From: Akkermansia muciniphila
GTDB taxonomy: Bacteria > Verrucomicrobiota > Verrucomicrobiia > Opitutales > Opitutaceae
Assembly: GCA_945888375.1 (NCBI GenBank)
Contig: CAMCZZ010000020.1
Coordinates: 1-64,000 of the forward strand
Direction of reading: 5' to 3'
DNA: 64,000 bases
The notes under the pieces are model-generated. The model was not told where the DNA came from. It saw only the letters and a list, made by a program, of their open reading frames with translations, and searched no databases. A program made the translations under genes and the position numbers. Positions 1-64,000 of the stretch are shown piece after piece (position 1 is the stretch's first letter; the number at the start of each line of letters is the position of its first letter).

Positions 1-178
1 CAGCATCTGCTCGCGCGCGTCGCTCATCTTCTCTACTTTCTTCTTCTGTCGGGTCATGGTCGGTTCCTTGTTCGTTTGTGGTTTAGGTTTGGTCACCAAA
101 ACCACCCTTCCATGACCCGACCTTTTGCTGAACTTTTAAGACACTACCTGCGCCCGGAGGGGCAGGCATAGATGAGCC

Positions 179-1180
179 GTGATCGCCTCCGTCGCTTTTC
201 GGAATTTCAAGGCGCTCCGTTCCGCCCGAATCGAATTGTCCCCGTTTAATCTCGTGATCGGGCCAAACGGCTCGGGCAAAACGAGCCTCATTCAAGCGGT
301 GCTTCGTCTTCGCACCCTCGCACGACTTTCGTCGGTAGAATCATTCAGGGAAACCGACCTCGCGGCCGCCCAGATCGCCTTTCGGTTTAATCCCCCTCAC
401 GACGGACTCGAGGCCACGCTGACTTGTCGCGATGAGGAGCGCTGCGACCATTTAACTCTTACTCCGCCCATCGGCGGCGGCGGGCTCCTGAATTGGCCAG
501 CCTTGCGGGACCGCCTCCTCACTGCCCGCGCCTTCTTGCTGGATTCGCGGGCCATCGTCCGCCCGGTGCAAGCAGGCGGTTCCCGCGAACTCGCTGCGGA
601 CGGCAGCAATCTTACCGCGTGTCTTGCCGGGCTGCGCGAGTCTGCGCCCGCAGCCTATGCCGGACTATGCGCGGAGTTGTTGCAGCTTTTCCCCGAATAC
701 GCCGAGGTCGTCCTCGATGCCGGCCGTGGCACCTTTGCGCTTCGTCTCACAGGCGGGGGCACGCCCGTCCTAGTGGCTGCCGATGAGGTCTCGCAAGGCA
801 CGCTCTACGTGTTGGCTTTGCTTGCGCTGGCCCACGATCCCGCTCCGCCTGCGATCGTGTGCTTGGAGGAGCTGGATCGTGGTATCCACCCTCGCCTTTT
901 ACGGGGCGTCAGGGATGTGCTTTACCGCCTGACCCATCCAGCCGATTACGGGCATGCCCGCGCGCCCGTGCAGGTCATAGCCACCACGCATTCACCCCAG
1001 TTACTCGACCTGTTTCGTGACCACCCCGAGGAAATTGTGATCGCGGATAAACAGGGGCGCGCCGCCACTTTCGCTAGGCTCTCCGACCGCGCTTATTTGC
1101 CTGAACTTTTGGCCGAGGGGGGCACGCTCGGGGATCTCTGGTATTCCGGTATTTTGGGGGGAGTGCCCGAGGCGACATGA
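179..1180 (+). CDS. AAA family ATPase (AAA_21/OLD-like, RecF/SMC-type ABC ATPase)
   Basis: GTG start; Walker A GPNGSGKT, signature-like DEVSQGT, Walker B-like IVCLEELDRGIHP, ATTHSP H-motif. Confidence 0.85.
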   Translation: MIASVAFRNFKALRSARIELSPFNLVIGPNGSGKTSLIQAVLRLRTLARLSSVESFRETDLAAAQIAFRFNPPHDGLEATLTCRDEERCDHLTLTPPIGGGGLLNWPALRDRLLTARAFLLDSRAIVRPVQAGGSRELAADGSNLTACLAGLRESAPAAYAGLCAELLQLFPEYAEVVLDAGRGTFALRLTGGGTPVLVAADEVSQGTLYVLALLALAHDPAPPAIVCLEELDRGIHPRLLRGVRDVLYRLTHPADYGHARAPVQVIATTHSPQLLDLFRDHPEEIVIADKQGRAATFARLSDRAYLPELLAEGGTLGDLWYSGILGGVPEAT

Positions 1181-1860
1181 ACGGCAGAAGTCCGCGCCTG
1201 GCTCTTTTGGGCGAATCCCAAGTGGATGAGGCCGCCCTCGCCATCCTGGTTGAGTCCGTTCTGGGGCGCCCTTTTCAGCATGTTCAACCCGGATTGCGTG
1301 CGCGGGGTTGGCCGTCGGTGATCCAGATTCTGCCGGCGATCGCCCGTCATCTGCATTTTAACACCGATGCCGACGCACTGGTGATTTTAGTCGATGCGGA
1401 CGACACGGAACCGCATGGGGCGCACCATGAAGCGCCTGGTTATTTCCATCCTCGCTGCCGGCTCTGCCAACTGCGGGCCGTCTTTCGCCGCGCCACCCGC
1501 CATCTTCCTGCTGTAAACGGAAGGGCCAGGCTGCTGCGGGCGATCGGCCTCGCGGTGCCCGCGGCCGAGGCGTGGTATCTCTGTGGCCGCGACGAGACGG
1601 TCAGCGAGGCAACCTGGGGGGAAGGACGCACAAACGGCCGCCCCCCTTATACACGCCGCGAACTCAAGGCCCGCGTATATGGCACTGATCGTCCGAATCT
1701 CTCTCAGGCTTTGGCTGGAGCCACCGCCGCGGCGCAGCGCCATGCCCGCGACCCACGGCGGCTGGAGCATGATTTTCCGGGCTTTGCCATCCTCGCGGCC
1801 GACCTTCGGGGCTGGGGGCTGAACCTGGAGGAAGCCGACTCCGGCCAGACCGCTCACTGA
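1177..1860 (+). CDS. DUF4276-like / TOPRIM-like partner protein of the upstream ATPase
   Basis: ATGA overlap with the upstream ATPase; N-terminal LGESQVDEAALAILVESVLG and ALVILVDADD acidic motif resemble DUF4276/TOPRIM partners. Confidence 0.6.
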   Translation: MNGRSPRLALLGESQVDEAALAILVESVLGRPFQHVQPGLRARGWPSVIQILPAIARHLHFNTDADALVILVDADDTEPHGAHHEAPGYFHPRCRLCQLRAVFRRATRHLPAVNGRARLLRAIGLAVPAAEAWYLCGRDETVSEATWGEGRTNGRPPYTRRELKARVYGTDRPNLSQALAGATAAAQRHARDPRRLEHDFPGFAILAADLRGWGLNLEEADSGQTAH

Positions 1861-1875
1861 GCTGCTCTTCCCGCT

Positions 1876-4095
1876 ATGCGCGCCCAATATGCTCCGTGGC
1901 TGATCGCCACACCCCTCCGTTGGTTGGCCCGCTGTCTCTATCGGGTGCGTTCGCTTCACGCCGACCGGCTCCCTGCGGGCGGCGCCCTTCTTCTGGGTAA
2001 TCACTTGTCTTATGTGGATGTTATAGTGCTCCAACTGGCTTGTCCGCGACCGATACGCTTCGTGGGGCATGAGAGCCTGGTAGAAGCTCACTGGTTTTTC
2101 CGCTTCGTTTTTCAGGTGACCGGCACGATTCCCGTCTCACGTGGTCATGCGCTCCGGGCCACCCGCCGGGTCGTGGAAAGCCTTGGTAAAGGGGAATACG
2201 TCCTGATGTTCCCCGAGGGTGCGATTTCGCGCACCGGTCAAGTAATGAAGCTTGAGCGTGGTTTTGAACTTATGGCACGCCGCGCCGGCGTGCCGGTGGT
2301 GCCGGTTTACCATGATGGCCTTTGGGGCTCGGTGTTTTCGTTTTCCGGCAATACCTACCTTTTAAAAGCACCCCGTCTCCTGCCGACGCCCGTGACGGTC
2401 GTCTGGGGTGCCCCCATCCCGGCCGGGTATGCCGATGCGGCAACGGTGCGGGCTGCCTTGCTAGAGCTTGGAGAAGTGGCCTTTGCCGCCCACCCCCGCC
2501 TTGGGCGTCATCTGGCAACTGAAGTGGTCAGGGCACTGGCTAAACGGCCAGGAAGGCTGGAGCTGATCGATCGCACCACCACAAGGCGGGAAGTAACGGC
2601 CGCCGGGCTACTGGCGACCGCGGCCGCACTAGCGCTTCACTTGCGTCGTACCGTGCGTGAGGCCCGCATCGCCATCGTGCTGCCCCCGGGCGCGGGGGCG
2701 ACCATTGCCAACCTGGCCGTGCTTTGCGCGGGGAAAACCCCCGTTAATCTAAACTTCACCACCAGCGGTTCCGCGATTGCGGCCAGTCTGCATATCGCCG
2801 GTATTCGCACCGTTTTAACCGCCGAGGCGATGCGGGTAAAGTTACCCGGCTTCCCGTGGCCCGCGGACACACGGGACTTTGCCGCTACTCTGGCAGCCGC
2901 CGGGGGCAAACGCGCGGTGTTCCCCTGGTTTGTCGCCGCCTGGTTGCTGCCGAGTCCATGCCTCCCTCTGCTGCTAGGTTTGCCGGGCAAGGGTGGCGAT
3001 GCCGAGGCGGGTTTGTTATTCACCAGTGGCAGCTCAGGCGAACCCAAAGGGGTAGTCCTGACTCACCGCAACATCCTCGGAAACTGCCGACAAATCTCGT
3101 CGCTGGCCATCCTGCCCGGCACGGCGGTCATGCTCAGCTGTCTCCCGATTTTCCACAGTTTCGGATTTACCGTGACGGTCTGGTATCCGCTCTTGCGCGG
3201 CTCTCGCGTGGTGACGGTGCCGAGTCCGCTTGAAGCCCGTAGGATCGTGGACGCGATCCGCGAGGAAGCCTGCACCGTCTGGGTAACCGCCCCGACTTTC
3301 GCCCGAGCGGTTTTGCAAAAAGCGGAGCGGCGCGACTTGCGAACCCTCGAGGTGATTGTTTCCGGGGCCGAGAGGTTGCCGGAGGATCTGGCGGAGCTGG
3401 CTCGGGAGAAGTTTCACTTGGAGATCATGCAGGGCTATGGTCTGACCGAGACTTCACCGGTCACCTCGGTCAATCAGCCCGATCCTCCAGTGACCACGGG
3501 CACGGGGGAAGCTCAGCGCGGGCAGTGTGCGGGCTCGGTCGGGCGATTGTTGCCCGGCATGGCCGCACGTCTGCTGGATCCGGTGACGCGCGCTCCCGTA
3601 TCGGCTACCACCCCGGGGCTGGTCGCCCTGCGCGGACCCAATGTCTTTACCGGCTATTTGCTAGACCCTGAACGCACAGCGGAGGCTTTCCATGAGGGCT
3701 GGTTTTTAACCGGGGATCTGGGCCGGTTTGATGAGGCGGGGTTTCTCTGGATCGAGGGCAGGCTATCCCGCTTTTCCAAAATCGGAGGCGAGATGGTGCC
3801 GCATGGGACCATCGAGCGGAAGCTAATCGAATTATGCGATCCAAGGGCCGCCGCAGAGGGTGAAAGCTACCCGGTTTTCGTGGCCGGCGTGCCAGATGCC
3901 CAAAAGGGCGAAGTGCTGGTCCTGCTCACGGTCCGACCCGAACTCACCGCGGAATTGGTCCGGGAGAAACTGGCGGGAGCGGGTGTGCCCAATCTCTGGA
4001 TACCACGGATCGTGAAGCGGGTGGATGCCATCCCCGTGCTTGGAACCGGGAAGATCGACCTGAAGGCCGCCCGTGCACTGGCCTGCGGCCTTTAA
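1876..4095 (+). CDS. Bifunctional acyltransferase / acyl-ACP (AMP-forming) synthetase, Aas-like
   Basis: PlsC-type NHLSYVD (HX4D) N-terminal domain followed by AMP-binding signature LLFTSGSSGEPKGVVLTHRN and GYGLTETSPV. Confidence 0.88.
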   Translation: MRAQYAPWLIATPLRWLARCLYRVRSLHADRLPAGGALLLGNHLSYVDVIVLQLACPRPIRFVGHESLVEAHWFFRFVFQVTGTIPVSRGHALRATRRVVESLGKGEYVLMFPEGAISRTGQVMKLERGFELMARRAGVPVVPVYHDGLWGSVFSFSGNTYLLKAPRLLPTPVTVVWGAPIPAGYADAATVRAALLELGEVAFAAHPRLGRHLATEVVRALAKRPGRLELIDRTTTRREVTAAGLLATAAALALHLRRTVREARIAIVLPPGAGATIANLAVLCAGKTPVNLNFTTSGSAIAASLHIAGIRTVLTAEAMRVKLPGFPWPADTRDFAATLAAAGGKRAVFPWFVAAWLLPSPCLPLLLGLPGKGGDAEAGLLFTSGSSGEPKGVVLTHRNILGNCRQISSLAILPGTAVMLSCLPIFHSFGFTVTVWYPLLRGSRVVTVPSPLEARRIVDAIREEACTVWVTAPTFARAVLQKAERRDLRTLEVIVSGAERLPEDLAELAREKFHLEIMQGYGLTETSPVTSVNQPDPPVTTGTGEAQRGQCAGSVGRLLPGMAARLLDPVTRAPVSATTPGLVALRGPNVFTGYLLDPERTAEAFHEGWFLTGDLGRFDEAGFLWIEGRLSRFSKIGGEMVPHGTIERKLIELCDPRAAAEGESYPVFVAGVPDAQKGEVLVLLTVRPELTAELVREKLAGAGVPNLWIPRIVKRVDAIPVLGTGKIDLKAARALACGL

Positions 4096-4297
4096 CCCGG
4101 CTACCGCGATTATCGCGGGTCGTCTCGCGCAACCTGGTGGCCGTCGTCTCGCCGCGTCACCCGCGACCAGCACCTTTTAAGTGCAAGCCGGGTATTCCGC
4201 ACCGAGCCAAAGAATCAACCACTTAGGCTAAACGCCGCCGGGCTAATCGCGGTATCCGGATTTAATGCGGCATGCAGGGTGGCACGAGGCCGGACGC

Positions 4298-5719
4298 TTA
4301 CTGGGCCGTTTTCGCGACCTTGTATTCCTTGGGTTTCTCACCCTTGGGCAAGGCCAGCAGGTCGTAGTCGCGGGCGCCGGTGATCAGCACTTGGGCGAAC
4401 TCGCCTACCGGCAGGGTCCGGGGCACGTAGACGCGCCCGTCGATATCGGGCGCATCCGCCTCGCCCCGGGCAACCCCGGGCTCTTCGACCAAGACACGGA
4501 GGGTTTTGCCCACGAAGCGCTCGCTCACCTCGGCGGCGATCTCCCGCTGAAGCGACATGGTGCGACGGTAGCGAGCATCCTTCAACTTGGTGACGAGCTG
4601 CTCCTCCATCTTGGCCGCCTTGGTGCCTTCTTCCTGAGAATAGCGAAAGACGCCCAATCGTTCAAATTTAGTCTCTTGGATAAACCCGCACAACTCCTCG
4701 ACGTCGGCCTCGGTCTCACCGGGAAAGCCCACGATGAACGTGGTGCGCACTGCGATGCCCGGGATGCCCGCGCGGATGCGGGCGATGAGGTCGCGAATAT
4801 ATTGCCCGGAGGTCTCGCGCTGCATGCGCCCGAGCATGTGGTCGCTGATGTGCTGGAGCGGGATGTCGATGTAGCGGGCGACCTTCGGGCACTCGGCGAT
4901 GGTCTTGATCAATTCGTCGGACCAATGGGCGGGATGGGTGTAGAGCAGACGGATCCAGAAATCGCCGGGGATGGCATTGAGTTGCCGCAGTAAAGTGGTG
5001 AGGGCGGTGCCTCGGGAGGAGTCTACAGGCGAGCGGGGGTTGGGGCGCTGTTCCCAGGTATCCATACCGAAGTAGGTCGTATCTTGGGAGATCAGATTGA
5101 TCTCCTTTACCCCCTCGGTGATGAGCTGCCGGGCTTCGGCAACGACGCTCTCGACCGAGCGGGAACGATGCCGGCCGCGGATCTGCGGGATAATGCAGAA
5201 GGCGCAGGGATGATTGCAGCCCTCTGCGATCTTGATGTAGGCAAAGTGCTTCGGGGTGAGTCGGAAGCGAGGCGTGTCGTAGTCGGGGATATAGGTGCTC
5301 CGACCTTCGATGAAGTTCTGCGGAGCATCGCCTTTGGCGCGTTTAACCCCCGTCAACTCCTCGATGATGGGGCCGACGCGGGTGATTTGGTCGAGACCGA
5401 TAAAGGCATCCACCTCGGGTAACTCCTTCGGCAGCTCCTTGGAAAAGCGCTGCGACATGCAGCCGGCGACGATCAGTTTTTGGCCGGCGCGGCGCTTCTT
5501 CATGCCGCGCGCCTCATGGGCTTCGAGGATGTGGTTGATTGATTCCTCTTTGGAGGAGTCGATGAATGAGCAGGTGTTTACGATCACGACGTCCGCCTGG
5601 TCTTGGTCGGGAACCACCTGCATGCCAGCCTGGTGGAGGTGGCCGACCATGATCTCGCTATCGACGAGATTTTTGGCGCAACCAAGGGAAACGAGGGAGA
5701 CTTTGACGACCGAGCTCAT
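4298..5719 (-). CDS. rimO: Ribosomal protein S12 methylthiotransferase RimO
   Basis: MSSVVKVSLVSLGCAKNLVDSEIM N-terminus; radical SAM CNHPCAFC; TRAM-like C-terminus. Confidence 0.95.
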   Translation of the reverse strand: MSSVVKVSLVSLGCAKNLVDSEIMVGHLHQAGMQVVPDQDQADVVIVNTCSFIDSSKEESINHILEAHEARGMKKRRAGQKLIVAGCMSQRFSKELPKELPEVDAFIGLDQITRVGPIIEELTGVKRAKGDAPQNFIEGRSTYIPDYDTPRFRLTPKHFAYIKIAEGCNHPCAFCIIPQIRGRHRSRSVESVVAEARQLITEGVKEINLISQDTTYFGMDTWEQRPNPRSPVDSSRGTALTTLLRQLNAIPGDFWIRLLYTHPAHWSDELIKTIAECPKVARYIDIPLQHISDHMLGRMQRETSGQYIRDLIARIRAGIPGIAVRTTFIVGFPGETEADVEELCGFIQETKFERLGVFRYSQEEGTKAAKMEEQLVTKLKDARYRRTMSLQREIAAEVSERFVGKTLRVLVEEPGVARGEADAPDIDGRVYVPRTLPVGEFAQVLITGARDYDLLALPKGEKPKEYKVAKTAQ

Positions 5720-5762
5720 GAAGGAGGATAATAAAACAGCGGAGGCGGGTAGTTTAGAAACG

Positions 5763-5797
5763 AAAAAACCGCGGCGCTCGAAAGGGCCGCGGTTTTA
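5763..5797 (-). terminator. Rho-independent terminator downstream of the small basic protein gene
   Basis: 11-bp inverted repeat aaaaccgcggc/gccgcggtttt (5765-5775, 5786-5796) with a T-run on the minus strand. Confidence 0.75.
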
Positions 5798-5815
5798 GGG
5801 AAGGAGACGGGCCCC

Positions 5816-5935
5816 TTACTTCTTGGCCTTGGCGGGCTTCTTGGTGGCGGCGGCCAGTTTAGCAGCGACTTTTTTGCGCTTCAAGTAGGCGAGACGGCGC
5901 TTCTTTTTGATACCTTTGTTGTATTGTTGGCCCAT
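5816..5935 (-). CDS. Small very basic protein, 39 aa (MGQQYNKGIKKKRRLAYLKRKKVAAKLAAATKKPAKAKK)
   Basis: Manual translation of the minus strand; ATG at 5935, TAA at 5816; followed by a good terminator; below the length cutoff of the supplied ORF track. Confidence 0.75.
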   Translation of the reverse strand: MGQQYNKGIKKKRRLAYLKRKKVAAKLAAATKKPAKAKK

Positions 5936-5995
5936 GGTGAGATTTGGTTAAAGGGTTACAATCGCGACACCCGCACGTTGGAGTCAAGCGATGGT

Positions 5996-7036
5996 TTACA
6001 AATCCTCCGCGCCAGATTCAGGCGTGAAGGCGGTGGCTATCGGCGGAAACAAAGGTCGGGCGGCGGACACTTTGCGGCCGTCATGGCTGAGGGCGTAGAG
6101 CGGCAGGGGAGGATCCTTGGCGAGACGTTTAACCAGTGCCGAATCGGTGCGTTTGGCCAACTCGAGCCAATGCAGCCCGGCGGCGTCGCAGGCCAGAAAC
6201 CGAGCGTAGGGCTTAAAAACCTCGGGCCGGCCAAGCATACGGGCCATCCCATCTAGGCGGGGCGCGGAGCAGGGAGAGTTCTGGGTTTCCAGAACGAGGC
6301 AGGAGTAGGCCTGGCTGCGCAGATCTATGCCGGCCCGGTGGGAGAAACGCACCCAGTCCGGGGAGTTTTGCACGCCTGCCGGGGGACCGGCGAAAAAATG
6401 ACACCAATCGCGGGCGTTGGCCGCCGCAAAGAGCGGGCAATTTTCGCGATGGGTGCAGGGCGCCACGATATGGTGCACAGGAAGCAGTTCATCACGCACG
6501 GAGGCGAGGGCCCGGCCGTCGGCATGGGTGCCGGGCTCGACCCAGAGCACGGCGGCGGCGCGGCGGGCGAGTTTCAGCAACTCCGTGCGACCCTCGGCAG
6601 TCAGCTCGTTCAGCACATGGCTGACGACAAGGGTGTAGGGCTCGGTCGGCTCAGGGGTGGTCTGGACTTTTAGTCCGGGAAAATCCGTTCGGGCGCGGTT
6701 GGCGGCAAAGGCCACAGCCTCGGAGCTGTGGTCGAGCACGGCGAGACCCGCAAAATGGGTTGGACCCCAGGCGTTCAGGACGCGACGACCGGCCACCCCC
6801 GAGCCGCAGCCGAAGTCCACCAGCATGGTGGCGGCAGGCGGACTCCAGGCACGGAGACGCAGCTCGGCGAGAAGGGCGTCCCATTTCCAACCGATACGTT
6901 CCCCGTAGGTGGCGTCGTAGGCGGCAAGGGTGGCTTGGCTTTGCCAATAGGGGCCAGTTGCGGCGGCTTCCCGCGCAAGAAAGACGGCCCGCAGGCGTTC
7001 GAGGGCATCCCAATCGAGGGTGGCGAGATCAGGCAT
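5996..7036 (-). CDS. Class I SAM methyltransferase, Rsm22-like small-ribosomal-subunit family
   Basis: MLVDFGCGSGVAGRR motif I; C-terminal Cys motif CTHRENCPLF typical of Rsm22-like proteins. Confidence 0.7.
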   Translation of the reverse strand: MPDLATLDWDALERLRAVFLAREAAATGPYWQSQATLAAYDATYGERIGWKWDALLAELRLRAWSPPAATMLVDFGCGSGVAGRRVLNAWGPTHFAGLAVLDHSSEAVAFAANRARTDFPGLKVQTTPEPTEPYTLVVSHVLNELTAEGRTELLKLARRAAAVLWVEPGTHADGRALASVRDELLPVHHIVAPCTHRENCPLFAAANARDWCHFFAGPPAGVQNSPDWVRFSHRAGIDLRSQAYSCLVLETQNSPCSAPRLDGMARMLGRPEVFKPYARFLACDAAGLHWLELAKRTDSALVKRLAKDPPLPLYALSHDGRKVSAARPLFPPIATAFTPESGAEDL

Positions 7037-7042
7037 GGCAGC

Positions 7043-8272
7043 TCAGGAAGTGAGATCAACGCCGAGATGGCGGGCGAGACGATGTTCGCGGATGCCGTAA
7101 AAGGCAGCGAAGGCCCTAGCGCGGGAGAGCAGGCGGGTGCGTTGGGCGGCGAAGGCCGGGTCCTCGGTCGCGTGGATGCGATGGGCGGCGATCAGCAGAT
7201 TTTTGGCGGTGTGCTCGGTGGAGATAAACTCGAAGACCTTGGTGCGGAAGCCGGCGCACTCAAGCAACTGGGCGCGAAGTGCGTCGGTCACAAACTCGGT
7301 CTGCCGTTCTTGAAAAATACCGTGTCGCAGGGCGTCGGCGAGCACGGCGGGAGCCGTCAGTTGCGGCCGCAGCTCCTTCTGGCAGCAAGGTGAGACTACC
7401 AGCAGTCGGGCCCCGGCCGCGAGGCCTGCCGCCAAGGCATCGTCGGTGGCGGTATCGCAAGCGTGCAGGGCAATCAAGATGTCTAGGGGAGCTACGGGCG
7501 CAGGTGCCACCGGGATGTCGCCTTCGACGAAGCGGAGGTGGCTGGAAAAACCGGTTTCGGTCGCAAGGCGATTGGCGGCGGCCACGAGATCGGCGCGGCG
7601 CTCCAGACCGGTGATGGTGGCACGGGCGCCGAGCAGGGCGGCAAGGGCAAAGGTGAGGTAACCCTTGCCCGCGCCCATATCCGCAATGTGCAGGGGCAGG
7701 GCGTCGGGAGTGGAGGTGTCGAGGCCGGCCTCCGCCAGGAGGTCGCGAAGCAGTTCGGCAAATTTTTCGATCTGCCTGAATTTATGGGCCATGCCCTCGC
7801 GCGGCTGGGCGCGATCATTGGTGACGCCGAGGGCGCGCAACCAGGGAGCGGCGGGGTCGAGCAGGTGGCGTTTGGCGCGATCGTGCCCGGGCGGGTGCCC
7901 GGACGGGGCGTTTTTGCTAGCGACCAAGCGCAGGCGGGCGGGCTGGGCGGGGTCAGCGTTTTGCTCCAGTTGGGCGGTTTGCTGAGATGTAAACAGGTGG
8001 GCGTCTAGGAAAGCTGAGGAGAGCAAATCGGCCAAGGCGGCAGCGGCCTCGGCGGGCTGGAGATTCTTCGTCTCATCGCGGGTCTCGTAGCGGTAAACCA
8101 GCGAAATCCGCGGGCCGGCTTTGAGCACGACAGGGCGGGCGAAGACGTTTTTTAGGCTGCTGTGGTGCGGGACGGGGCGAGGTTTTCCCAGGGTGAGCTT
8201 TATCAGGGAGCCCTCCGTCAGCGCGGAGTGCAGGAGAGTTTGAAAACGGGCAAGGGCTTCGGGCGGGGGCAT
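7043..8272 (-). CDS. Class I SAM-dependent methyltransferase
   Basis: IADMGAGKGYLTFAL motif I; LIALHACDTATDDAL and SPCCQKEL motifs. Confidence 0.8.
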   Translation of the reverse strand: MPPPEALARFQTLLHSALTEGSLIKLTLGKPRPVPHHSSLKNVFARPVVLKAGPRISLVYRYETRDETKNLQPAEAAAALADLLSSAFLDAHLFTSQQTAQLEQNADPAQPARLRLVASKNAPSGHPPGHDRAKRHLLDPAAPWLRALGVTNDRAQPREGMAHKFRQIEKFAELLRDLLAEAGLDTSTPDALPLHIADMGAGKGYLTFALAALLGARATITGLERRADLVAAANRLATETGFSSHLRFVEGDIPVAPAPVAPLDILIALHACDTATDDALAAGLAAGARLLVVSPCCQKELRPQLTAPAVLADALRHGIFQERQTEFVTDALRAQLLECAGFRTKVFEFISTEHTAKNLLIAAHRIHATEDPAFAAQRTRLLSRARAFAAFYGIREHRLARHLGVDLTS

Positions 8273-8286
8273 GGCGGGCGGGATGA

Positions 8287-9096
8287 TTACTCCGCGGCGG
8301 TGGCGAAGAGATGGCGCACGGCGGAGGTCTCGGGGGAATGGGGGCGAAACTTATGCGCGTCGAGGGTGCAGACCGGCATGACGCCCATAAGCGAGTTGGT
8401 GAGAAACACCTCATCGGCCGCCAGCAGTTCATCGAGGGTAAAGGCGGTTTCGTGCGCCCGTTCCGGGCCGATCAATGCCAGCACGCGGGCGCGGGCGACG
8501 CCAGGCAGCACGCCCAGGGAAAGCGGCGGGGTGTGGGCGTGGCCGTCTTTCACGATAAAAACCGAGCTGCTGGATCCCTCAAGCACGCGACTGGCGGGGG
8601 TCACAAACAGGGCCTCATCAAAGCCGGCGGCCTTAGCGGTCGTGCGAGCGAGACGATTCTCCAGGTAGTTGAGGGTTTTGAGTCCGGTGATGCGGCCATC
8701 GCGCTCACCCTGACGGAGCGTCATCACTCGAAAACCGCGCAAATAGTCGGGGGCGGAGTAGGGGAGCGGGCGGGCGGTGATCAGTTCGGCTGTGCGGTTC
8801 AATTCGCGGTAGCGGACGATTTTCACGGCAGCATCGGGCAAACGCACGGCAGCGAGCAAACGAGTGACGCGGTCAGCCAGTTCCGGGGCCGGACAAGGCG
8901 GAGCGAGATCGAGCGCGGTGCAGGCGGCGGCGAGCCGGGCATGGTGGCCAGCGAATAGCAGCGGGCGTCCGCGATGGGTCCGCACGGTCTCAAATGCGCC
9001 GTGGCCGAAAAGGAAGCCATCCGACAAGGCGGAGACACGGGCCTGCGCCGCGGGGATGACTTGGCCGTCGAAGAGGACTTGAGGAGCGATGGACAT
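8287..9096 (-). CDS. pabC: Aminotransferase class IV / aminodeoxychorismate lyase-like
   Basis: Branched-chain/ADC lyase fold motifs (GFLFGHGAFETVRT, LNYLENRLART, DEVFLTNSLMGVMPV); adjacent to pabB. Confidence 0.75.
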   Translation of the reverse strand: MSIAPQVLFDGQVIPAAQARVSALSDGFLFGHGAFETVRTHRGRPLLFAGHHARLAAACTALDLAPPCPAPELADRVTRLLAAVRLPDAAVKIVRYRELNRTAELITARPLPYSAPDYLRGFRVMTLRQGERDGRITGLKTLNYLENRLARTTAKAAGFDEALFVTPASRVLEGSSSSVFIVKDGHAHTPPLSLGVLPGVARARVLALIGPERAHETAFTLDELLAADEVFLTNSLMGVMPVCTLDAHKFRPHSPETSAVRHLFATAAE

Positions 9097-9147
9097 GGAG
9101 AAAAAAGAGTTTTTTTGGGGGGGCTGCCGGCGAAGTCGCGGCCCCGG

Positions 9148-10452
9148 TCAACGGTTGGCAAGGGCCTCTCGCATGGCGCGGCCCTTGTGCTGGGTTTCCT
9201 CGTATTCAGCAGGGGAGTCGCTGTCCCAGGTAATACCGCCGCCCACGTGGTAGCTGGCGCAACCGCCGGCGCAGGTGATGGTGCGGATGGCGATGGCGAG
9301 GTCGGCATCGCCGTCATAGCCGAGATAGCCGAGCGCCCCCGTGTAGGCTTGGCGGGCCACGGGTTCCAGTTCGGCGATAATCTGCATGGCGCGGATTTTC
9401 GGAGCACCGGTGATGCTGCCGCCAGGATGCAGGGCTCGGAGCGCGTCGAACCGATCCAGCCCGGGGGCCAGTTCGCCTCGCACGGTTGCCACGAGGTGGT
9501 GCACGGTCGCGTAGGTCTCGAGGTCATGGCGCGCGGCGACATGCACGCTCCCCGGCACGCATACGCGGCCGAGATCGTTGCGGGCCAGATCCACGATCAT
9601 CAGCAATTCGGCGTGATCTTTTGCACTGGCGAGCAGGCGGGCACGCTGGGCAGCGTCGGCAACGGGATCGGCAAGCCGGGCGACGGTGCCTTTGATCGGC
9701 CGGGTTTCGAGCCCGCGGCCTGCGACGCGCAGCAGGCGTTCCGGTGTGCTGGAGACGATTTGGTGGTCGCCGAAATCCAAGTAGGCGGAGTGCGGTGCGG
9801 GACTGAGGGCGCGCAGGTGGAGATAGAGACTGGCGGCGGCTCCGGTGAAGGAAGCGGAGAAGCGCTGGGTGAAGTTTACCTGATACACATCGCCAGCGGC
9901 GATATAAGTGCGGATGCGTTCGATGGCATTGGCATAGTCGGCGGGGGACAGGTCGCCTTTGAGATCACCTGTCGAGTAAGGGGCGGGTGGGGAGAGTGGC
10001 GCATGGATGTAGCTGCGCAAGCGGGCGAGGCCGTTGGCATCAGGAGCGACGAGGCGGGTTTCCCCGGTCACATGATCAAAGACCACGGCGGTGTCGTAGA
10101 AGCCAAAGGCCAGCGCGGTTTCCGGCTGGTGGCGGGTGGTGGCGGGCACACCATCTTGGGCGGCGCCGTATTCATAACCAAAGTAGCCGATGGCACCGCC
10201 CGCAAACGGCAGGCCGGGAACGGGGGGCACGGCGCGGGCGGCAAGTTCTTCTCGAAGGGTGGAGAGCTGGCTGGAATGACCGCGGACGACTAAGCTGGGG
10301 TCGCAGGCGAGGATACTAAAGCGGGCGCTGTGAGAGGGCAGGGACGAATCCAGAAAAACGCAGCCAGGCCGGGTGGAAAACAGGGTGAATAGATCCGCCG
10401 GCGCCGGACAGGTGCCGGGCTTCAGCGTTTCCACTAGGGGCGGGGGTCGCAT
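9148..10452 (-). CDS. pabB: Aminodeoxychorismate synthase component I / anthranilate synthase component I family
   Basis: Chorismate-binding motifs (STPERLL, RPIKGT, VDLARNDLGRVC, GGSITGAPKIRAM); start moved to ATG at 10452 from the 10710 ORF start. Confidence 0.88.
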   Translation of the reverse strand: MRPPPLVETLKPGTCPAPADLFTLFSTRPGCVFLDSSLPSHSARFSILACDPSLVVRGHSSQLSTLREELAARAVPPVPGLPFAGGAIGYFGYEYGAAQDGVPATTRHQPETALAFGFYDTAVVFDHVTGETRLVAPDANGLARLRSYIHAPLSPPAPYSTGDLKGDLSPADYANAIERIRTYIAAGDVYQVNFTQRFSASFTGAAASLYLHLRALSPAPHSAYLDFGDHQIVSSTPERLLRVAGRGLETRPIKGTVARLADPVADAAQRARLLASAKDHAELLMIVDLARNDLGRVCVPGSVHVAARHDLETYATVHHLVATVRGELAPGLDRFDALRALHPGGSITGAPKIRAMQIIAELEPVARQAYTGALGYLGYDGDADLAIAIRTITCAGGCASYHVGGGITWDSDSPAEYEETQHKGRAMREALANR

Positions 10453-10471
10453 GCGATTGGAGAAGGGGCGG

Positions 10472-10963
10472 TCAGAAGGCGGCGGGGCGAACGCCGGAAC
10501 GATCAAGCAGGGAGAGGTGCTGCGCGACGGTGCGGCCGGAGAGGACGAGCCCGGGGGCGAGATCGTGGAGCGGGGTAAGGACGAAAGCGCGTTCCAGCAT
10601 CGCAGGGTGGGGCAGGGTGAGGTGCGCGTCTTGGATGTTGGTTTCTCCGTGCAGGAGCAGGTCGAGATCGAGGGTTCTGGGCCCCCAGCGTTCGCGCCGG
10701 ATGCGGCCACGCGATTGCTCGATCAGCAGCAGGGCATCCAGCAGGGCATGCGGCGCGAGGGTGGTGGCGACGCAGGCGACGGCGTTTAAATAATCCTGTT
10801 GCCCAGCAGGCCCCAGCGGGGCGGTTTCGTAGATCGGCGAAACATTTAGCAGGTGGATGCCGGACAGTGCGGCGAGGGCCTGCCGCGCGGCGGCGAGATG
10901 AGCGTGGCGATCGCCTAGATTCGAGCCGAAAGCAATGTAGGCGGAGACGGGGGTGGCGAGCAC
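10472..10963 (-). CDS. folK: 2-amino-4-hydroxy-6-hydroxymethyldihydropteridine diphosphokinase
   Basis: AYIAFGSNLGDR, RRERWGPRTLDLDLLLHG, LPHPAMLERAFVLTPL. Confidence 0.93.
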   Translation of the reverse strand: MLATPVSAYIAFGSNLGDRHAHLAAARQALAALSGIHLLNVSPIYETAPLGPAGQQDYLNAVACVATTLAPHALLDALLLIEQSRGRIRRERWGPRTLDLDLLLHGETNIQDAHLTLPHPAMLERAFVLTPLHDLAPGLVLSGRTVAQHLSLLDRSGVRPAAF

Positions 10964-10986
10964 GAGAAGAGGGAACGGCGACCGGA

Positions 10987-11352
10987 TCAGGGCCTGGCCA
11001 GCGTGGCCGTGACGGAAATGCCGGCGTGATCGCCGGGGATGGGCGCGTGGGGCTTATGGACAGTGAGGGTGGCGGAGCGCACGCGGGGGTGGCTGGAAAG
11101 GACGGCGGCGAGCAGGCGATTCACGAGGGCTTCCACGAGTGAAAAGCGCTCGTTCGTCACGATGTCGCGGCAAAGTTCGTAAACGGCGGCGTAATTGACG
11201 GTATCCGCAAGATCGTCCGTCGCGGCGGCTTGGGCGATATCCACCTCAAGATCGAGGTCCAGAAGCCAAGGCTGCCCGAGGACGGCCTCTTCGGGAAGGA
11301 CGCCGTGGCGACCGTGAAAACGCATGGATTTGAGGCGGATGTTGGCGAGCAT
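10987..11352 (-). CDS. folB: Dihydroneopterin aldolase
   Basis: IRLKSMRFHGRHGVLPEE N-terminus, NYAAVYELC and ALVNRLLAAVL motifs; folate gene context. Confidence 0.88.
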   Translation of the reverse strand: MLANIRLKSMRFHGRHGVLPEEAVLGQPWLLDLDLEVDIAQAAATDDLADTVNYAAVYELCRDIVTNERFSLVEALVNRLLAAVLSSHPRVRSATLTVHKPHAPIPGDHAGISVTATLARP

Positions 11353-11411
11353 GGCGGCGCAGGTAGGCTAGTGAAGATGAAGTAATGGCGGTTTCGCTTC
11401 ATGATGGGCAC

Positions 11412-11440
11412 AAAAAAGCACCGGCTGCGGGAGCCGGTGC
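11412..11440 (-). terminator. Rho-independent terminator downstream of clpP
   Basis: 9-bp stem gcaccggct/agccggtgc (11418-11426/11432-11440) followed by T6 on the minus strand. Confidence 0.75.
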
Positions 11441-11472
11441 AGGTTCAACGGGGCCGGGTGCAGTGCGGGTGC

Positions 11473-12141
11473 TCAGAGCTTATCCACCACGCGGTCGGCC
11501 AGTCCGTAGGCGATGGCTTCCGTGGCGGTGAGGTAGAAGTCGCGGTCGGTATCCTGGTTTATACGTTCAAGGGGCTGGCCGGAGGCGCGGGCGAGGATCA
11601 GGTTTAGCTCGGCCCGGAGTTTCTCCATTTCCTGGGCTTGAATATTGATGTCCGAAGCGGGGCCACTGAAGCGTCCGCTGATGAGGGGCTGATGAATCAG
11701 AACGCGCGAGTGAGGGAACAGCAGGCGGCGACCCTTGGGCGCACCACTAAGCAGGATCGAGCCCATCGAGGCGGCCATACCGGTGACAATCACGGTGATG
11801 GGGGAGCTGATGAGCTGCATGGTGTCGTAAACAGCCATGCCGGCGGTGATGGAGCCGCCGGGAGTGTTGATATAGAAGAAGATTTCTTTACCGGGACCCT
11901 CGGCCTCGAGGTAAAGGAGTTTCTCGGTGATATCCTTGGCCGATTCGTCAGTCACGGGGCCCCAGAGGAAAATTTTACGCTGCTCGATGAACTTGTTTTG
12001 AATACGGGCGGCGAGCGGGGCGGAGTTTTTCTTCACGGCGGCGTCAGACTTGTCATCCTCTTTATCGTCGTCGTCATCGTCGTCGGCGCGAGGAGCGAGG
12101 GGTTCTTTAAGGCCGGTGTGGAGGTTGGAATAAGGCGTCAT
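11473..12141 (-). CDS. clpP: ATP-dependent Clp protease proteolytic subunit
   Basis: FFYINTPGGSITAGMAVYDTM, GMAASMGSILLSGAPKGRR, HSRVLIHQP; start set to ATG at 12141. Confidence 0.93.
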   Translation of the reverse strand: MTPYSNLHTGLKEPLAPRADDDDDDDKEDDKSDAAVKKNSAPLAARIQNKFIEQRKIFLWGPVTDESAKDITEKLLYLEAEGPGKEIFFYINTPGGSITAGMAVYDTMQLISSPITVIVTGMAASMGSILLSGAPKGRRLLFPHSRVLIHQPLISGRFSGPASDINIQAQEMEKLRAELNLILARASGQPLERINQDTDRDFYLTATEAIAYGLADRVVDKL

Positions 12142-12219
12142 CAATGGGTAAGGTGAGCGCAGGCAGGCAACTTGGCAAGTCGGGCGCACGGGCCGACGCC
12201 GCTTAGCGGGCAAAACGGC

Positions 12220-12948
12220 TTAGAGGTAATATGCGGCCATCTGGCGCCAGTGGCGGGAGTCGTGGGCGCGTCCGGACCAGACATGCAGGCGGCAGGGGAG
12301 ATGCTTGGCGGCGAGGACGTCACCGAGTTCCTGATTGTTGGCCAGGAAGGGATCGGTGTCACCGATCACGAACACCAGGTCGAGAGTGCGGATGGCAGCC
12401 AGCAGGTCGGGCCGGCTTAGGCGCGGCAGAAACTGGCTCGGCATCAAAAAATACACATCCGGGTCGCGGTGGCCGTCGAGCAGGTCGCGGAAGTTTTCCA
12501 CCGCATGGGTGAGATCGTAGCGCCCGGAGAAGGCGGCAAGTTTTTGAAAGTGACGTGGGTGGCGGAAAACCAGGCTGGCGGCGAAAAAGGCGCCGAGGCT
12601 GCAACCGTGGGCGATGGTGCAGGGGTGGGGATTGAGCGTGCCCATGAAAGGCAGGACCTCATCGAGCACGTAGCGCTCGTAGGCGAGGTGGCGGACGATG
12701 CGTTCGACCGGCGGGCGGCGACGGGCGTAGAAAGTTTCGCGGTCGAGACCATCAATGCAAAAGAGCTGGAGGTGGCCGGCGTCGAGCTTGGCGTGGAGGG
12801 ACTCAACGACGCCGAGGTCCTCATATTCGTGGAAACGGCCGCCACGAGTGGGGAAGACGAGGACCCTGGCCCCGGCGTGTCCGAAGACGAGCAGTTCCAT
12901 CTCGCGTTGGAGATTTGGACTGCGCCAGTGGTGGTATTCGCGCTTCAT
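12220..12948 (-). CDS. Esterase family alpha/beta hydrolase
   Basis: Putative-esterase fold with IAHGCSLGAFFA nucleophile elbow. Confidence 0.75.
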   Translation of the reverse strand: MKREYHHWRSPNLQREMELLVFGHAGARVLVFPTRGGRFHEYEDLGVVESLHAKLDAGHLQLFCIDGLDRETFYARRRPPVERIVRHLAYERYVLDEVLPFMGTLNPHPCTIAHGCSLGAFFAASLVFRHPRHFQKLAAFSGRYDLTHAVENFRDLLDGHRDPDVYFLMPSQFLPRLSRPDLLAAIRTLDLVFVIGDTDPFLANNQELGDVLAAKHLPCRLHVWSGRAHDSRHWRQMAAYYL

Positions 12949-12984
12949 GGACAGTGGACGGAACGCGAAAAGGTTTCCTGCGCC

Positions 12985-13968
12985 TTAAGGTTCGGCAAAG
13001 AAATCGACGAGGTTTTGTGTTAAGATTCGGTGTTCTTCGCCAGCACCCGGAAAGTCCGAGAAGTGACCGGCGGCGAGAGGCAGGAGATCCTTGGGACCGG
13101 CGAGCGCGTGGTGAATGGCGAACTGTCCGGGCGGGGCGACGACGGGATCGAAGACAGCGCAGGCGCAAAGCACGGGCTGGTTGACGAGCCGGGCGGCGGC
13201 GGCGGCATCGAAGTATGCGAGGGTTTCGGCCAAAACCTCCGGGTGCTCGCGCGCGTAGGTCTGAACGCTGGCGGCGCTTCCCACGGTGGGCAGACGGAGG
13301 CGAAGCGGGTGATGGCCAAAACTCGGGACGCTCACGGCGGCGCGGCGAAAGCGTTTGTCCCAGGCCAGGGCGAGGACGCCGAGGCCGCCACTGAAGCTAG
13401 TGCCGATGTAGCCGAGGCGGTCGGATAGATCGGGGAAGAGGGCAAGCAAGACGCCGGCTGCCACCCAGAGATCCTCGACGCAGCCGCCATGCACGTAAGT
13501 GGAAGGGTGGCTGATGCCGTGCAGCACGTGAGCCGAGGGTGTGTCGGGGATGCCGGGGCAACGGCTGCGTCCGAGTCCGCGGCACCAAGGGAACAACAAC
13601 GCACTGCGCCGGAAGGGCAGGGTGGCGTCATAATCCTCGCTTGCGCCGTAACCGTGGCCAACGACAAGCGCCTGGATGGGTTTGCCCTCGGCAGGCAGCA
13701 GTAACAAGGCCCCGAGAATCAAACCGCCGGTGGTGGGAAACTGCAGTTCATAAATACGGCGCCCATGGGGATCGAGACCGACCTCGTGTAAATCGGGACG
13801 ATAAACCAGAGCCGCGGCACGCGCATACCGGGGGGCCCAGAACGCCTCGAAATCGGCCGGTAAAAGCGGGGCCTCGATCCGAAAAAGCTCGTTCCAACCA
13901 AGGCCGTAGGTCGGGTCGAAAGGGAAAAGATGATGGGCGGGCGGAGCCGGCGGTGAGCGCAAGAGCAT
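12985..13968 (-). CDS. Acetylxylan esterase / cephalosporin-C deacetylase-like hydrolase
   Basis: VVGHGYGASEDYD, LGYIGTSFSGGLGVLALAWD nucleophile elbow, C-terminal AAGHFSDFPG. Confidence 0.72.
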   Translation of the reverse strand: MLLRSPPAPPAHHLFPFDPTYGLGWNELFRIEAPLLPADFEAFWAPRYARAAALVYRPDLHEVGLDPHGRRIYELQFPTTGGLILGALLLLPAEGKPIQALVVGHGYGASEDYDATLPFRRSALLFPWCRGLGRSRCPGIPDTPSAHVLHGISHPSTYVHGGCVEDLWVAAGVLLALFPDLSDRLGYIGTSFSGGLGVLALAWDKRFRRAAVSVPSFGHHPLRLRLPTVGSAASVQTYAREHPEVLAETLAYFDAAAAARLVNQPVLCACAVFDPVVAPPGQFAIHHALAGPKDLLPLAAGHFSDFPGAGEEHRILTQNLVDFFAEP

Positions 13969-14064
13969 GGCGCGAGGCCTAGCGAAGCCCGAGGTAAGCG
14001 AAAGAGGCGAACGCGGCTGCGGGCGCGCCGGGGACGGCGTTCCGTTGCCACGTTCGCGGCTGGA

Positions 14065-14988
14065 TCAAGCGAGGGAAACGCCCTTCTTGGCGGCGGCGCG
14101 GAGGAGGGCGTCTGCCATGTCGGTGGGGGTGGCCGCGACCTCGATGCCGCACTCTTGGAACACGGCTATCTTAGCGGCGGCGGTATCCTCGGCTCCGCCG
14201 ACGATGGCACCGGCATGGCCCATGCGACGGCCGGCGGGGGCGGTGGCGCCAGCGATAAAGCCCGCGACGGGTTTCTTGCAGTGATCCTTGATCCAGCGGG
14301 CGGCCTCGACCTCGGCGCTGCCGCCGATTTCGCCGATCAGGATGATGCCCTTGGTGTCGGGGTCCTCGTTGAAGAGCTTAATCACGTCCAGGTGGCTGGT
14401 GCCGTTGACCGGATCGCCGCCGATGCCCACCGACGTCGACTGGCCGAGGCCCTTGGAAGTGATCTGGAAAACCGCCTCGTAGGTAAGAGTTCCGGAGCGG
14501 GAAACGACGCCTACGTGGCCTTTTTTGTGAATATAGCCGGGAGCGATGCCGATGCGGCAGCCGCCATTCGAGTTTTCGCCGGTGCCGGGGGTGACGAGGC
14601 CGGGACAGTTGGGCCCGATCAGACGGGTCTTCTTGCCGGTAATGGCGCGCTTCACGCGAATCATGTCCTTGATGGGAATGCCCTCGGTGATGCAGACGGC
14701 GAGGTCGAGGCCGGCGTCCACGCACTCGAGGATGGCATCACCCGCGAAAGGCGGCGGCACGAAGATGACCGATACGGTCGCGCCGGTGGTGGCGGCGGCC
14801 TCGTGGACAGAGTTGAAGATAGGAACCTTATGGCCGGCGTGTTCAAAGAACTGGCCGCCCTTGCCGGGAGTAACACCGGCAACGAGCTGGGTGCCGTAAT
14901 CGAGGGAGAGCTGGGCGTGCTTGGCGCCGAAGGCACCGGTGATGCCTTGGACGAGGATCTTGGTCTGGGGCGTGATGAGAATGCTCAT
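14065..14988 (-). CDS. sucD: Succinate-CoA ligase alpha subunit
   Basis: Full-length motifs: [43 protein letters not shown]. Confidence 0.96.
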
Positions 14989-14998
14989 TTTTTTGAAA

Positions 14999-15111
14999 GT
15001 AGTGAGTAGCGGGTAGCGAGTAGTGGGTAGGGGATGGAGCGGGACGGGGCGGGCGGTTTTGGCGATCCGAGGCTTGGTATGCTCGCTACTCGCTACTCAC
15101 TGCTCGCTACT
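14999..15111. repeat. Inverted arrays of degenerate heptamers between sucC and sucD
   Basis: GTAGTGA GTAGCGG GTAGCGA GTAGTGG GTAGGGG (14999-15033) facing CGCTACT CGCTACT CACTGCT CGCTACT (15084-15111). Confidence 0.85.
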
Positions 15112-15124
15112 TCCCGCGCGTGGC

Positions 15125-16306
<1,182 letters not shown>

Positions 16307-16430
16307 GCGAAAGCGCGGACCGTGTGGGGGGCGACGAGGGTTGGCACGCCGAAAAGCGCGGGCGTCAGGTAACGTTAGTATGAACTCACGCAGTCTTGCC
16401 TCTCGCTTATAGCTAACACATTTTTTCCCG

Positions 16431-16904
16431 ATGCAGTCGCACGAGTTGCTCAAGGAAGTCCTCAAACGCACCAGCGCAAAACAGATCGCGGCCGACCTGG
16501 GGCTCTCGCTTTCGTTGATATACAAGTGGGCGGAGCCGGCGTCTGAAATTGCGGGAAGTGGTTCCAGCAATCCCTTGGATCGTATCGAGCAACTGCTCAA
16601 ATCGACGGGGGATGTGCGAATAGCCCACTGGGTTAGCGCTCGCGCGGGCGGTTTTTTTATCGCCAATCCGACCGTGCGCGCGAGCGGCCGGGAGCTCGTG
16701 CCGGCGACCAATGCCATTGTGCAGGACTTTGCGGAATTATTAGGCACGATCACGGCGGCTAGCGCCGACCTGCAAGTGACGGAGCCGGAGGCCCGCGCGA
16801 TCCGGGCCCGCTGGGATGAACTCAAAAGTGCCACCGAAGCCTTTGTGCAGGCGGCGGAAAAAGGGGCTTTCCGTCCGCTACCGGAGTCTCCTGTCAAATC
16901 CTAA
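16431..16904 (+). CDS. Small HTH regulatory protein (phage-regulator-like)
   Basis: [22 protein letters not shown] helix-turn-helix. Confidence 0.6.
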
Positions 16905-16916
16905 GCCGGTAGCGGT

Positions 16917-17384
16917 ATGAATAAGCCCTTCAGTAAACGTATTCAACTTGCTGTGGAACGACTTACAATCGTTTTCATGGTTATGGCGCTTTGCGTTTTT
17001 CTGGCGGCCTGCGCCAGCCCCGACCTTCGTATAAAACGCAACTCTCCGCTTTTTGCGTCCCTGTCCGCCGAGGCCCAAAGCCTGATTCGGGAAGGTAAAA
17101 TCGGTATCGGCTTTACGAAGGACATGGTGAGATTGGCCCTCGGTGATCCCGACCAACGCTGGATGCGCACCGACGTTGAAGGCCAAACCGAGATCTGGAG
17201 CTATACCAGCTACGATAGCTCTGGCGGCCTGCCTCTCTATCGCGGTGATTACCATCGCTACGCCGGCGGCTATCCGCTCTACGCGGACGCTTTTGCCTAC
17301 CGTCACGCCCGGGCGAGCGATTACCTCAAGGTGATGTTCAAGGCCGATACAGTGAAGTCGATCGAGCAAGCCTCCCGACGCTAA
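16917..17384 (+). CDS. Putative lipoprotein, SmpA/BamE-like
   Basis: Signal peptide ending in a lipobox-like LAAC; GFTKDMVRLALGDPDQRW resembles BamE-type domains. Confidence 0.6.
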   Translation: MNKPFSKRIQLAVERLTIVFMVMALCVFLAACASPDLRIKRNSPLFASLSAEAQSLIREGKIGIGFTKDMVRLALGDPDQRWMRTDVEGQTEIWSYTSYDSSGGLPLYRGDYHRYAGGYPLYADAFAYRHARASDYLKVMFKADTVKSIEQASRR

Positions 17385-17478
17385 CTAATCGCACGGCCCT
17401 TCGCCTGCCTCGATAAGGCAGGGGCTATTTCCGCCCTTGCAGGAAGCCCGCCGGACCGGTCTTTTGGACGCTCCGCTC

Positions 17479-17964
17479 ATGTCTGCCCTCGAAGCCATCA
17501 AAGCCCTGATCCCCCACCGACCGCCGTTTTTATTCGTGGACGAAATTGTTTCCGAGACCGAGGACGGTCTGGCGGCACGGCGCACCTGGCGGGCTGACGA
17601 GGGTTTTTATGCCGGTCATTATCCGGGAGCGCCCATCACCCCGGGAGTCCTGCTTTGTGAAGCGGTTTTTCAAACGGGAGCGCTCTTCATGGCACGTCAG
17701 GCCCAACTCGCCGGCGCCGCGCCGGGGGCGGGCGTGCCGCTGCTCTCGAAAATCAGCGACGTGCGTTTCCGCACTCCGATTTACCCCGGAGACACGGTGG
17801 TCATCGAAGTGAAACGCCAGGAAGTGGTGGCCGGTTTCACCATGATGCGAGGCTCGGTTAAAAAAGCCGATGGCACTCGCGTATTGAACGTGGACTTTAC
17901 CGTGGCGTGGAAGACTCCCGAGGGCTCCCCGCAAGCCGAGCAGGCCCGGCAAAGCCAGCAGTGA
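17479..17964 (+). CDS. fabZ: 3-hydroxyacyl-ACP dehydratase FabZ-like
   Basis: [15 protein letters not shown] and [23 protein letters not shown]; start set to ATG 17479. Confidence 0.85.
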
Positions 17965-17981
17965 AGCGGACGACCTGCGCG

Positions 17982-18800
17982 ATGCCAGACTTCCTTCAAC
18001 TCACCGGAAAGACCGTGCTCGTTCAGGGCGTGGCCAACAAAAAGAGTGTAGCCTGGCACGTCGCCAAGTCACTCGAGGCGGAGGGCGCGCGGGTGGTTTA
18101 CGCCGTGCGTTCCGAGGCTCGGAAAAAATCCCTCGAGACGCTGCTCGCGGGCAAACCTGTTTTTATCTGTGATGTTGAGGAAAAAGGGGCGGCCGATCGC
18201 CTCGCGGCCGAGGTGGCGCAGGCGGGGCTGCTGCCGTTGCACGGGCTGGTGCACTCTATCGCCTTCGCCAATTATTCGGAGGGATTTAAGCCCTTCCATG
18301 AGACCAAACGGGAGGACTTCCTCCAAGCCACCGCGATCTCGGCCTTTTCTCTGGTCGAGCTGGCCAATGCCTTCAAAACCCATTTCGCACCCCGCGCCTC
18401 CGTCGTGACCATTGGCATCTCCTCGCTGCTGGTGACTCCGGATAACTATGGTTACATGGGCCCTATCAAGGCCGCACTGGAGTCGGCGGTGCGTTTCCTG
18501 GCCAAGTCCTTTGGCGCCCGGGCTGAAGTGCGGTTCAACGTCGTCGGAGCAGGTCCGCTCAAGACCAGTGCCTCGGCGGGCATTCCCGGTTATCTGGAGA
18601 GTTATCTTTACGCCGAGAAACTCACTTTTCGGAAACGTAATCTAGCCACTCAGGAAGTTGCTGATCCGGTTCTCTTTCTCCTGAGCGAGCGCAGTTCAGG
18701 CATCAATGGCACCACCCTCGTAGTCGATGCGGGCTTGGGTTCGAACTACTTTGACCAGGATGTTATCCGTCTGGCCATGCGGCTGGAGACCAAGCCCTGA
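17982..18800 (+). CDS. fabI: Enoyl-ACP reductase (FabI-type SDR)
   Basis: [49 protein letters not shown]; start set to ATG 17982. Confidence 0.82.
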
Positions 18801-18803
18801 GCG

Positions 18804-19835
18804 ATGCGCTTCTCCCGCACATGCATCGAGTCCCTCGCGACTGCGCTCCCGGCGGAGACGCTCACTTCCGTCGCGATTGAGACCAGGCTCGCCCCCCTTT
18901 ACCAACGCTTGCGCCTGCCCGAGGGGCGGCTCGAGTTAATGACCGGAATTCGTGAGCGCCGCGTCTGGCCGGCGGGCACTCGCCCCTCCGATGCTTCTGC
19001 CGCGGCCGGTCGGGCCGCCCTTGCTCGCTCCGGACTCCGCGCCGAGCAGGTCGAACTCTTCATTCATGCCGCCGTCTGCCGCGACATGTTGGAGCCGGCC
19101 ACCGCGAGTTTTGCCCACCGCAAAATCGGGCTCCCGGCCACCGCCCAGATTTTTGATCTCTCCAACGCCTGCCTCGGGTGGCTGAACGCACTGACCGTCG
19201 CAGCTGGATTGATCGAAAGCGGCCAGATCCGGTGCGCTTTGGTCTGCGCGGGCGAAAACGGCGGCCCCCTGGTCGAACAAACTCTGCGAACCCTGCTCGA
19301 CGCTCCGCTCGATCGGAACGGGATCAAGCCCTACTTTGCCAATCTCACTATTGGTTCTGGCGCAGTGGGCGCGGTCGTCTGTCACGAATCGTTGCTGCCG
19401 GCGGGGGTGCGGCCGCATCGGTTGCTTGGCGGGGTCGCTCGCGCCGCGACCGAACACAGCGAACTCTGCCAAGGCGATACCCACGGGGCGGACGCGCTCG
19501 CCATGCAAACCGACAGCGAAGCCCTTCTGGTCGCGGGCATCGACTTAGCCTGCGAGACGTGGCGGTTGTTTACTGCCGGTTTTGGAACCGATTTTGACCG
19601 CACCATCTGCCACCAAGTCGGCAGCACCCACCGGCGCAAACTCTACGAGGCGCTGGATCTGGATTTGGCGAAGGACTTCTCCACCTTTGAGACCCTCGGC
19701 AACACCGGCTCGGTCGCCCTGCCCGCTACGCTCGCCGCGGCCATTGAGTCAGGCAGCGTTCAATCGGGTGACCGGGTGGCGCTGCTCGGCATCGGTAGCG
19801 GCCTGAATTCCCTGATGCTCGCGCTTGATTGGTAA
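18804..19835 (+). CDS. oleA: OleA-like thiolase-fold condensing enzyme (head-to-head hydrocarbon / beta-lactone type)
   Basis: RLRLPEGRLELMTGIRERRVWP, FDLSNACLGWLNAL active-site Cys, CHQVGSTH, GDRVALLGIGSGLNSLM; OleA-like rather than housekeeping FabH. Confidence 0.8.
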   Translation: MRFSRTCIESLATALPAETLTSVAIETRLAPLYQRLRLPEGRLELMTGIRERRVWPAGTRPSDASAAAGRAALARSGLRAEQVELFIHAAVCRDMLEPATASFAHRKIGLPATAQIFDLSNACLGWLNALTVAAGLIESGQIRCALVCAGENGGPLVEQTLRTLLDAPLDRNGIKPYFANLTIGSGAVGAVVCHESLLPAGVRPHRLLGGVARAATEHSELCQGDTHGADALAMQTDSEALLVAGIDLACETWRLFTAGFGTDFDRTICHQVGSTHRRKLYEALDLDLAKDFSTFETLGNTGSVALPATLAAAIESGSVQSGDRVALLGIGSGLNSLMLALDW

Positions 19836-19845
19836 ACCTGCCCGT

Positions 19846-20730
19846 ATGACGTCCATACCCGACTGGCTTCGGCCGCTTTATCCATTCACGCCTTGCTCCT
19901 TCACCACGCCAAGGGGCGCACGTCTCAGCTACCTCGACGAAGGCGGTGCGGGTGCGTCCGAGGCGGTGCTGATGCTGCACGGCAATCCTACCTGGTCTTT
20001 TTATTACCGGGACTTGGTAAAGACGCTCGCACCGCGGCTGCGTTGTGTCGTTCCGGATCATATCGGCATGGGCCTTTCGGATAAGCCCCACGACTACCCC
20101 TACACTCTGGAAACGCGGATTGCGGACATCGCCGCATTGGTTGCCCACCTGGGTCTTAAACGCGTGCACCTTGTCGTTCATGATTGGGGCGGGGCGATCG
20201 GCTTTGGGTTCGCCGCCCGGCATCCTGAGCTCATTGGCCGAATCGTTATTCTTAACACCGGTGCGTTTCCTTCACCCAACATCCCGGCGCGCATTGCCCT
20301 GTGCAAAACCAGGTTTCCTGGCACCGCGCTGGTGCGGGGACTCAACGGTTTTGCTGGTCCGGCCGTCTGGATGGCCATGGCCCGGCGCAGTCTCAATGCT
20401 TTGGAGAAACGCGCTTACCTGCTGCCCTACGATTCCTGGGCTAACCGCGTGGCGGTCGATGCCTTCGTCAAAGACATCCCCATGAATGACGTGCACCCGA
20501 GTTGGCCTGCCCTGAAGGCGGTGGAAGCCGGCATAGTTCGATTCAAGGATAACCCCGTGCTAATTATCTGGGGCGGGCGGGATTTCTGTTTTCATGATGC
20601 TTTCTATGCCGAGTGGCGGCAGCGTTTACCCGGCTCGGACGCCCATTATCTGGCCGACGCTGGGCACTACGTTTTGGATGATGCCAGCGAAGAGGTTCTG
20701 CCTCGGCTGGCGTCTTTTTTTCGCGGCTAA
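19846..20730 (+). CDS. oleB: OleB-like alpha/beta hydrolase (haloalkane dehalogenase-like)
   Basis: MLHGNPTWSFYYRDL, PDHIGMGLSDKP, VHDWGGAIGFGFA nucleophile elbow; directly downstream of oleA. Confidence 0.75.
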   Translation: MTSIPDWLRPLYPFTPCSFTTPRGARLSYLDEGGAGASEAVLMLHGNPTWSFYYRDLVKTLAPRLRCVVPDHIGMGLSDKPHDYPYTLETRIADIAALVAHLGLKRVHLVVHDWGGAIGFGFAARHPELIGRIVILNTGAFPSPNIPARIALCKTRFPGTALVRGLNGFAGPAVWMAMARRSLNALEKRAYLLPYDSWANRVAVDAFVKDIPMNDVHPSWPALKAVEAGIVRFKDNPVLIIWGGRDFCFHDAFYAEWRQRLPGSDAHYLADAGHYVLDDASEEVLPRLASFFRG

Positions 20731-20731
20731 T

Positions 20732-22288
20732 TCAGCCTCTTCCGTAAAGTTGGCCGAGTGAGCGAAGGTAGGCGGCGGACTGGTTTTGGAGCTGGTCAAG
20801 CTGCGCGGCGGAGTAGCGCCACTGCCAGTTTCCCGCTGCCACGCCCGGGGTGTTGAAACGCGCGGCAGCTTCGAGACTCAGCAGATCCTGCAGCGGGAGG
20901 ATGGCGAGTCTGCTCACGGCCGCGTAGGCGGCCCGGACAAAATCCCATGCGATTTCCCGACCATCGATCCGCAGGTAGCGACGCACATAGTCCGCTTCCG
21001 CTGGTGCGGCCGCCGCATACCAACCTGTCGTCGTATTGTTATCATGCGTGCCAGGATACACGACGGCATTGGCTGTGAGGTTGTGGGGCAGGTAAAGATT
21101 GCTGGCATCGCCGCCAAAAGCGAACTGCAGGATCGTCATCCCTGGCAGGCCACACGCATCGCGCAGGGTTCTTACGCTTTCAAAAAGTTCGCCGAGATCT
21201 TCGGCAATCAGGCGGGCGTCGGGCAGGGCGGCCCGGACGACGCGGAAAAAGTCCAGCCCAGGTCCCGTTTGCCATGTGCCTGACTTTGCGCTCACGGCTG
21301 CGGCCGGAATTGACCAATAGGTATCGAAGGCGCGGAAGTGATCTATGCGCACGATGTCGCAGAGTTCGAAATTAGCGCGCAAGCGACGTATCCACCAGGT
21401 GTAGCCCTCGGCGGCATGCACAGGCCAATTGTAGAGGGGATTTCCCCAGAGTTGCCCATCGGCGGAGAAATAGTCGGGCGGCACCCCGGCGACGGCTTGG
21501 GGTAGCCCCGTTTCTTGATCTATCTGAAACAAGTCCGGCCGTGACCAAACATCGGCAGAATCCCGGGCGACAAAAATCGGGGCGTCACCGATCAACTGGA
21601 TGCCGCGCGACGCGGCACTCGCGCGCACTCGGGCCCATTGCCCAAAAAAGAGGTATTGGAAAAAGGCATGCGCTTCCGCCTGCTGCAGAATCGAATCAGG
21701 CAGGGCAGCTGGTTTGATACTTGCTTGAAAGCGATATTCGACCGGCCACAGCCACCACGGCTGGCCATTAAAATGGTCTTTCAGGGCCAGAAACAGAGCG
21801 TAGCCATCAAGCCAGTCGGCATGAACGGTGCGAAATTCGGCAAACTCGCCATAGGGTAGGTGGCTGAATTTTCGAGACCGGGCAGCACTGTAGGCACGAA
21901 ACAATACCGGCCACTTGGCGGAGTAGAGCCAACCATAGTCCACTCGGTCAACCGGGAGACGGCGCAGTTCTTCCAAGTCGGCTTCTGAAAGCAAGCCAAC
22001 CTCAACCAAGGCATGCAAATCGATGAGGTAGGGGTTGCCGGCAAAGGAGGAAAAGCACTGATAGGGCGAGTCGCCGTAGCCGGTTGGACCTAGCGGGCAT
22101 ACTTGCCATTGGGAGATTCCTGCCTCCGCCAGAAAATCCAAGAAACGTTCTACCTGCCCATCAAGAACACCTATACCTTGATCGCCAGGAAACGAGGTGG
22201 GGTGGAGCAAAACGCCGGCAGACCGTTTTTTCAGCCAAGCAAACAGAGGCTCCGAACAAGATTCCGGGGCAATATCCTGATTAGACAT
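20732..22288 (-). CDS. malQ: 4-alpha-glucanotransferase
   Basis: GVLLHPTSFPGDQGIGVL, GDAPIFVARDSADVW, VRIDHFRAF, IAEDLG, YPGTHDNNTTTGW. Confidence 0.95.
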   Translation of the reverse strand: MSNQDIAPESCSEPLFAWLKKRSAGVLLHPTSFPGDQGIGVLDGQVERFLDFLAEAGISQWQVCPLGPTGYGDSPYQCFSSFAGNPYLIDLHALVEVGLLSEADLEELRRLPVDRVDYGWLYSAKWPVLFRAYSAARSRKFSHLPYGEFAEFRTVHADWLDGYALFLALKDHFNGQPWWLWPVEYRFQASIKPAALPDSILQQAEAHAFFQYLFFGQWARVRASAASRGIQLIGDAPIFVARDSADVWSRPDLFQIDQETGLPQAVAGVPPDYFSADGQLWGNPLYNWPVHAAEGYTWWIRRLRANFELCDIVRIDHFRAFDTYWSIPAAAVSAKSGTWQTGPGLDFFRVVRAALPDARLIAEDLGELFESVRTLRDACGLPGMTILQFAFGGDASNLYLPHNLTANAVVYPGTHDNNTTTGWYAAAAPAEADYVRRYLRIDGREIAWDFVRAAYAAVSRLAILPLQDLLSLEAAARFNTPGVAAGNWQWRYSAAQLDQLQNQSAAYLRSLGQLYGRG

Positions 22289-22482
22289 AATATTTATTGT
22301 GCGATAGTTGTCCTAGAGCCACCAAGAAGTTCCCGGCAGCTTCAAAGGAGGCAATTTCAGGTCAGAAACCCAGCACAGAAAAATACAACCGCCTGTTTCG
22401 GGATCAGGTAACCCATCAAAAAGCCGGGCACTTGGTCCGGCAGAAAACCCGCGACAAGCGCGGGAATTCAGACGAAAATGAT

Positions 22483-23934
22483 TCAGGCTTTGGCCGCACG
22501 ACCGCCAACCAGGAGCGAAAGACGCGCGGTGGCGTTTTTGAGCTCATCTGACTGGCCCGACAACTCCGCGGCGGCGGACGCCGTCTCTTCCGCGGTGGCG
22601 GCATTAGACTGGGTCATCTTATCCATACCAAAAATCGCGTCCCGAATCTGCTGAAGTCCGCTCGATTGCTCCCGGGAAGCCGTGGCAACCTCGGCAACCA
22701 TCCCGTCAACTTCACGGATCTTTTCGACAATTTGAGTTAGCCCCCGCGCAACACTATCGGAAATTTGCACGCCTTGGGCGCTGCGTTCGGAAGCAGCCGC
22801 GATTTTCTCGGCGGTCTCCCGGGATGCGAGCGCCGAGCGCTGGGCCAACGATCGCACTTCATCGGCAACGACGGCGAAACCGGCGCCCGCCTCGCCTGCG
22901 CGCGCCGCTTCCACGGCGGCATTCAAGGCGAGGATGTTGGTCTGGAACGCGATCTCGTCGATTGTTTTGATAATTTGCGCAATTTCTTGGGAGGATTGCT
23001 GAATGGCGGACATCGACGCCTGCATGCGCGTGACTTCCTCGGCCCCGGCCTCGGCGGCGGAGCGGGCGGAATTTGCAGCGGATTTACCGGCCAAGGCGTG
23101 GTCAGCGTTTCGGCCCGTCATGCTAGAAAGTTCTTCCACCGTAGCGGAGATTTCTTCGAGGGAAGCAGCCTGTTCGCTCGCGCCCTTAGCCAGATTCTGG
23201 CTCGCGGAAGTGACGTGGCGGGAAGCCCCTGCATTAGTCTCGGCCGTTTGCGTGAGATTGCTAATAATCGCCATGAACGGACGTGGAATGCTCCGCGCGA
23301 CCAAGACCCCGATCAGAATGATCAAGAAAACGGCAACCGCAGCTGCACCAAAAAGTATTTGGCGAAAGCGCCGCGCTTCCAATGAAGCCTCGTCTCTCAT
23401 TTTTAATGCTTCAGATTCAATCAATTCGGAAACTTTACCTAGAGCATCTTCGAGCTGACCAAAGGCCTTGGTGAAAGCCGGTAAAGTGGCTTCAGCCGTG
23501 GCTAAATCTTTGCCGGCCAAGCCAACCATAGTGCGCGAGCTTTCAACGTAGGCGGTGAGAGCAGGCTTGCATTCTTCCAGAGCCGTGAGAACCGGGCCTG
23601 CACTGACCAGGGATTGATTTTCTTTCAATTCGGCCTGGATGATCTCAATGTGTTCGGCATTCTCCTTGGCAATCAGGGTTATAGCCGCTGTATCGCGAAG
23701 TTGCGCAGCATGTAAGGCGGACATCACGTCTCCCCGAAGAGCATCGTGCATCATGTCTGCGTTCGCGTGGTGCTGAAGCGATTGAAAAACTTTAATAACC
23801 GCTTCGCCCGCTTCATTTAGGCGAACAAATTCCCGATGAACCGAGAAAGTGAGCAGCCCGATAACCAAAATAGCTGAAGCGGCAAGGGCGCCGACCTTAT
23901 GATTGATGTTTAAATTCATTGATAAAAAAGTCAT
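22483..23934 (-). CDS. Methyl-accepting chemotaxis protein
   Basis: Two TM segments and the highly conserved MCP hairpin [44 protein letters not shown]. Confidence 0.95.
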
Positions 23935-24036
23935 TCCTCAAGTTGCCGGCCGAGCTGGCAGGGAAAGAGCGGATTCTTTATCTATCGGTCGCGAGTCCTT
24001 AAACTAAAGGGGAGGCCCAAAGTTAGGGTCGGATAT

Positions 24037-26073
24037 TCAGCCGTAAGTCTCTTTTAAAACAAGCGCGAGCCGGCTCGCGAATTCGTCGCTTGAAAATGGC
24101 TTGGAAAGGAAGCGGACATCCTGCCGCTGAAGTGCGTGTTGGGTGACCGGATCGTCCACATAGCCGGACATATAAATAACTGGCAGACCGGGCTTAATAG
24201 CCAAAATCTTCTCGGCCAATTCATGGCCATTCATGCCGGGCATCACGATATCTGTTATCAGCAGGTCAATGTCCTTCACCTTGTCAGCATCGACATAAGC
24301 CAGGGCTTCCTTGCTACCTGGAAAGCTTATAACTTGGTGTCCAAGTGTTTCCGCAAGCATCAGGGTAACTGCTCGGACGAGGTCGTCATCCTCCACCAGC
24401 ATGATGCGAACTGGCGCAGAGGAAGCGCGCTCGCCGGCTTCGACCAGAGGGGCCAACAGCGGGTCGGCAATTTCCGGCAGGTCCAAGTGGAAAACAGTTC
24501 CCTTCCCCGCTTCTGTCTCAAAAGTGAGGTTACCGCCGCAGCTTTTGGCAATCGCTAGGCATGTAGGCAGGCCGAGACCGGTGCCGAGGCCCCGTGCCTT
24601 GGTGGTGAAAAACGGCTCAAAAACACGCTTTTGAATTTCTGGCGGGATGCCGGGGCCGGAATCCGAGACCGATATGCGCACTTTCCCCCCGTTTTCCGTC
24701 GGGTAGGAGGAGACGCTTAATAATAAGCGTCCGTCAGTAGTCATTACATCCCTTGCATTTAAGCAAAGATTAAAAAGGATTTGCTCAAGCTGCTTGCGAT
24801 CCGCGATGCACCAAGCCGGTTGCTCGGACAAGACAACTTCGATGCTGATATGCTCGCTGAGGAGCGAACGGATAAAGCCACGTAACTCGTCAATGATATG
24901 ATTCAAATCCAGACTCTCGGGCTGGGCGATTTCTTGACGACTAAAGGAGAGTAGCTGCCGGACCAAATGACTGGCCCGGTTAGATGCATGCAGAATATCA
25001 TCAATTTTAGTGCGTTGTGCGGGCTCCGTAAGTTCATCGCGCAGCAAGTCGGCAAAACAACGAATGGCGGTGAGGAGATTGTTAAAGTCGTGGGCCACCC
25101 CACCGGCCAACAGGCCGACAGCCTCCATTTTTTGCGCTTGCAGGGCGCGTTCCTCGCTCTCGCGAAGCTTGTTCTCGGCCCTCCGCCGCTCATGGGCGAT
25201 AGCCAAGATCCCCGCAAGGTCCCGGGCATAGTGAATCGGGCCGATCGGCTCGGGTTTGGCTTCCCGACAGAGGCCTATCAAACAACCCGCTGCAGGATTT
25301 TGTGGATCGAGCGGGATGGCAATAGCCCCCTCCCACCCCTGTTCGTTTAGCCATTGATTGGAAAGCGGGAAATCCGCGCCGTCCGAGGGGTATTCCAACA
25401 CGAACTCCTGCGTCAGGGACTCCGTGATTAAAACCGGCGCGGCCTCCTCTTCGGCCAGTCCGCACGACGCGACGACTTGCGGTGCCTCCCCACCCTCGCT
25501 TTGAATCAATATTGCGGCGGTCACCCCCAGGTTTTCGCAAAAAAGCCGCAGCGCTTCCTGGTTCAGCTTTTCATTCGTATTCTGCACGAGGGCCACTCGG
25601 CTGAAATAGGTCAAGGAGGTCTGCCGAAGTGCGATCAGCGCTAGTTTTTGCTCATGCTCCTTTTGCGACTGAATATCGATAGCGGAGCCGATGTAACCAA
25701 TCATGTTACCTTGGGCATCGATCCAAGGCTGGATGCGTTCCAGCATCCAGCAAAACGCTCCATCCGCCTGGCGCAGGCGAAATTCAAAGGTGGTCGGACT
25801 GCCCGCAAAGGAGGGGTCTCCGGCGATGATGCGGTTGCGGTCGTCCGGGTGAATCAGCTTGGCGATGGTTTGGCTGTCCGCTTGCTCCACCGCCACGCCG
25901 GTGGCTGCGCGCCAAGCGACATTAGCGTGGAGCAAATGTCCTTCGAGATCGGCTACCCAGACCAAGGCCGGGGTCATGTCTAAGAGCTTGGCCCAATCAC
26001 CGGGAACTTCAGGCCTCTGCATCTTTTTCGTATGCTCGTTGGCTCGGATAAAATACGGCATAATAAAATCCAA
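24037..26073 (-). CDS. PAS/GAF hybrid sensor histidine kinase with C-terminal receiver domain
   Basis: PAS region, His[18 protein letters not shown], HATPase [10 protein letters not shown] and [25 protein letters not shown] with [13 protein letters not shown]. Confidence 0.93.
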
Positions 26074-26133
26074 CCAGTGCTTGGCGATGCGGGCGAGCGC
26101 GAAGAAAACACGACTTTTTCATGGCCGCACCTG

Positions 26134-27852
26134 ATGGCAAACGTGCACCCTCCTGTCATGTCGCAGACCTTCGCCCGCTCCGTCTTCGTCTTCACCCTGC
26201 TGTTTTTCGCAGCTTTCTTTTTCTGGCCAGTCTTTCAAATCCTGCGCGGTGGCTTTCTGGACGCCGACGGTCGCTTCACGCTGGGCACGTTTATGGCCCT
26301 GCTGTCCGATCCGCTCTATCGTAGTGGTTTGCTCAACTCCTTCTGGCTTGGTCTAGCGACCACTAGCCTCGCCTTCGCCATCGGGCTGCCCCTTGCTTTA
26401 ATCAGCGATCGCTTCCTCTTCCCCGGCAAGACCGCTCTGGCCTCAGTCGTGCTGATCCCCATGATTTTGCCGCCGTTTGTCGGGGCCATCGGCATCAAAC
26501 AGATCTTCGGTCAGTATGGCGCGCTCAACGCCCTGCTGATCCAGATCGGTCTTCGCCCCGAGGGCTGGACTTTCGACTGGTTCGCAGTCGCGCCTTTTTT
26601 GGGAATAGCCGCCGTCAACGCGCTCTCCCTCTATCCCATAATCTACCTTAACTGCGCCGCCGCCCTCGCCAACGTCGATCCCGCCTTGGAAGAGGCGGCG
26701 CAAAACCTCGGATGCACCGGGCTTAGACGTTTCCGCCGCATCACCCTGCCGCTCATCCGCCCGGGCCTTTTTGCGGGCGGCACCATTGTTTTTATCGCCG
26801 GCTTCACCGAACTGGGCGTGCCCCTGATTTTCGACTACCCTAGGGTTACCTCGGTGCAGATTTTTTACGGCTTAAAGGATATCGGCGGCAATCCCGCACC
26901 CTACGCACTTGTGACGCTGTTGCTGCTTTCGACCACCGCACTCTACGCCGTCGGCAAAGGCCTGTTTGGTCGCCAAGCCCATGCGATGATGGCCAAAGCC
27001 TCTTCCACGGGCGGTGCACGGGCACTCGGCATAGCCCCAGCCCTGCTCTGCACCGCGTTTTTTGGCGGCGTCACCGCCCTAGCTATACTACCCCACGTCG
27101 GGGTAGTCCTGACCGCTTTTGCCCAAGATTGGTATGCCGCCGTGCTGCCGACCGGTTTTACCTTGGAAAATTTTAGCTTGGCCCTCGGGCATCCGCTGAC
27201 GGTCGACGCCATCAGAAACTCGCTCAAATTCGCCGCCGCCAGCACCGTGATCGACATCGCGCTGGGAATCGCCATCGCCTATGTCATCGTGCGGTCTAAA
27301 CTCCCTTGGCGCGGCTTGCTCGATGTGCTCGCCATGTTGCCGCTCGCCGTGCCCGGCCTGGTCATCGCTTTCGGTTACCTCGCCATGAGTCAGGAGGGGC
27401 GCTTCTTCGCCTTCCTTAATCCCGTGGCCGACCCCACCATTTTATTGATTATCGCCTACTCGGTGCGCCGCCTGCCCTATGTGGTGCGATCGGCCGTCGC
27501 CGGCTTTCAGCAGACCAGCGAAACTCTTGAGGAGGCCGCCCAAAACCTCGGCTGCCCCCCCCTGCGTGCCTTGCGCAAGATCACCCTCCCGCTGATCGCG
27601 GCAAACCTCATCGCAGGCGGACTGCTCGCTTTCGCCTTCGCCATGCTGGAGGTTTCCGACTCCCTGATTCTCGCCCAGAAGCAGGCCTTTTATCCGATCA
27701 CCAAAGCCATTCTGGAACTCTTTCAGTTGCTCGGTGACGGCCAGTTTATCGCCAGCGCGCTCGGCGTCTGGGCCATGACCTTTCTCGGTATTTGCATTGT
27801 CGGCCTTAGCCTCGTGCTGGGTAAAAAACTCGGCGCCATTTTCCGTGTTTAA
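26134..27852 (+). CDS. Iron(III)-type ABC transporter permease (fused tandem permease, FbpB-like)
   Basis: Two EEAAQNLGC...LPLI EAA motifs and about 12 TM segments; start at 26134 or 26158. Confidence 0.88.
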   Translation: MANVHPPVMSQTFARSVFVFTLLFFAAFFFWPVFQILRGGFLDADGRFTLGTFMALLSDPLYRSGLLNSFWLGLATTSLAFAIGLPLALISDRFLFPGKTALASVVLIPMILPPFVGAIGIKQIFGQYGALNALLIQIGLRPEGWTFDWFAVAPFLGIAAVNALSLYPIIYLNCAAALANVDPALEEAAQNLGCTGLRRFRRITLPLIRPGLFAGGTIVFIAGFTELGVPLIFDYPRVTSVQIFYGLKDIGGNPAPYALVTLLLLSTTALYAVGKGLFGRQAHAMMAKASSTGGARALGIAPALLCTAFFGGVTALAILPHVGVVLTAFAQDWYAAVLPTGFTLENFSLALGHPLTVDAIRNSLKFAAASTVIDIALGIAIAYVIVRSKLPWRGLLDVLAMLPLAVPGLVIAFGYLAMSQEGRFFAFLNPVADPTILLIIAYSVRRLPYVVRSAVAGFQQTSETLEEAAQNLGCPPLRALRKITLPLIAANLIAGGLLAFAFAMLEVSDSLILAQKQAFYPITKAILELFQLLGDGQFIASALGVWAMTFLGICIVGLSLVLGKKLGAIFRV

Positions 27853-28145
27853 ATTAGCCCCGGCGGCCTCAACGGCTTGGCCGTCCACGCCAGTAACACC
27901 GGCAGCGTAGCCTCCTCTTCGCCTGCACCGAAGCCACTGTTCCAAGTTTAGCAGCTTGGCTTCAGCCCCACCCAATTTCCCTTAGAGAAACCGGAAACCG
28001 GCGAAGCCGGCGCCCAGCTTTTCGCCGGGGGGGTATCCATCACTGCGGTCCGTCACCGATCCCCTTCGCGCGCCGTCTCCGAAACTCTCGAGCTCTAAGT
28101 TTCCCACGCCCACGGCCCGCGCGCAAGCGTGCGACCTTTGCCAAC

Positions 28146-29165
28146 TTATCTGGCCAAGTCCCGCGCTACTTCCTTGGCAAAATAGGTAAGAATGAGATCC
28201 GCGCCGGCGCGTTTGATGGCGAGCAGAGACTCATCGCGCGTCCTCTCCAGATCGAGCCAGCCGAGTCGCGCTGCCGCCTGGATTTGGGCATATTCTCCCG
28301 AGACTTGATAAGCCGCCAACGGTCGATCTGACCGCTCCCGCAGATCGCGGATGATATCGAGATAAGCCCCGGCCGGCTTCACCATGAGGATGTCCGCCCC
28401 CTCCTCCTCATCGCGGTCCGCCTCCGCCAGCGCCGAGCGCCGGTTGGCCGGATCGAGTTGATATGTCGCCTTGCTGAGAAGATTCGTGCCCGCAGCCTGC
28501 GCGCTGCCCACCGCATCGCGGAACGGGCCGTAGTAGGCGGAGTTGAACTTCACCGAATAGGCCAAAATCCCCGTCTCGACGAACCCCGCCACATCCAGCG
28601 CGGCGCGAATGGCCCCTATGCGACCGTCCATCATGTCACTCGGCGCTACGAAATCCACCCCCGCCCGAGCCTGACGCACCGCCATGGCCGCGAGGCGCTC
28701 CACCGTGCGGTCGTTGTCGACGTCATTCCCAACCGCGTTGAGCACACCGTCGTGCCCATGGTTGGTGTAGGGATCCAGCGCCACGTCGGTGATGACGATC
28801 AGCTCCGGGATCGCCACTTTCACCGCCCTCACGGCGCGTAGGATGAGTCCATCTTCATTCAATTCCTCCGTGCCCTCGGCATCCTTTAACGCGGAATCCA
28901 GCTTGGGGAAAAGAGCCACCGCTCGAATGCCTAACGACCACAGCTCTCGACACTCCTTCACCAGATCAGATAGATTTAGCCGGAACTGACCCGGCATCGA
29001 TGCGATCTCCTGCGGGGCGGCATCCCCCTCTACCACAAAGAGCGGTGCGATCAAATCCGCCGCCCTGACTTGGGTCTCGCGCACGAGCTCGCGCAGGGCG
29101 GCGGTGCGACGCAGGCGGCGGGGACGAACGGGCAAATCGAGCTTGAAGGAGGCAGGCATGGGCAT
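28146..29165 (-). CDS. hemB: Porphobilinogen synthase (delta-aminolevulinic acid dehydratase)
   Basis: RPRRLRRTAALRELVRET, LIAPLFVVEG, DVALDPYTNHGHDG, FVAPSDMMDGRIGAIR, MVKPAGAYLDIIRD. Confidence 0.97.
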   Translation of the reverse strand: MPMPASFKLDLPVRPRRLRRTAALRELVRETQVRAADLIAPLFVVEGDAAPQEIASMPGQFRLNLSDLVKECRELWSLGIRAVALFPKLDSALKDAEGTEELNEDGLILRAVRAVKVAIPELIVITDVALDPYTNHGHDGVLNAVGNDVDNDRTVERLAAMAVRQARAGVDFVAPSDMMDGRIGAIRAALDVAGFVETGILAYSVKFNSAYYGPFRDAVGSAQAAGTNLLSKATYQLDPANRRSALAEADRDEEEGADILMVKPAGAYLDIIRDLRERSDRPLAAYQVSGEYAQIQAAARLGWLDLERTRDESLLAIKRAGADLILTYFAKEVARDLAR

Positions 29166-29395
29166 GTTGAATTATAACTTCTAAACACGCCATGCGTCGC
29201 CTCGCCACACGTTTCCGCACTGCTTGCGCCCGGGAGGTCGCCACCTGGCGAACACCAGCGCCGCACGTCGCCGTGTGAGGCCCGGGCGACTTCGCTCGGT
29301 TCCGGCTATCGCGCTACCAGGCGCGCCCCTTGCGCACGTGAGTCTTGACCTTAGGCTCCCAGCCCCTCGTTCCCTGCTCCCGCTCCGTTCCTGCC

Positions 29396-30766
29396 ATGCC
29401 CATCCGCCTTTTTGATTCCCTTACCCGCGACCACATGGAGCTGCGACCCTCGCAGCCCGACGGCGTTTTCCGCTTCTATAACTGCGGCCCCACCGTCTAC
29501 GCCCCCGCGCACATCGGTAATTTCCGCACTTTCGTAGTCAACGACCTCCTCCGCCGCCTCCTCGAACTCGAGTTCGGCAAGGACAAGGTGAAACACGTCC
29601 GCAACCTCACTGACGTCGATGACAAGACCATCCGCCGCGCCCGCGAAGAAGGCCGCCCCCTCGCCGAAGTCACCAAACAGTGGACCGATAAGTTTCACGC
29701 CGATTGCGCCGCCCTCAACTGCCTCCCCCCGCACGTCGAACCCGCCGCCACCGGCCACATCCCCGAGCAGATCGACATGATCGCCGCCCTTGAACGGCGC
29801 GGCCACGCCTACCGCACCGAAGACGGCTCGGTCTATTTCAAGGTCTCCTCTTTCCCCGGCTACGGTGCCCTCTCCCGCGTCAAGGAACGCGAACTGCGCA
29901 TCGGCTCCGCCCTCACCGGAAAACCCCAGACCCACGACGCCGACGAAAAGGAGGATGGCTCCGATTTCGCCCTCTGGAAAGGCCACAAGCCCGACGACGG
30001 CGATACCTTCTGGCCAGCTCCTTGGGGCCGGGGACGCCCCGGCTGGCATATTGAGTGCAGCGCCATGAGCAAAAAACATCTTGGCGACACCATCGACCTC
30101 CACACGGGAGGGGTAGACCTGCTTTTCCCTCACCACGAAAACGAGATTGCCCAGAGCCAGTGCTGCAATGGCACGACCTTTGCCTTGCACTGGTATCATA
30201 GCGAACACCTCCTCGTAGATGGCAAAAAAATGAGCAAGTCGCTGGGTAACCTCTACACCCTCGATCAGCTCCAAGAGATGGGCCACGGCCCCGCCGCCCT
30301 CCGCTACGCCCTCCTCGCCGGCCACCCGCGCAAGCAGCTCAACTTCACCCTCGATTCGCTCCACGCCGCGGAAAAAGCCCTCGCCCAGCTTCGCGCCTAC
30401 CGCGCTAGCCTATTACCTGCAGGCACTACCGATCCCTTCGGCCCCGCCCTCGCCGCCCTTCAGGATGATTTAAATACGCCCCACGCCCTCGGCCTCATCT
30501 TTACCACCCTCCACTCCGGTCCCGCCGGCATCGCTCCGGCCGCCTTCGAGCGTATCCTTTTCGCCCTCGGTCTCGATCTCACCGAGACCCTAAAACCCTT
30601 GGCCACTACGCCGCCTGAAGTAACCGCTCTAGCCGAGCAACGCTGGGCCGCGAAGAACGCGAAAAACTGGGCCGAAGCCGACCGCCTGCGCGGCGCCATC
30701 GCCGATCTCGGCTGGTCTATGCTTGATCGCAAAGACGGCTACACCCTCGAACCCACCAAGAAATAA
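29396..30766 (+). CDS. cysS: Cysteinyl-tRNA synthetase
   Basis: [48 protein letters not shown]. Confidence 0.97.
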
Positions 30767-30808
30767 TCCACTTCCCATTCTCTCCTGAACCCCGACTTCT
30801 TTCCCAAC

Positions 30809-32764
30809 ATGTCCATGTCTCCCCTCGACGAAATCCGTCACTCCGCCTCCCACATCCTCGCCACCGCCGTCCTGCGCGTCTTCCCCGATGCCAAACTCGA
30901 CATCGGTCCGCCCACCGAGACCGGCTTTTATTACGACATCGATCTCGACCACAAACTCACCACCGAGGACCTCGTCCGCCTCGAAGCGGAGATGAAGAAA
31001 GTCATTGATGAAAACCAGTCCTTCCGACGCAAAGAGGTCTCCCGCGAGGAAGCCGAGGCCATCATCCGCAGCCGCGGCCAGGAACGTTATAAACTTGGCC
31101 GACTAGCGGACATCCCCGCGGGTGAGGCCATTTCCTTCTACGAAAACGGCGAGTTCATGGATCTCTGCGCCGGCTCTCACGTCCGCTACACCAAACAGGT
31201 AAAGGCCTTTAAACTCCTCTCCATCGCGGGCGCCTACCACCGCGGCGACGAGAAAAATAAACAACTCCAGCGCATTTACGGCACCGCCTTCGCCTCCAAA
31301 GACGAACTCGCCCGATTCCTCGATCGCCAGGAACAAGCCAAACTCCGTGACCACCGCAAACTCGGCAAAGACCTCCAGCTCTTCCATATCGACGAGGACG
31401 TTGGCCAGGGCCTCATTCTCTGGACGCCCAGAGGCGCCATTCTGCGGCAAGAACTGCAAAACTTCATCTCCGACGAGCTTCGGAAACAGGGTTACTCCCA
31501 AGTCTTTACCCCTCACATCGGCAAACTCGCGCTGTATAAGACCTCCGGCCACTTCCCCTATTACAAGGACGCGCAGTTCCCCGCCCTTATCGAGCCAGAT
31601 CAGCTCGCCCAGATCGCCTCCGAGGGCTGCGGTTGCGCCGAGATGACCGCCCGCCTCGAAGCGGTTTCGCCAAGCTTCGCCGCCGGCATCAATGAACGCG
31701 CCGGAAAGACCGTGATTGGCGAGGATCGTGTAATGGACCCCACCCGGCTCCTCGACGGCTTCCTCCTGAAGCCGATGAACTGCCCCCACCACATCAAGAT
31801 CTTCGCCTCCCAGCCGCACTCCTACCGCGACCTTCCCGTGCGCCTCGCCGAGTTCGGCACCGTCTACCGCTGGGAGCAGTCCGGCGAGCTCAACGGCATG
31901 ACCCGCGTCCGCGGCTTCACTCAGGATGACGCCCATCTTTTCTGCACGGAGGAGCAGGTCGCCGCCGAGATACGTGGCTGCCTCAGCCTGGTAAAGACCG
32001 TCCTCACCACCCTTGGCATGGCGGATTACCGTGTCCGCGTCGGCCTCCGCGATCCCGATGGCAACAAGTTCACCGGTGACCCCGCCAAGTGGGATATCGC
32101 CGAGGCCGCCTGTCGCGACGCCGCTTCGACGCTCGGCGTTCCCTTCACCGAGGAACCCGGCGAAGCCGCCTTCTACGGCCCCAAGATTGATTTCGTCATT
32201 AAAGATGTCATCGGCCGCGAGTGGCAACTCGGCACCGTGCAGGTGGACTACGTCCTCCCCCTGCGCTTCGACCTGCACTACATCGGCGCAGATGGCGCCA
32301 AACACCGCCCCGTCATGGTTCACCGCGCCCCCTTTGGCTCGATGGAGCGTTTCTGCGGAGTGCTCATCGAACACTTCGCCGGCGACTTCCCGGTCTGGCT
32401 CGCTCCCGAGCAAGTCCGCATCGCCCCGATCTCGGAAAAGGTGAACGACTACGCGACTGCTCTTTATGAACAACTTCGTGAAGCCGGAGTGCGTGTGGCG
32501 CTCGACGGTGATGCCGATAAGGTCGGCGCCAAACTTCGCCGCGCCGAACTCGCCAAGATCCCCTATATGCTCGTAGTCGGTCAAAAAGAAGCCGAGGCCT
32601 CCGCTGTCTCCGTGCGCAGCCGCGCCAAGGGCGACGAGGGCGTGCTGCCCTTCGCCGACTTCCTCGCCCGGGTGAAGTCCGAAATCGCCACCCGCGCCCT
32701 GCCGGTTAAAGTCGAGAAAAAGCCTGAATCCACGCCCCCGTCCCGGCCGGCCGCCACCGCCTAG
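30809..32764 (+). CDS. thrS: Threonyl-tRNA synthetase (apparently without N-terminal TGS domain)
   Basis: EIRHSASHILATAVLRVFPDAKLDIGPPTETGFYYD, LKPMNCPHHIKIF, RVRGFTQDDAHLFC, VHRAPFGSMERF. Confidence 0.95.
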   Translation: MSMSPLDEIRHSASHILATAVLRVFPDAKLDIGPPTETGFYYDIDLDHKLTTEDLVRLEAEMKKVIDENQSFRRKEVSREEAEAIIRSRGQERYKLGRLADIPAGEAISFYENGEFMDLCAGSHVRYTKQVKAFKLLSIAGAYHRGDEKNKQLQRIYGTAFASKDELARFLDRQEQAKLRDHRKLGKDLQLFHIDEDVGQGLILWTPRGAILRQELQNFISDELRKQGYSQVFTPHIGKLALYKTSGHFPYYKDAQFPALIEPDQLAQIASEGCGCAEMTARLEAVSPSFAAGINERAGKTVIGEDRVMDPTRLLDGFLLKPMNCPHHIKIFASQPHSYRDLPVRLAEFGTVYRWEQSGELNGMTRVRGFTQDDAHLFCTEEQVAAEIRGCLSLVKTVLTTLGMADYRVRVGLRDPDGNKFTGDPAKWDIAEAACRDAASTLGVPFTEEPGEAAFYGPKIDFVIKDVIGREWQLGTVQVDYVLPLRFDLHYIGADGAKHRPVMVHRAPFGSMERFCGVLIEHFAGDFPVWLAPEQVRIAPISEKVNDYATALYEQLREAGVRVALDGDADKVGAKLRRAELAKIPYMLVVGQKEAEASAVSVRSRAKGDEGVLPFADFLARVKSEIATRALPVKVEKKPESTPPSRPAATA

Positions 32765-32818
32765 TCATCAAGCGTCGCCCCTCTTTGCGCGCCTCCCGCG
32801 TTTTATCCAAGACGTGGA

Positions 32819-32840
32819 AGGCCCGCACTGGGCGGGCCGG
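32819..32840. terminator. Hairpin 3' of thrS (possible terminator, no clear U-tract)
   Basis: ggcccgc/gcgggcc stem with short loop. Confidence 0.35.
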
Positions 32841-33106
32841 ACAGGTTTGACACGATTCAAGACGTCCGGACTCACCGATACGGAAGAACTCAGTTGGACG
32901 GCAGCGCCGCGCGGCGTGGTAGCGGCATATTTGGGCGCGGACCGAGCGAAGGACGGTGCGAAGCGGAGAGGGCGCAGCCTTTAACTGTAGGCGGAGGATG
33001 AGTCCGCAGGGCGAACCATACTAGGCGGGTATTTTGAGCCGAGAGCCCCGCCGAAAGGTGCCGCCCGGTCGCCTCGATGCGACCCAGGCAACCGAATGAT
33101 TCCGGC

Positions 33107-34330
33107 TCAGCGCGGATCGAGCACGCTGGCTTGGGAGATTTTGCCGGCGGACGATCCGCTGAGCTGCGTCGCCTTCTTGTTGACGGTATCCAGCACCCAA
33201 AGACTGCTCGCGCCGGCCGAGCGGGAACTGAAAACGATATGCCGTCCGTCCGCCAGCCAGCTGGGCTCCACCGCGTCCGCCGGCTGCTTGGAAACCACCT
33301 CCGCGATACCCTTGCTCAAATCATAAACGGCAATTTGGAAGCCCTTGCCACTGCGCATCGAGAAGGCGATGCGGGTGGGGTCGGCCTTGCTCCAGTCCGG
33401 TTCCGCACAATAACCGCTGATTCGCGTGGGCAAGCGACGCGCGGCGCCACCCGCCGCTGGCATGACGTAGAGCTGGGGGCCCCCCGCCGCATCGGAACAG
33501 AAAACCAGTTGGGAGCCGTCCGGCGAGAAACAGGGCCCCGACTCAATCGCGGTAGTCCGCGTCTTGCGCGTGATCTGCCGGCCCTGCGCATTACCGACAT
33601 AAATCTCCGGATTACCCTCTCCCGAGAGAACCATCGCCACGTTCTTCCCGTCCGCACTGAAACGTCCTCCGCTGTTGGTGCCTTTGAAGCTCACAAAGGT
33701 GTTTCGCTGGAGCGAACCCAGATCCATGACAAAAAGATCGGGGAAGCCGGTCTTGAAGTAACTGGTATAAATCAGACGCTGCCCGTCGGGCGACCAGCGC
33801 GGGGTGCGGGCGAGGGCCTTGTCATTGGTCACTTGCCGCACTTCGCCCAAAAAGAGGTCGCTGACATACACCTCGGGCTTGCCGGTGCGCTCTCCGATAA
33901 AGGCCAGGCGGGAGGCGAAAAAGCCCGGTTTTCCTGTCATGGCCTTTACCGCGACGTCGGCAGCTTTGAGCAAAGCATTCCGCGGCGAAGCGCCCGAGAT
34001 CACTTGCGAAACCACCGGCGTTGCGACGCCTGCCCGCGTGACCGTGACCTGCACTCCGGTTCCCGCAGGGGCAAAATTAACCGTAAAGGTGGGCTTCTGC
34101 GCGGCTCTACGAAAGGCCCCGTGCACGGCAAAAGCATCGTTCGCCAGCTTGTTCATTTCAACGGTGGCGCCTTGGACCAGAATGGGCGTGTTTTTGAGGT
34201 CGTAGCGTAGATCGAGCGGTCCCAGATCGGTCTGGGCGCTCGCACGGCCGGGGGCCAAGACCCCCAATGCAAGGAGAGCCACGAAGAAAAAAGAGGACGG
34301 GTTGAGCCGGGCAAATAGTTGGATAAGCAT
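33107..34330 (-). CDS. tolB: TolB-like translocation protein (WD40/PD40 beta-propeller)
   Basis: Signal peptide; repeated PRWSPDGQRLIYTS, FSPDGSQLVFCSD, ISGYCAEPDWS motifs. Confidence 0.85.
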   Translation of the reverse strand: MLIQLFARLNPSSFFFVALLALGVLAPGRASAQTDLGPLDLRYDLKNTPILVQGATVEMNKLANDAFAVHGAFRRAAQKPTFTVNFAPAGTGVQVTVTRAGVATPVVSQVISGASPRNALLKAADVAVKAMTGKPGFFASRLAFIGERTGKPEVYVSDLFLGEVRQVTNDKALARTPRWSPDGQRLIYTSYFKTGFPDLFVMDLGSLQRNTFVSFKGTNSGGRFSADGKNVAMVLSGEGNPEIYVGNAQGRQITRKTRTTAIESGPCFSPDGSQLVFCSDAAGGPQLYVMPAAGGAARRLPTRISGYCAEPDWSKADPTRIAFSMRSGKGFQIAVYDLSKGIAEVVSKQPADAVEPSWLADGRHIVFSSRSAGASSLWVLDTVNKKATQLSGSSAGKISQASVLDPR

Positions 34331-34350
34331 GGTTGGCAGGGTAAGCGTCG

Positions 34351-35529
34351 TTGACGCCCCATCTATTTACCCCGCCACTCGACCGCTCAACGCCAATCCC
34401 GTCCGAATCCATTTTTAATCATCTCGTGACACCCGACGAACTCAAGGAACACCTCAAACAGGTCAAATACCCCGGCTTTAGCCGCGATATCGTCTCTTTC
34501 GGCCTGGTAAAATCCGCCGCGCTGATCGACGGCACCGCCCGCGTGGCGCTGGCCATCATCAGCTCCAACCCTAAAGTGCCCCTGCACCTCAAGCGCGAGG
34601 TCGATGCCTGCCTTCGGGCCATCCCGGGGGTAACCGATACCGTGATCGACCTCGCCGTAAGCACACCCAAAGCCGCTCCCAGCGCCGGTAACCTCGGAGG
34701 TAATGCCTCCGCCCCCAAAACAATCCGCTATGCCGTTGCCATCGCTTCCGGCAAAGGCGGCGTCGGTAAGTCCACCTTCGCAGTCAATTTGGCCGTGGCT
34801 GCGGCCACCCACCTCGCCGCGCTCGGCCGCCCCGGTCGCGTCGGCCTGATGGATTGCGATATCTACGGTCCTTCCGTTCCGCTGATGATCGGCCTCCACG
34901 GAGAACGGCCCGGGGTCCGCGGCGAAGGCCAGGATTCCCGGCTCGTTCCCCTCGAGGCGCACGGGGTTAAGGTGATGAGCATGGGCTTCCTCGTCGATGA
35001 CAACACCCCCGTGGTCTGGCGCGGTCCTATGATCATGAAAACCATCCAGCAATTCGTGCAAAACGTGGAGTGGGGCCCGCTCGATCTGCTGCTCGTGGAC
35101 TTGCCTCCAGGCACCGGCGACGCGCAGTTGAGCTTGGTGCAGACCTTGCCGCTCGACGGCGCGGTTCTTGTCACGACACCCCAGCCCGCCGCCACGCAGG
35201 TGGCGCGCAAAGGCGGCCTGATGTTTCAAAAAGTGAATGTGCCGCTGCTCGGCGTGGTTGAAAACATGGCATGGTTCACCGATCCGGCCGGTCAGCGGCA
35301 TGATCTTTTTGGCTCTGGCGGAGGCGAACAAGTCGCCGGGAGTCTCGGCACGACCTTGCTTGGCCAAGTGCCTCTCTTCCCCGAAATCCGCTCCGCTGGC
35401 GATGCCGGCGCACCACTCGTGGCCACCCAGCCTGGACACCCGGCGACCGGTCATTTCGAGGCCATCGCCCGGGAACTTCTTGCTCGTCTGGATAAAAAAA
35501 CGGCTGTCGTCCCAGCCTCACTTCTCTGA
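34351..35529 (+). CDS. Mrp/NBP35-type Fe-S cluster carrier ATPase
   Basis: IASGKGGVGKSTFAVNLA Walker A, LLVDLPPGTGDAQLS, C-terminal GVVENMAWFTD; start uncertain. Confidence 0.92.
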   Translation: MTPHLFTPPLDRSTPIPSESIFNHLVTPDELKEHLKQVKYPGFSRDIVSFGLVKSAALIDGTARVALAIISSNPKVPLHLKREVDACLRAIPGVTDTVIDLAVSTPKAAPSAGNLGGNASAPKTIRYAVAIASGKGGVGKSTFAVNLAVAAATHLAALGRPGRVGLMDCDIYGPSVPLMIGLHGERPGVRGEGQDSRLVPLEAHGVKVMSMGFLVDDNTPVVWRGPMIMKTIQQFVQNVEWGPLDLLLVDLPPGTGDAQLSLVQTLPLDGAVLVTTPQPAATQVARKGGLMFQKVNVPLLGVVENMAWFTDPAGQRHDLFGSGGGEQVAGSLGTTLLGQVPLFPEIRSAGDAGAPLVATQPGHPATGHFEAIARELLARLDKKTAVVPASLL

Positions 35530-35545
35530 TCGTCACGTCTTTTCC

Positions 35546-36397
35546 ATGCGCTTTTTCAAATATCATGCCCTTGGCAACGACTACATCGTCCTGAACCCGG
35601 CCGACTTCCCCGGTTGGAGCGAACCCTCGATCGACCAGATTCGCGTTATCTGCCACCGGAATTTTGGCGTCGGCTCCGACGGCATCCTCTGGGGTCCGCT
35701 CCCGTCAACCAAGGCCCGCTTCGGACTGCGCATCTTTAATCCCGACGGCTCAGAGGCGGAAAAGTCCGGCAACGGCCTACGCATCTTCTCCCGCTACCTT
35801 TGGGACGCGAAGCTGACGGACACACCAGTCTTCACTATCGAGACGCCCGGCGGCGTGGTGGAGTCCGAGATTCAGGACAACGGCGCGCTCATCACTGTGG
35901 AGATGGGCCGCGTGAGCTTCACCAGCACCAAAATCCCCCACGTCGGTCCTGAGCGCGAAGTGTTGAACGAATTCATCACCGCCTTGGACCGGACCTTCAC
36001 CTACTGTTCCGCCACCATCGGCAACCCCCACTGCGTTCTGCCCCTGCCCGAGGTCTCCGCCGAGCTCGCCCACCGCTACGGACCGCACCTGGAAACGCAT
36101 CCCAATTTCCCGCGCAAAACCAATGTCCAATTCCTCCAGGTCCTAGACCGCTCCAATATCCGCATCGAGATCTGGGAGCGCGGTGCCGGCTACACCCTTG
36201 CTTCGGGCAGCAGCTCCAGCGCCGCCGCCGCCGTCGCTCGCCGTCTAGGTCTCGTCGATGCCGATCTCACTGTGCACATGCCGGGCGGTCGTATCGGCAT
36301 CCGCATCGCCGAGGACTTCGCGATCCGCATGACTGGCACCGTCAATCAAGTCGCCGACGGCGTCATGCGCCCGGAGTTGTTCTTGGTGAAGGTCTAG
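35546..36397 (+). CDS. dapF: Diaminopimelate epimerase
   Basis: FFKYHALGNDYIVLN, EKSGNGLRIFSRYL, ERGAGYTLASGSSSSAAAAVA. Confidence 0.92.
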   Translation: MRFFKYHALGNDYIVLNPADFPGWSEPSIDQIRVICHRNFGVGSDGILWGPLPSTKARFGLRIFNPDGSEAEKSGNGLRIFSRYLWDAKLTDTPVFTIETPGGVVESEIQDNGALITVEMGRVSFTSTKIPHVGPEREVLNEFITALDRTFTYCSATIGNPHCVLPLPEVSAELAHRYGPHLETHPNFPRKTNVQFLQVLDRSNIRIEIWERGAGYTLASGSSSSAAAAVARRLGLVDADLTVHMPGGRIGIRIAEDFAIRMTGTVNQVADGVMRPELFLVKV

Positions 36398-36486
36398 TTT
36401 AGCAAACAGGACCGCTCCCTATCGCCCCTAGTTGCGGAGATTTCCGGGAACCGCCCCCGGGCGGCTGCTTTCCTATTCCTTCCATC

Positions 36487-38241
36487 ATGAATCCCTCCCT
36501 CCGCGCTCTCGCGGCCTTCACTGCGCCCGCCGCCGCCCTGCTCGCCCCCGCCCTCGTCGCCGCCCCCATTCCCGCAGAGTCCCGCCTCGCCGCCGCCACC
36601 GTATACCCCGACCGCGCCGTCGTTACCCGCACCGCCTCCGGCCTCGCCGTCCCCGCCGGCACCGCCGAGTTCATCTTCGCCGGCCTACCCGCCTCTCTGC
36701 TCGACGAGTCCGTCCAAGTCTCCGCCCGCGGCAATGTGGCCGCGTCCCTGCTCGACGTCGCCACCCGCACCGTGTTCGTCACCGCCGAGCCCGACGCGCG
36801 CCTCAAATCCCTTGAAGACCAGGTCCTCGTCCTGCGCCGCGACGAACGCGGCCTAAACGACCAGGGCGCCGTCCTCGAATCCCAGCGCACGCTGCTGGCC
36901 AACATCGAAAAAACCTCCAGCGCCCCCGTCGCGGCTGCCGTCGGCTCCACCCCACCCGCCCGCCCCACCCTTGAGGACTACGCCCAGCTCCTCGTGTTCT
37001 CCGCCGAGCAACGCGCACGCCTCGACGCCGCGTCCCAAAAACTCGACGTCGAACGCGCCGCCCTCATTGAGAAAATCGCCGCCGCCGAAGCCCAACTCAA
37101 CGACCTCCGCGGTCGCCAGCCCGCCCGACGCGCCACCAAGACGGTCACTGTGCGCCTCGCCGCCGCCTCCGCCGGCAAACTTGAGCTCTCCCTCGTCTAC
37201 GCCCTGCCCGGCGCCTCCTGGGCGCCCGCCTACGACGCCCGCCTGAGCAGCGAAAAACGCCAGGTCCGGCTCGACGCCTTCGGCCTCGTGCGCAACGCCA
37301 CCGGCGAGGACTGGACCGACATCAGCCTCACCCTTTCCACCGCCCGCCCCAGTCTCGGCGGCTCCGCCCCGGAAATCGCCCCTTGGTATGTCGATGTTTC
37401 CCTCCCCGTCGCCCACGGTATACTGCTCGATAGCTTGAGAAACGTGAAACGTAAACGCAGCCTCGCCGGGGCTGAAAGCTCCGTAAGCGCCTCCCCTGAG
37501 GCTGCCATGGCCTACGACGCCGCGCCCGCAGAGCAGGAGGTCGCCGCCACCTTCGCCACCGCCGAGGTCGCCTCGGCCGTCACCAGCGCAAATTTTAAAA
37601 TCACTACGCCCGCCACCCTCGCGAGCGACAACACTCCGCAACGCGTCCCACTCGGCGGCGCCGATCTCACCGCGACCTTGGGTTACCAGGCCACGCCAAA
37701 ACTGCAGGAAACCGCCTTTCTCGCCGCCGCCGTGACAAACTCCGGCGAGCTGCCCTTCCTCGGCGGTGCGCTCAACGTATTCCTCGACGACACCTTCGTC
37801 GCCACCTCCCGCCTCGCCACCACCATGCCGGGCGAGAAATTCACCCTCCAGCTCGGCGCCGACGAGGGCATCGCGCTGAAACGCAAGATCGTCGCCCGTT
37901 TCACCGAGGACACTGGCTTCACCTCTCGCAGCCGCCGCACCACTTACGACATCCTTATTACCGTCACGAACAACAAGCGCAGCGCCGAGCGCATCGTGTT
38001 GACCGACGCACTGCCCGTGGCCCGCGACGAAAAGATTCTGATCAAACTGCTCGCCCCGGCCGAGCGCGATTTCCTCAAGCCCGAGGACTCGGCCTCCGAG
38101 CCACTCCGTGCCGGCCTCGCTCGCGACGCCGAAGGCCGCCTGACCTGGCGCCTCGACCTAAAGCCCGGCGAGAAACGCGAAGTCGCGTTAAAATTCAGCA
38201 TCGAGCACCCTGCCGACCTCCCTGTCACCGGGGTCGAGTAG
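36487..38241 (+). CDS. Mucoidy inhibitor MuiA family / DUF4139 protein
   Basis: AATVYPDRAVVTRTASG N-terminus, YDARLS and SLTLSTARPS, C-terminal DUF4139-type beta region. Confidence 0.82.
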   Translation: MNPSLRALAAFTAPAAALLAPALVAAPIPAESRLAAATVYPDRAVVTRTASGLAVPAGTAEFIFAGLPASLLDESVQVSARGNVAASLLDVATRTVFVTAEPDARLKSLEDQVLVLRRDERGLNDQGAVLESQRTLLANIEKTSSAPVAAAVGSTPPARPTLEDYAQLLVFSAEQRARLDAASQKLDVERAALIEKIAAAEAQLNDLRGRQPARRATKTVTVRLAAASAGKLELSLVYALPGASWAPAYDARLSSEKRQVRLDAFGLVRNATGEDWTDISLTLSTARPSLGGSAPEIAPWYVDVSLPVAHGILLDSLRNVKRKRSLAGAESSVSASPEAAMAYDAAPAEQEVAATFATAEVASAVTSANFKITTPATLASDNTPQRVPLGGADLTATLGYQATPKLQETAFLAAAVTNSGELPFLGGALNVFLDDTFVATSRLATTMPGEKFTLQLGADEGIALKRKIVARFTEDTGFTSRSRRTTYDILITVTNNKRSAERIVLTDALPVARDEKILIKLLAPAERDFLKPEDSASEPLRAGLARDAEGRLTWRLDLKPGEKREVALKFSIEHPADLPVTGVE

Positions 38242-38287
38242 ACCGGGCTCCCGGCACCCGCGCGCCCCGCGACGCCCGAGTCGCCTC

Positions 38288-39556
38288 TCAGCGGTGGACG
38301 TGGAACCCGTCGTAAAGCGGGTTCAGCTCCTTCGCCTCGCGGAGGTATTCGCGAGCCCGCGCCGTCTCGCCGGCGGCTTGGAAAATCAGCGCCGCGTGCA
38401 CCAGCAGGTGCGGGTCGCGCACGCCCGGGGCGAGGGCGTTGCGCATCGCCGCCTGCGCCTCGACCTCCTCGCCGGCCCGGTGCAGCGCCCAGGCCAGCGC
38501 ATCCCAGGCGCCGACGCTGCGACGCAGGGCAAGATCCCGCCGCGCCCACCGCACCGCCTCAGCCGGATCCACCCGCACGTCGGCGTAAAAGCCCGCCAGG
38601 TGGTGGTAATAGTGGGCGTTGCCCGCCTCCGCCTGAGCCAGAAATTCCGCGCCGGCGCGGTCGTGCCAGCCCTCCGCCTCCGCCACCCGCCCCGCGGCCA
38701 CCAGCACGTCGCCCAACGCCTGCCAAAGCTCGGGCCGGCGCAAACGCTCCGCCAACGGTCGATAGACCGCCAGCGCGCCCTCGAAGTCGCCCTTGGCCGC
38801 CAAGACCTCGCCGAGATGATCCTCGGCCGCGAACCACCCCGGCGTCTCGGCCAGCGCCGCCCGAAAGGCCCGCTCGGCCCGGTCGAGCTCGCCGCCAAGA
38901 AACGCCAGGTAACCGCGCTGCACCAGGCACCAAGCCACAGTCTCGGGCGCGCGCGGCGCCTCCTTCTCCGCCGCCGCCCGGGCCGCGTCCATCCTCCGTG
39001 CGGCCTCGCCCGGTTTGCCCCGGATGAACGCCCGCCGCGCCCGGCGTATTTCCGTCCCGCTGGCCCCCGGCTCCAACCGCTCCAACCGCTCCCAGGCCGC
39101 CTCCGCCGCCGGGTAGTCGCCGAGTTCAAAACACGCGTCGCCCAGAATGCGCCACGATTCCGCCCGCTCCGGTTCGGCCGCGGTCAAGGTTTCCCCGTCC
39201 GCCCGCGCCGTCACGAAGTCGTGCGCCGCCGCCGCCGCGAGCGCGCGCAGCACGATGCCGTTGCGATTCTGGCCCGCCGGCACGGCGCGAAGCGATTCGC
39301 GGGCGGCGGCCACCGCCAGCCCGGCGCAGGCGGGGTCGCCCTCCCGTCGCAAGCGCTCCAGATAAAGTCCACCCAGACGATTCCAGGCCACGTGGTCTTC
39401 GGGATCGGAACGAACCCGCTCCTCCAGAAACGAACGCGCCGGATCACCTGACGCCGCCTTCGCGGGCTCCGCCGCCAGCGCGGCGAAATGGCCGGCCAAT
39501 CCCAGACAAACCGCCGCCAACCGTCGTCGCGCGGTGCGTCCCATCTCCCCGGTCAA
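38288..39556 (-). CDS. Tetratricopeptide repeat protein, exported
   Basis: Signal peptide and multiple TPR-like helices; ATG overlaps the stop of the DUF4331 gene. Confidence 0.8.
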   Translation of the reverse strand: MTGEMGRTARRRLAAVCLGLAGHFAALAAEPAKAASGDPARSFLEERVRSDPEDHVAWNRLGGLYLERLRREGDPACAGLAVAAARESLRAVPAGQNRNGIVLRALAAAAAHDFVTARADGETLTAAEPERAESWRILGDACFELGDYPAAEAAWERLERLEPGASGTEIRRARRAFIRGKPGEAARRMDAARAAAEKEAPRAPETVAWCLVQRGYLAFLGGELDRAERAFRAALAETPGWFAAEDHLGEVLAAKGDFEGALAVYRPLAERLRRPELWQALGDVLVAAGRVAEAEGWHDRAGAEFLAQAEAGNAHYYHHLAGFYADVRVDPAEAVRWARRDLALRRSVGAWDALAWALHRAGEEVEAQAAMRNALAPGVRDPHLLVHAALIFQAAGETARAREYLREAKELNPLYDGFHVHR

Positions 39557-40797
39557 TTGCGCGTGTTGTCGTCGATCACGCCCGGCAGACGCGGCTGCTG
39601 CGACAAAGCGAAAAAGGGAAACACATCGCGCGGCGGCACGTCGCTGGCGTCGACGCTGTCGCCGAAGGGGGTGCCGTTGTTGATGTCGGTGAGGGTGATG
39701 TCCACCGTGTCGTCGATCAAGCGGCGGCCGTTGGGAAAACGCGCCTCGATATTCGTTCCGCCCATCAATCCGGTATTGGCCACCTCGGTGTCCAAGCGGA
39801 TGTAGTCGCCGACAAAGACCGCGTTCTGCGCCAGCTTGGCGATGTATTCGTCGTTCGCCCCCAGCTGAATGAGCGTGGCGACGATCAACTCGGCGAATCT
39901 CGCGTCGGCGTCCTGCGTCGGCGTGCCCGTGTTGAAGGCGTTTTTGTCGACGAAGGGGATGAGGGCCACGTTCACCGCCGGGGTGGCCGCGCGGTCGACC
40001 TGCCGGTAGGGCGGCACGACTTTACCCCGTCCCTTGGAGTTCACCACCAGGCCCGCTCGGTAGGTCAGGACGTTCAGCCCGACCTTGTGGTAGACCTTCG
40101 GATCGGTGGCGGCCGGTTTGGTCTTTTTCACCCGCAGGTAGGAGACGGGCATGCGCAGCGCGATCGACATGGTGTTGTAGCCGGCGAAGCTATCGCGCCC
40201 GCGCTTGAGTTCGTCGCGATTCTCGGCCTCGGCGCGCACCGACGCCGTCCAACGGGCGAAGGCCGGAATGTCAAAAAAGAAGGGATCATCGACCTCGCCC
40301 GCGAAGAACGAGATGTCCGTCGCCGCGTCGGTGGTGACCACCTGGGTGGGGGCCGTGGTGGCGAGGGACGGGTTGGTCGCGGGCGCGTGCAGCACCAACG
40401 TCTTTTTGCGGTTGCGCGGGTCCAACATCTTGATCGTGGCGATCTGCGCCAGGGTGTTCACCTCGCGCGGACTGAAGGTCACGTCGATGTTCAGGTCGGG
40501 CTTGGGATTGCCGTTGTTTTCAATCTGAAAACGATAAAGCACGGCGGTGTCGAAAATGCCCTGGTTGACCGCCTCGCCCGGCACGATGAAGCCGCGCACC
40601 GTCATCGAGATCACGATGTAGTTGTTATCGTTTGGATCGAGGAAGATGAAGGAGTCGTTCAGGTCCGCCGCCGCGTCGTTGGAGGTGAAGGGAGCGTCCG
40701 CGTGGTCCGCCGCCCTGACCAGGGTCGCGCCGACCGCAAGCGCTTAGACCATGGCCAACAGCGTCGCAACCAGCCCGGGCAGGGATGAAATTTTCAT
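39553..40797 (-). pseudogene. DUF4331 domain protein interrupted by an in-frame TAA in its signal peptide
   Basis: Minus-strand reading MKISSLPGLVATLLAMV*ALAVGATLVRAADHADAPFTSNDAAADLNDSFIFLDPNDNNYIVISMTVRGF; stop at 40744-40746, rest open to 39553. Confidence 0.75.
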
Positions 40798-40871
40798 GAT
40801 GGCGCAGTCCGGCGCAGTCCGCGCTTTATGACAAGAAACTTGCGGATACCCGGAGTGACTTTGTCGCGTCT

Positions 40872-42527
40872 TTGACGTATCCGCCTCTCCGGCACGGATG
40901 TTTGAGGTTGCCGCAAACCGGCGGCGAATCCACACCCCCGGAACGCGTGGCAACGCCACCCGCCCTTTTGTTTCCCTTTTCCTCCGTGCCTCCGTTTCTC
41001 GCGTCTTTTCGCCGTCTTTTCCTGATCGCCGCGGCGCTCGGCGCCGGGTTGGCCCGGGCTTATACCCCGGCGGTCCTCCCCCCCGTCTACACCGCCGCCG
41101 ACCTCGACCGCATCCAGCAACAGGCCGCCGACCTGGCGATGGAACGTTTCCCTCGCTCCGTGATCGCCATCGTGGACCGCGACGGCCGCGTGCTCCTGCT
41201 GCGACGCGCGAACGGCACCGGCTCCATCCTCGCCAACGAACGCGCCATCGCGGTCGCCAAGGCCGGCACCGCCGTCTTTTTGAGTTCGAACGAGCACTCT
41301 TTCACCCCCCGCACCGCCAGTTTCGTAATCCAGGATAATTTCCCGCCCGGCATCCGCAACAAACCGCCCGGTCCGCTGGTGGGCGTCGGCCTCTCCAACC
41401 TGGCCTATTCCGACATCAACTATTTCCGCGCCGTATCCGGCGCCCGTATCCCGCTCACCCGCCTGCGCGCCTCGCCCGGCGGGGTCCCCCTTTATAAGAA
41501 CGGTCGCCTCTTCGCCGGTATCGGCGTGCACGGCGACGGCACCGAGGCGGAGTTCACCGACGACGACGGCTACTACCTGACCCTGGGGCCGGACGAGGAC
41601 GAGGCCGTCGCCCTCGCCGGCCAGATCGGCTACGCTCCCGATCACCGCCTCCACGGCACGGGAATCTTAATCGACGGCATCCGCCTACCCTATGTCAAAA
41701 CCCCGGTCCGCGCCGCCCGCGTCGCCGGCGCCGCCCCGGTCATCCCCGCCGCCGTCCCGCCGCCACCCCTCGTGTGGCCGACCGACACCCTCGGCGGCGT
41801 GATCGGTGAAATCCGCGCGGCCATCGTGGCCGATCCCGTCGCCGGCCTGATCGACGGGCAGGTTCGCCTCTCCGCCGCCGAGGTTCGCGCCATCCTCGCC
41901 GCCGGCGCCGCCCGCGCCCGCCAGACCCGAGCCGGCATTCGCCTGCCCGTCGGCCGCCCCGCCCAGGTGTTCATCAGCGTGGTCAACAACCCCGCCGCCC
42001 CGGGCGTGGCCCCGGTCGTGCTGGGAACCTTCCGCACGCCCGACGCCACGCTCTTTTCGTGGGACGTCTCGGTCCAGAAGGCCCGCACCGTGGTCTACTA
42101 TTCCTCGAACAAGCGCGCCCTCTCCGCCCGCGCCGTGGGTTTCCTTTCGCAGATCCATTTCCCTCCCGGCATCAACCGACGCGGACCCGGCCCCTTGGAG
42201 GAGGAACAGTTCGAGGTGTCCCTACCCCTCTTGGTCAGCCCCGTTTCCGCGACGAACGGCGACCCCGCCTTGCCCAACGGCATCACGATCTTTCCCGGTG
42301 CCTTTCCTCTGTTTCGCAACGGCGTGATGATCGGCGCGGTCGGCGTGTCCGGCGACGGCATCGACCAGGACGACCTCATCGCCGCCTCGGCCGGGGCCGC
42401 CTTTGTGCCGCCCGCCGCCGTGCGTTCGGATGCGTTTGTCGAGGGCGGCGTCCGCCTGCCCTACGCCAAGTTCCCCCGCGACGCCCAGCTCCGCAGCGAG
42501 GTCCGGCCCCTCACCCGCGGCCCCTAA
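40872..42527 (+). CDS. Double DUF336 (GlcG/HbpS-like) putative heme-binding exported protein
   Basis: Two tandem DUF336-like domains; signal peptide beginning near 40987 (VPPFLASFRRLFLIAAALGAGLARA). Confidence 0.78.
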   Translation: MTYPPLRHGCLRLPQTGGESTPPERVATPPALLFPFSSVPPFLASFRRLFLIAAALGAGLARAYTPAVLPPVYTAADLDRIQQQAADLAMERFPRSVIAIVDRDGRVLLLRRANGTGSILANERAIAVAKAGTAVFLSSNEHSFTPRTASFVIQDNFPPGIRNKPPGPLVGVGLSNLAYSDINYFRAVSGARIPLTRLRASPGGVPLYKNGRLFAGIGVHGDGTEAEFTDDDGYYLTLGPDEDEAVALAGQIGYAPDHRLHGTGILIDGIRLPYVKTPVRAARVAGAAPVIPAAVPPPPLVWPTDTLGGVIGEIRAAIVADPVAGLIDGQVRLSAAEVRAILAAGAARARQTRAGIRLPVGRPAQVFISVVNNPAAPGVAPVVLGTFRTPDATLFSWDVSVQKARTVVYYSSNKRALSARAVGFLSQIHFPPGINRRGPGPLEEEQFEVSLPLLVSPVSATNGDPALPNGITIFPGAFPLFRNGVMIGAVGVSGDGIDQDDLIAASAGAAFVPPAAVRSDAFVEGGVRLPYAKFPRDAQLRSEVRPLTRGP

Positions 42528-42546
42528 GCCGGCGGCGCGACAAGCC

Positions 42547-43665
42547 TCAACCAGCGCCGCCGACCAGCCGCGCCAACTCGTCCAGGAGCGTGGCGAAACT
42601 CGCCGGCTCGAAGTCCGGCACCGATTGCGCCGCCGCGAACAAACGCACCAGCACCGGCTCGGCGGCCTTGGCGCGCGCCCGCTCCGGCCACGCCGCCACC
42701 ACCCGGTCCAGCCCGAGCACGAGGCGCTCCGCCCGGTAGGCCTGCTCCAGTCGGGAAACCCCCGCCGCCCGGAAATCCCCGCCCGCCCCGGCCAGACGAC
42801 GCAAGACCGCCTCGCCTTCGCCCGCCGGCCAGTCCGCGTCCGCGCGCCGCGCGACCGCGTCCGCCGCGAGTCCTTCCAGCCGTTCGCCGCCCGCCCGGCC
42901 GACCAGCCAGGCCAGCGCCGCCTCGCGCTCCGCCGCGCCCGCCAGCGTGTCCCGGCCGTCCGAGCGGGCCGCCGACGCCTCGCACCACGCCACCGCCTGA
43001 CCGACCAACCACGCTTTCGCGCCGTCCCAGCCATGCACCTCGCGCCAATGCGCGGGCTCCGCGGCCAGCTGGCCGTCCAATTCAAAGATCAAACGCGGGT
43101 GCCGGCCGGTCTCGACCAGGCGCGGCTCGATCACCTGATGGCAGGCCACGCACGCGTTGGCCCGGGCGTAGGCGGAGCGCAGGTCCCGCATGCCCGCCGC
43201 GACCTTGGCCGCGTGGTCCAGCTCCGGACGGGTGTGCGTTCGCAGCCAGCTCTCCGCACTGTCATGGCAACTCGCGCAACCCACCCCGTCCTCGATGCGG
43301 AGGTCCGCCCCGCGCAGCCCCTCCGGCACGCTCGCGGTCGGGGCATGGCAAACCGTGCAACTCGCGCTGGTTCGCACGTCGGCGATTCCCAGAGCCTCGC
43401 CCATGCGCGCCGAACGCGGCGTCGCCAGGGTGTCGTAGGAACGCGCATGGGGATCTTCGCGGGTGAAGGTCGCCACCGCCCCATGCACCGGCCCGGCGCC
43501 GCCATGACACCCGCTGGTGGCGCAGGAAGCCGTGCCCAAGACCTTGTGCATCAAGAATTCGGCTTGATCGGCCGCGACCTCGGCCCGGGCCGAGCTGAAA
43601 GTCGCCGCATTAAAAAAAAGGCAAAGGCCAAGTATTAGCGGTTTACGGCGCATAAGGGTTGTCAC
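42547..43665 (-). CDS. Multiheme c-type cytochrome (cytochrome c554-like)
   Basis: Signal peptide; CTVCH, CASCH, CVACH and one CATSGCH (CX4CH). Confidence 0.82.
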   Translation of the reverse strand: MTTLMRRKPLILGLCLFFNAATFSSARAEVAADQAEFLMHKVLGTASCATSGCHGGAGPVHGAVATFTREDPHARSYDTLATPRSARMGEALGIADVRTSASCTVCHAPTASVPEGLRGADLRIEDGVGCASCHDSAESWLRTHTRPELDHAAKVAAGMRDLRSAYARANACVACHQVIEPRLVETGRHPRLIFELDGQLAAEPAHWREVHGWDGAKAWLVGQAVAWCEASAARSDGRDTLAGAAEREAALAWLVGRAGGERLEGLAADAVARRADADWPAGEGEAVLRRLAGAGGDFRAAGVSRLEQAYRAERLVLGLDRVVAAWPERARAKAAEPVLVRLFAAAQSVPDFEPASFATLLDELARLVGGAG

Positions 43666-43750
43666 TTAAAAATCCACGCGCGAATTTGACTTCTAGACAA
43701 ACGCTAAAACAACCGCGCCCCGCTTCTTTATCCCGACCTCCCCCACCAAC

Positions 43751-45043
43751 ATGTCCGCGATCGATCTCTCCCCCACCAGCCTCGCCTTCCTCTTTGGCTG
43801 CATCCTGGTCGGCGGCTTGATGCTGCAGGGCGGCCTGACCCTCTTCCACTCCCTGCGCGGCGCCGTCCACGCCGGCAACGCCCAGGCCCGCGAAATTGAA
43901 CGCCTGGAACTCGAAATCCAAAACGCCCGCCTCCGCCTCCAGACCATCGAGCAGGAACGCGCCGGTTGGAACGGCGTCCGAAAGTTCGTGGTGTCGAAAA
44001 AAGTCCCCGAATGCGCCGACACCTATTCTTTCCACCTCACCCCCCACGACAGCCGCCCCATCCCCGGCTTTAAGCCCGGCCAGTATCTCACCTTCCAACT
44101 CCTCCTGCCCGGCCAGGCCAAGCCCATCGTCCGCTGCTACTCGCTCTCCGACTGCGCCCGCCCCACCCACTACCGCGTCACCATCAAACGCTGCCCGCCG
44201 CCGCCCAAGACCGACCACCCGCCCGGCAAGGGTTCGTCGTTCTTCTGCGACGCGGTCAAGGAGGGCGACATCCTCGACGTGAAGGCCCCCGCCGGGCACT
44301 TTTTCCTCGATCTGCAAAAGGACAAACCCGTCGTCCTGATCTCCGGCGGCGTCGGCATCACCCCGATGATCGCCATGGCCCACGCGTTGATCGAGGCCAA
44401 GTCCGGCCGAGAGGTCTGGTTCTTCTTCGGGTCACGCGGCAGCGAAGACCACATGTTGCGTGCCGAGACGCTCGCGCTCGCCGAGAAATACCCGAACCTG
44501 AAGCTGCAAATCTGCTACTCCCGGCCCGGTAAGAACGACGTCGCCGGCCGCGATTACCAACACGAGGGCCGCGTCACGGTCGAGTTGATGAAGAGCCTTC
44601 TGCCGTCCCAGAATTACGACTTCTTCCTCTGCGGCCCGGGCTCGTTCATGGAGAGCATCACCGACGATCTCCGCACCTGGGGCGTGCCCGACGCCGCCGT
44701 CCACTTCGAGGCCTTCGGCCCCGCCTCGGTCAAGAAGGCCGCCAAGCCCGAGATGAAGGCCACCCTGACCACCATGCCCTTCGCCGGCGGCGCGATGATC
44801 AGTTTCGCCAAGTCCGGCCAGTCCGCCCAGTGGAGCCCCGCGCACGCCACCCTGCTGGACGTGGCCGAGTCTTGCGGCGTGCGCATCGAGGCCGGCTGCC
44901 GGGCCGGCAATTGCGGCGCCTGCCTCGTCGCCATCAAGTCCGGCGAGGTCGAATACATCATCGAACACGGCGCCGACGTCGAAGCCTGTTCCTGCCTCGC
45001 CTGCATCTGCAAACCCAAGGGCGCCCTCGTCCTCGACGCCTAA
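43751..45043 (+). CDS. NqrF/Hcr-like membrane-anchored FAD/NAD(P)H oxidoreductase with C-terminal 2Fe-2S ferredoxin domain
   Basis: N-terminal TM; RCYSLSD FAD motif; LISGGVGITPM; CRAGNCGACLVAI plus CSCLACIC 2Fe-2S ligands. Confidence 0.88.
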   Translation: MSAIDLSPTSLAFLFGCILVGGLMLQGGLTLFHSLRGAVHAGNAQAREIERLELEIQNARLRLQTIEQERAGWNGVRKFVVSKKVPECADTYSFHLTPHDSRPIPGFKPGQYLTFQLLLPGQAKPIVRCYSLSDCARPTHYRVTIKRCPPPPKTDHPPGKGSSFFCDAVKEGDILDVKAPAGHFFLDLQKDKPVVLISGGVGITPMIAMAHALIEAKSGREVWFFFGSRGSEDHMLRAETLALAEKYPNLKLQICYSRPGKNDVAGRDYQHEGRVTVELMKSLLPSQNYDFFLCGPGSFMESITDDLRTWGVPDAAVHFEAFGPASVKKAAKPEMKATLTTMPFAGGAMISFAKSGQSAQWSPAHATLLDVAESCGVRIEAGCRAGNCGACLVAIKSGEVEYIIEHGADVEACSCLACICKPKGALVLDA

Positions 45044-45060
45044 GCCCCCTCCGTCTCCCC

Positions 45061-45090
45061 GCTCCTCGCTCCCCGCTCTCCGCTCCACGC
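45061..45090 (+). repeat. Heptamer tandem repeat directly 5' of the cNMP/4Fe-4S gene
   Basis: GCTCCTC GCTCCCC GCTCTCC GCTCCAC GC then ATG. Confidence 0.7.
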
Positions 45091-46803
45091 ATGTCCACCG
45101 TCGCCAGCCTCGATCGCCACCGCCGCTGGGACGCCCCCTTCGACGCCGAATTTCCACCCGAGGCCGTCGCCCGCCTGCTCGCTCTCGCGCCCTTCAGCGC
45201 GATGAACGCGAAGAGCTTCCCCCGCTCCGCCACCCTGCCGGACATCCTGCGCAACGACACCGCCATCCGCACCTTCCAGGCCGACGAGCTGATCGTGCGC
45301 GAAGGCGACTACGGCACCTCCGCGTTCCTCATCCTTAAGGGCCGCGCCCGCGTCGTCCTATCGCCCGGCCTCCCGCCCTCCGCCGTCGGCCGCAAGGAGC
45401 GCGGCCGAAAGGGTCTGCTCCGCTCCCTCGCCCAGCTCTGGTCCAACCCCCGCGAGGACGAGGTCGTCGCCCGCCGCCGCCGCCAGGCCGAGGCCAGCCG
45501 CTCCGTGTTCCTACAGGACGTCCCCCGCGTCCTCGGCGAACACAAGACCGCCGGCATGCACGCCGGAGATTTTTTCGGCGAGATCGCCGCCCTCTCGCGC
45601 ATGCCCCGCACCGCGACCATCTTCGCCGAGGAGGACGGCACCCAGCTGCTGGAGATCCGCTGGCAGGGCCTCCGCGACCTGCTCAAATACGATCCCGCCC
45701 TGCGCACCCACGTGGACAAGATCTACCGCCAGCGCGCGCTCGCCTCCTACCTTCAGGAAATCCCCTTCCTCCGCCACCTCGCCCCCGAGGCCCGCGCCGC
45801 CGTCGAGGCCGCCACCCAGTTCGAGACCTTCGGCGACTACGATTGGTCCGGTGAATACAAAAAACTCGTCCAGGCCGGCGCCGCCGCCGTCGCCAAGGAG
45901 ACCACCATCGCCGCCGAGGGCGACTACCCCAACGGCATCGTGATGGTCCGTTCCGGCTTCGCCCGCCTCACCCAGCGTCATGGCGCCGGCCACCGCACCC
46001 TGAACTACCTCGGCGCTGGTCGCGTCTACGGTTTCGACGAGATCGCCCACAACTGGAAAAACCCCGACGCCCCCGTCGCCCTCCAGCACAGCCTGCGCGT
46101 CATCGGCCACACCCACGTCCTCACCATCCCCGCCGCCGTCATCGAGCGCCACGTCCTGCCCGGCTTGCCCGCCAACCAGCTCCCGCCCCCCGTCGTCCTC
46201 CCCGACGCGACTCCCGCCACCCGCGCCCCCGCCGCGAAAGCGAAAACCCGGCCCGCCGAAGCCGCGACGGACGCCGCCCTGATGGAGTTCCTCACCCAGA
46301 ACCGGTTGTTCAACGGCACCGAGTCGATGGTGATCGACCTCGACCGCTGCACCCGCTGCGACGACTGCGTCCGCGCCTGTGCCTCCACCCACGGCGGCAA
46401 CCCCCGCTTCCTTCGCCACGGCCCCATTCACGACCACCTGATGGTCGCCCAGGCCTGCATGCACTGCGCCGACCCCATCTGCATGATCGGCTGCCCCACC
46501 GGCGCCATCCACCGCGACAGCTTCGGCGGCGAGGTCGTGATCAATCCCGACACCTGCATCGGCTGCACCGCCTGCGCCAACAACTGCCCCTACGGCTCCA
46601 TCCGCATGGTCGAGACCCGCGACGAGGACGGCCAGCCGCTCGTCGCCAAGGACCAGAAACCCCTGCTGAAGGCCACCAAGTGCGACCTCTGCCTGGACCA
46701 GATCGGCGGCCCCGCCTGCGTCCGCGCCTGCCCCCACGACGCCCTTGATCGCCTCGACCTGAACACCCTCGACCCCCTCACCGCCTGGCTCGCCCGCCGC
46801 TAG
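45091..46803 (+). CDS. Cyclic-nucleotide-binding domain protein fused to 4Fe-4S dicluster ferredoxin
   Basis: cNMP-type segment (ELIVREGDYGTSAFLILKGRARV, DFFGEIAALSRMPRTATIFAEE); four Cys clusters CTRCDDCVRAC, CMHCADPICMIGC, CIGCTACANNCPYG, CDLCLDQIGGPACVRAC. Confidence 0.88.
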   Translation: MSTVASLDRHRRWDAPFDAEFPPEAVARLLALAPFSAMNAKSFPRSATLPDILRNDTAIRTFQADELIVREGDYGTSAFLILKGRARVVLSPGLPPSAVGRKERGRKGLLRSLAQLWSNPREDEVVARRRRQAEASRSVFLQDVPRVLGEHKTAGMHAGDFFGEIAALSRMPRTATIFAEEDGTQLLEIRWQGLRDLLKYDPALRTHVDKIYRQRALASYLQEIPFLRHLAPEARAAVEAATQFETFGDYDWSGEYKKLVQAGAAAVAKETTIAAEGDYPNGIVMVRSGFARLTQRHGAGHRTLNYLGAGRVYGFDEIAHNWKNPDAPVALQHSLRVIGHTHVLTIPAAVIERHVLPGLPANQLPPPVVLPDATPATRAPAAKAKTRPAEAATDAALMEFLTQNRLFNGTESMVIDLDRCTRCDDCVRACASTHGGNPRFLRHGPIHDHLMVAQACMHCADPICMIGCPTGAIHRDSFGGEVVINPDTCIGCTACANNCPYGSIRMVETRDEDGQPLVAKDQKPLLKATKCDLCLDQIGGPACVRACPHDALDRLDLNTLDPLTAWLARR

Positions 46804-46830
46804 GTTTTCACCCCCATGCAAACGCCTCCG

Positions 46831-46865
46831 ACATTGGTCATTGGACATCGGACATCGGTCATTTC
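46831..46865 (+). repeat. Five-unit heptamer tandem repeat in the leader of the b-type membrane protein
   Basis: ACATTGG TCATTGG ACATCGG ACATCGG TCATTTC. Confidence 0.85.
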
Positions 46866-46870
46866 CTAGC

Positions 46871-47698
46871 ATGCCCCGCCCGCTCCAGATCCGCCGCGCC
46901 GTCCTCTCCCTGCTCACCCTCGGCGCGGCCGGCGTGCTCGCCCATTATTATCCGCGGCTCGCAGCCGGATTCCCCCATCTGGTCTACCTGACCGGCTGGT
47001 TCCTCTTCGCCCTCTGCCTCGGCCTGACCGCCTACAACCTCCGCAAAAAACTTCCCTTCCTGCCCCTACTCTCCTCTCGCGTGTGGTTGCAGTTCCACGC
47101 CTACGCCGGACTTTTCGCCGGCGTCCTGTTCATTTTCCACCTTCGCTTCTCCGTCCCCACCGGCCCGTTTAATCTCGTCCTCGCCGGCCTCTTTCTCGCC
47201 GTGACCCTGAGCGGCATCGGCGGTTGGTGGCTCTCCCGCGCCATCCCCCGTCGCCTCACCAGCGCCGGCGGCGAGGTGCCCTTCGAGCGTATCCCCGTCG
47301 TCCGGCGCGACCTCCGCCTGCAGGCGGAGAAAATCGCGCTCGGCGGCATCCCCGAGGCCAAGGCCACCACACTCGCCGATTTCTATGTCCGTGAACTCGC
47401 GCCCGCCTTCGCCGCCAGCCCCGCCTTTTTCCCCCACCTGCTCGGCTCCCGCGCCGCCTTGAACAACCGCCTCGCCGCTCTCGCCGAGTCCGGCCGCTAC
47501 CTCGCCCCTGCGGAGCAGACCCGTGCCGAGCAGATCGCCGGGCTCGTGCGCGCCCGCCACGCTTTGGATTTCCACCACGCCAACCAGCTCCTGTTAAAGA
47601 GCTGGCTCTTCGTCCACCTGCCCCTGACCTACGCCCTGCTCGTGTTCACCGCCGTCCATATCCTGCTCGTGCACGCCTATTCCGGAGGGGCCCGATGA
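46871..47698 (+). CDS. Membrane b-type cytochrome-like protein (ferric-reductase-like TM anchor)
   Basis: Several TM segments with His pairs (WLQFHAYAGLFAGVLFIFHLRF; FVHLPLTYALLVFTAVHILLVHAY). Confidence 0.65.
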   Translation: MPRPLQIRRAVLSLLTLGAAGVLAHYYPRLAAGFPHLVYLTGWFLFALCLGLTAYNLRKKLPFLPLLSSRVWLQFHAYAGLFAGVLFIFHLRFSVPTGPFNLVLAGLFLAVTLSGIGGWWLSRAIPRRLTSAGGEVPFERIPVVRRDLRLQAEKIALGGIPEAKATTLADFYVRELAPAFAASPAFFPHLLGSRAALNNRLAALAESGRYLAPAEQTRAEQIAGLVRARHALDFHHANQLLLKSWLFVHLPLTYALLVFTAVHILLVHAYSGGAR

Positions 47699-49422
47699 GC
47701 ACCGAAGGCCGCCAGCCATCACCCGAGTTCTACGACACCCGCTACGAGCGTCCCCAAAAGGACTGGATCTGCGGCCGCGCCTGCGACGGCTGCCCCTGCC
47801 GCCTCGGCCCCTCCCCCGCCGGCGCCTGCCGCGCCGGCCCCGATTGCAAACCCCTTTTGGTCACCGCCCCGGGCGAAACCAAGGGCCTGTGGAAATGCAC
47901 CCGTCCCGCCGATTGGGGCGGCACCTGCCCCGAAGGCCCCCGCCCCGACGGTTCGTGCTGCCGGTCGACTCCGCCCTGCGTCCCCGTGCGGAGCCTTCGC
48001 GCCCGCCGCGGCTTGCTCGTGAGCGCCACGATCGCGGCCTCCCTCGGCGTGCTCCTTTTTGTGCTCTTCGGCCCGGCCCGCGACCACGTCATCACCCCCG
48101 GCCCCCTCAGCGCCGTCCACTCTGGCCCCCACTTCACCGCCGCCCACGCCGCCGCCGGGGTCACCGATCCAAGCGGCTGCGCCCAGTGCCACCCCGCCGC
48201 CCACCAGTCGCCCGCCGGCTGGGCCGCGGCGACCGTCCGGCTCGCCACCACCGGCACCCTCTCGCCCGCGAATCTCCTCGCCCACGACGCGCGGGATTTT
48301 CGCGCCATGGACGCCGCCTGCCAAAGCTGCCACACGCCGCACTCGTTCCACCAGGCCAGCGAGGCCCGCGACACCTCCTGCTCCGTCTGTCACCTCGAAC
48401 ATCAGGGCCGCGCGCAAAACCTGCTCGCCGTCGACTCCACCCATTGCACCGCCTGCCACGGCTCGGCGTTGGAGATGGGCGACGCCGGCTTGCTCGCCCG
48501 CAAACTCGACCCCGCCCTCTTAGAGAAAAAACTCTCCGCCGGCCGCGTCGGCTTCCCCGTCGCCCGCCCGCCGGAAGGCCTGACCTCGCTGATCACGTCC
48601 TTCGCCGGCGACCATCCCGAGTTCCGCGCCAATCTCCCCGGCAACCGCGATCCCAACGCCCTCGCCTTCAACCACGCCCTTCACCTCACCGGCCCGAACA
48701 TCCCGCTCCTCGACGGCCAGGCCCTCGACTGCCGCTCCTGCCACGTGCCCGATCCCACCGGCGCGCTGATGCAGCCGGTGAAGTTCGCCCTTCACTGCCA
48801 GTCCTGCCACGGCCTGCCCATCGATCCGACCACCCCCTCGCTCGTCGTCCCCCACGGCTCCCCCGAAAACGCCCGCGCCTTCCTCCGCGCCCTCCCCGCC
48901 GCCTACTCCGACGACGCCGTCCGCCGCCTCGGCCTCGCCGGCAAACCGCTCCGCCAACACGTCTCCGCCAAACTCGCCGCCCTGCGCGACCGCCACCCCT
49001 CCGGGGAGGAACTCGAACGCAAGGTGTTCTTCGGCGACCCCACCCCTCCCGCCGGCCGAGATTCGTGCAACCTCTGCCACGTCGTGACCGCCGCCCCCGC
49101 CGGCGCCGCCCCCTTCATCGCCCCCGTGCGCCCGGTGGACGTCTGGCTGCCCCGCGCGCGCTTCGACCACGCCCGCCACACCCAGATCGACTGCGTGTCC
49201 TGCCACGCCGCCCCCGCCAGCGTCGCCACCTCCGATGTCCTGATGCCGGCGAAAAACACCTGCGCCTCGTGCCACGGCCCCGAGGGCGGCGTCACCGACG
49301 CGTGCACCGACTGCCACGGCTACCACAACCCCCGCCCCGCCGGCCTCCCGACCACCACCGCGGCCGCCGCCGACGCCCCGCTGCCCGCCGCCCTGCAACG
49401 CGCTCTCGCCTTGGCGCCTTAG
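47695..49422 (+). CDS. Decaheme c-type cytochrome with Cys-rich N-terminal domain and one TM
   Basis: Ten CXXCH motifs (CAQCH, CQSCH, CSVCH, CTACH, CRSCH, CQSCH, CNLCH, CVSCH, CASCH, CTDCH); 11 Cys before the TM; ATGA overlap with previous gene. Confidence 0.88.
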   Translation: MSTEGRQPSPEFYDTRYERPQKDWICGRACDGCPCRLGPSPAGACRAGPDCKPLLVTAPGETKGLWKCTRPADWGGTCPEGPRPDGSCCRSTPPCVPVRSLRARRGLLVSATIAASLGVLLFVLFGPARDHVITPGPLSAVHSGPHFTAAHAAAGVTDPSGCAQCHPAAHQSPAGWAAATVRLATTGTLSPANLLAHDARDFRAMDAACQSCHTPHSFHQASEARDTSCSVCHLEHQGRAQNLLAVDSTHCTACHGSALEMGDAGLLARKLDPALLEKKLSAGRVGFPVARPPEGLTSLITSFAGDHPEFRANLPGNRDPNALAFNHALHLTGPNIPLLDGQALDCRSCHVPDPTGALMQPVKFALHCQSCHGLPIDPTTPSLVVPHGSPENARAFLRALPAAYSDDAVRRLGLAGKPLRQHVSAKLAALRDRHPSGEELERKVFFGDPTPPAGRDSCNLCHVVTAAPAGAAPFIAPVRPVDVWLPRARFDHARHTQIDCVSCHAAPASVATSDVLMPAKNTCASCHGPEGGVTDACTDCHGYHNPRPAGLPTTTAAAADAPLPAALQRALALAP

Positions 49423-49427
49423 CCCCC

Positions 49428-51752
49428 ATGCGCCCCTTCCGTAACCCCGGGCCTCGGGCATCGTTCCTTGGTCATTGGTCATTGGACATTGGTCATTCGC
49501 GCAGCATCCGTCCGCTTTCCTGCCTGCTCGCCGCGCTCGCCGCCGTCGCGCCCGCCCGCGCCAGCCATCCGGCGCCCGCGCCCGCCGCCGACGAAATCCC
49601 GCCCGACGCCCCCCGCGCCCACCAAAAGATCGATCCCGGCCCGCCCCCCGCCGCCCCGGCCGACACCCCCGCGGATTCCGGCGCGCCGCTTCCTCCCCTC
49701 CCCGCACCCGGCACCCCCGCCCGCCGCTTCGCCCCCGCGACCACGCCCGCCGCGCCCGTCTTCAACCCCGACCCCGGCGCGACCCAGTCCACCGAGCCAC
49801 CCGCCGCCGAGGCGCCCTTCTTCGTCGAGGACCCCGCGCCCCCCACCCCGCCCGCGCCGCCCCCGCCCGCCTTGCCCACCGGCCAGGTCGATCGCCCCGC
49901 GACCGTCTCCACGCCCTCGCCGCTTACCTCCGATCCCGCCGACGTCACCCCGCTCGCCTCCGACTTCCCCTCGCCCCTGCCGCGTTCCGACGTCCGCCGC
50001 ACCGAGTTTATTCCCGCCCACCACGGCCACGGCTGGCCCGCGCCCGGGCCGGACACCTACCCGCTCGCCGCCCGCGGCGAAGGTTACCCGGCCAACACCC
50101 AACCCGTGCCCGATCGTTGGCGTGACGCCTCCTTCGGCCCCTGGCGCCGCTACACCGCCGGCGACCTGAACGAACAACCCTTCGGCCACCCCGAACCCGA
50201 AACCTGGCACTGGTATCGCCAAAGCCTGCTCAAAGGCGACGTCCCCATCCACGGCCAGGACTGGTTCCTCGCCCTCACCGCCTCCTCCGAAACCCTCTAC
50301 GAGGACCGCGCCCTGCCCCTCCCCAGCGGCGTGAGCGCGTCGGCCCCCGGCCAGTCGGATTTCCTCGGCTCCTACGACACGACCGTGTTCGTGCAAAACG
50401 TCGCCATCGACGCCCTGCTTTTCCAGGGCGAAACCGTGTTCGTCCCGCCCCGCCAGACCTTCAAGCTGCGCCTCGTCGCGAACTACAACCGCGTCACCGT
50501 CGCCGCCCCCGGCCTGCTCAACCCCGACCCCGGGTCGCCCGGCGGCGGCAACGACGCCCCCACCCGCCGCAACGACGCCTTCCTCGCCGTCCAGGAAGCC
50601 TTCTACGAATACCATATCACCGATCTCTCCCCCAACTACGACTTCATGTCAGTCAAGGTCGGCCTCCAGACCTTCAACTCGGATTTTCGCGGCTTCATCT
50701 TCAACGAAACCCAGCTTGGCGTCCGCCTGCTCGGCAACGCCGACAACAACCGCCTCAACTACAACCTCGCCGTCTTCGACCTGCGCGAGAAGGACACCAA
50801 TTCCGAGCTGAACACCTTCGACGCCCGCCAGCAGGTCGTCGTCGTCGCCAACCTCTACCGGCAGGATTTCCTCGCCAAGGGCTACACCGCCCAGGTCTCC
50901 CTCCACGGCAATTTCGACCAGGGCGGCGGCGATTACTACGACACCAACGGCTCCATCGTCCGGCCCGCCCCCCTCGGCACGCCCGCGCCCCACGATCTCG
51001 CCGTCGGCTATCTCGGCTGGACCGGCGACGGCCACGTCGGCCGGCTGAACCTCAACCACGCCCTCTACCACGCCTTCGGCACGGACGAGTTCAACGGCCT
51101 CGCCGGCCGCGAGGTCGTCGTCTCCGCCTCCCTCGCCGCCCTCGAGCTGAGCTACGACCGCGACTGGATCCGTTTTAAAACCTCTGCCCTCTTCGCCACC
51201 GGCGACGCCGACCCGACCGACGGCCGCGCCACCGGCTTCGACAGCATCGTCGACAACACGAATTTCATCGGCGGCCCGTTCAGCTATTTCGTCCGCCAGA
51301 GCTTCAACCTTGCCGGCACCGGCGTCGCCGCGAAACAGCGTTTTTCCGTCCTGCCCAACCTGCGTTCGAGCAAAACCCAGGGGCAGGCGAATTTCGTCAA
51401 CCCCGGCGTCCTCCTGCTCGGCGTCGGCGCCGACATCGAGGTCACCCCCCGCCTGCGCGCGTTCGTGAACCTGAACCACATCGACTTCGCCCGCCCCGAG
51501 CCGATCGAGGCCGCCCTCTTCACCAACGAGGTCCACACCGACCTCGGCTGGGATCTCTCCCTCGGCCTGCAATGGCGCCCGCTGTTGACCGACAACATCA
51601 TCGTCTCCGCCGGCTACGCCGTCCTCCTGCCGGGCCGCGGCTTCGAGGACATCTACCGCAACACCGTGCCCGCCGTCCCCGGCCTGTCCCGCTCCCCCGA
51701 ACCCGCCGACCACCTGCACAGCGCCGTCGTCGCCGTGACGCTGACCTACTGA
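49428..51752 (+). CDS. Outer-membrane beta-barrel (porin-like) with Pro-rich N-terminal linker
   Basis: In-frame ATG at 49428 after the decaheme stop; Pro/Ala-rich linker, alternating beta-strand pattern, C-terminal aromatic residue (VTLTY). Confidence 0.72.
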   Translation: MRPFRNPGPRASFLGHWSLDIGHSRSIRPLSCLLAALAAVAPARASHPAPAPAADEIPPDAPRAHQKIDPGPPPAAPADTPADSGAPLPPLPAPGTPARRFAPATTPAAPVFNPDPGATQSTEPPAAEAPFFVEDPAPPTPPAPPPPALPTGQVDRPATVSTPSPLTSDPADVTPLASDFPSPLPRSDVRRTEFIPAHHGHGWPAPGPDTYPLAARGEGYPANTQPVPDRWRDASFGPWRRYTAGDLNEQPFGHPEPETWHWYRQSLLKGDVPIHGQDWFLALTASSETLYEDRALPLPSGVSASAPGQSDFLGSYDTTVFVQNVAIDALLFQGETVFVPPRQTFKLRLVANYNRVTVAAPGLLNPDPGSPGGGNDAPTRRNDAFLAVQEAFYEYHITDLSPNYDFMSVKVGLQTFNSDFRGFIFNETQLGVRLLGNADNNRLNYNLAVFDLREKDTNSELNTFDARQQVVVVANLYRQDFLAKGYTAQVSLHGNFDQGGGDYYDTNGSIVRPAPLGTPAPHDLAVGYLGWTGDGHVGRLNLNHALYHAFGTDEFNGLAGREVVVSASLAALELSYDRDWIRFKTSALFATGDADPTDGRATGFDSIVDNTNFIGGPFSYFVRQSFNLAGTGVAAKQRFSVLPNLRSSKTQGQANFVNPGVLLLGVGADIEVTPRLRAFVNLNHIDFARPEPIEAALFTNEVHTDLGWDLSLGLQWRPLLTDNIIVSAGYAVLLPGRGFEDIYRNTVPAVPGLSRSPEPADHLHSAVVAVTLTY
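49465..49499 (+). repeat. Five-unit heptamer tandem repeat, same family as 46831-46865
   Basis: TCCTTGG TCATTGG TCATTGG ACATTGG TCATTCG; falls inside the predicted N-terminus of the barrel CDS. Confidence 0.85.
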
Positions 51753-51776
51753 TTCCCTTCCCTCCCGCCTTTCCCC

Positions 51777-54700
51777 GTGCACTCCGTGGTTAAAAACTCC
51801 CGCCTCCGCCGCCTCGTCCTCCCCTTCGCCGCCGCCTGGAGTCTTGCCGTCGCGTCCCTGCTCCTCTTCGCCGGCCCGTCCGAACCCGCCGCCCCCGCCG
51901 CTCCGATCCGCGCCGCTGGGATCACCGGGCCCGCCACGGTCGAACTCGCCAAGCTCGAATCCGAAAACGCCCATCCCGCGCCGGAACGCCCCGCTCCGTC
52001 CCTCGTCGACCAGTCCCGCGCCGCCGCCGATCGTAAATCCGCCGGCTGCGTCGAGTGTCATACCGGCATCGAGGACATGCACGCCTCGCCCCACGTGGTC
52101 CTCGGCTGCGTGGATTGCCACGGCGGCGACCCCACCCCCGGCCTGACCATGCGCAAGGCCCATATCGCCCCCCGCCATCCCGAACATTGGCCGTCCTCCG
52201 CCAACCCCGCCGACGCCTCCGTCCTCCTCAACCACGAGTCCCCCGAGTTCATCCAGTTCGTGAACCCCGGCGACCTCCGCGTCTCGGAAAAGGCCTGCGG
52301 CCCCTGCCACGCCGAGATCAACACCCACGTCGGCCACTCCGTCATGCGCCACGGCGCCATGCTCTGGGGCGCCGCCCTCTACAACAACGGCGCCACCCCC
52401 GAAAAGGCCCCCCGCTACGGCCAGGCCTACGGCGCCGACGGCGTGCCCCTCCGCCTCGAGTCCCCCATCCCCGTGACCGACGCGCTGACCCGCATCCACG
52501 CCATCCTGCCCTTCATCGAGCCGCTCCCCCGCTTCGCCCTCGGCCAGCCCTCGAACATCCTCCGCATCTTCGAGCGCGGCGGCGAAAAACAAACCGAACT
52601 GGGCAACCCGAACGCCTTCGAGCCCCCCGGCCGCCCCGTCCGCCGCCTGTCCGAACGCGGGCTCGGCACCAACAACCGCACCGACCCGGTCTACCTGAAC
52701 CTCCAGAAGACCCGCCTCCATGACCCGATGCTGGATTTCATGGGCAGCAACGACCACCCGGGCGACTACCGCTCCTCCGGCTGCACCGCCTGCCACGTCA
52801 CCTACGCCAACGACCGCTCGCCCGTGAACTCCGGTCCCTGGGCAAAATACGGCCACCAGGGCCTGTCGTTCTCCGCCGACCCCATGATCTCCAAGAAGGA
52901 GAAGGGCCACCCGATCAAACACCAGTTCACCCGCTCCATCCCCTCCTCCCAGTGCATGAACTGCCACATGCACCAGGGTAACCTCTTCGTGAATCCCTTC
53001 CTCGGCTACACCTGGTGGGACCAGGAGTCCGACGGCGAGTTCATGTATCCGAAAGAGCAGCACGACCCGTCCGACCCCGAGCAGGTCGGCCTCGCCGTCA
53101 CCACCCCCGAGGCCGCCGCCGCCCGCGGCCTGTGGAAGGACCCCGCCTTCTTCGAAAAAGTCGCCGAGCTGAACCCGAAGCTGAAGGAAACCCAGTTCGC
53201 CGACTACCACGGCCACGGCTGGATCTTCCGCGCCGTGTTCAAGAAGGACAAGGAGGGCAACCTGCTCACCCTCGACGACAAGATCATCCCCTCGTCCGAT
53301 TCGGAGAAATTCAAGAAGGCCGTCCACCTGAAGGACGTCCACCTCGCCCGCGGCATGCAGTGCGTGGATTGCCATTTCACCACCGACGTCCACGGCAACG
53401 GCCTGCTCTCCGCCGAGCCCCGCGCCATCACCGCCATCGAGTGTATCGATTGCCACGGCACCATCGACCGCCGCCCCACCCTCAAGACCTCCGGCGTCGG
53501 CGGCCGCGTCGAGAACGGCCAGATCCTGCCCAACGACCTCGCCGCCGGCATCACCCCCTTCGGTCCCCGCTTCCGCTGGGAAGGCCGCAAACTCTACCAG
53601 CAATCTATGATGGCCAAAGACCTCGTCTGGGAGGTCCCGCAGACCATCGACACCGTCGACCCCACCTCCGCCCACTACAACCCCAAGAGCGCCTACGCCA
53701 AGACCCTCCGCCGCGACGGCCAGACCTGGGGCTCCGTGCCCGCCGGCCCCCACCCCACCGGCTCGCCCCGCGACGCCACCGGCACTCCGAAAGCCCTCGC
53801 CGCGTCCTCGCTCCCCGCTCCGGGCTCCGCGCCGCACGACCTCGCCCACGCCGACGCCAACATCAGCTGCCAGGTCTGCCACACCTCCTGGGCCACCTCC
53901 TGCTTCGGCTGCCACCTGCCGCTAAAGGCCAACCAAAAGGTCCCGGGCAACAAGTTCGAGGGTGCCAATTCGCGCTTCTACACCACCTACAACCCCCAGG
54001 TCGTGCGCGACGACGTGTTTATGCTCGGCCTCGACGCGAGCTACAAAAACCACCGCCTCGCCGTCCTGCGCTCGTCCTCCGCCATCATCGTCGGCTCCCA
54101 AAACGCCAACCGCGAGTGGGTCTACTCCCAGCAGCAGACCATCTCCTCCGAGGGCTATTCCGGCCAGGCCTTCAACCCCCACTTCCCCCACACCACGTCG
54201 TCGGTCGGCACGACCAAGGGCTGCACCGATTGCCACCTTTCCACCACCAACGACAACCACGCCTGGATGACCCAGCTGCTCGGCTTCGGCACCGGCACGG
54301 TCAATTTCTTCGGCCGCCACGCCTACGTCGCCAACGGCTCCCACGGCCTCGACGCCGTGGTCTGGACCGAGCGCGACGAACCCCAGGCCGCACTCGGCAG
54401 CCACCTCCACCGTCTCGCCTACCCGCGCAACCACGCCGAGCACCTCGCGAAAAACTCCGTGCTCGCCGAGGCGCATCATCACCACGGCGCGGGCGAGGTC
54501 CTCGACGTCCTCCAGCGCGGCGAATACCTCTACGCCGCCTGCGGCGAGGGCGGCTTCGTGGTCTTCGACATCGCCAACGTCGACAACAAGGGCTTCTCCG
54601 AACGCATCGTCACCGCGCCCGTTTCCCCCCTCGGCCAACGCCTCGCGGTGAAGACGAGGTTCGCCACCAGCGTGGTCGCGCCCTCCACCCTCGCCCTCGA

Positions 54701-55748
54701 TCCCCTCCGCTCGCGTTTGCCCGAAAACGAGGAGCAACCCATCGGCCTGAACTACGGCTTCATCTACATCACCGACCGTGAGGAAGGCCTTGTCGCCGTC
54801 CTCGCCGCCACCCTCCTCGACGGCGACCCGGCGAACAATTTCTTCAACGACAAGGACGTCGTGCGCTTCAACCCCGACGGCGTGCTCGCCGGCGCCACCC
54901 ATGCCTACATGGCCGGCACCCGCCTCTACGTCGTCTGCGCCGCCGGCCTGGCCGTGGTGGACGTCGCCGATCCCTTCCACCCCAAACTCCTCGCCGCACC
55001 CGTCGCCGGCCTCCTCCGCGATCCGCGCAAGCTCGCCGTGCAGTTCCAGCACGCCTTCGTGACCGACGCCGACGGCGTGAAGGTTTTCGATCTCTCCGCG
55101 CCGCTCGCGCCCAAGCTCATCGCCACGCTGCCCCTCGCCCACGCCGAGGGCCTCTACGCCGCCCGCACCTACCTCTACGTCGCCGACGGCCCCGACGGTC
55201 TGGCCATCGTCGACATCAAGAACCCCGCGCAACCCCGCATGCACAGCCACTTCACCGCCGACGGCGCCTTGAACGATACCCGCGCCATCCAGATCGGCGC
55301 GGTCAACGCGTCCATGTTCGGCCTCGTCGCGGACGGCAAAAACGGCCTGCGCGTCGTCCAGCTCATCAGTCCCGAGAACCAGCCCAACTACATGGGTTTC
55401 TCACCCGAGCCGAAACCGAAGCTCATCGCCACCTACCCGACCGCCGGGCCCGCCGTGGCCGTCAGCCGCGGCCTGGATCGCGACCGCGTGGTGGACGAGA
55501 CCGGCGGCCAGACCGTGGTATTCGGCCGGCGCGGCAGCCGCCCCTTCCACGAGCCGGAGTGGCTGAAGTTCCTGCAACACGCCGACGGCACCCCCTACCG
55601 GGTCGAGGACGTGCAAACCCAACCCGACGGCACCCTCGTGAGCACCGGCGGGACCGCCCTCGTCCCCGCAGCCTACGTCAGCCCCGAGCCCGCCGAGATC
55701 GCCGAACCCCAGCCCCGCCCCCGTCTAGAACGCCGCCCGACGCGTTGA
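51777..55748 (+). CDS. Large decaheme c-type cytochrome fused to a C-terminal LVIVD-type beta-propeller (1323 aa)
   Basis: GTG start; ten CXXCH motifs (CVECH, CVDCH, CGPCH, CTACH, CMNCH, CVDCH, CIDCH, CQVCH, CFGCH, CTDCH), then repeats such as YVVCAAGLAVVDVADPFHPKLLA and YVADGPDGLAIVDIKNPAQPRM. Confidence 0.88.
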   Translation: MHSVVKNSRLRRLVLPFAAAWSLAVASLLLFAGPSEPAAPAAPIRAAGITGPATVELAKLESENAHPAPERPAPSLVDQSRAAADRKSAGCVECHTGIEDMHASPHVVLGCVDCHGGDPTPGLTMRKAHIAPRHPEHWPSSANPADASVLLNHESPEFIQFVNPGDLRVSEKACGPCHAEINTHVGHSVMRHGAMLWGAALYNNGATPEKAPRYGQAYGADGVPLRLESPIPVTDALTRIHAILPFIEPLPRFALGQPSNILRIFERGGEKQTELGNPNAFEPPGRPVRRLSERGLGTNNRTDPVYLNLQKTRLHDPMLDFMGSNDHPGDYRSSGCTACHVTYANDRSPVNSGPWAKYGHQGLSFSADPMISKKEKGHPIKHQFTRSIPSSQCMNCHMHQGNLFVNPFLGYTWWDQESDGEFMYPKEQHDPSDPEQVGLAVTTPEAAAARGLWKDPAFFEKVAELNPKLKETQFADYHGHGWIFRAVFKKDKEGNLLTLDDKIIPSSDSEKFKKAVHLKDVHLARGMQCVDCHFTTDVHGNGLLSAEPRAITAIECIDCHGTIDRRPTLKTSGVGGRVENGQILPNDLAAGITPFGPRFRWEGRKLYQQSMMAKDLVWEVPQTIDTVDPTSAHYNPKSAYAKTLRRDGQTWGSVPAGPHPTGSPRDATGTPKALAASSLPAPGSAPHDLAHADANISCQVCHTSWATSCFGCHLPLKANQKVPGNKFEGANSRFYTTYNPQVVRDDVFMLGLDASYKNHRLAVLRSSSAIIVGSQNANREWVYSQQQTISSEGYSGQAFNPHFPHTTSSVGTTKGCTDCHLSTTNDNHAWMTQLLGFGTGTVNFFGRHAYVANGSHGLDAVVWTERDEPQAALGSHLHRLAYPRNHAEHLAKNSVLAEAHHHHGAGEVLDVLQRGEYLYAACGEGGFVVFDIANVDNKGFSERIVTAPVSPLGQRLAVKTRFATSVVAPSTLALDPLRSRLPENEEQPIGLNYGFIYITDREEGLVAVLAATLLDGDPANNFFNDKDVVRFNPDGVLAGATHAYMAGTRLYVVCAAGLAVVDVADPFHPKLLAAPVAGLLRDPRKLAVQFQHAFVTDADGVKVFDLSAPLAPKLIATLPLAHAEGLYAARTYLYVADGPDGLAIVDIKNPAQPRMHSHFTADGALNDTRAIQIGAVNASMFGLVADGKNGLRVVQLISPENQPNYMGFSPEPKPKLIATYPTAGPAVAVSRGLDRDRVVDETGGQTVVFGRRGSRPFHEPEWLKFLQHADGTPYRVEDVQTQPDGTLVSTGGTALVPAAYVSPEPAEIAEPQPRPRLERRPTR
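53806..53830 (+). repeat. Period-7 repeat inside the decaheme/propeller CDS
   Basis: CCTCGCT CCCCGCT CCGGGCT CCGC. Confidence 0.5.
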
Positions 55749-55985
55749 GCCTTCATCGCCAACCCGTCCGAACCTGTTGGCATACAGCCGTTTAGACCAT
55801 TTCAAATAGAGTTGTAACCAATGAAAGCGGAGAATTTCCGCAAAAGGCGCAAAAGATCCCATCGCGCATCAAGCGCCACAAGCGCCTGTAGGCGCGCGGA
55901 AGTGCCTCACCGGAGGAAGAGAAGTTTTGTGACTTTTTACGGCCATAACTTCATTTGAAGGGCTGTAGGTAACGGACCAACCCCA

Positions 55986-56070
55986 TGGTGCCCGGGAGCG
56001 GACTCGAACCGCTACACCTTTCGGCACAGGCTTCTGAGACCTGCGTGTCTACCAATTCCACCACCCGGGC
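55986..56070 (-). tRNA. tRNA-Leu (anticodon CAG)
   Basis: Minus strand GCCCGGGTGGTGGAATTGGTAGACACGCAGGTCTCAGAAGCCTGTGCC...GGTTCGAGTCCGCTCCCGGGCACCA; class II variable arm, encoded CCA, CTCAGAA anticodon loop. Confidence 0.95.
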
Positions 56071-56169
56071 GGATGAGGGAGGGAAAACCCATTCGCCCCG
56101 CCCGATACAGGTAAGCCCGGATTTAAGCGGCTACCACAAATCCAGTCCGCCCTCGGTCGGCCAAACGCC

Positions 56170-56449
56170 TTAACGCGAAAAAACGGCCAGATCCGCCCGC
56201 GCGTGCTGCATCTCCGCCAAAATTACCCCCTGTGTGCTGTAGGAGTTGGCTGCCCGCCGGCGTGATCGTCACCGCTCGTCCCATCCGATCAAACAAACGA
56301 CACCCCAAATCACGTTCCAAGGCCTTGATCGCGTGGCTCACCGCCGACTGCATGAGACTTAATTCCTTGGCCGCCTGCGTGAAACTCCCCAATCGAGCCA
56401 AGGTGGCGAAAGCGAGCAGTTTGCGGCTATCGAGGATGGACTGGGACAT
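56170..56449 (-). pseudogene. LysR-family regulator remnant (HTH domain only, frameshifted)
   Basis: LLAFATLARLGSFTQAAKELSLMQSAVSHAIKALERDLGCRLFDRMGRAVTITPAGSQLLQHT, then a shift at the C5 run (56226-56230) to ILAEMQHARADLAVFSR*; no effector domain follows. Confidence 0.8.
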
Positions 56450-56481
56450 GGAAAACGGTCGCGTGTTGGGAGAGCTACCCA

Positions 56482-57456
56482 TTAGCACGATTCAAGCCAC
56501 CGCCCGCATCCGACCTTTTCATGAACTATTTTCATGCGATTGCCACGGGCAGACTCGCGCCTTGTTCTGACGGTTTTCCTGCGCTCCGCCCGCCACCCGA
56601 TGGCTGAACCCTCTCTCCCTTCCACGCCCTGACCGGCGGCGCCTTTGACCCCACCCTCGGCGCCGCCCTGGACCAGCACCGTCGCCAGCGAGGGCATCGC
56701 CTTCCAATTCGCCCTTTCCGGGTCATACACCTCCACTTCCGCGTGGGCCTCACCCTGAGTGTGGGATTCTCCGCCCACCACCCACAGCCAGCCGTTCGCC
56801 GCCACCGCCGCGTTGCCCGCCCGGGGCGTGGGCAATGGCTTCGCCAGGCTGCTCCAGCGTCCCGTCGCGAGGTCATAGACGTCCACCGGCGCCACCAGCA
56901 GCGAGAACAACTCCCCCGTCGCATGCGAGGTCGTCCGTCCTCCCGCCGCGTAGATGCACCCACCGATCTCCACCGCGCAGAAATGATCCCGCGCGTGCGG
57001 TGCATCGGGTAGCACCGTCCACTCCCCCGTCACTAGATTAACCCGGTCTAGCCAGGGCACAAAGCCCCCCATGTGACCATCCACGATGCCCGCGACCACA
57101 TAAAGATCGTCTCCCACCACCACCGCGCCGGCCCCGCCCCGCCGCCGGCTCTCCGGCACCTCCGGTCCGCGCGACCAGGTCTCCGTCGCCGGATCATAGA
57201 CGGGGATGTGATCCAAGGGCTTCTCCCGGGGGAACCCGCCCGTCATTGCCCCCGGGAGGTAAATGCGCTCCCTCCACACCACCGCTTGAAAATGATGTAT
57301 CTCCATCGGTGCTTCCGCCGCGCGCCGCCACGTTGAGGTCTTGGGGTCAAAACTGTTCACCGGCTTCAGCCCCCGTCCGCCCAGCAGATGCAGGTGGTCC
57401 CCGCAGGCGACGAAGCCGCCCTCATGCCGCGCCGAGGGCGTCCCGGTGCAGGTCAT
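56482..57456 (-). CDS. Kelch-repeat protein, probably degraded at the C-terminus
   Basis: Kelch motifs (FVACGDHLHLLGGRG, YVVAGIVDG, YAAGGRTTS, WVVGGESH); last ~70 aa are non-kelch and the N-terminus starts mid-repeat. Confidence 0.7.
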   Translation of the reverse strand: MTCTGTPSARHEGGFVACGDHLHLLGGRGLKPVNSFDPKTSTWRRAAEAPMEIHHFQAVVWRERIYLPGAMTGGFPREKPLDHIPVYDPATETWSRGPEVPESRRRGGAGAVVVGDDLYVVAGIVDGHMGGFVPWLDRVNLVTGEWTVLPDAPHARDHFCAVEIGGCIYAAGGRTTSHATGELFSLLVAPVDVYDLATGRWSSLAKPLPTPRAGNAAVAANGWLWVVGGESHTQGEAHAEVEVYDPERANWKAMPSLATVLVQGGAEGGVKGAAGQGVEGREGSAIGWRAERRKTVRTRRESARGNRMKIVHEKVGCGRWLESC

Positions 57457-57826
57457 CTCGCCCCACCCGGAAGCTGCCAGCTGCGACTCCTACGCTCCGG
57501 CCTGGGATAACCCAAGCCCGAGAAACCAGCCCGCGCCACACAAGGCACGACTCCATGAAAGCAAAGATAGCATCATAGGAGCAGCAAGCGGCCCTTTTAT
57601 CGCGTTTCAAATGAGCACCCTTTTTTTTCGGCAAACTCTGCGCTTCTAATTCCCGGATATCCCTAAAAGTTATGACAGCGTATTACCTCGGGCGAATTGC
57701 GTGCCCCCTGCTTTTTTCTATATTAACATAACTCCTTTTAGACACTGTTACACTTCTGCCCTGCATTCGTCTTTTACCTCGTTTGATCCTCTGCCTTTCC
57801 CCCGTCTTTTTATACCCGTCATTCCA

Positions 57827-60052
57827 ATGCTCCGCCATTTGATTCCCGCCTTGATCGCGCTCGCGCCCGCCTTTAACTCCTCGGCTCTCGCCAGCGTTCC
57901 CGCCTCCGAAACAGACTGGCCCGCCTACATGGCCCAGCACGATTTGGTCTGGGACAAGAAAGTTCCCGAAGGCTTCTTCAACGGCGCCTTCCTCGGTGAC
58001 GGCGTCACCGGCGGCATGGTTTACAAAGACCCCGCCGAGCCCAAGGGCCTGCGCCTGCTCATGGGCCGCTATGACATCATCGCCCACTCGATGATTCCCA
58101 AGTTCGAATACTGCGTTCCCCGCCTCTTCGCCGGCGACATCCTGCTCACTCCGGCCGGCCAACCCACCGAGGAATCCCTCCGCCTTGATCTCTGGAACGC
58201 GGAGTCCCGCGGCGCCACCGTCACCGACAAGGGGCGTCTCGAGTGGCGAACCTACGTTCACCGCACCGAGCACGCCTTCATCTTCGTCGTTAAAGCCTCC
58301 GGGGGCGAATCCGCCTCCTCCCTCCGTGTGCGCGAACAATGGGGCGTCAGCCCCGCCTTCTACCAAAAGAAGGTCGATCCCGAGACCATGGCGGACAAAC
58401 TCCCGCCCAAGCCCGTCACCGAGTCTCGCGACGCCGGTGTCACCCTCATTACCCAGCGCCTCGTCGCCCGGGCCGCCCACGCCGTCGCCTGGACCGTTTT
58501 ACAGCCGTCGTCCGACACCCGCATCCTCATCGCCACCTTAGGCGCCGCCTACGACGAAAAGCAACCTCACGAAGCCTCCATGGCCCGCGCCCAGGCCGAG
58601 GCCCTAGAACGCCTCGCCGCCGTCCGCCAGATCCCCCTCGCCACCCTCGACTCGACCCATCGCGCCTGGTGGCACGCCTACTACCCCAAGAGCCGCCTCG
58701 ACCTGCCCCAGGACCCCGCCTGGCAGAGCTTCTGGTGGAAACAAATTTACAAGTTCGCCGCCGCCTCCGCCGAAGACTCCTCCTACGTAATGGATACTCA
58801 GGGCCCCTGGATCACCAACTCCGGCTGGTCCGCCGTCTGGTGGAACCTTAACGTCCAGCTCTCCTACCTCCCTGCCTTTTCCGCCAACCGCCTCGACGTA
58901 GGCCGCTCCCTGCTCAACGGCCTAGAACGCATGCACCGCTCCGGCGTCCTCTCCCAAAACGCCGGCAAATATTCCGCCGATTCCCTTTGGATCGGCCGCG
59001 CCGCCGACTTCAAGGGCGCCGGCACCTGGGGCGAAGAGATCGGCAACCTCACCTGGGCCCTCCAGCTCGGCTGGCGCTACTACCGCCACACCGGCGACGA
59101 ACGCATCGCCCGCTGGCTCTTCCCCCTGCTCAAGGGCGATATTAATCACTACCTCCACCTTCTTAAAGAAGCCCCCGACGGCAAACTCCGCCTCCCTCCG
59201 TCTCGCTCGCCTGAATACGAGAACTGCATGAAGGACCGCGAGCTTGTATCCGATGCCAACTATGCCCTCTCCTCTCTCCACTGGGCGCTCCGCACCATTC
59301 TCGATCTCGACACCCGCCTCGGCCTGAAAGACCCGCTCCGTCCCCGTTGGGAAGAAACCCTCCGTCGCATCCCCGAAATGCCCGCCGACGAGACCGGCCT
59401 CATGATCGGCTCCGACCAACGCTACGACACCAGCCACCGCCACTACTCCCACCTCCTCGGCCTCTACCCCTACCACCTCGTAAATCCCTTCGCCGACGCC
59501 GCCTCCGCCGACCTCTACCGCCGCTCGGTGGACCGCTGGGCCTCTCTGCCACAATCGCTTCAGGGCTACAGCTACACCGGCGCCTGCGCCATGTATGCCA
59601 CCCTCGGCGACGGGGAAAAGGCCATCACCTCGCTCGATAAACTCCTCCCCCGCATCGAGCCCAACAAGCTCTACACCGAAGGCGGCGGCCAGGTGATCGA
59701 GACCCCGCTCTCCGCCGTCGAATCGGTCAACTACCTCCTCCTCCAAAGCTGGGGCGACACCGTCCGCGTCTTCCCCGCCGTGCCCGCCCGCTGGCGCGAC
59801 GCCTCCTTCCGCGATTTCTCCGCCGAAGGCGCCTTCCTCGTCAGCGCCCGCCGCGAAGGCGGCCGCACCACTTGGGTCCGTGTCCATAGCCAGGCCGGTT
59901 CGCCGCTCCGTTTAAAGATCGACGGCTTCGCATCCACCCCCGCGATCAAGCTCCCCCCTGCCGGCAAAGCCCAGCCCCTCGGCCCCGGCCTCTGGGAAGT
60001 CACGCTCCCCGCCGGCTCCGCCATCGAGTTCAGCCAAGCCGCCCCGCACTGA
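57827..60052 (+). CDS. Glycoside hydrolase family 95-like protein (alpha-L-fucosidase-type), secreted
   Basis: Signal peptide; NGAFLGDGVTGGMVYKD, WITNSGWSAVWWNLNVQLSYLP, RHYSHLLGLYPYHLV. Confidence 0.8.
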   Translation: MLRHLIPALIALAPAFNSSALASVPASETDWPAYMAQHDLVWDKKVPEGFFNGAFLGDGVTGGMVYKDPAEPKGLRLLMGRYDIIAHSMIPKFEYCVPRLFAGDILLTPAGQPTEESLRLDLWNAESRGATVTDKGRLEWRTYVHRTEHAFIFVVKASGGESASSLRVREQWGVSPAFYQKKVDPETMADKLPPKPVTESRDAGVTLITQRLVARAAHAVAWTVLQPSSDTRILIATLGAAYDEKQPHEASMARAQAEALERLAAVRQIPLATLDSTHRAWWHAYYPKSRLDLPQDPAWQSFWWKQIYKFAAASAEDSSYVMDTQGPWITNSGWSAVWWNLNVQLSYLPAFSANRLDVGRSLLNGLERMHRSGVLSQNAGKYSADSLWIGRAADFKGAGTWGEEIGNLTWALQLGWRYYRHTGDERIARWLFPLLKGDINHYLHLLKEAPDGKLRLPPSRSPEYENCMKDRELVSDANYALSSLHWALRTILDLDTRLGLKDPLRPRWEETLRRIPEMPADETGLMIGSDQRYDTSHRHYSHLLGLYPYHLVNPFADAASADLYRRSVDRWASLPQSLQGYSYTGACAMYATLGDGEKAITSLDKLLPRIEPNKLYTEGGGQVIETPLSAVESVNYLLLQSWGDTVRVFPAVPARWRDASFRDFSAEGAFLVSARREGGRTTWVRVHSQAGSPLRLKIDGFASTPAIKLPPAGKAQPLGPGLWEVTLPAGSAIEFSQAAPH

Positions 60053-60292
60053 TCATCCCTGCCCGGACAGGGTGTCGATTGGCAACCTGCCTCTGGTATT
60101 CCGAGATTGCTCGCGGAGATCCGCCGGGATCTCGCGGGCATCTGGTAACCTGCTTAATCCCATCGATGCACCTTTTGGTGCGACTCGGGCTTCGCCGTTC
60201 GCCACCTATTCTGCGAGCAAGCCTCGTCTAATCGCACCCTTTTGGGGTTCTGGGATCCACCGTGGTTGGCTGGGATGAGCCGGACCGTGAAA

Positions 60293-61471
60293 TCACTCCG
60301 CCACCTGAACCTCAAGCCGCAGGAACCCAGAACCGCCCGGCATCGCCTCGGCGGGTAACTTGAAGCACGCCCACTCATGTCCAGAAGGCGGGGTAGGCCA
60401 GCCCGCCGGCACCGGCGCCGCCACCGGGACCAAGGTCCAATTCGCCAGATCGGTAGAGCCTACCACCCGGTAAATCAGCTCGCCGCTGCGCGCCGTGGCA
60501 CCGCTCCACGCCGCACCCGCGCGCACCGCAAAGACCAGCGCCGGGCCTGCCGCATCGCCGCCGGTCGGCGGCACCAGCCAGAAACCCGGCGTCTCCGGCG
60601 CGTCAGCCGCATTGGTCGGATCGCTGGCGCCCATGGCATATTCGAGGAGGTTCGGCGCGCCATCACCGTCGGGATCGTTCGCAGCGCCGCTGATCGCGCC
60701 GTGCGCCGCGAGGTGCTTCGCCAGGCTCGGCAGGCCCGCGCCCGTCGCCGCGAGCGCCGCCGGTTCGCGACCGTCGATCTGGCGCAGGTAATCAATCAAA
60801 TCCGAACGTTCGCCGGCGCTCAGCTCCACCAACCGGCCGTGCCGCTTGGAGGGATCCGCCGCCATCTGCGTTATCCAAGTCTCCAAAGTCGCCAAGCCGC
60901 CATCGTGGCCGTAGGGCGGCGTCGCCCACAAGCCACGCAGGGTCGGCGTATCAAAGCCGTCGAGCGAACCGCCGAGACGGGTGCCGGATGAGGCCTTCAA
61001 CGTGCCGACATCGTGCAGCACGCCCAGCGGGCTGTCGGTGAAATGCTGACCACCGTGGCAGGAGTAGCAGGCCAGCCGATTAAACAAGGCCCGGCCCCGC
61101 AGGCCTGCCGGAGTAAGATCGCCATCAGCCGCGCGGTGGGGGCTCTCGGGATACGTCGCGAGAGAGGCGACGTAGGCCGCCATAGCATCGAGACCGGCGC
61201 TGCGGCCGGCCTTGGCATCGCCCAGCGGTTGCGCGCGGGTGCCGGCATGGAAATCCGCCGAGTTCATCAGGCCATCACCGAGGCCAAGCGCGCGGATCTG
61301 ACCCTCAAAGTCCTGCACTTCGTCGAAATTGGCCGTCCAGTGAAGGCGACCGTGGGCGGTGCCCGCCCGACCGCGCAGGTCGATGGTGTTGCGCAGGCCT
61401 TCGCCGAGGTGGGTGAAATCCCACACCCGCCCGTCGTGCCCGCCATCGAGGTGGCAGGAGGCGCAGCTCAT
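60293..61471 (-). pseudogene. C-terminal half of a di-heme cytochrome c peroxidase/MauG-like protein, split from 61490-62824 by one TAA
   Basis: CASCHLDGG and CYSCHGG; reads in frame into the upstream ORF across TAA 61490-61492; C-terminal NLLEYAMGASDPTN and VVGSTDLANW. Confidence 0.75.
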
Positions 61472-61489
61472 GTAGCCTTCAAAGTTCAG

Positions 61490-62824
61490 TTACGCGGATT
61501 CGGCGTCATAGAAGAGCCGTTTGCCTTGCAGGACTTCGGGGGCGAGGGGCTCCACCGCCACGGTGGACACCGGTGCGGCGAGGGGCGGAGCGCTCACACC
61601 GGTGCCGGACAGCAGAGCGGAGACATCAAAGCCCGAGACCGTGCGTCCGAGGAAATCGAGGGTGAAGAGCCTGCCGCGCGCGGGGTCGAGCAACACACCG
61701 GTGGGCGTGTTGCCGGTGGGCAACTCGGTCACTTCCGCGCCCGTGGCCGTATCAAGCACAAGCACGAGGTGATTGCCTGGCAGGGTAACAAAAGCGAGGT
61801 CGCCGAGCAGGGAAAAATCCACCGCGTGGGCGCGATCAAAGTTGTCGTGGTCGATGCGACCGGGCGCACGCGGCGCACCGGTGAAGAGGTCCACCAGCGA
61901 GGTCACGGCACGCACCGTCATGTCATGCGAGAGGGGCAGGCCGTCGCGCAGGCCGCCGCGGAATATATTGTCCTGTTTGGAGGGCAGCCAAAGCGCACCG
62001 CCATCGGGCGTGAGGGCGGCGTTGACCAGGTAGTTGGGGATACCGCGGGCGTGAACGGAGGTGTCCGGCCCGGAGGCGGGCGCGAGCGCCAGGGTGCGAA
62101 GCAGAGCCAGGCCTGCGCTGGGGGTGGCGTCTAGTTCGTAGGCTTGGCCGCCCTCATCGGGGGAGATGAAGCGCGTCGCGTAGATCCGGGCGCCATCGTG
62201 CGAGATGGCGAGGCCGCGCGGCTCGGGCCGGCGTCCATCGGCGTCGGTCGGCAGATCACGCGCTACGACGGTGGCGAAGTTGGTGGTATCAAGCGTGAGG
62301 ATACGCCCGAGCGCCTGGAGCGCGACATGGGCGCGGGTGCCTTCGGGGGAAAAGACGAGGCCGTAGGGCCGGGAGCCGTGCGGGAGGGAGACGAGACCGG
62401 AAAGCGAGCCGTCGGCGGCGAGCACGGAGATGGTGGAGCCGGCGTGGTTGACCACCCACGCGCGTCCGTCGGAGGCGAGGGCGAGGGCCTCGGGCTGGTC
62501 TCCCACCGGGTGTTCGCCGAGCTTGGCTAGGGTGGCGGCGTCAACGCGCGTCACGGTGTCGGCGTCGGGATTGCAAACCCACAGCGTGGCTCCGTTGGCC
62601 GAGAGTTCGAGCGGGCGGCTCGCCCCCGGGCGGGTGGCGGTGAGCGGACGATGGACGATATGGGTGAAACTGACGCTGGAGGGCGGCAACGCCCGGGCGG
62701 GGAGGAGCAGCGAGTCGATGTTGCCGCCACCTGAACCGGGAACGTTGCAGACGAGGTCGATGGTGTGAATGCCGGCGGCGCCACTGTCGAGGACATCCTC
62801 ATCGAGGACGTCGTTATCAACCAC
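61490..62824 (-). pseudogene. N-terminal half: truncated CBM6-like tail plus YVTN-type beta-propeller
   Basis: GIHTIDLVCNVPGSGGGNIDSLLL resembles the end of a CBM6/35-type domain; LWVCNPDADTVTRVD and AWVVNHAGSTISVL repeats; ends KRLFYDAESA*. Confidence 0.75.
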
Positions 62825-63313
62825 GCCCGCGCCCCGATCTATCTCCGTATCGGCGAACGCTCCCGCGTCCTCCCCGGCACCCCCAAGGTCCCCGCCGGCC
62901 CGCTACGCCGCATCATCATCGAGGACGTCACCGGCACCGACAACTACCGCCAGGGCTCCATCATCTCCGGCCTCGGTAAACCCGAAAAACTCATCGAGGA
63001 CGTCATCATCCGCCGGGTAAACCTCGGCATGGAAGGCGGCGGCACCACCGAGATGATCACCGCACGGGTGAACGATGACCAATGGTCCTATCCCGACGCC
63101 CACCAATTCTCCCCCAAGGGCCTTCCCGCCCATGGCTTCTACGTGCGCAGCGCAAAACGCGTCCACTTCGAGGACGTCACCGTCACCCCCGCCGCACCCG
63201 ACGCCCGCCCCCTTTTTGCCACCGTTGCTCCGGTTGAAAACATCACCCTAAATGGCCGTCCGCTGGAATCCGCCATGGGGGCGATCCCTGTCCCGGATTA
63301 CCATAGAAATTAA
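62765..63313 (+). pseudogene. C-terminal fragment of a GH28-like (polygalacturonase-type) right-handed beta-helix protein
   Basis: VEDILIEDVVINHARAPIYLRIGERSR, HGFYVRSAKRVHFEDVTV; catalytic N-terminal part absent. Confidence 0.7.
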
Positions 63314-63338
63314 ACCCGGCATTGCTCACTGCCCAAGC

Positions 63339-64000
63339 TCAGGACCGGGCGAGGACATTGGGAAAGAGGCCCTCGAGCACCGGTGTGCCGCGACCTTGCT
63401 CATCGCGCACCGCGAAGCCGCCTCGATAGTCCCACACCGCCCAACCCCACCCCCGCCGCTCCGCCGCCGCGCGCACACAGGCTGCGTAGTAACGACGATC
63501 CTCGTCTGCTCCAGGGCGATAGGCCCCAAACTCTCCGATGTGAATCTCTCGACCCGTTGCGTGGCTCGCCGCCCATTTTTGCACCCGTTCAAAGGCCTCT
63601 TCGATCTCGGCATACGAGAGCACCTTCCCAGCGTTCTGCAGAACCCAATGCCCCGCCGGCGCCGAGCCCGTTAGGTCGGGCACCACCCCGGGGAATCGCA
63701 CCAAGGGCATGTCAGGGGAAAACTCCATCCAGTTCGCCCGCTGGTGGGTGAACACAAAAGGCTCATAAAAATGCAGCGTGATCGCCACCGGCTTGTCTTC
63801 CGGCACCTCCAGCGCCACCACCCGGTCGAAATGGCTCCAACGATTCGAGGTGATATAAACCACGCGATCCGGATTGGACTCCCGTATCGCCCCCAACATC
63901 CGACGATTAAATCCATTTAGATCTTCGTCCTTGGCCGCCACCGGTTCGTTTAAGATCTCGAAGCGTAAACCGGACCCTACCCCGGCATAGCGCCTGGCTA
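63339..64000 (-). CDS. GH5-like cellulase/endoglucanase, partial (5' part beyond the window)
   Basis: LRFEILNEPVAAKDEDLNGFN and IHIGEFGAYRPGADEDRR, GWGWAVWDYRGGF; frame open to 64000. Confidence 0.8.
   Translation of the reverse strand, partial: ARRYAGVGSGLRFEILNEPVAAKDEDLNGFNRRMLGAIRESNPDRVVYITSNRWSHFDRVVALEVPEDKPVAITLHFYEPFVFTHQRANWMEFSPDMPLVRFPGVVPDLTGSAPAGHWVLQNAGKVLSYAEIEEAFERVQKWAASHATGREIHIGEFGAYRPGADEDRRYYAACVRAAAERRGWGWAVWDYRGGFAVRDEQGRGTPVLEGLFPNVLARS

Follow-up and report, generated by a model that had tools for sequence, protein, structure and literature searches.

The locus raises the question of whether a handful of adjacent genes can specify a complete path for electrons from cytoplasmic NAD(P)H to the cell surface, as the preliminary description of this DNA proposed. 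Within the window (the whole stretch of 64,000 nucleotides that was analysed, from a genome of 3.22 Mb) genes A to F occupy positions 43751–55748. On balance we lean towards reading them as belonging to a new porin-cytochrome-type conduit, spread across phyla, which would lead from NAD(P)H to a decaheme-propeller oxidoreductase at the outer membrane, F, whose position there and whose substrate we infer.

Gene content and distribution

All six ORFs described as co-directional and close-set were located on the same strand, tightly packed, with gaps between successive genes from A to F of 47, 67, -4, 5 and 24 nt. The coordinates first given hold for these six and leave out two neighbours, U and V; the unit exceeds A–F and also takes in both of them. 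The genes are:

40872–42527, plus strand: V, secreted protein with two HbpS-like domains (Pfam PF03928, 4e-23)
42547–43665, minus strand: U, exported tetraheme c-type cytochrome (Pfam Cytochrome_C554, 7e-9)
43751–45043, plus strand: A, NAD(P)H:FAD oxidoreductase, anchored in the membrane and carrying a 2Fe-2S domain at its C-terminus (Pfam/NCBIfam)
45091–46803, plus strand: B, fusion of CRP-type cNMP-binding domains with a HydN/DmsB-like domain for four [4Fe-4S] clusters (Pfam/NCBIfam)
46871–47698, plus strand: C, membrane protein, putative diheme cytochrome b (sequence motifs)
47695–49422, plus strand: D, inner-membrane-anchored decaheme cytochrome with a Cys-rich N-terminal cytoplasmic domain (sequence)
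49428–51752, plus strand: E, outer-membrane 18-strand beta-barrel (AlphaFold2, Foldseek)
51777–55748, plus strand: F, exported decaheme cytochrome with a C-terminal LVIVD beta-propeller (Pfam/NCBIfam; AlphaFold2 for the propeller)

U is divergent from A. The favoured starts are ATG 45091 (B), ATG 46871 (C), ATG 49428 (E) and GTG 51777 (F); that of V is uncertain, its alignment with homologs beginning at about residue 47–51. Genes for a TPR protein and a DUF4331 protein adjoin V (window 38288–40614, minus strand). This pair is syntenic with the cluster in strain IMCC26134 (L037), which belongs to the same genus as the window genome, and lies next to V in another locus (L078); in L142 and L143 TPR genes are located close to the clusters of Sphingobium and Sphingopyxis.

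The synteny survey proposed in the preliminary description placed A–F in nine Opitutaceae genomes and related sets in a Nitrospirota MAG and in Sphingobium, and thus in three phyla. D was found in 15 of 100 genomes of the family Opitutaceae: nine have it at full length, all with E adjacent, and six show similarity to its N-terminus only and have no E. Those nine genomes all preserve the gene order A-B-C-D-E-F (in G027 the genes fall on two contigs); U points away from it upstream, and V is in most cases close by. The retention of this order argues that the cluster did not arise by chance. When GTDB species genomes were scanned with the F alignment, at least 525 coding relatives were obtained, a figure that may include weak partial ones; the best 80 of these share 51–84% identity and are almost all from Verrucomicrobiota, with one from a Nitrospirae MAG. 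E lies directly upstream of F in 57 of the 62 loci having at least 2.6 kb of sequence upstream of F, and when six further genomes which lack this adjacency were searched with an E profile, five proved to have it at another site. Of the 52 loci offering 6.5 kb or more of upstream sequence, 37 have V next to E. The distribution of F is patchy, with seven positive genomes among 195 sampled across Verrucomicrobiota. The Nitrospirota MAG carries B-C-D-E-F; in a sample of 118 Nitrospirota genomes F occurred in the original MAG only, so that its occurrence there is rare, and it may represent a binning error.

The sets found in Alphaproteobacteria are plasmid-borne. On Sphingobium megaplasmids U-V-E-F form one tight operon, with E and F at approximately 41–44% identity, and an adjacent operon on the opposite strand encodes D, C, B and a CpdA-like phosphodiesterase; the set here comprises B with a fused flavin domain, C, D, V, E, F and U. 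Sphingopyxis plasmids also carry a tight U-V-E-F operon, its E relatives having approximately 41% identity. A literature search found no publication on multiheme EET in Sphingobium.

Inner-membrane module

A possesses FAD_binding_6, NAD_binding_1 and C-terminal Fer2 domains (Pfam/NCBIfam) and a hydrophobic segment at its N-terminus. It had been called NqrF-like. The membrane anchor and the FAD/2Fe-2S reductase are indeed present, but the domain order, FAD-NAD-2Fe2S, is that of Hcr/PaaE, and its top NCBIfam score was to flavohemoprotein reductase (263 bits, versus 88 for NqrF), so that A is better described as being of the Hcr/PaaE/flavohemoprotein type. B agrees with its earlier description as a cNMP-binding/4Fe-4S protein, having cNMP-binding stretches, four [4Fe-4S]-type Cys motifs and a PF13247 match (2.4e-11), and its gene lies directly upstream of C. 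Relatives of B in the Nitrospirota MAG and Sphingobium carry a fused thioredoxin-reductase-like flavin domain, and the presence of such an NAD(P)H domain on B itself supports the idea that A hands its electrons to B. The CpdA-like phosphodiesterase gene of Sphingobium, located between F and D (L142 18786–19634; L144 18697–19545) and annotated in L144 as a cAMP phosphodiesterase, fits the cNMP-binding domains of B.

C has 4–5 hydrophobic segments, two WX3HX13H motifs (W72-H76-H90 and W245-H249-H263) and SGXXG at 114–118, all of which motifs are shared by its Nitrospirota and Sphingobium homologs; it matched no Pfam or NCBIfam family. The same set, WX3HX13H twice plus SGXXG, characterizes the inner-membrane proteins of the PCC3 and PCC4 clusters, where it is read as binding two b hemes (PMC5566968), in keeping with the b-type membrane protein recognized earlier.

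D, likewise correctly described as a TM-anchored decaheme, has one TM segment (residues 107–125) and ten CXXCH motifs, its Pfam and NCBIfam matches being weak multiheme ones only. Exactly ten further His are invariant among 21 D sequences, hence all ten hemes can be bis-His; 60 columns are at least 95% identical. Residues 1–106 (window 47695–48012) form a conserved Cys-rich domain on the cytoplasmic side. Its place is taken by an FHA domain in Sphingobium and the Nitrospirae MAG, and some relatives lack it altogether; it may house a metal site or mark a regulatory swap.

In other Opitutaceae genera A, B and C occur together with a longer decaheme, D', and without E or F (L045, L046, L047). A–D therefore constitute a separable inner-membrane module, and D is part of it. 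Beside one of these E/F-less modules, at L045 5149–8091, lie genes for a secreted protein resembling cupredoxins and for a sensor kinase.

Outer-membrane module

U bears three CXXCH motifs and one invariant CX4CH, conserved in 20 homologs, and in the Sphingobium protein a fourth CXXCH is present. CX4CH spacing is familiar from cytochromes c3.

The outer-membrane barrel claimed for E is borne out by AlphaFold2, which gives 18 strands over residues 279–774, mostly with pLDDT above 90, in addition to a disordered and partly conserved N-terminal extension of approximately 230 residues. Neither a Pfam nor an NCBIfam family matched E, and sequence searches against the PDB gave no match; 93 columns are at least 95% identical. 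Among the Foldseek matches listed the nearest solved fold is AlgE (12% identity; TM-score, on the target, approximately 0.6), with MOMP and Occ/OprD porins next, and MtrB was absent from the 50 fold matches listed. Pfam Alginate_exp was touched by three of 50 E relatives. It had been allowed that the barrel might prove to be missing or an unrelated transporter; E is not absent, and its likeness to AlgE is one of fold only, which does not clearly make it such a transporter. A literature search found no publications on alginate-export porins in EET.

F is, as described, a decaheme with a C-terminal propeller: its ten CXXCH motifs place the hemes within residues 91–820, and an LVIVD repeat accompanies a propeller at approximately 848–1231. 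AlphaFold2 modelled the propeller well and most of the heme region with low confidence (pLDDT approximately 25–65), and a fold search with the model returned generic propellers. All ten hemes can be bis-His; neither CXXCK nor any other known active-site heme motif was seen in F, and Pfam gave no MtrC-family match. Against the ExtM model (NF040943) F scored 61.6 bits (4e-17) and the Nitrospirota copy 86.3 bits (1e-24), relative to a cut-off of 800, while stretches of F match octaheme nitrite reductases as a profile at 2e-4, far below membership. Neither D nor F falls in a known enzyme family, although it had been considered that both cytochromes might belong to a known periplasmic enzyme.

The N-terminus of F is of the exported type, many relatives having typical signal peptides, and a lipobox is absent from F and from every homolog inspected. 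The window genome encodes T2SS-like secretins, with matches below the family cut-off, so that an export route may exist. Mean identity between Opitutaceae genera is 70% for F (approximately 77% in the heme region), as against 63–64% for A and B, 56% for C, 52% for E and 49% for D. An alignment of 69 F sequences drawn from three phyla shows identity of 95% or more in 390 columns, and 13 His outside CXXCH are invariant. In Geobacter and Shewanella the cytochromes that evolve fast are those of the outer membrane and the extracellular ones (PMC12977616), and in the Ext conduits it is the extracellular parts which are replaced most often (PMC6148476). Since known surface cytochromes evolve fastest and F is the least divergent of its set, F is unlike a known surface cytochrome; the earlier label of "surface" decaheme is not supported as worded, given the exported-type N-terminus, the missing lipobox and the low divergence.

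The strong conservation of F may indicate a specific enzyme instead of a simple wire. It is conceivable, and we put it forward tentatively, that F is the founding member of a new multiheme enzyme family, which combines a decaheme with an LVIVD propeller and catalyses a single specific redox reaction at the outer membrane; that it is supplied by a new module which leads from NAD(P)H to the periplasm and is gated by cyclic nucleotides; and that the whole set moves between phyla, including onto the megaplasmids of aerobic sphingomonads. An NHL-repeat secreted protein is encoded downstream of F in 28 of 80 loci (e.g. L107 13657–14916); its gene occurs in many non-Opitutaceae clusters and is absent from the window.

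Relation to known conduits and probable function

By its parts, compared through description and motifs, the nearest published relative is PCC4. PCC4 and PCC3 are putative porin-cytochrome clusters of Fe(II) oxidisers, also reported from Alphaproteobacteria and Planctomycetes (PMC5566968). Both contain an inner-membrane protein with the motifs of C, and PCC4 (subgroup II) further resembles our locus in the PF13247 Fe-S partner upstream of that protein, as B precedes C, in its tetraheme and decaheme MHCs and in having a porin. The MHCs described for PCC4 have 4, 5 and 10 hemes, and none of them is extracellular (PMC5566968), whereas here there are 4 (U), 10 (D) and 10 (F) hemes, no pentaheme, and in addition the propeller decaheme F and the HbpS protein V.

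The same phylum has yielded an octaheme porin-MHC cluster, again a barrel adjoining an MHC, for which EET was proposed (He et al. 2017, mSphere; PMC5615132). Direct search showed it to be a different gene family, and it was rejected as the identity of A–F. A heme-motif search located clusters matching the 2017 description in two strains:

L132 6423–11271 (IMCC26134) and L133 4235–8886 (Opitutus terrae): NrfH-like hexaheme membrane protein, DmsE/GSU2203-like octaheme and barrel of 763/706 aa

The genome containing the second of these (G003) we take to be that of Opitutus terrae PB90-1. Strain IMCC26134 has both types of cluster; searches found neither E nor F in O. terrae, nor an octaheme-type barrel in the window genome.

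With MtrCAB, MtoAB and PioAB the locus shares the logic of a barrel plus decaheme cytochromes. It differs in that E is an 18-strand, AlgE-like barrel outside the MtrB/PioB family and F is no lipoprotein. D scored 19.2 bits against the DmsE/MtrA-family model TIGR03508 (cut-off 192.2) and is also TM-anchored, and a search of the whole window genome for MtrC/MtrF domains matched only ActA, the pentaheme of alternative complex III. The notion of two decahemes flanking the barrel as equivalents of MtrA and MtrC is consequently not supported in that form, for D is membrane-anchored and travels with A–C, and the outer-membrane operon of Sphingobium is U-V-E-F. Geobacter Ext/OmcB systems, including the ExtI/ExtM selenite-tellurite operon, offer an 18-strand conduit protein in ExtB (PMC6148476) and short stretches in ExtM that are shared with F; they differ in gene content, F lies far below the ExtM cut-off, and the A–F locus has no outer-membrane lipoprotein cytochrome. 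In the broad sense of an outer-membrane barrel encoded with multiheme cytochromes the locus is a porin-cytochrome one. The A–F system would appear to work like such a conduit and, judged by sequence, is a member of none of the Mtr, Ext and 2017 octaheme families.

We are thus inclined to see here an undescribed two-module trans-envelope electron-transfer system, with A–D in the inner-membrane module and U, V, E and F in the outer-membrane one. A would oxidise NAD(P)H via FAD and 2Fe-2S, B would relay the electrons through four [4Fe-4S] clusters under cyclic-nucleotide control, and C would pass them through the inner membrane by way of its two b hemes, a transfer from cytoplasm to periplasm which would not by itself conserve energy. 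D, as a membrane-anchored ten-heme wire, would lead them into the periplasm, and the tetraheme U would bridge from D to the outer-membrane module. There the barrel E, presumably with V, would hold F, which, if exposed outside, would exchange electrons with an extracellular acceptor or donor; in this order of flow we favour the outward direction. Counting in favour of a conduit are the association of E with full-length D (9/9) and not with the D N-terminus alone (0/6), the frequent adjacency of E and F together with the recovery of E elsewhere in five of six further genomes, and the recurrence of the same set on Sphingobium plasmids and of most of it in the Nitrospirota MAG. Of the complete porin-cytochrome conduit originally suggested there remain the NAD(P)H/flavin/Fe-S entry, the diheme-b step and, for 57 of 62 loci, the barrel beside a multiheme cytochrome; the roles assigned to D and F are not supported as stated, and E is not MtrB-like.

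Against a conduit count the missing lipobox and low divergence of F and the resemblance of E, in its fold, to a polysaccharide exporter. The last two of these features would also suit a dedicated enzyme fed by a porin: E would be a substrate-specific, AlgE-like uptake or export porin, F would be a decaheme oxidoreductase in the periplasm whose soluble substrate is admitted by E, and A–D with U would only supply or drain electrons, none of which leave the cell. The constraint on F is enzyme-like, and its 13 invariant non-CXXCH His exceed the ten that would suffice; its weak matches to ExtM and octaheme nitrite reductases, and the aerobic sphingomonads among the carriers, point the same way. Yet F displays no known active-site heme motif and can have all of its hemes bis-His coordinated, the multi-step trans-membrane wire formed by B, C, D and U exceeds that of most periplasmic reductases, and ExtI-type porins also act beside such cytochromes in a conduit-like operon (PMC6148476). 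We regard this enzyme as unlikely, if deserving of attention.

A conduit running inwards, in which an extracellular donor such as Fe(II), Mn(II) or reduced humics is oxidised and electrons pass via C to quinone or NAD(P)+, strikes us as rather improbable. The likeness of C and its PF13247 partner to the PCC4 set, proposed from genomes of Fe(II) oxidisers (PMC5566968), would agree with it, as would the aerobic Sphingobium carriers and the alternative complex III encoded in the window genome. The cytoplasmic entry is, on the other hand, an NAD(P)H-type flavoprotein. The Opitutaceae, moreover, are mostly fermentative or heterotrophic, a lifestyle that speaks against this reading. Most improbable of all is that A–D are an independent periplasmic redox module and the mere neighbour of an unrelated E-F pair. 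A–D do occur without E and F in the three other Opitutaceae loci mentioned, and E-F are often found without A–D within 10 kb; but the modules come together in varied arrangements in Opitutaceae, other Verrucomicrobiota, the Nitrospirota MAG and Sphingobium, and a relative of C is encoded in 21 of 22 E-F genomes having no C nearby (10 close, 11 weak).

Homology to Mtr or Ext is the usual means of recognising conduits, and the surface cytochromes of conduits evolve fast. The almost invariant F provides a searchable marker of the whole set across Verrucomicrobiota, the Nitrospirota MAG and Alphaproteobacteria, and Sphingobium offers potentially tractable cultured hosts. The conduit that we favour would tie NAD(P)H in the cytoplasm, and perhaps cAMP signalling as well, to redox chemistry outside the cell or at the outer membrane, in groups that are not known for it. 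The gene set is complete, and one of nearly equal content is present in three unrelated bacterial groups; it very probably carries electrons between the cell interior and the outer surface, and does so, we are somewhat disposed to believe, by the system explained here.
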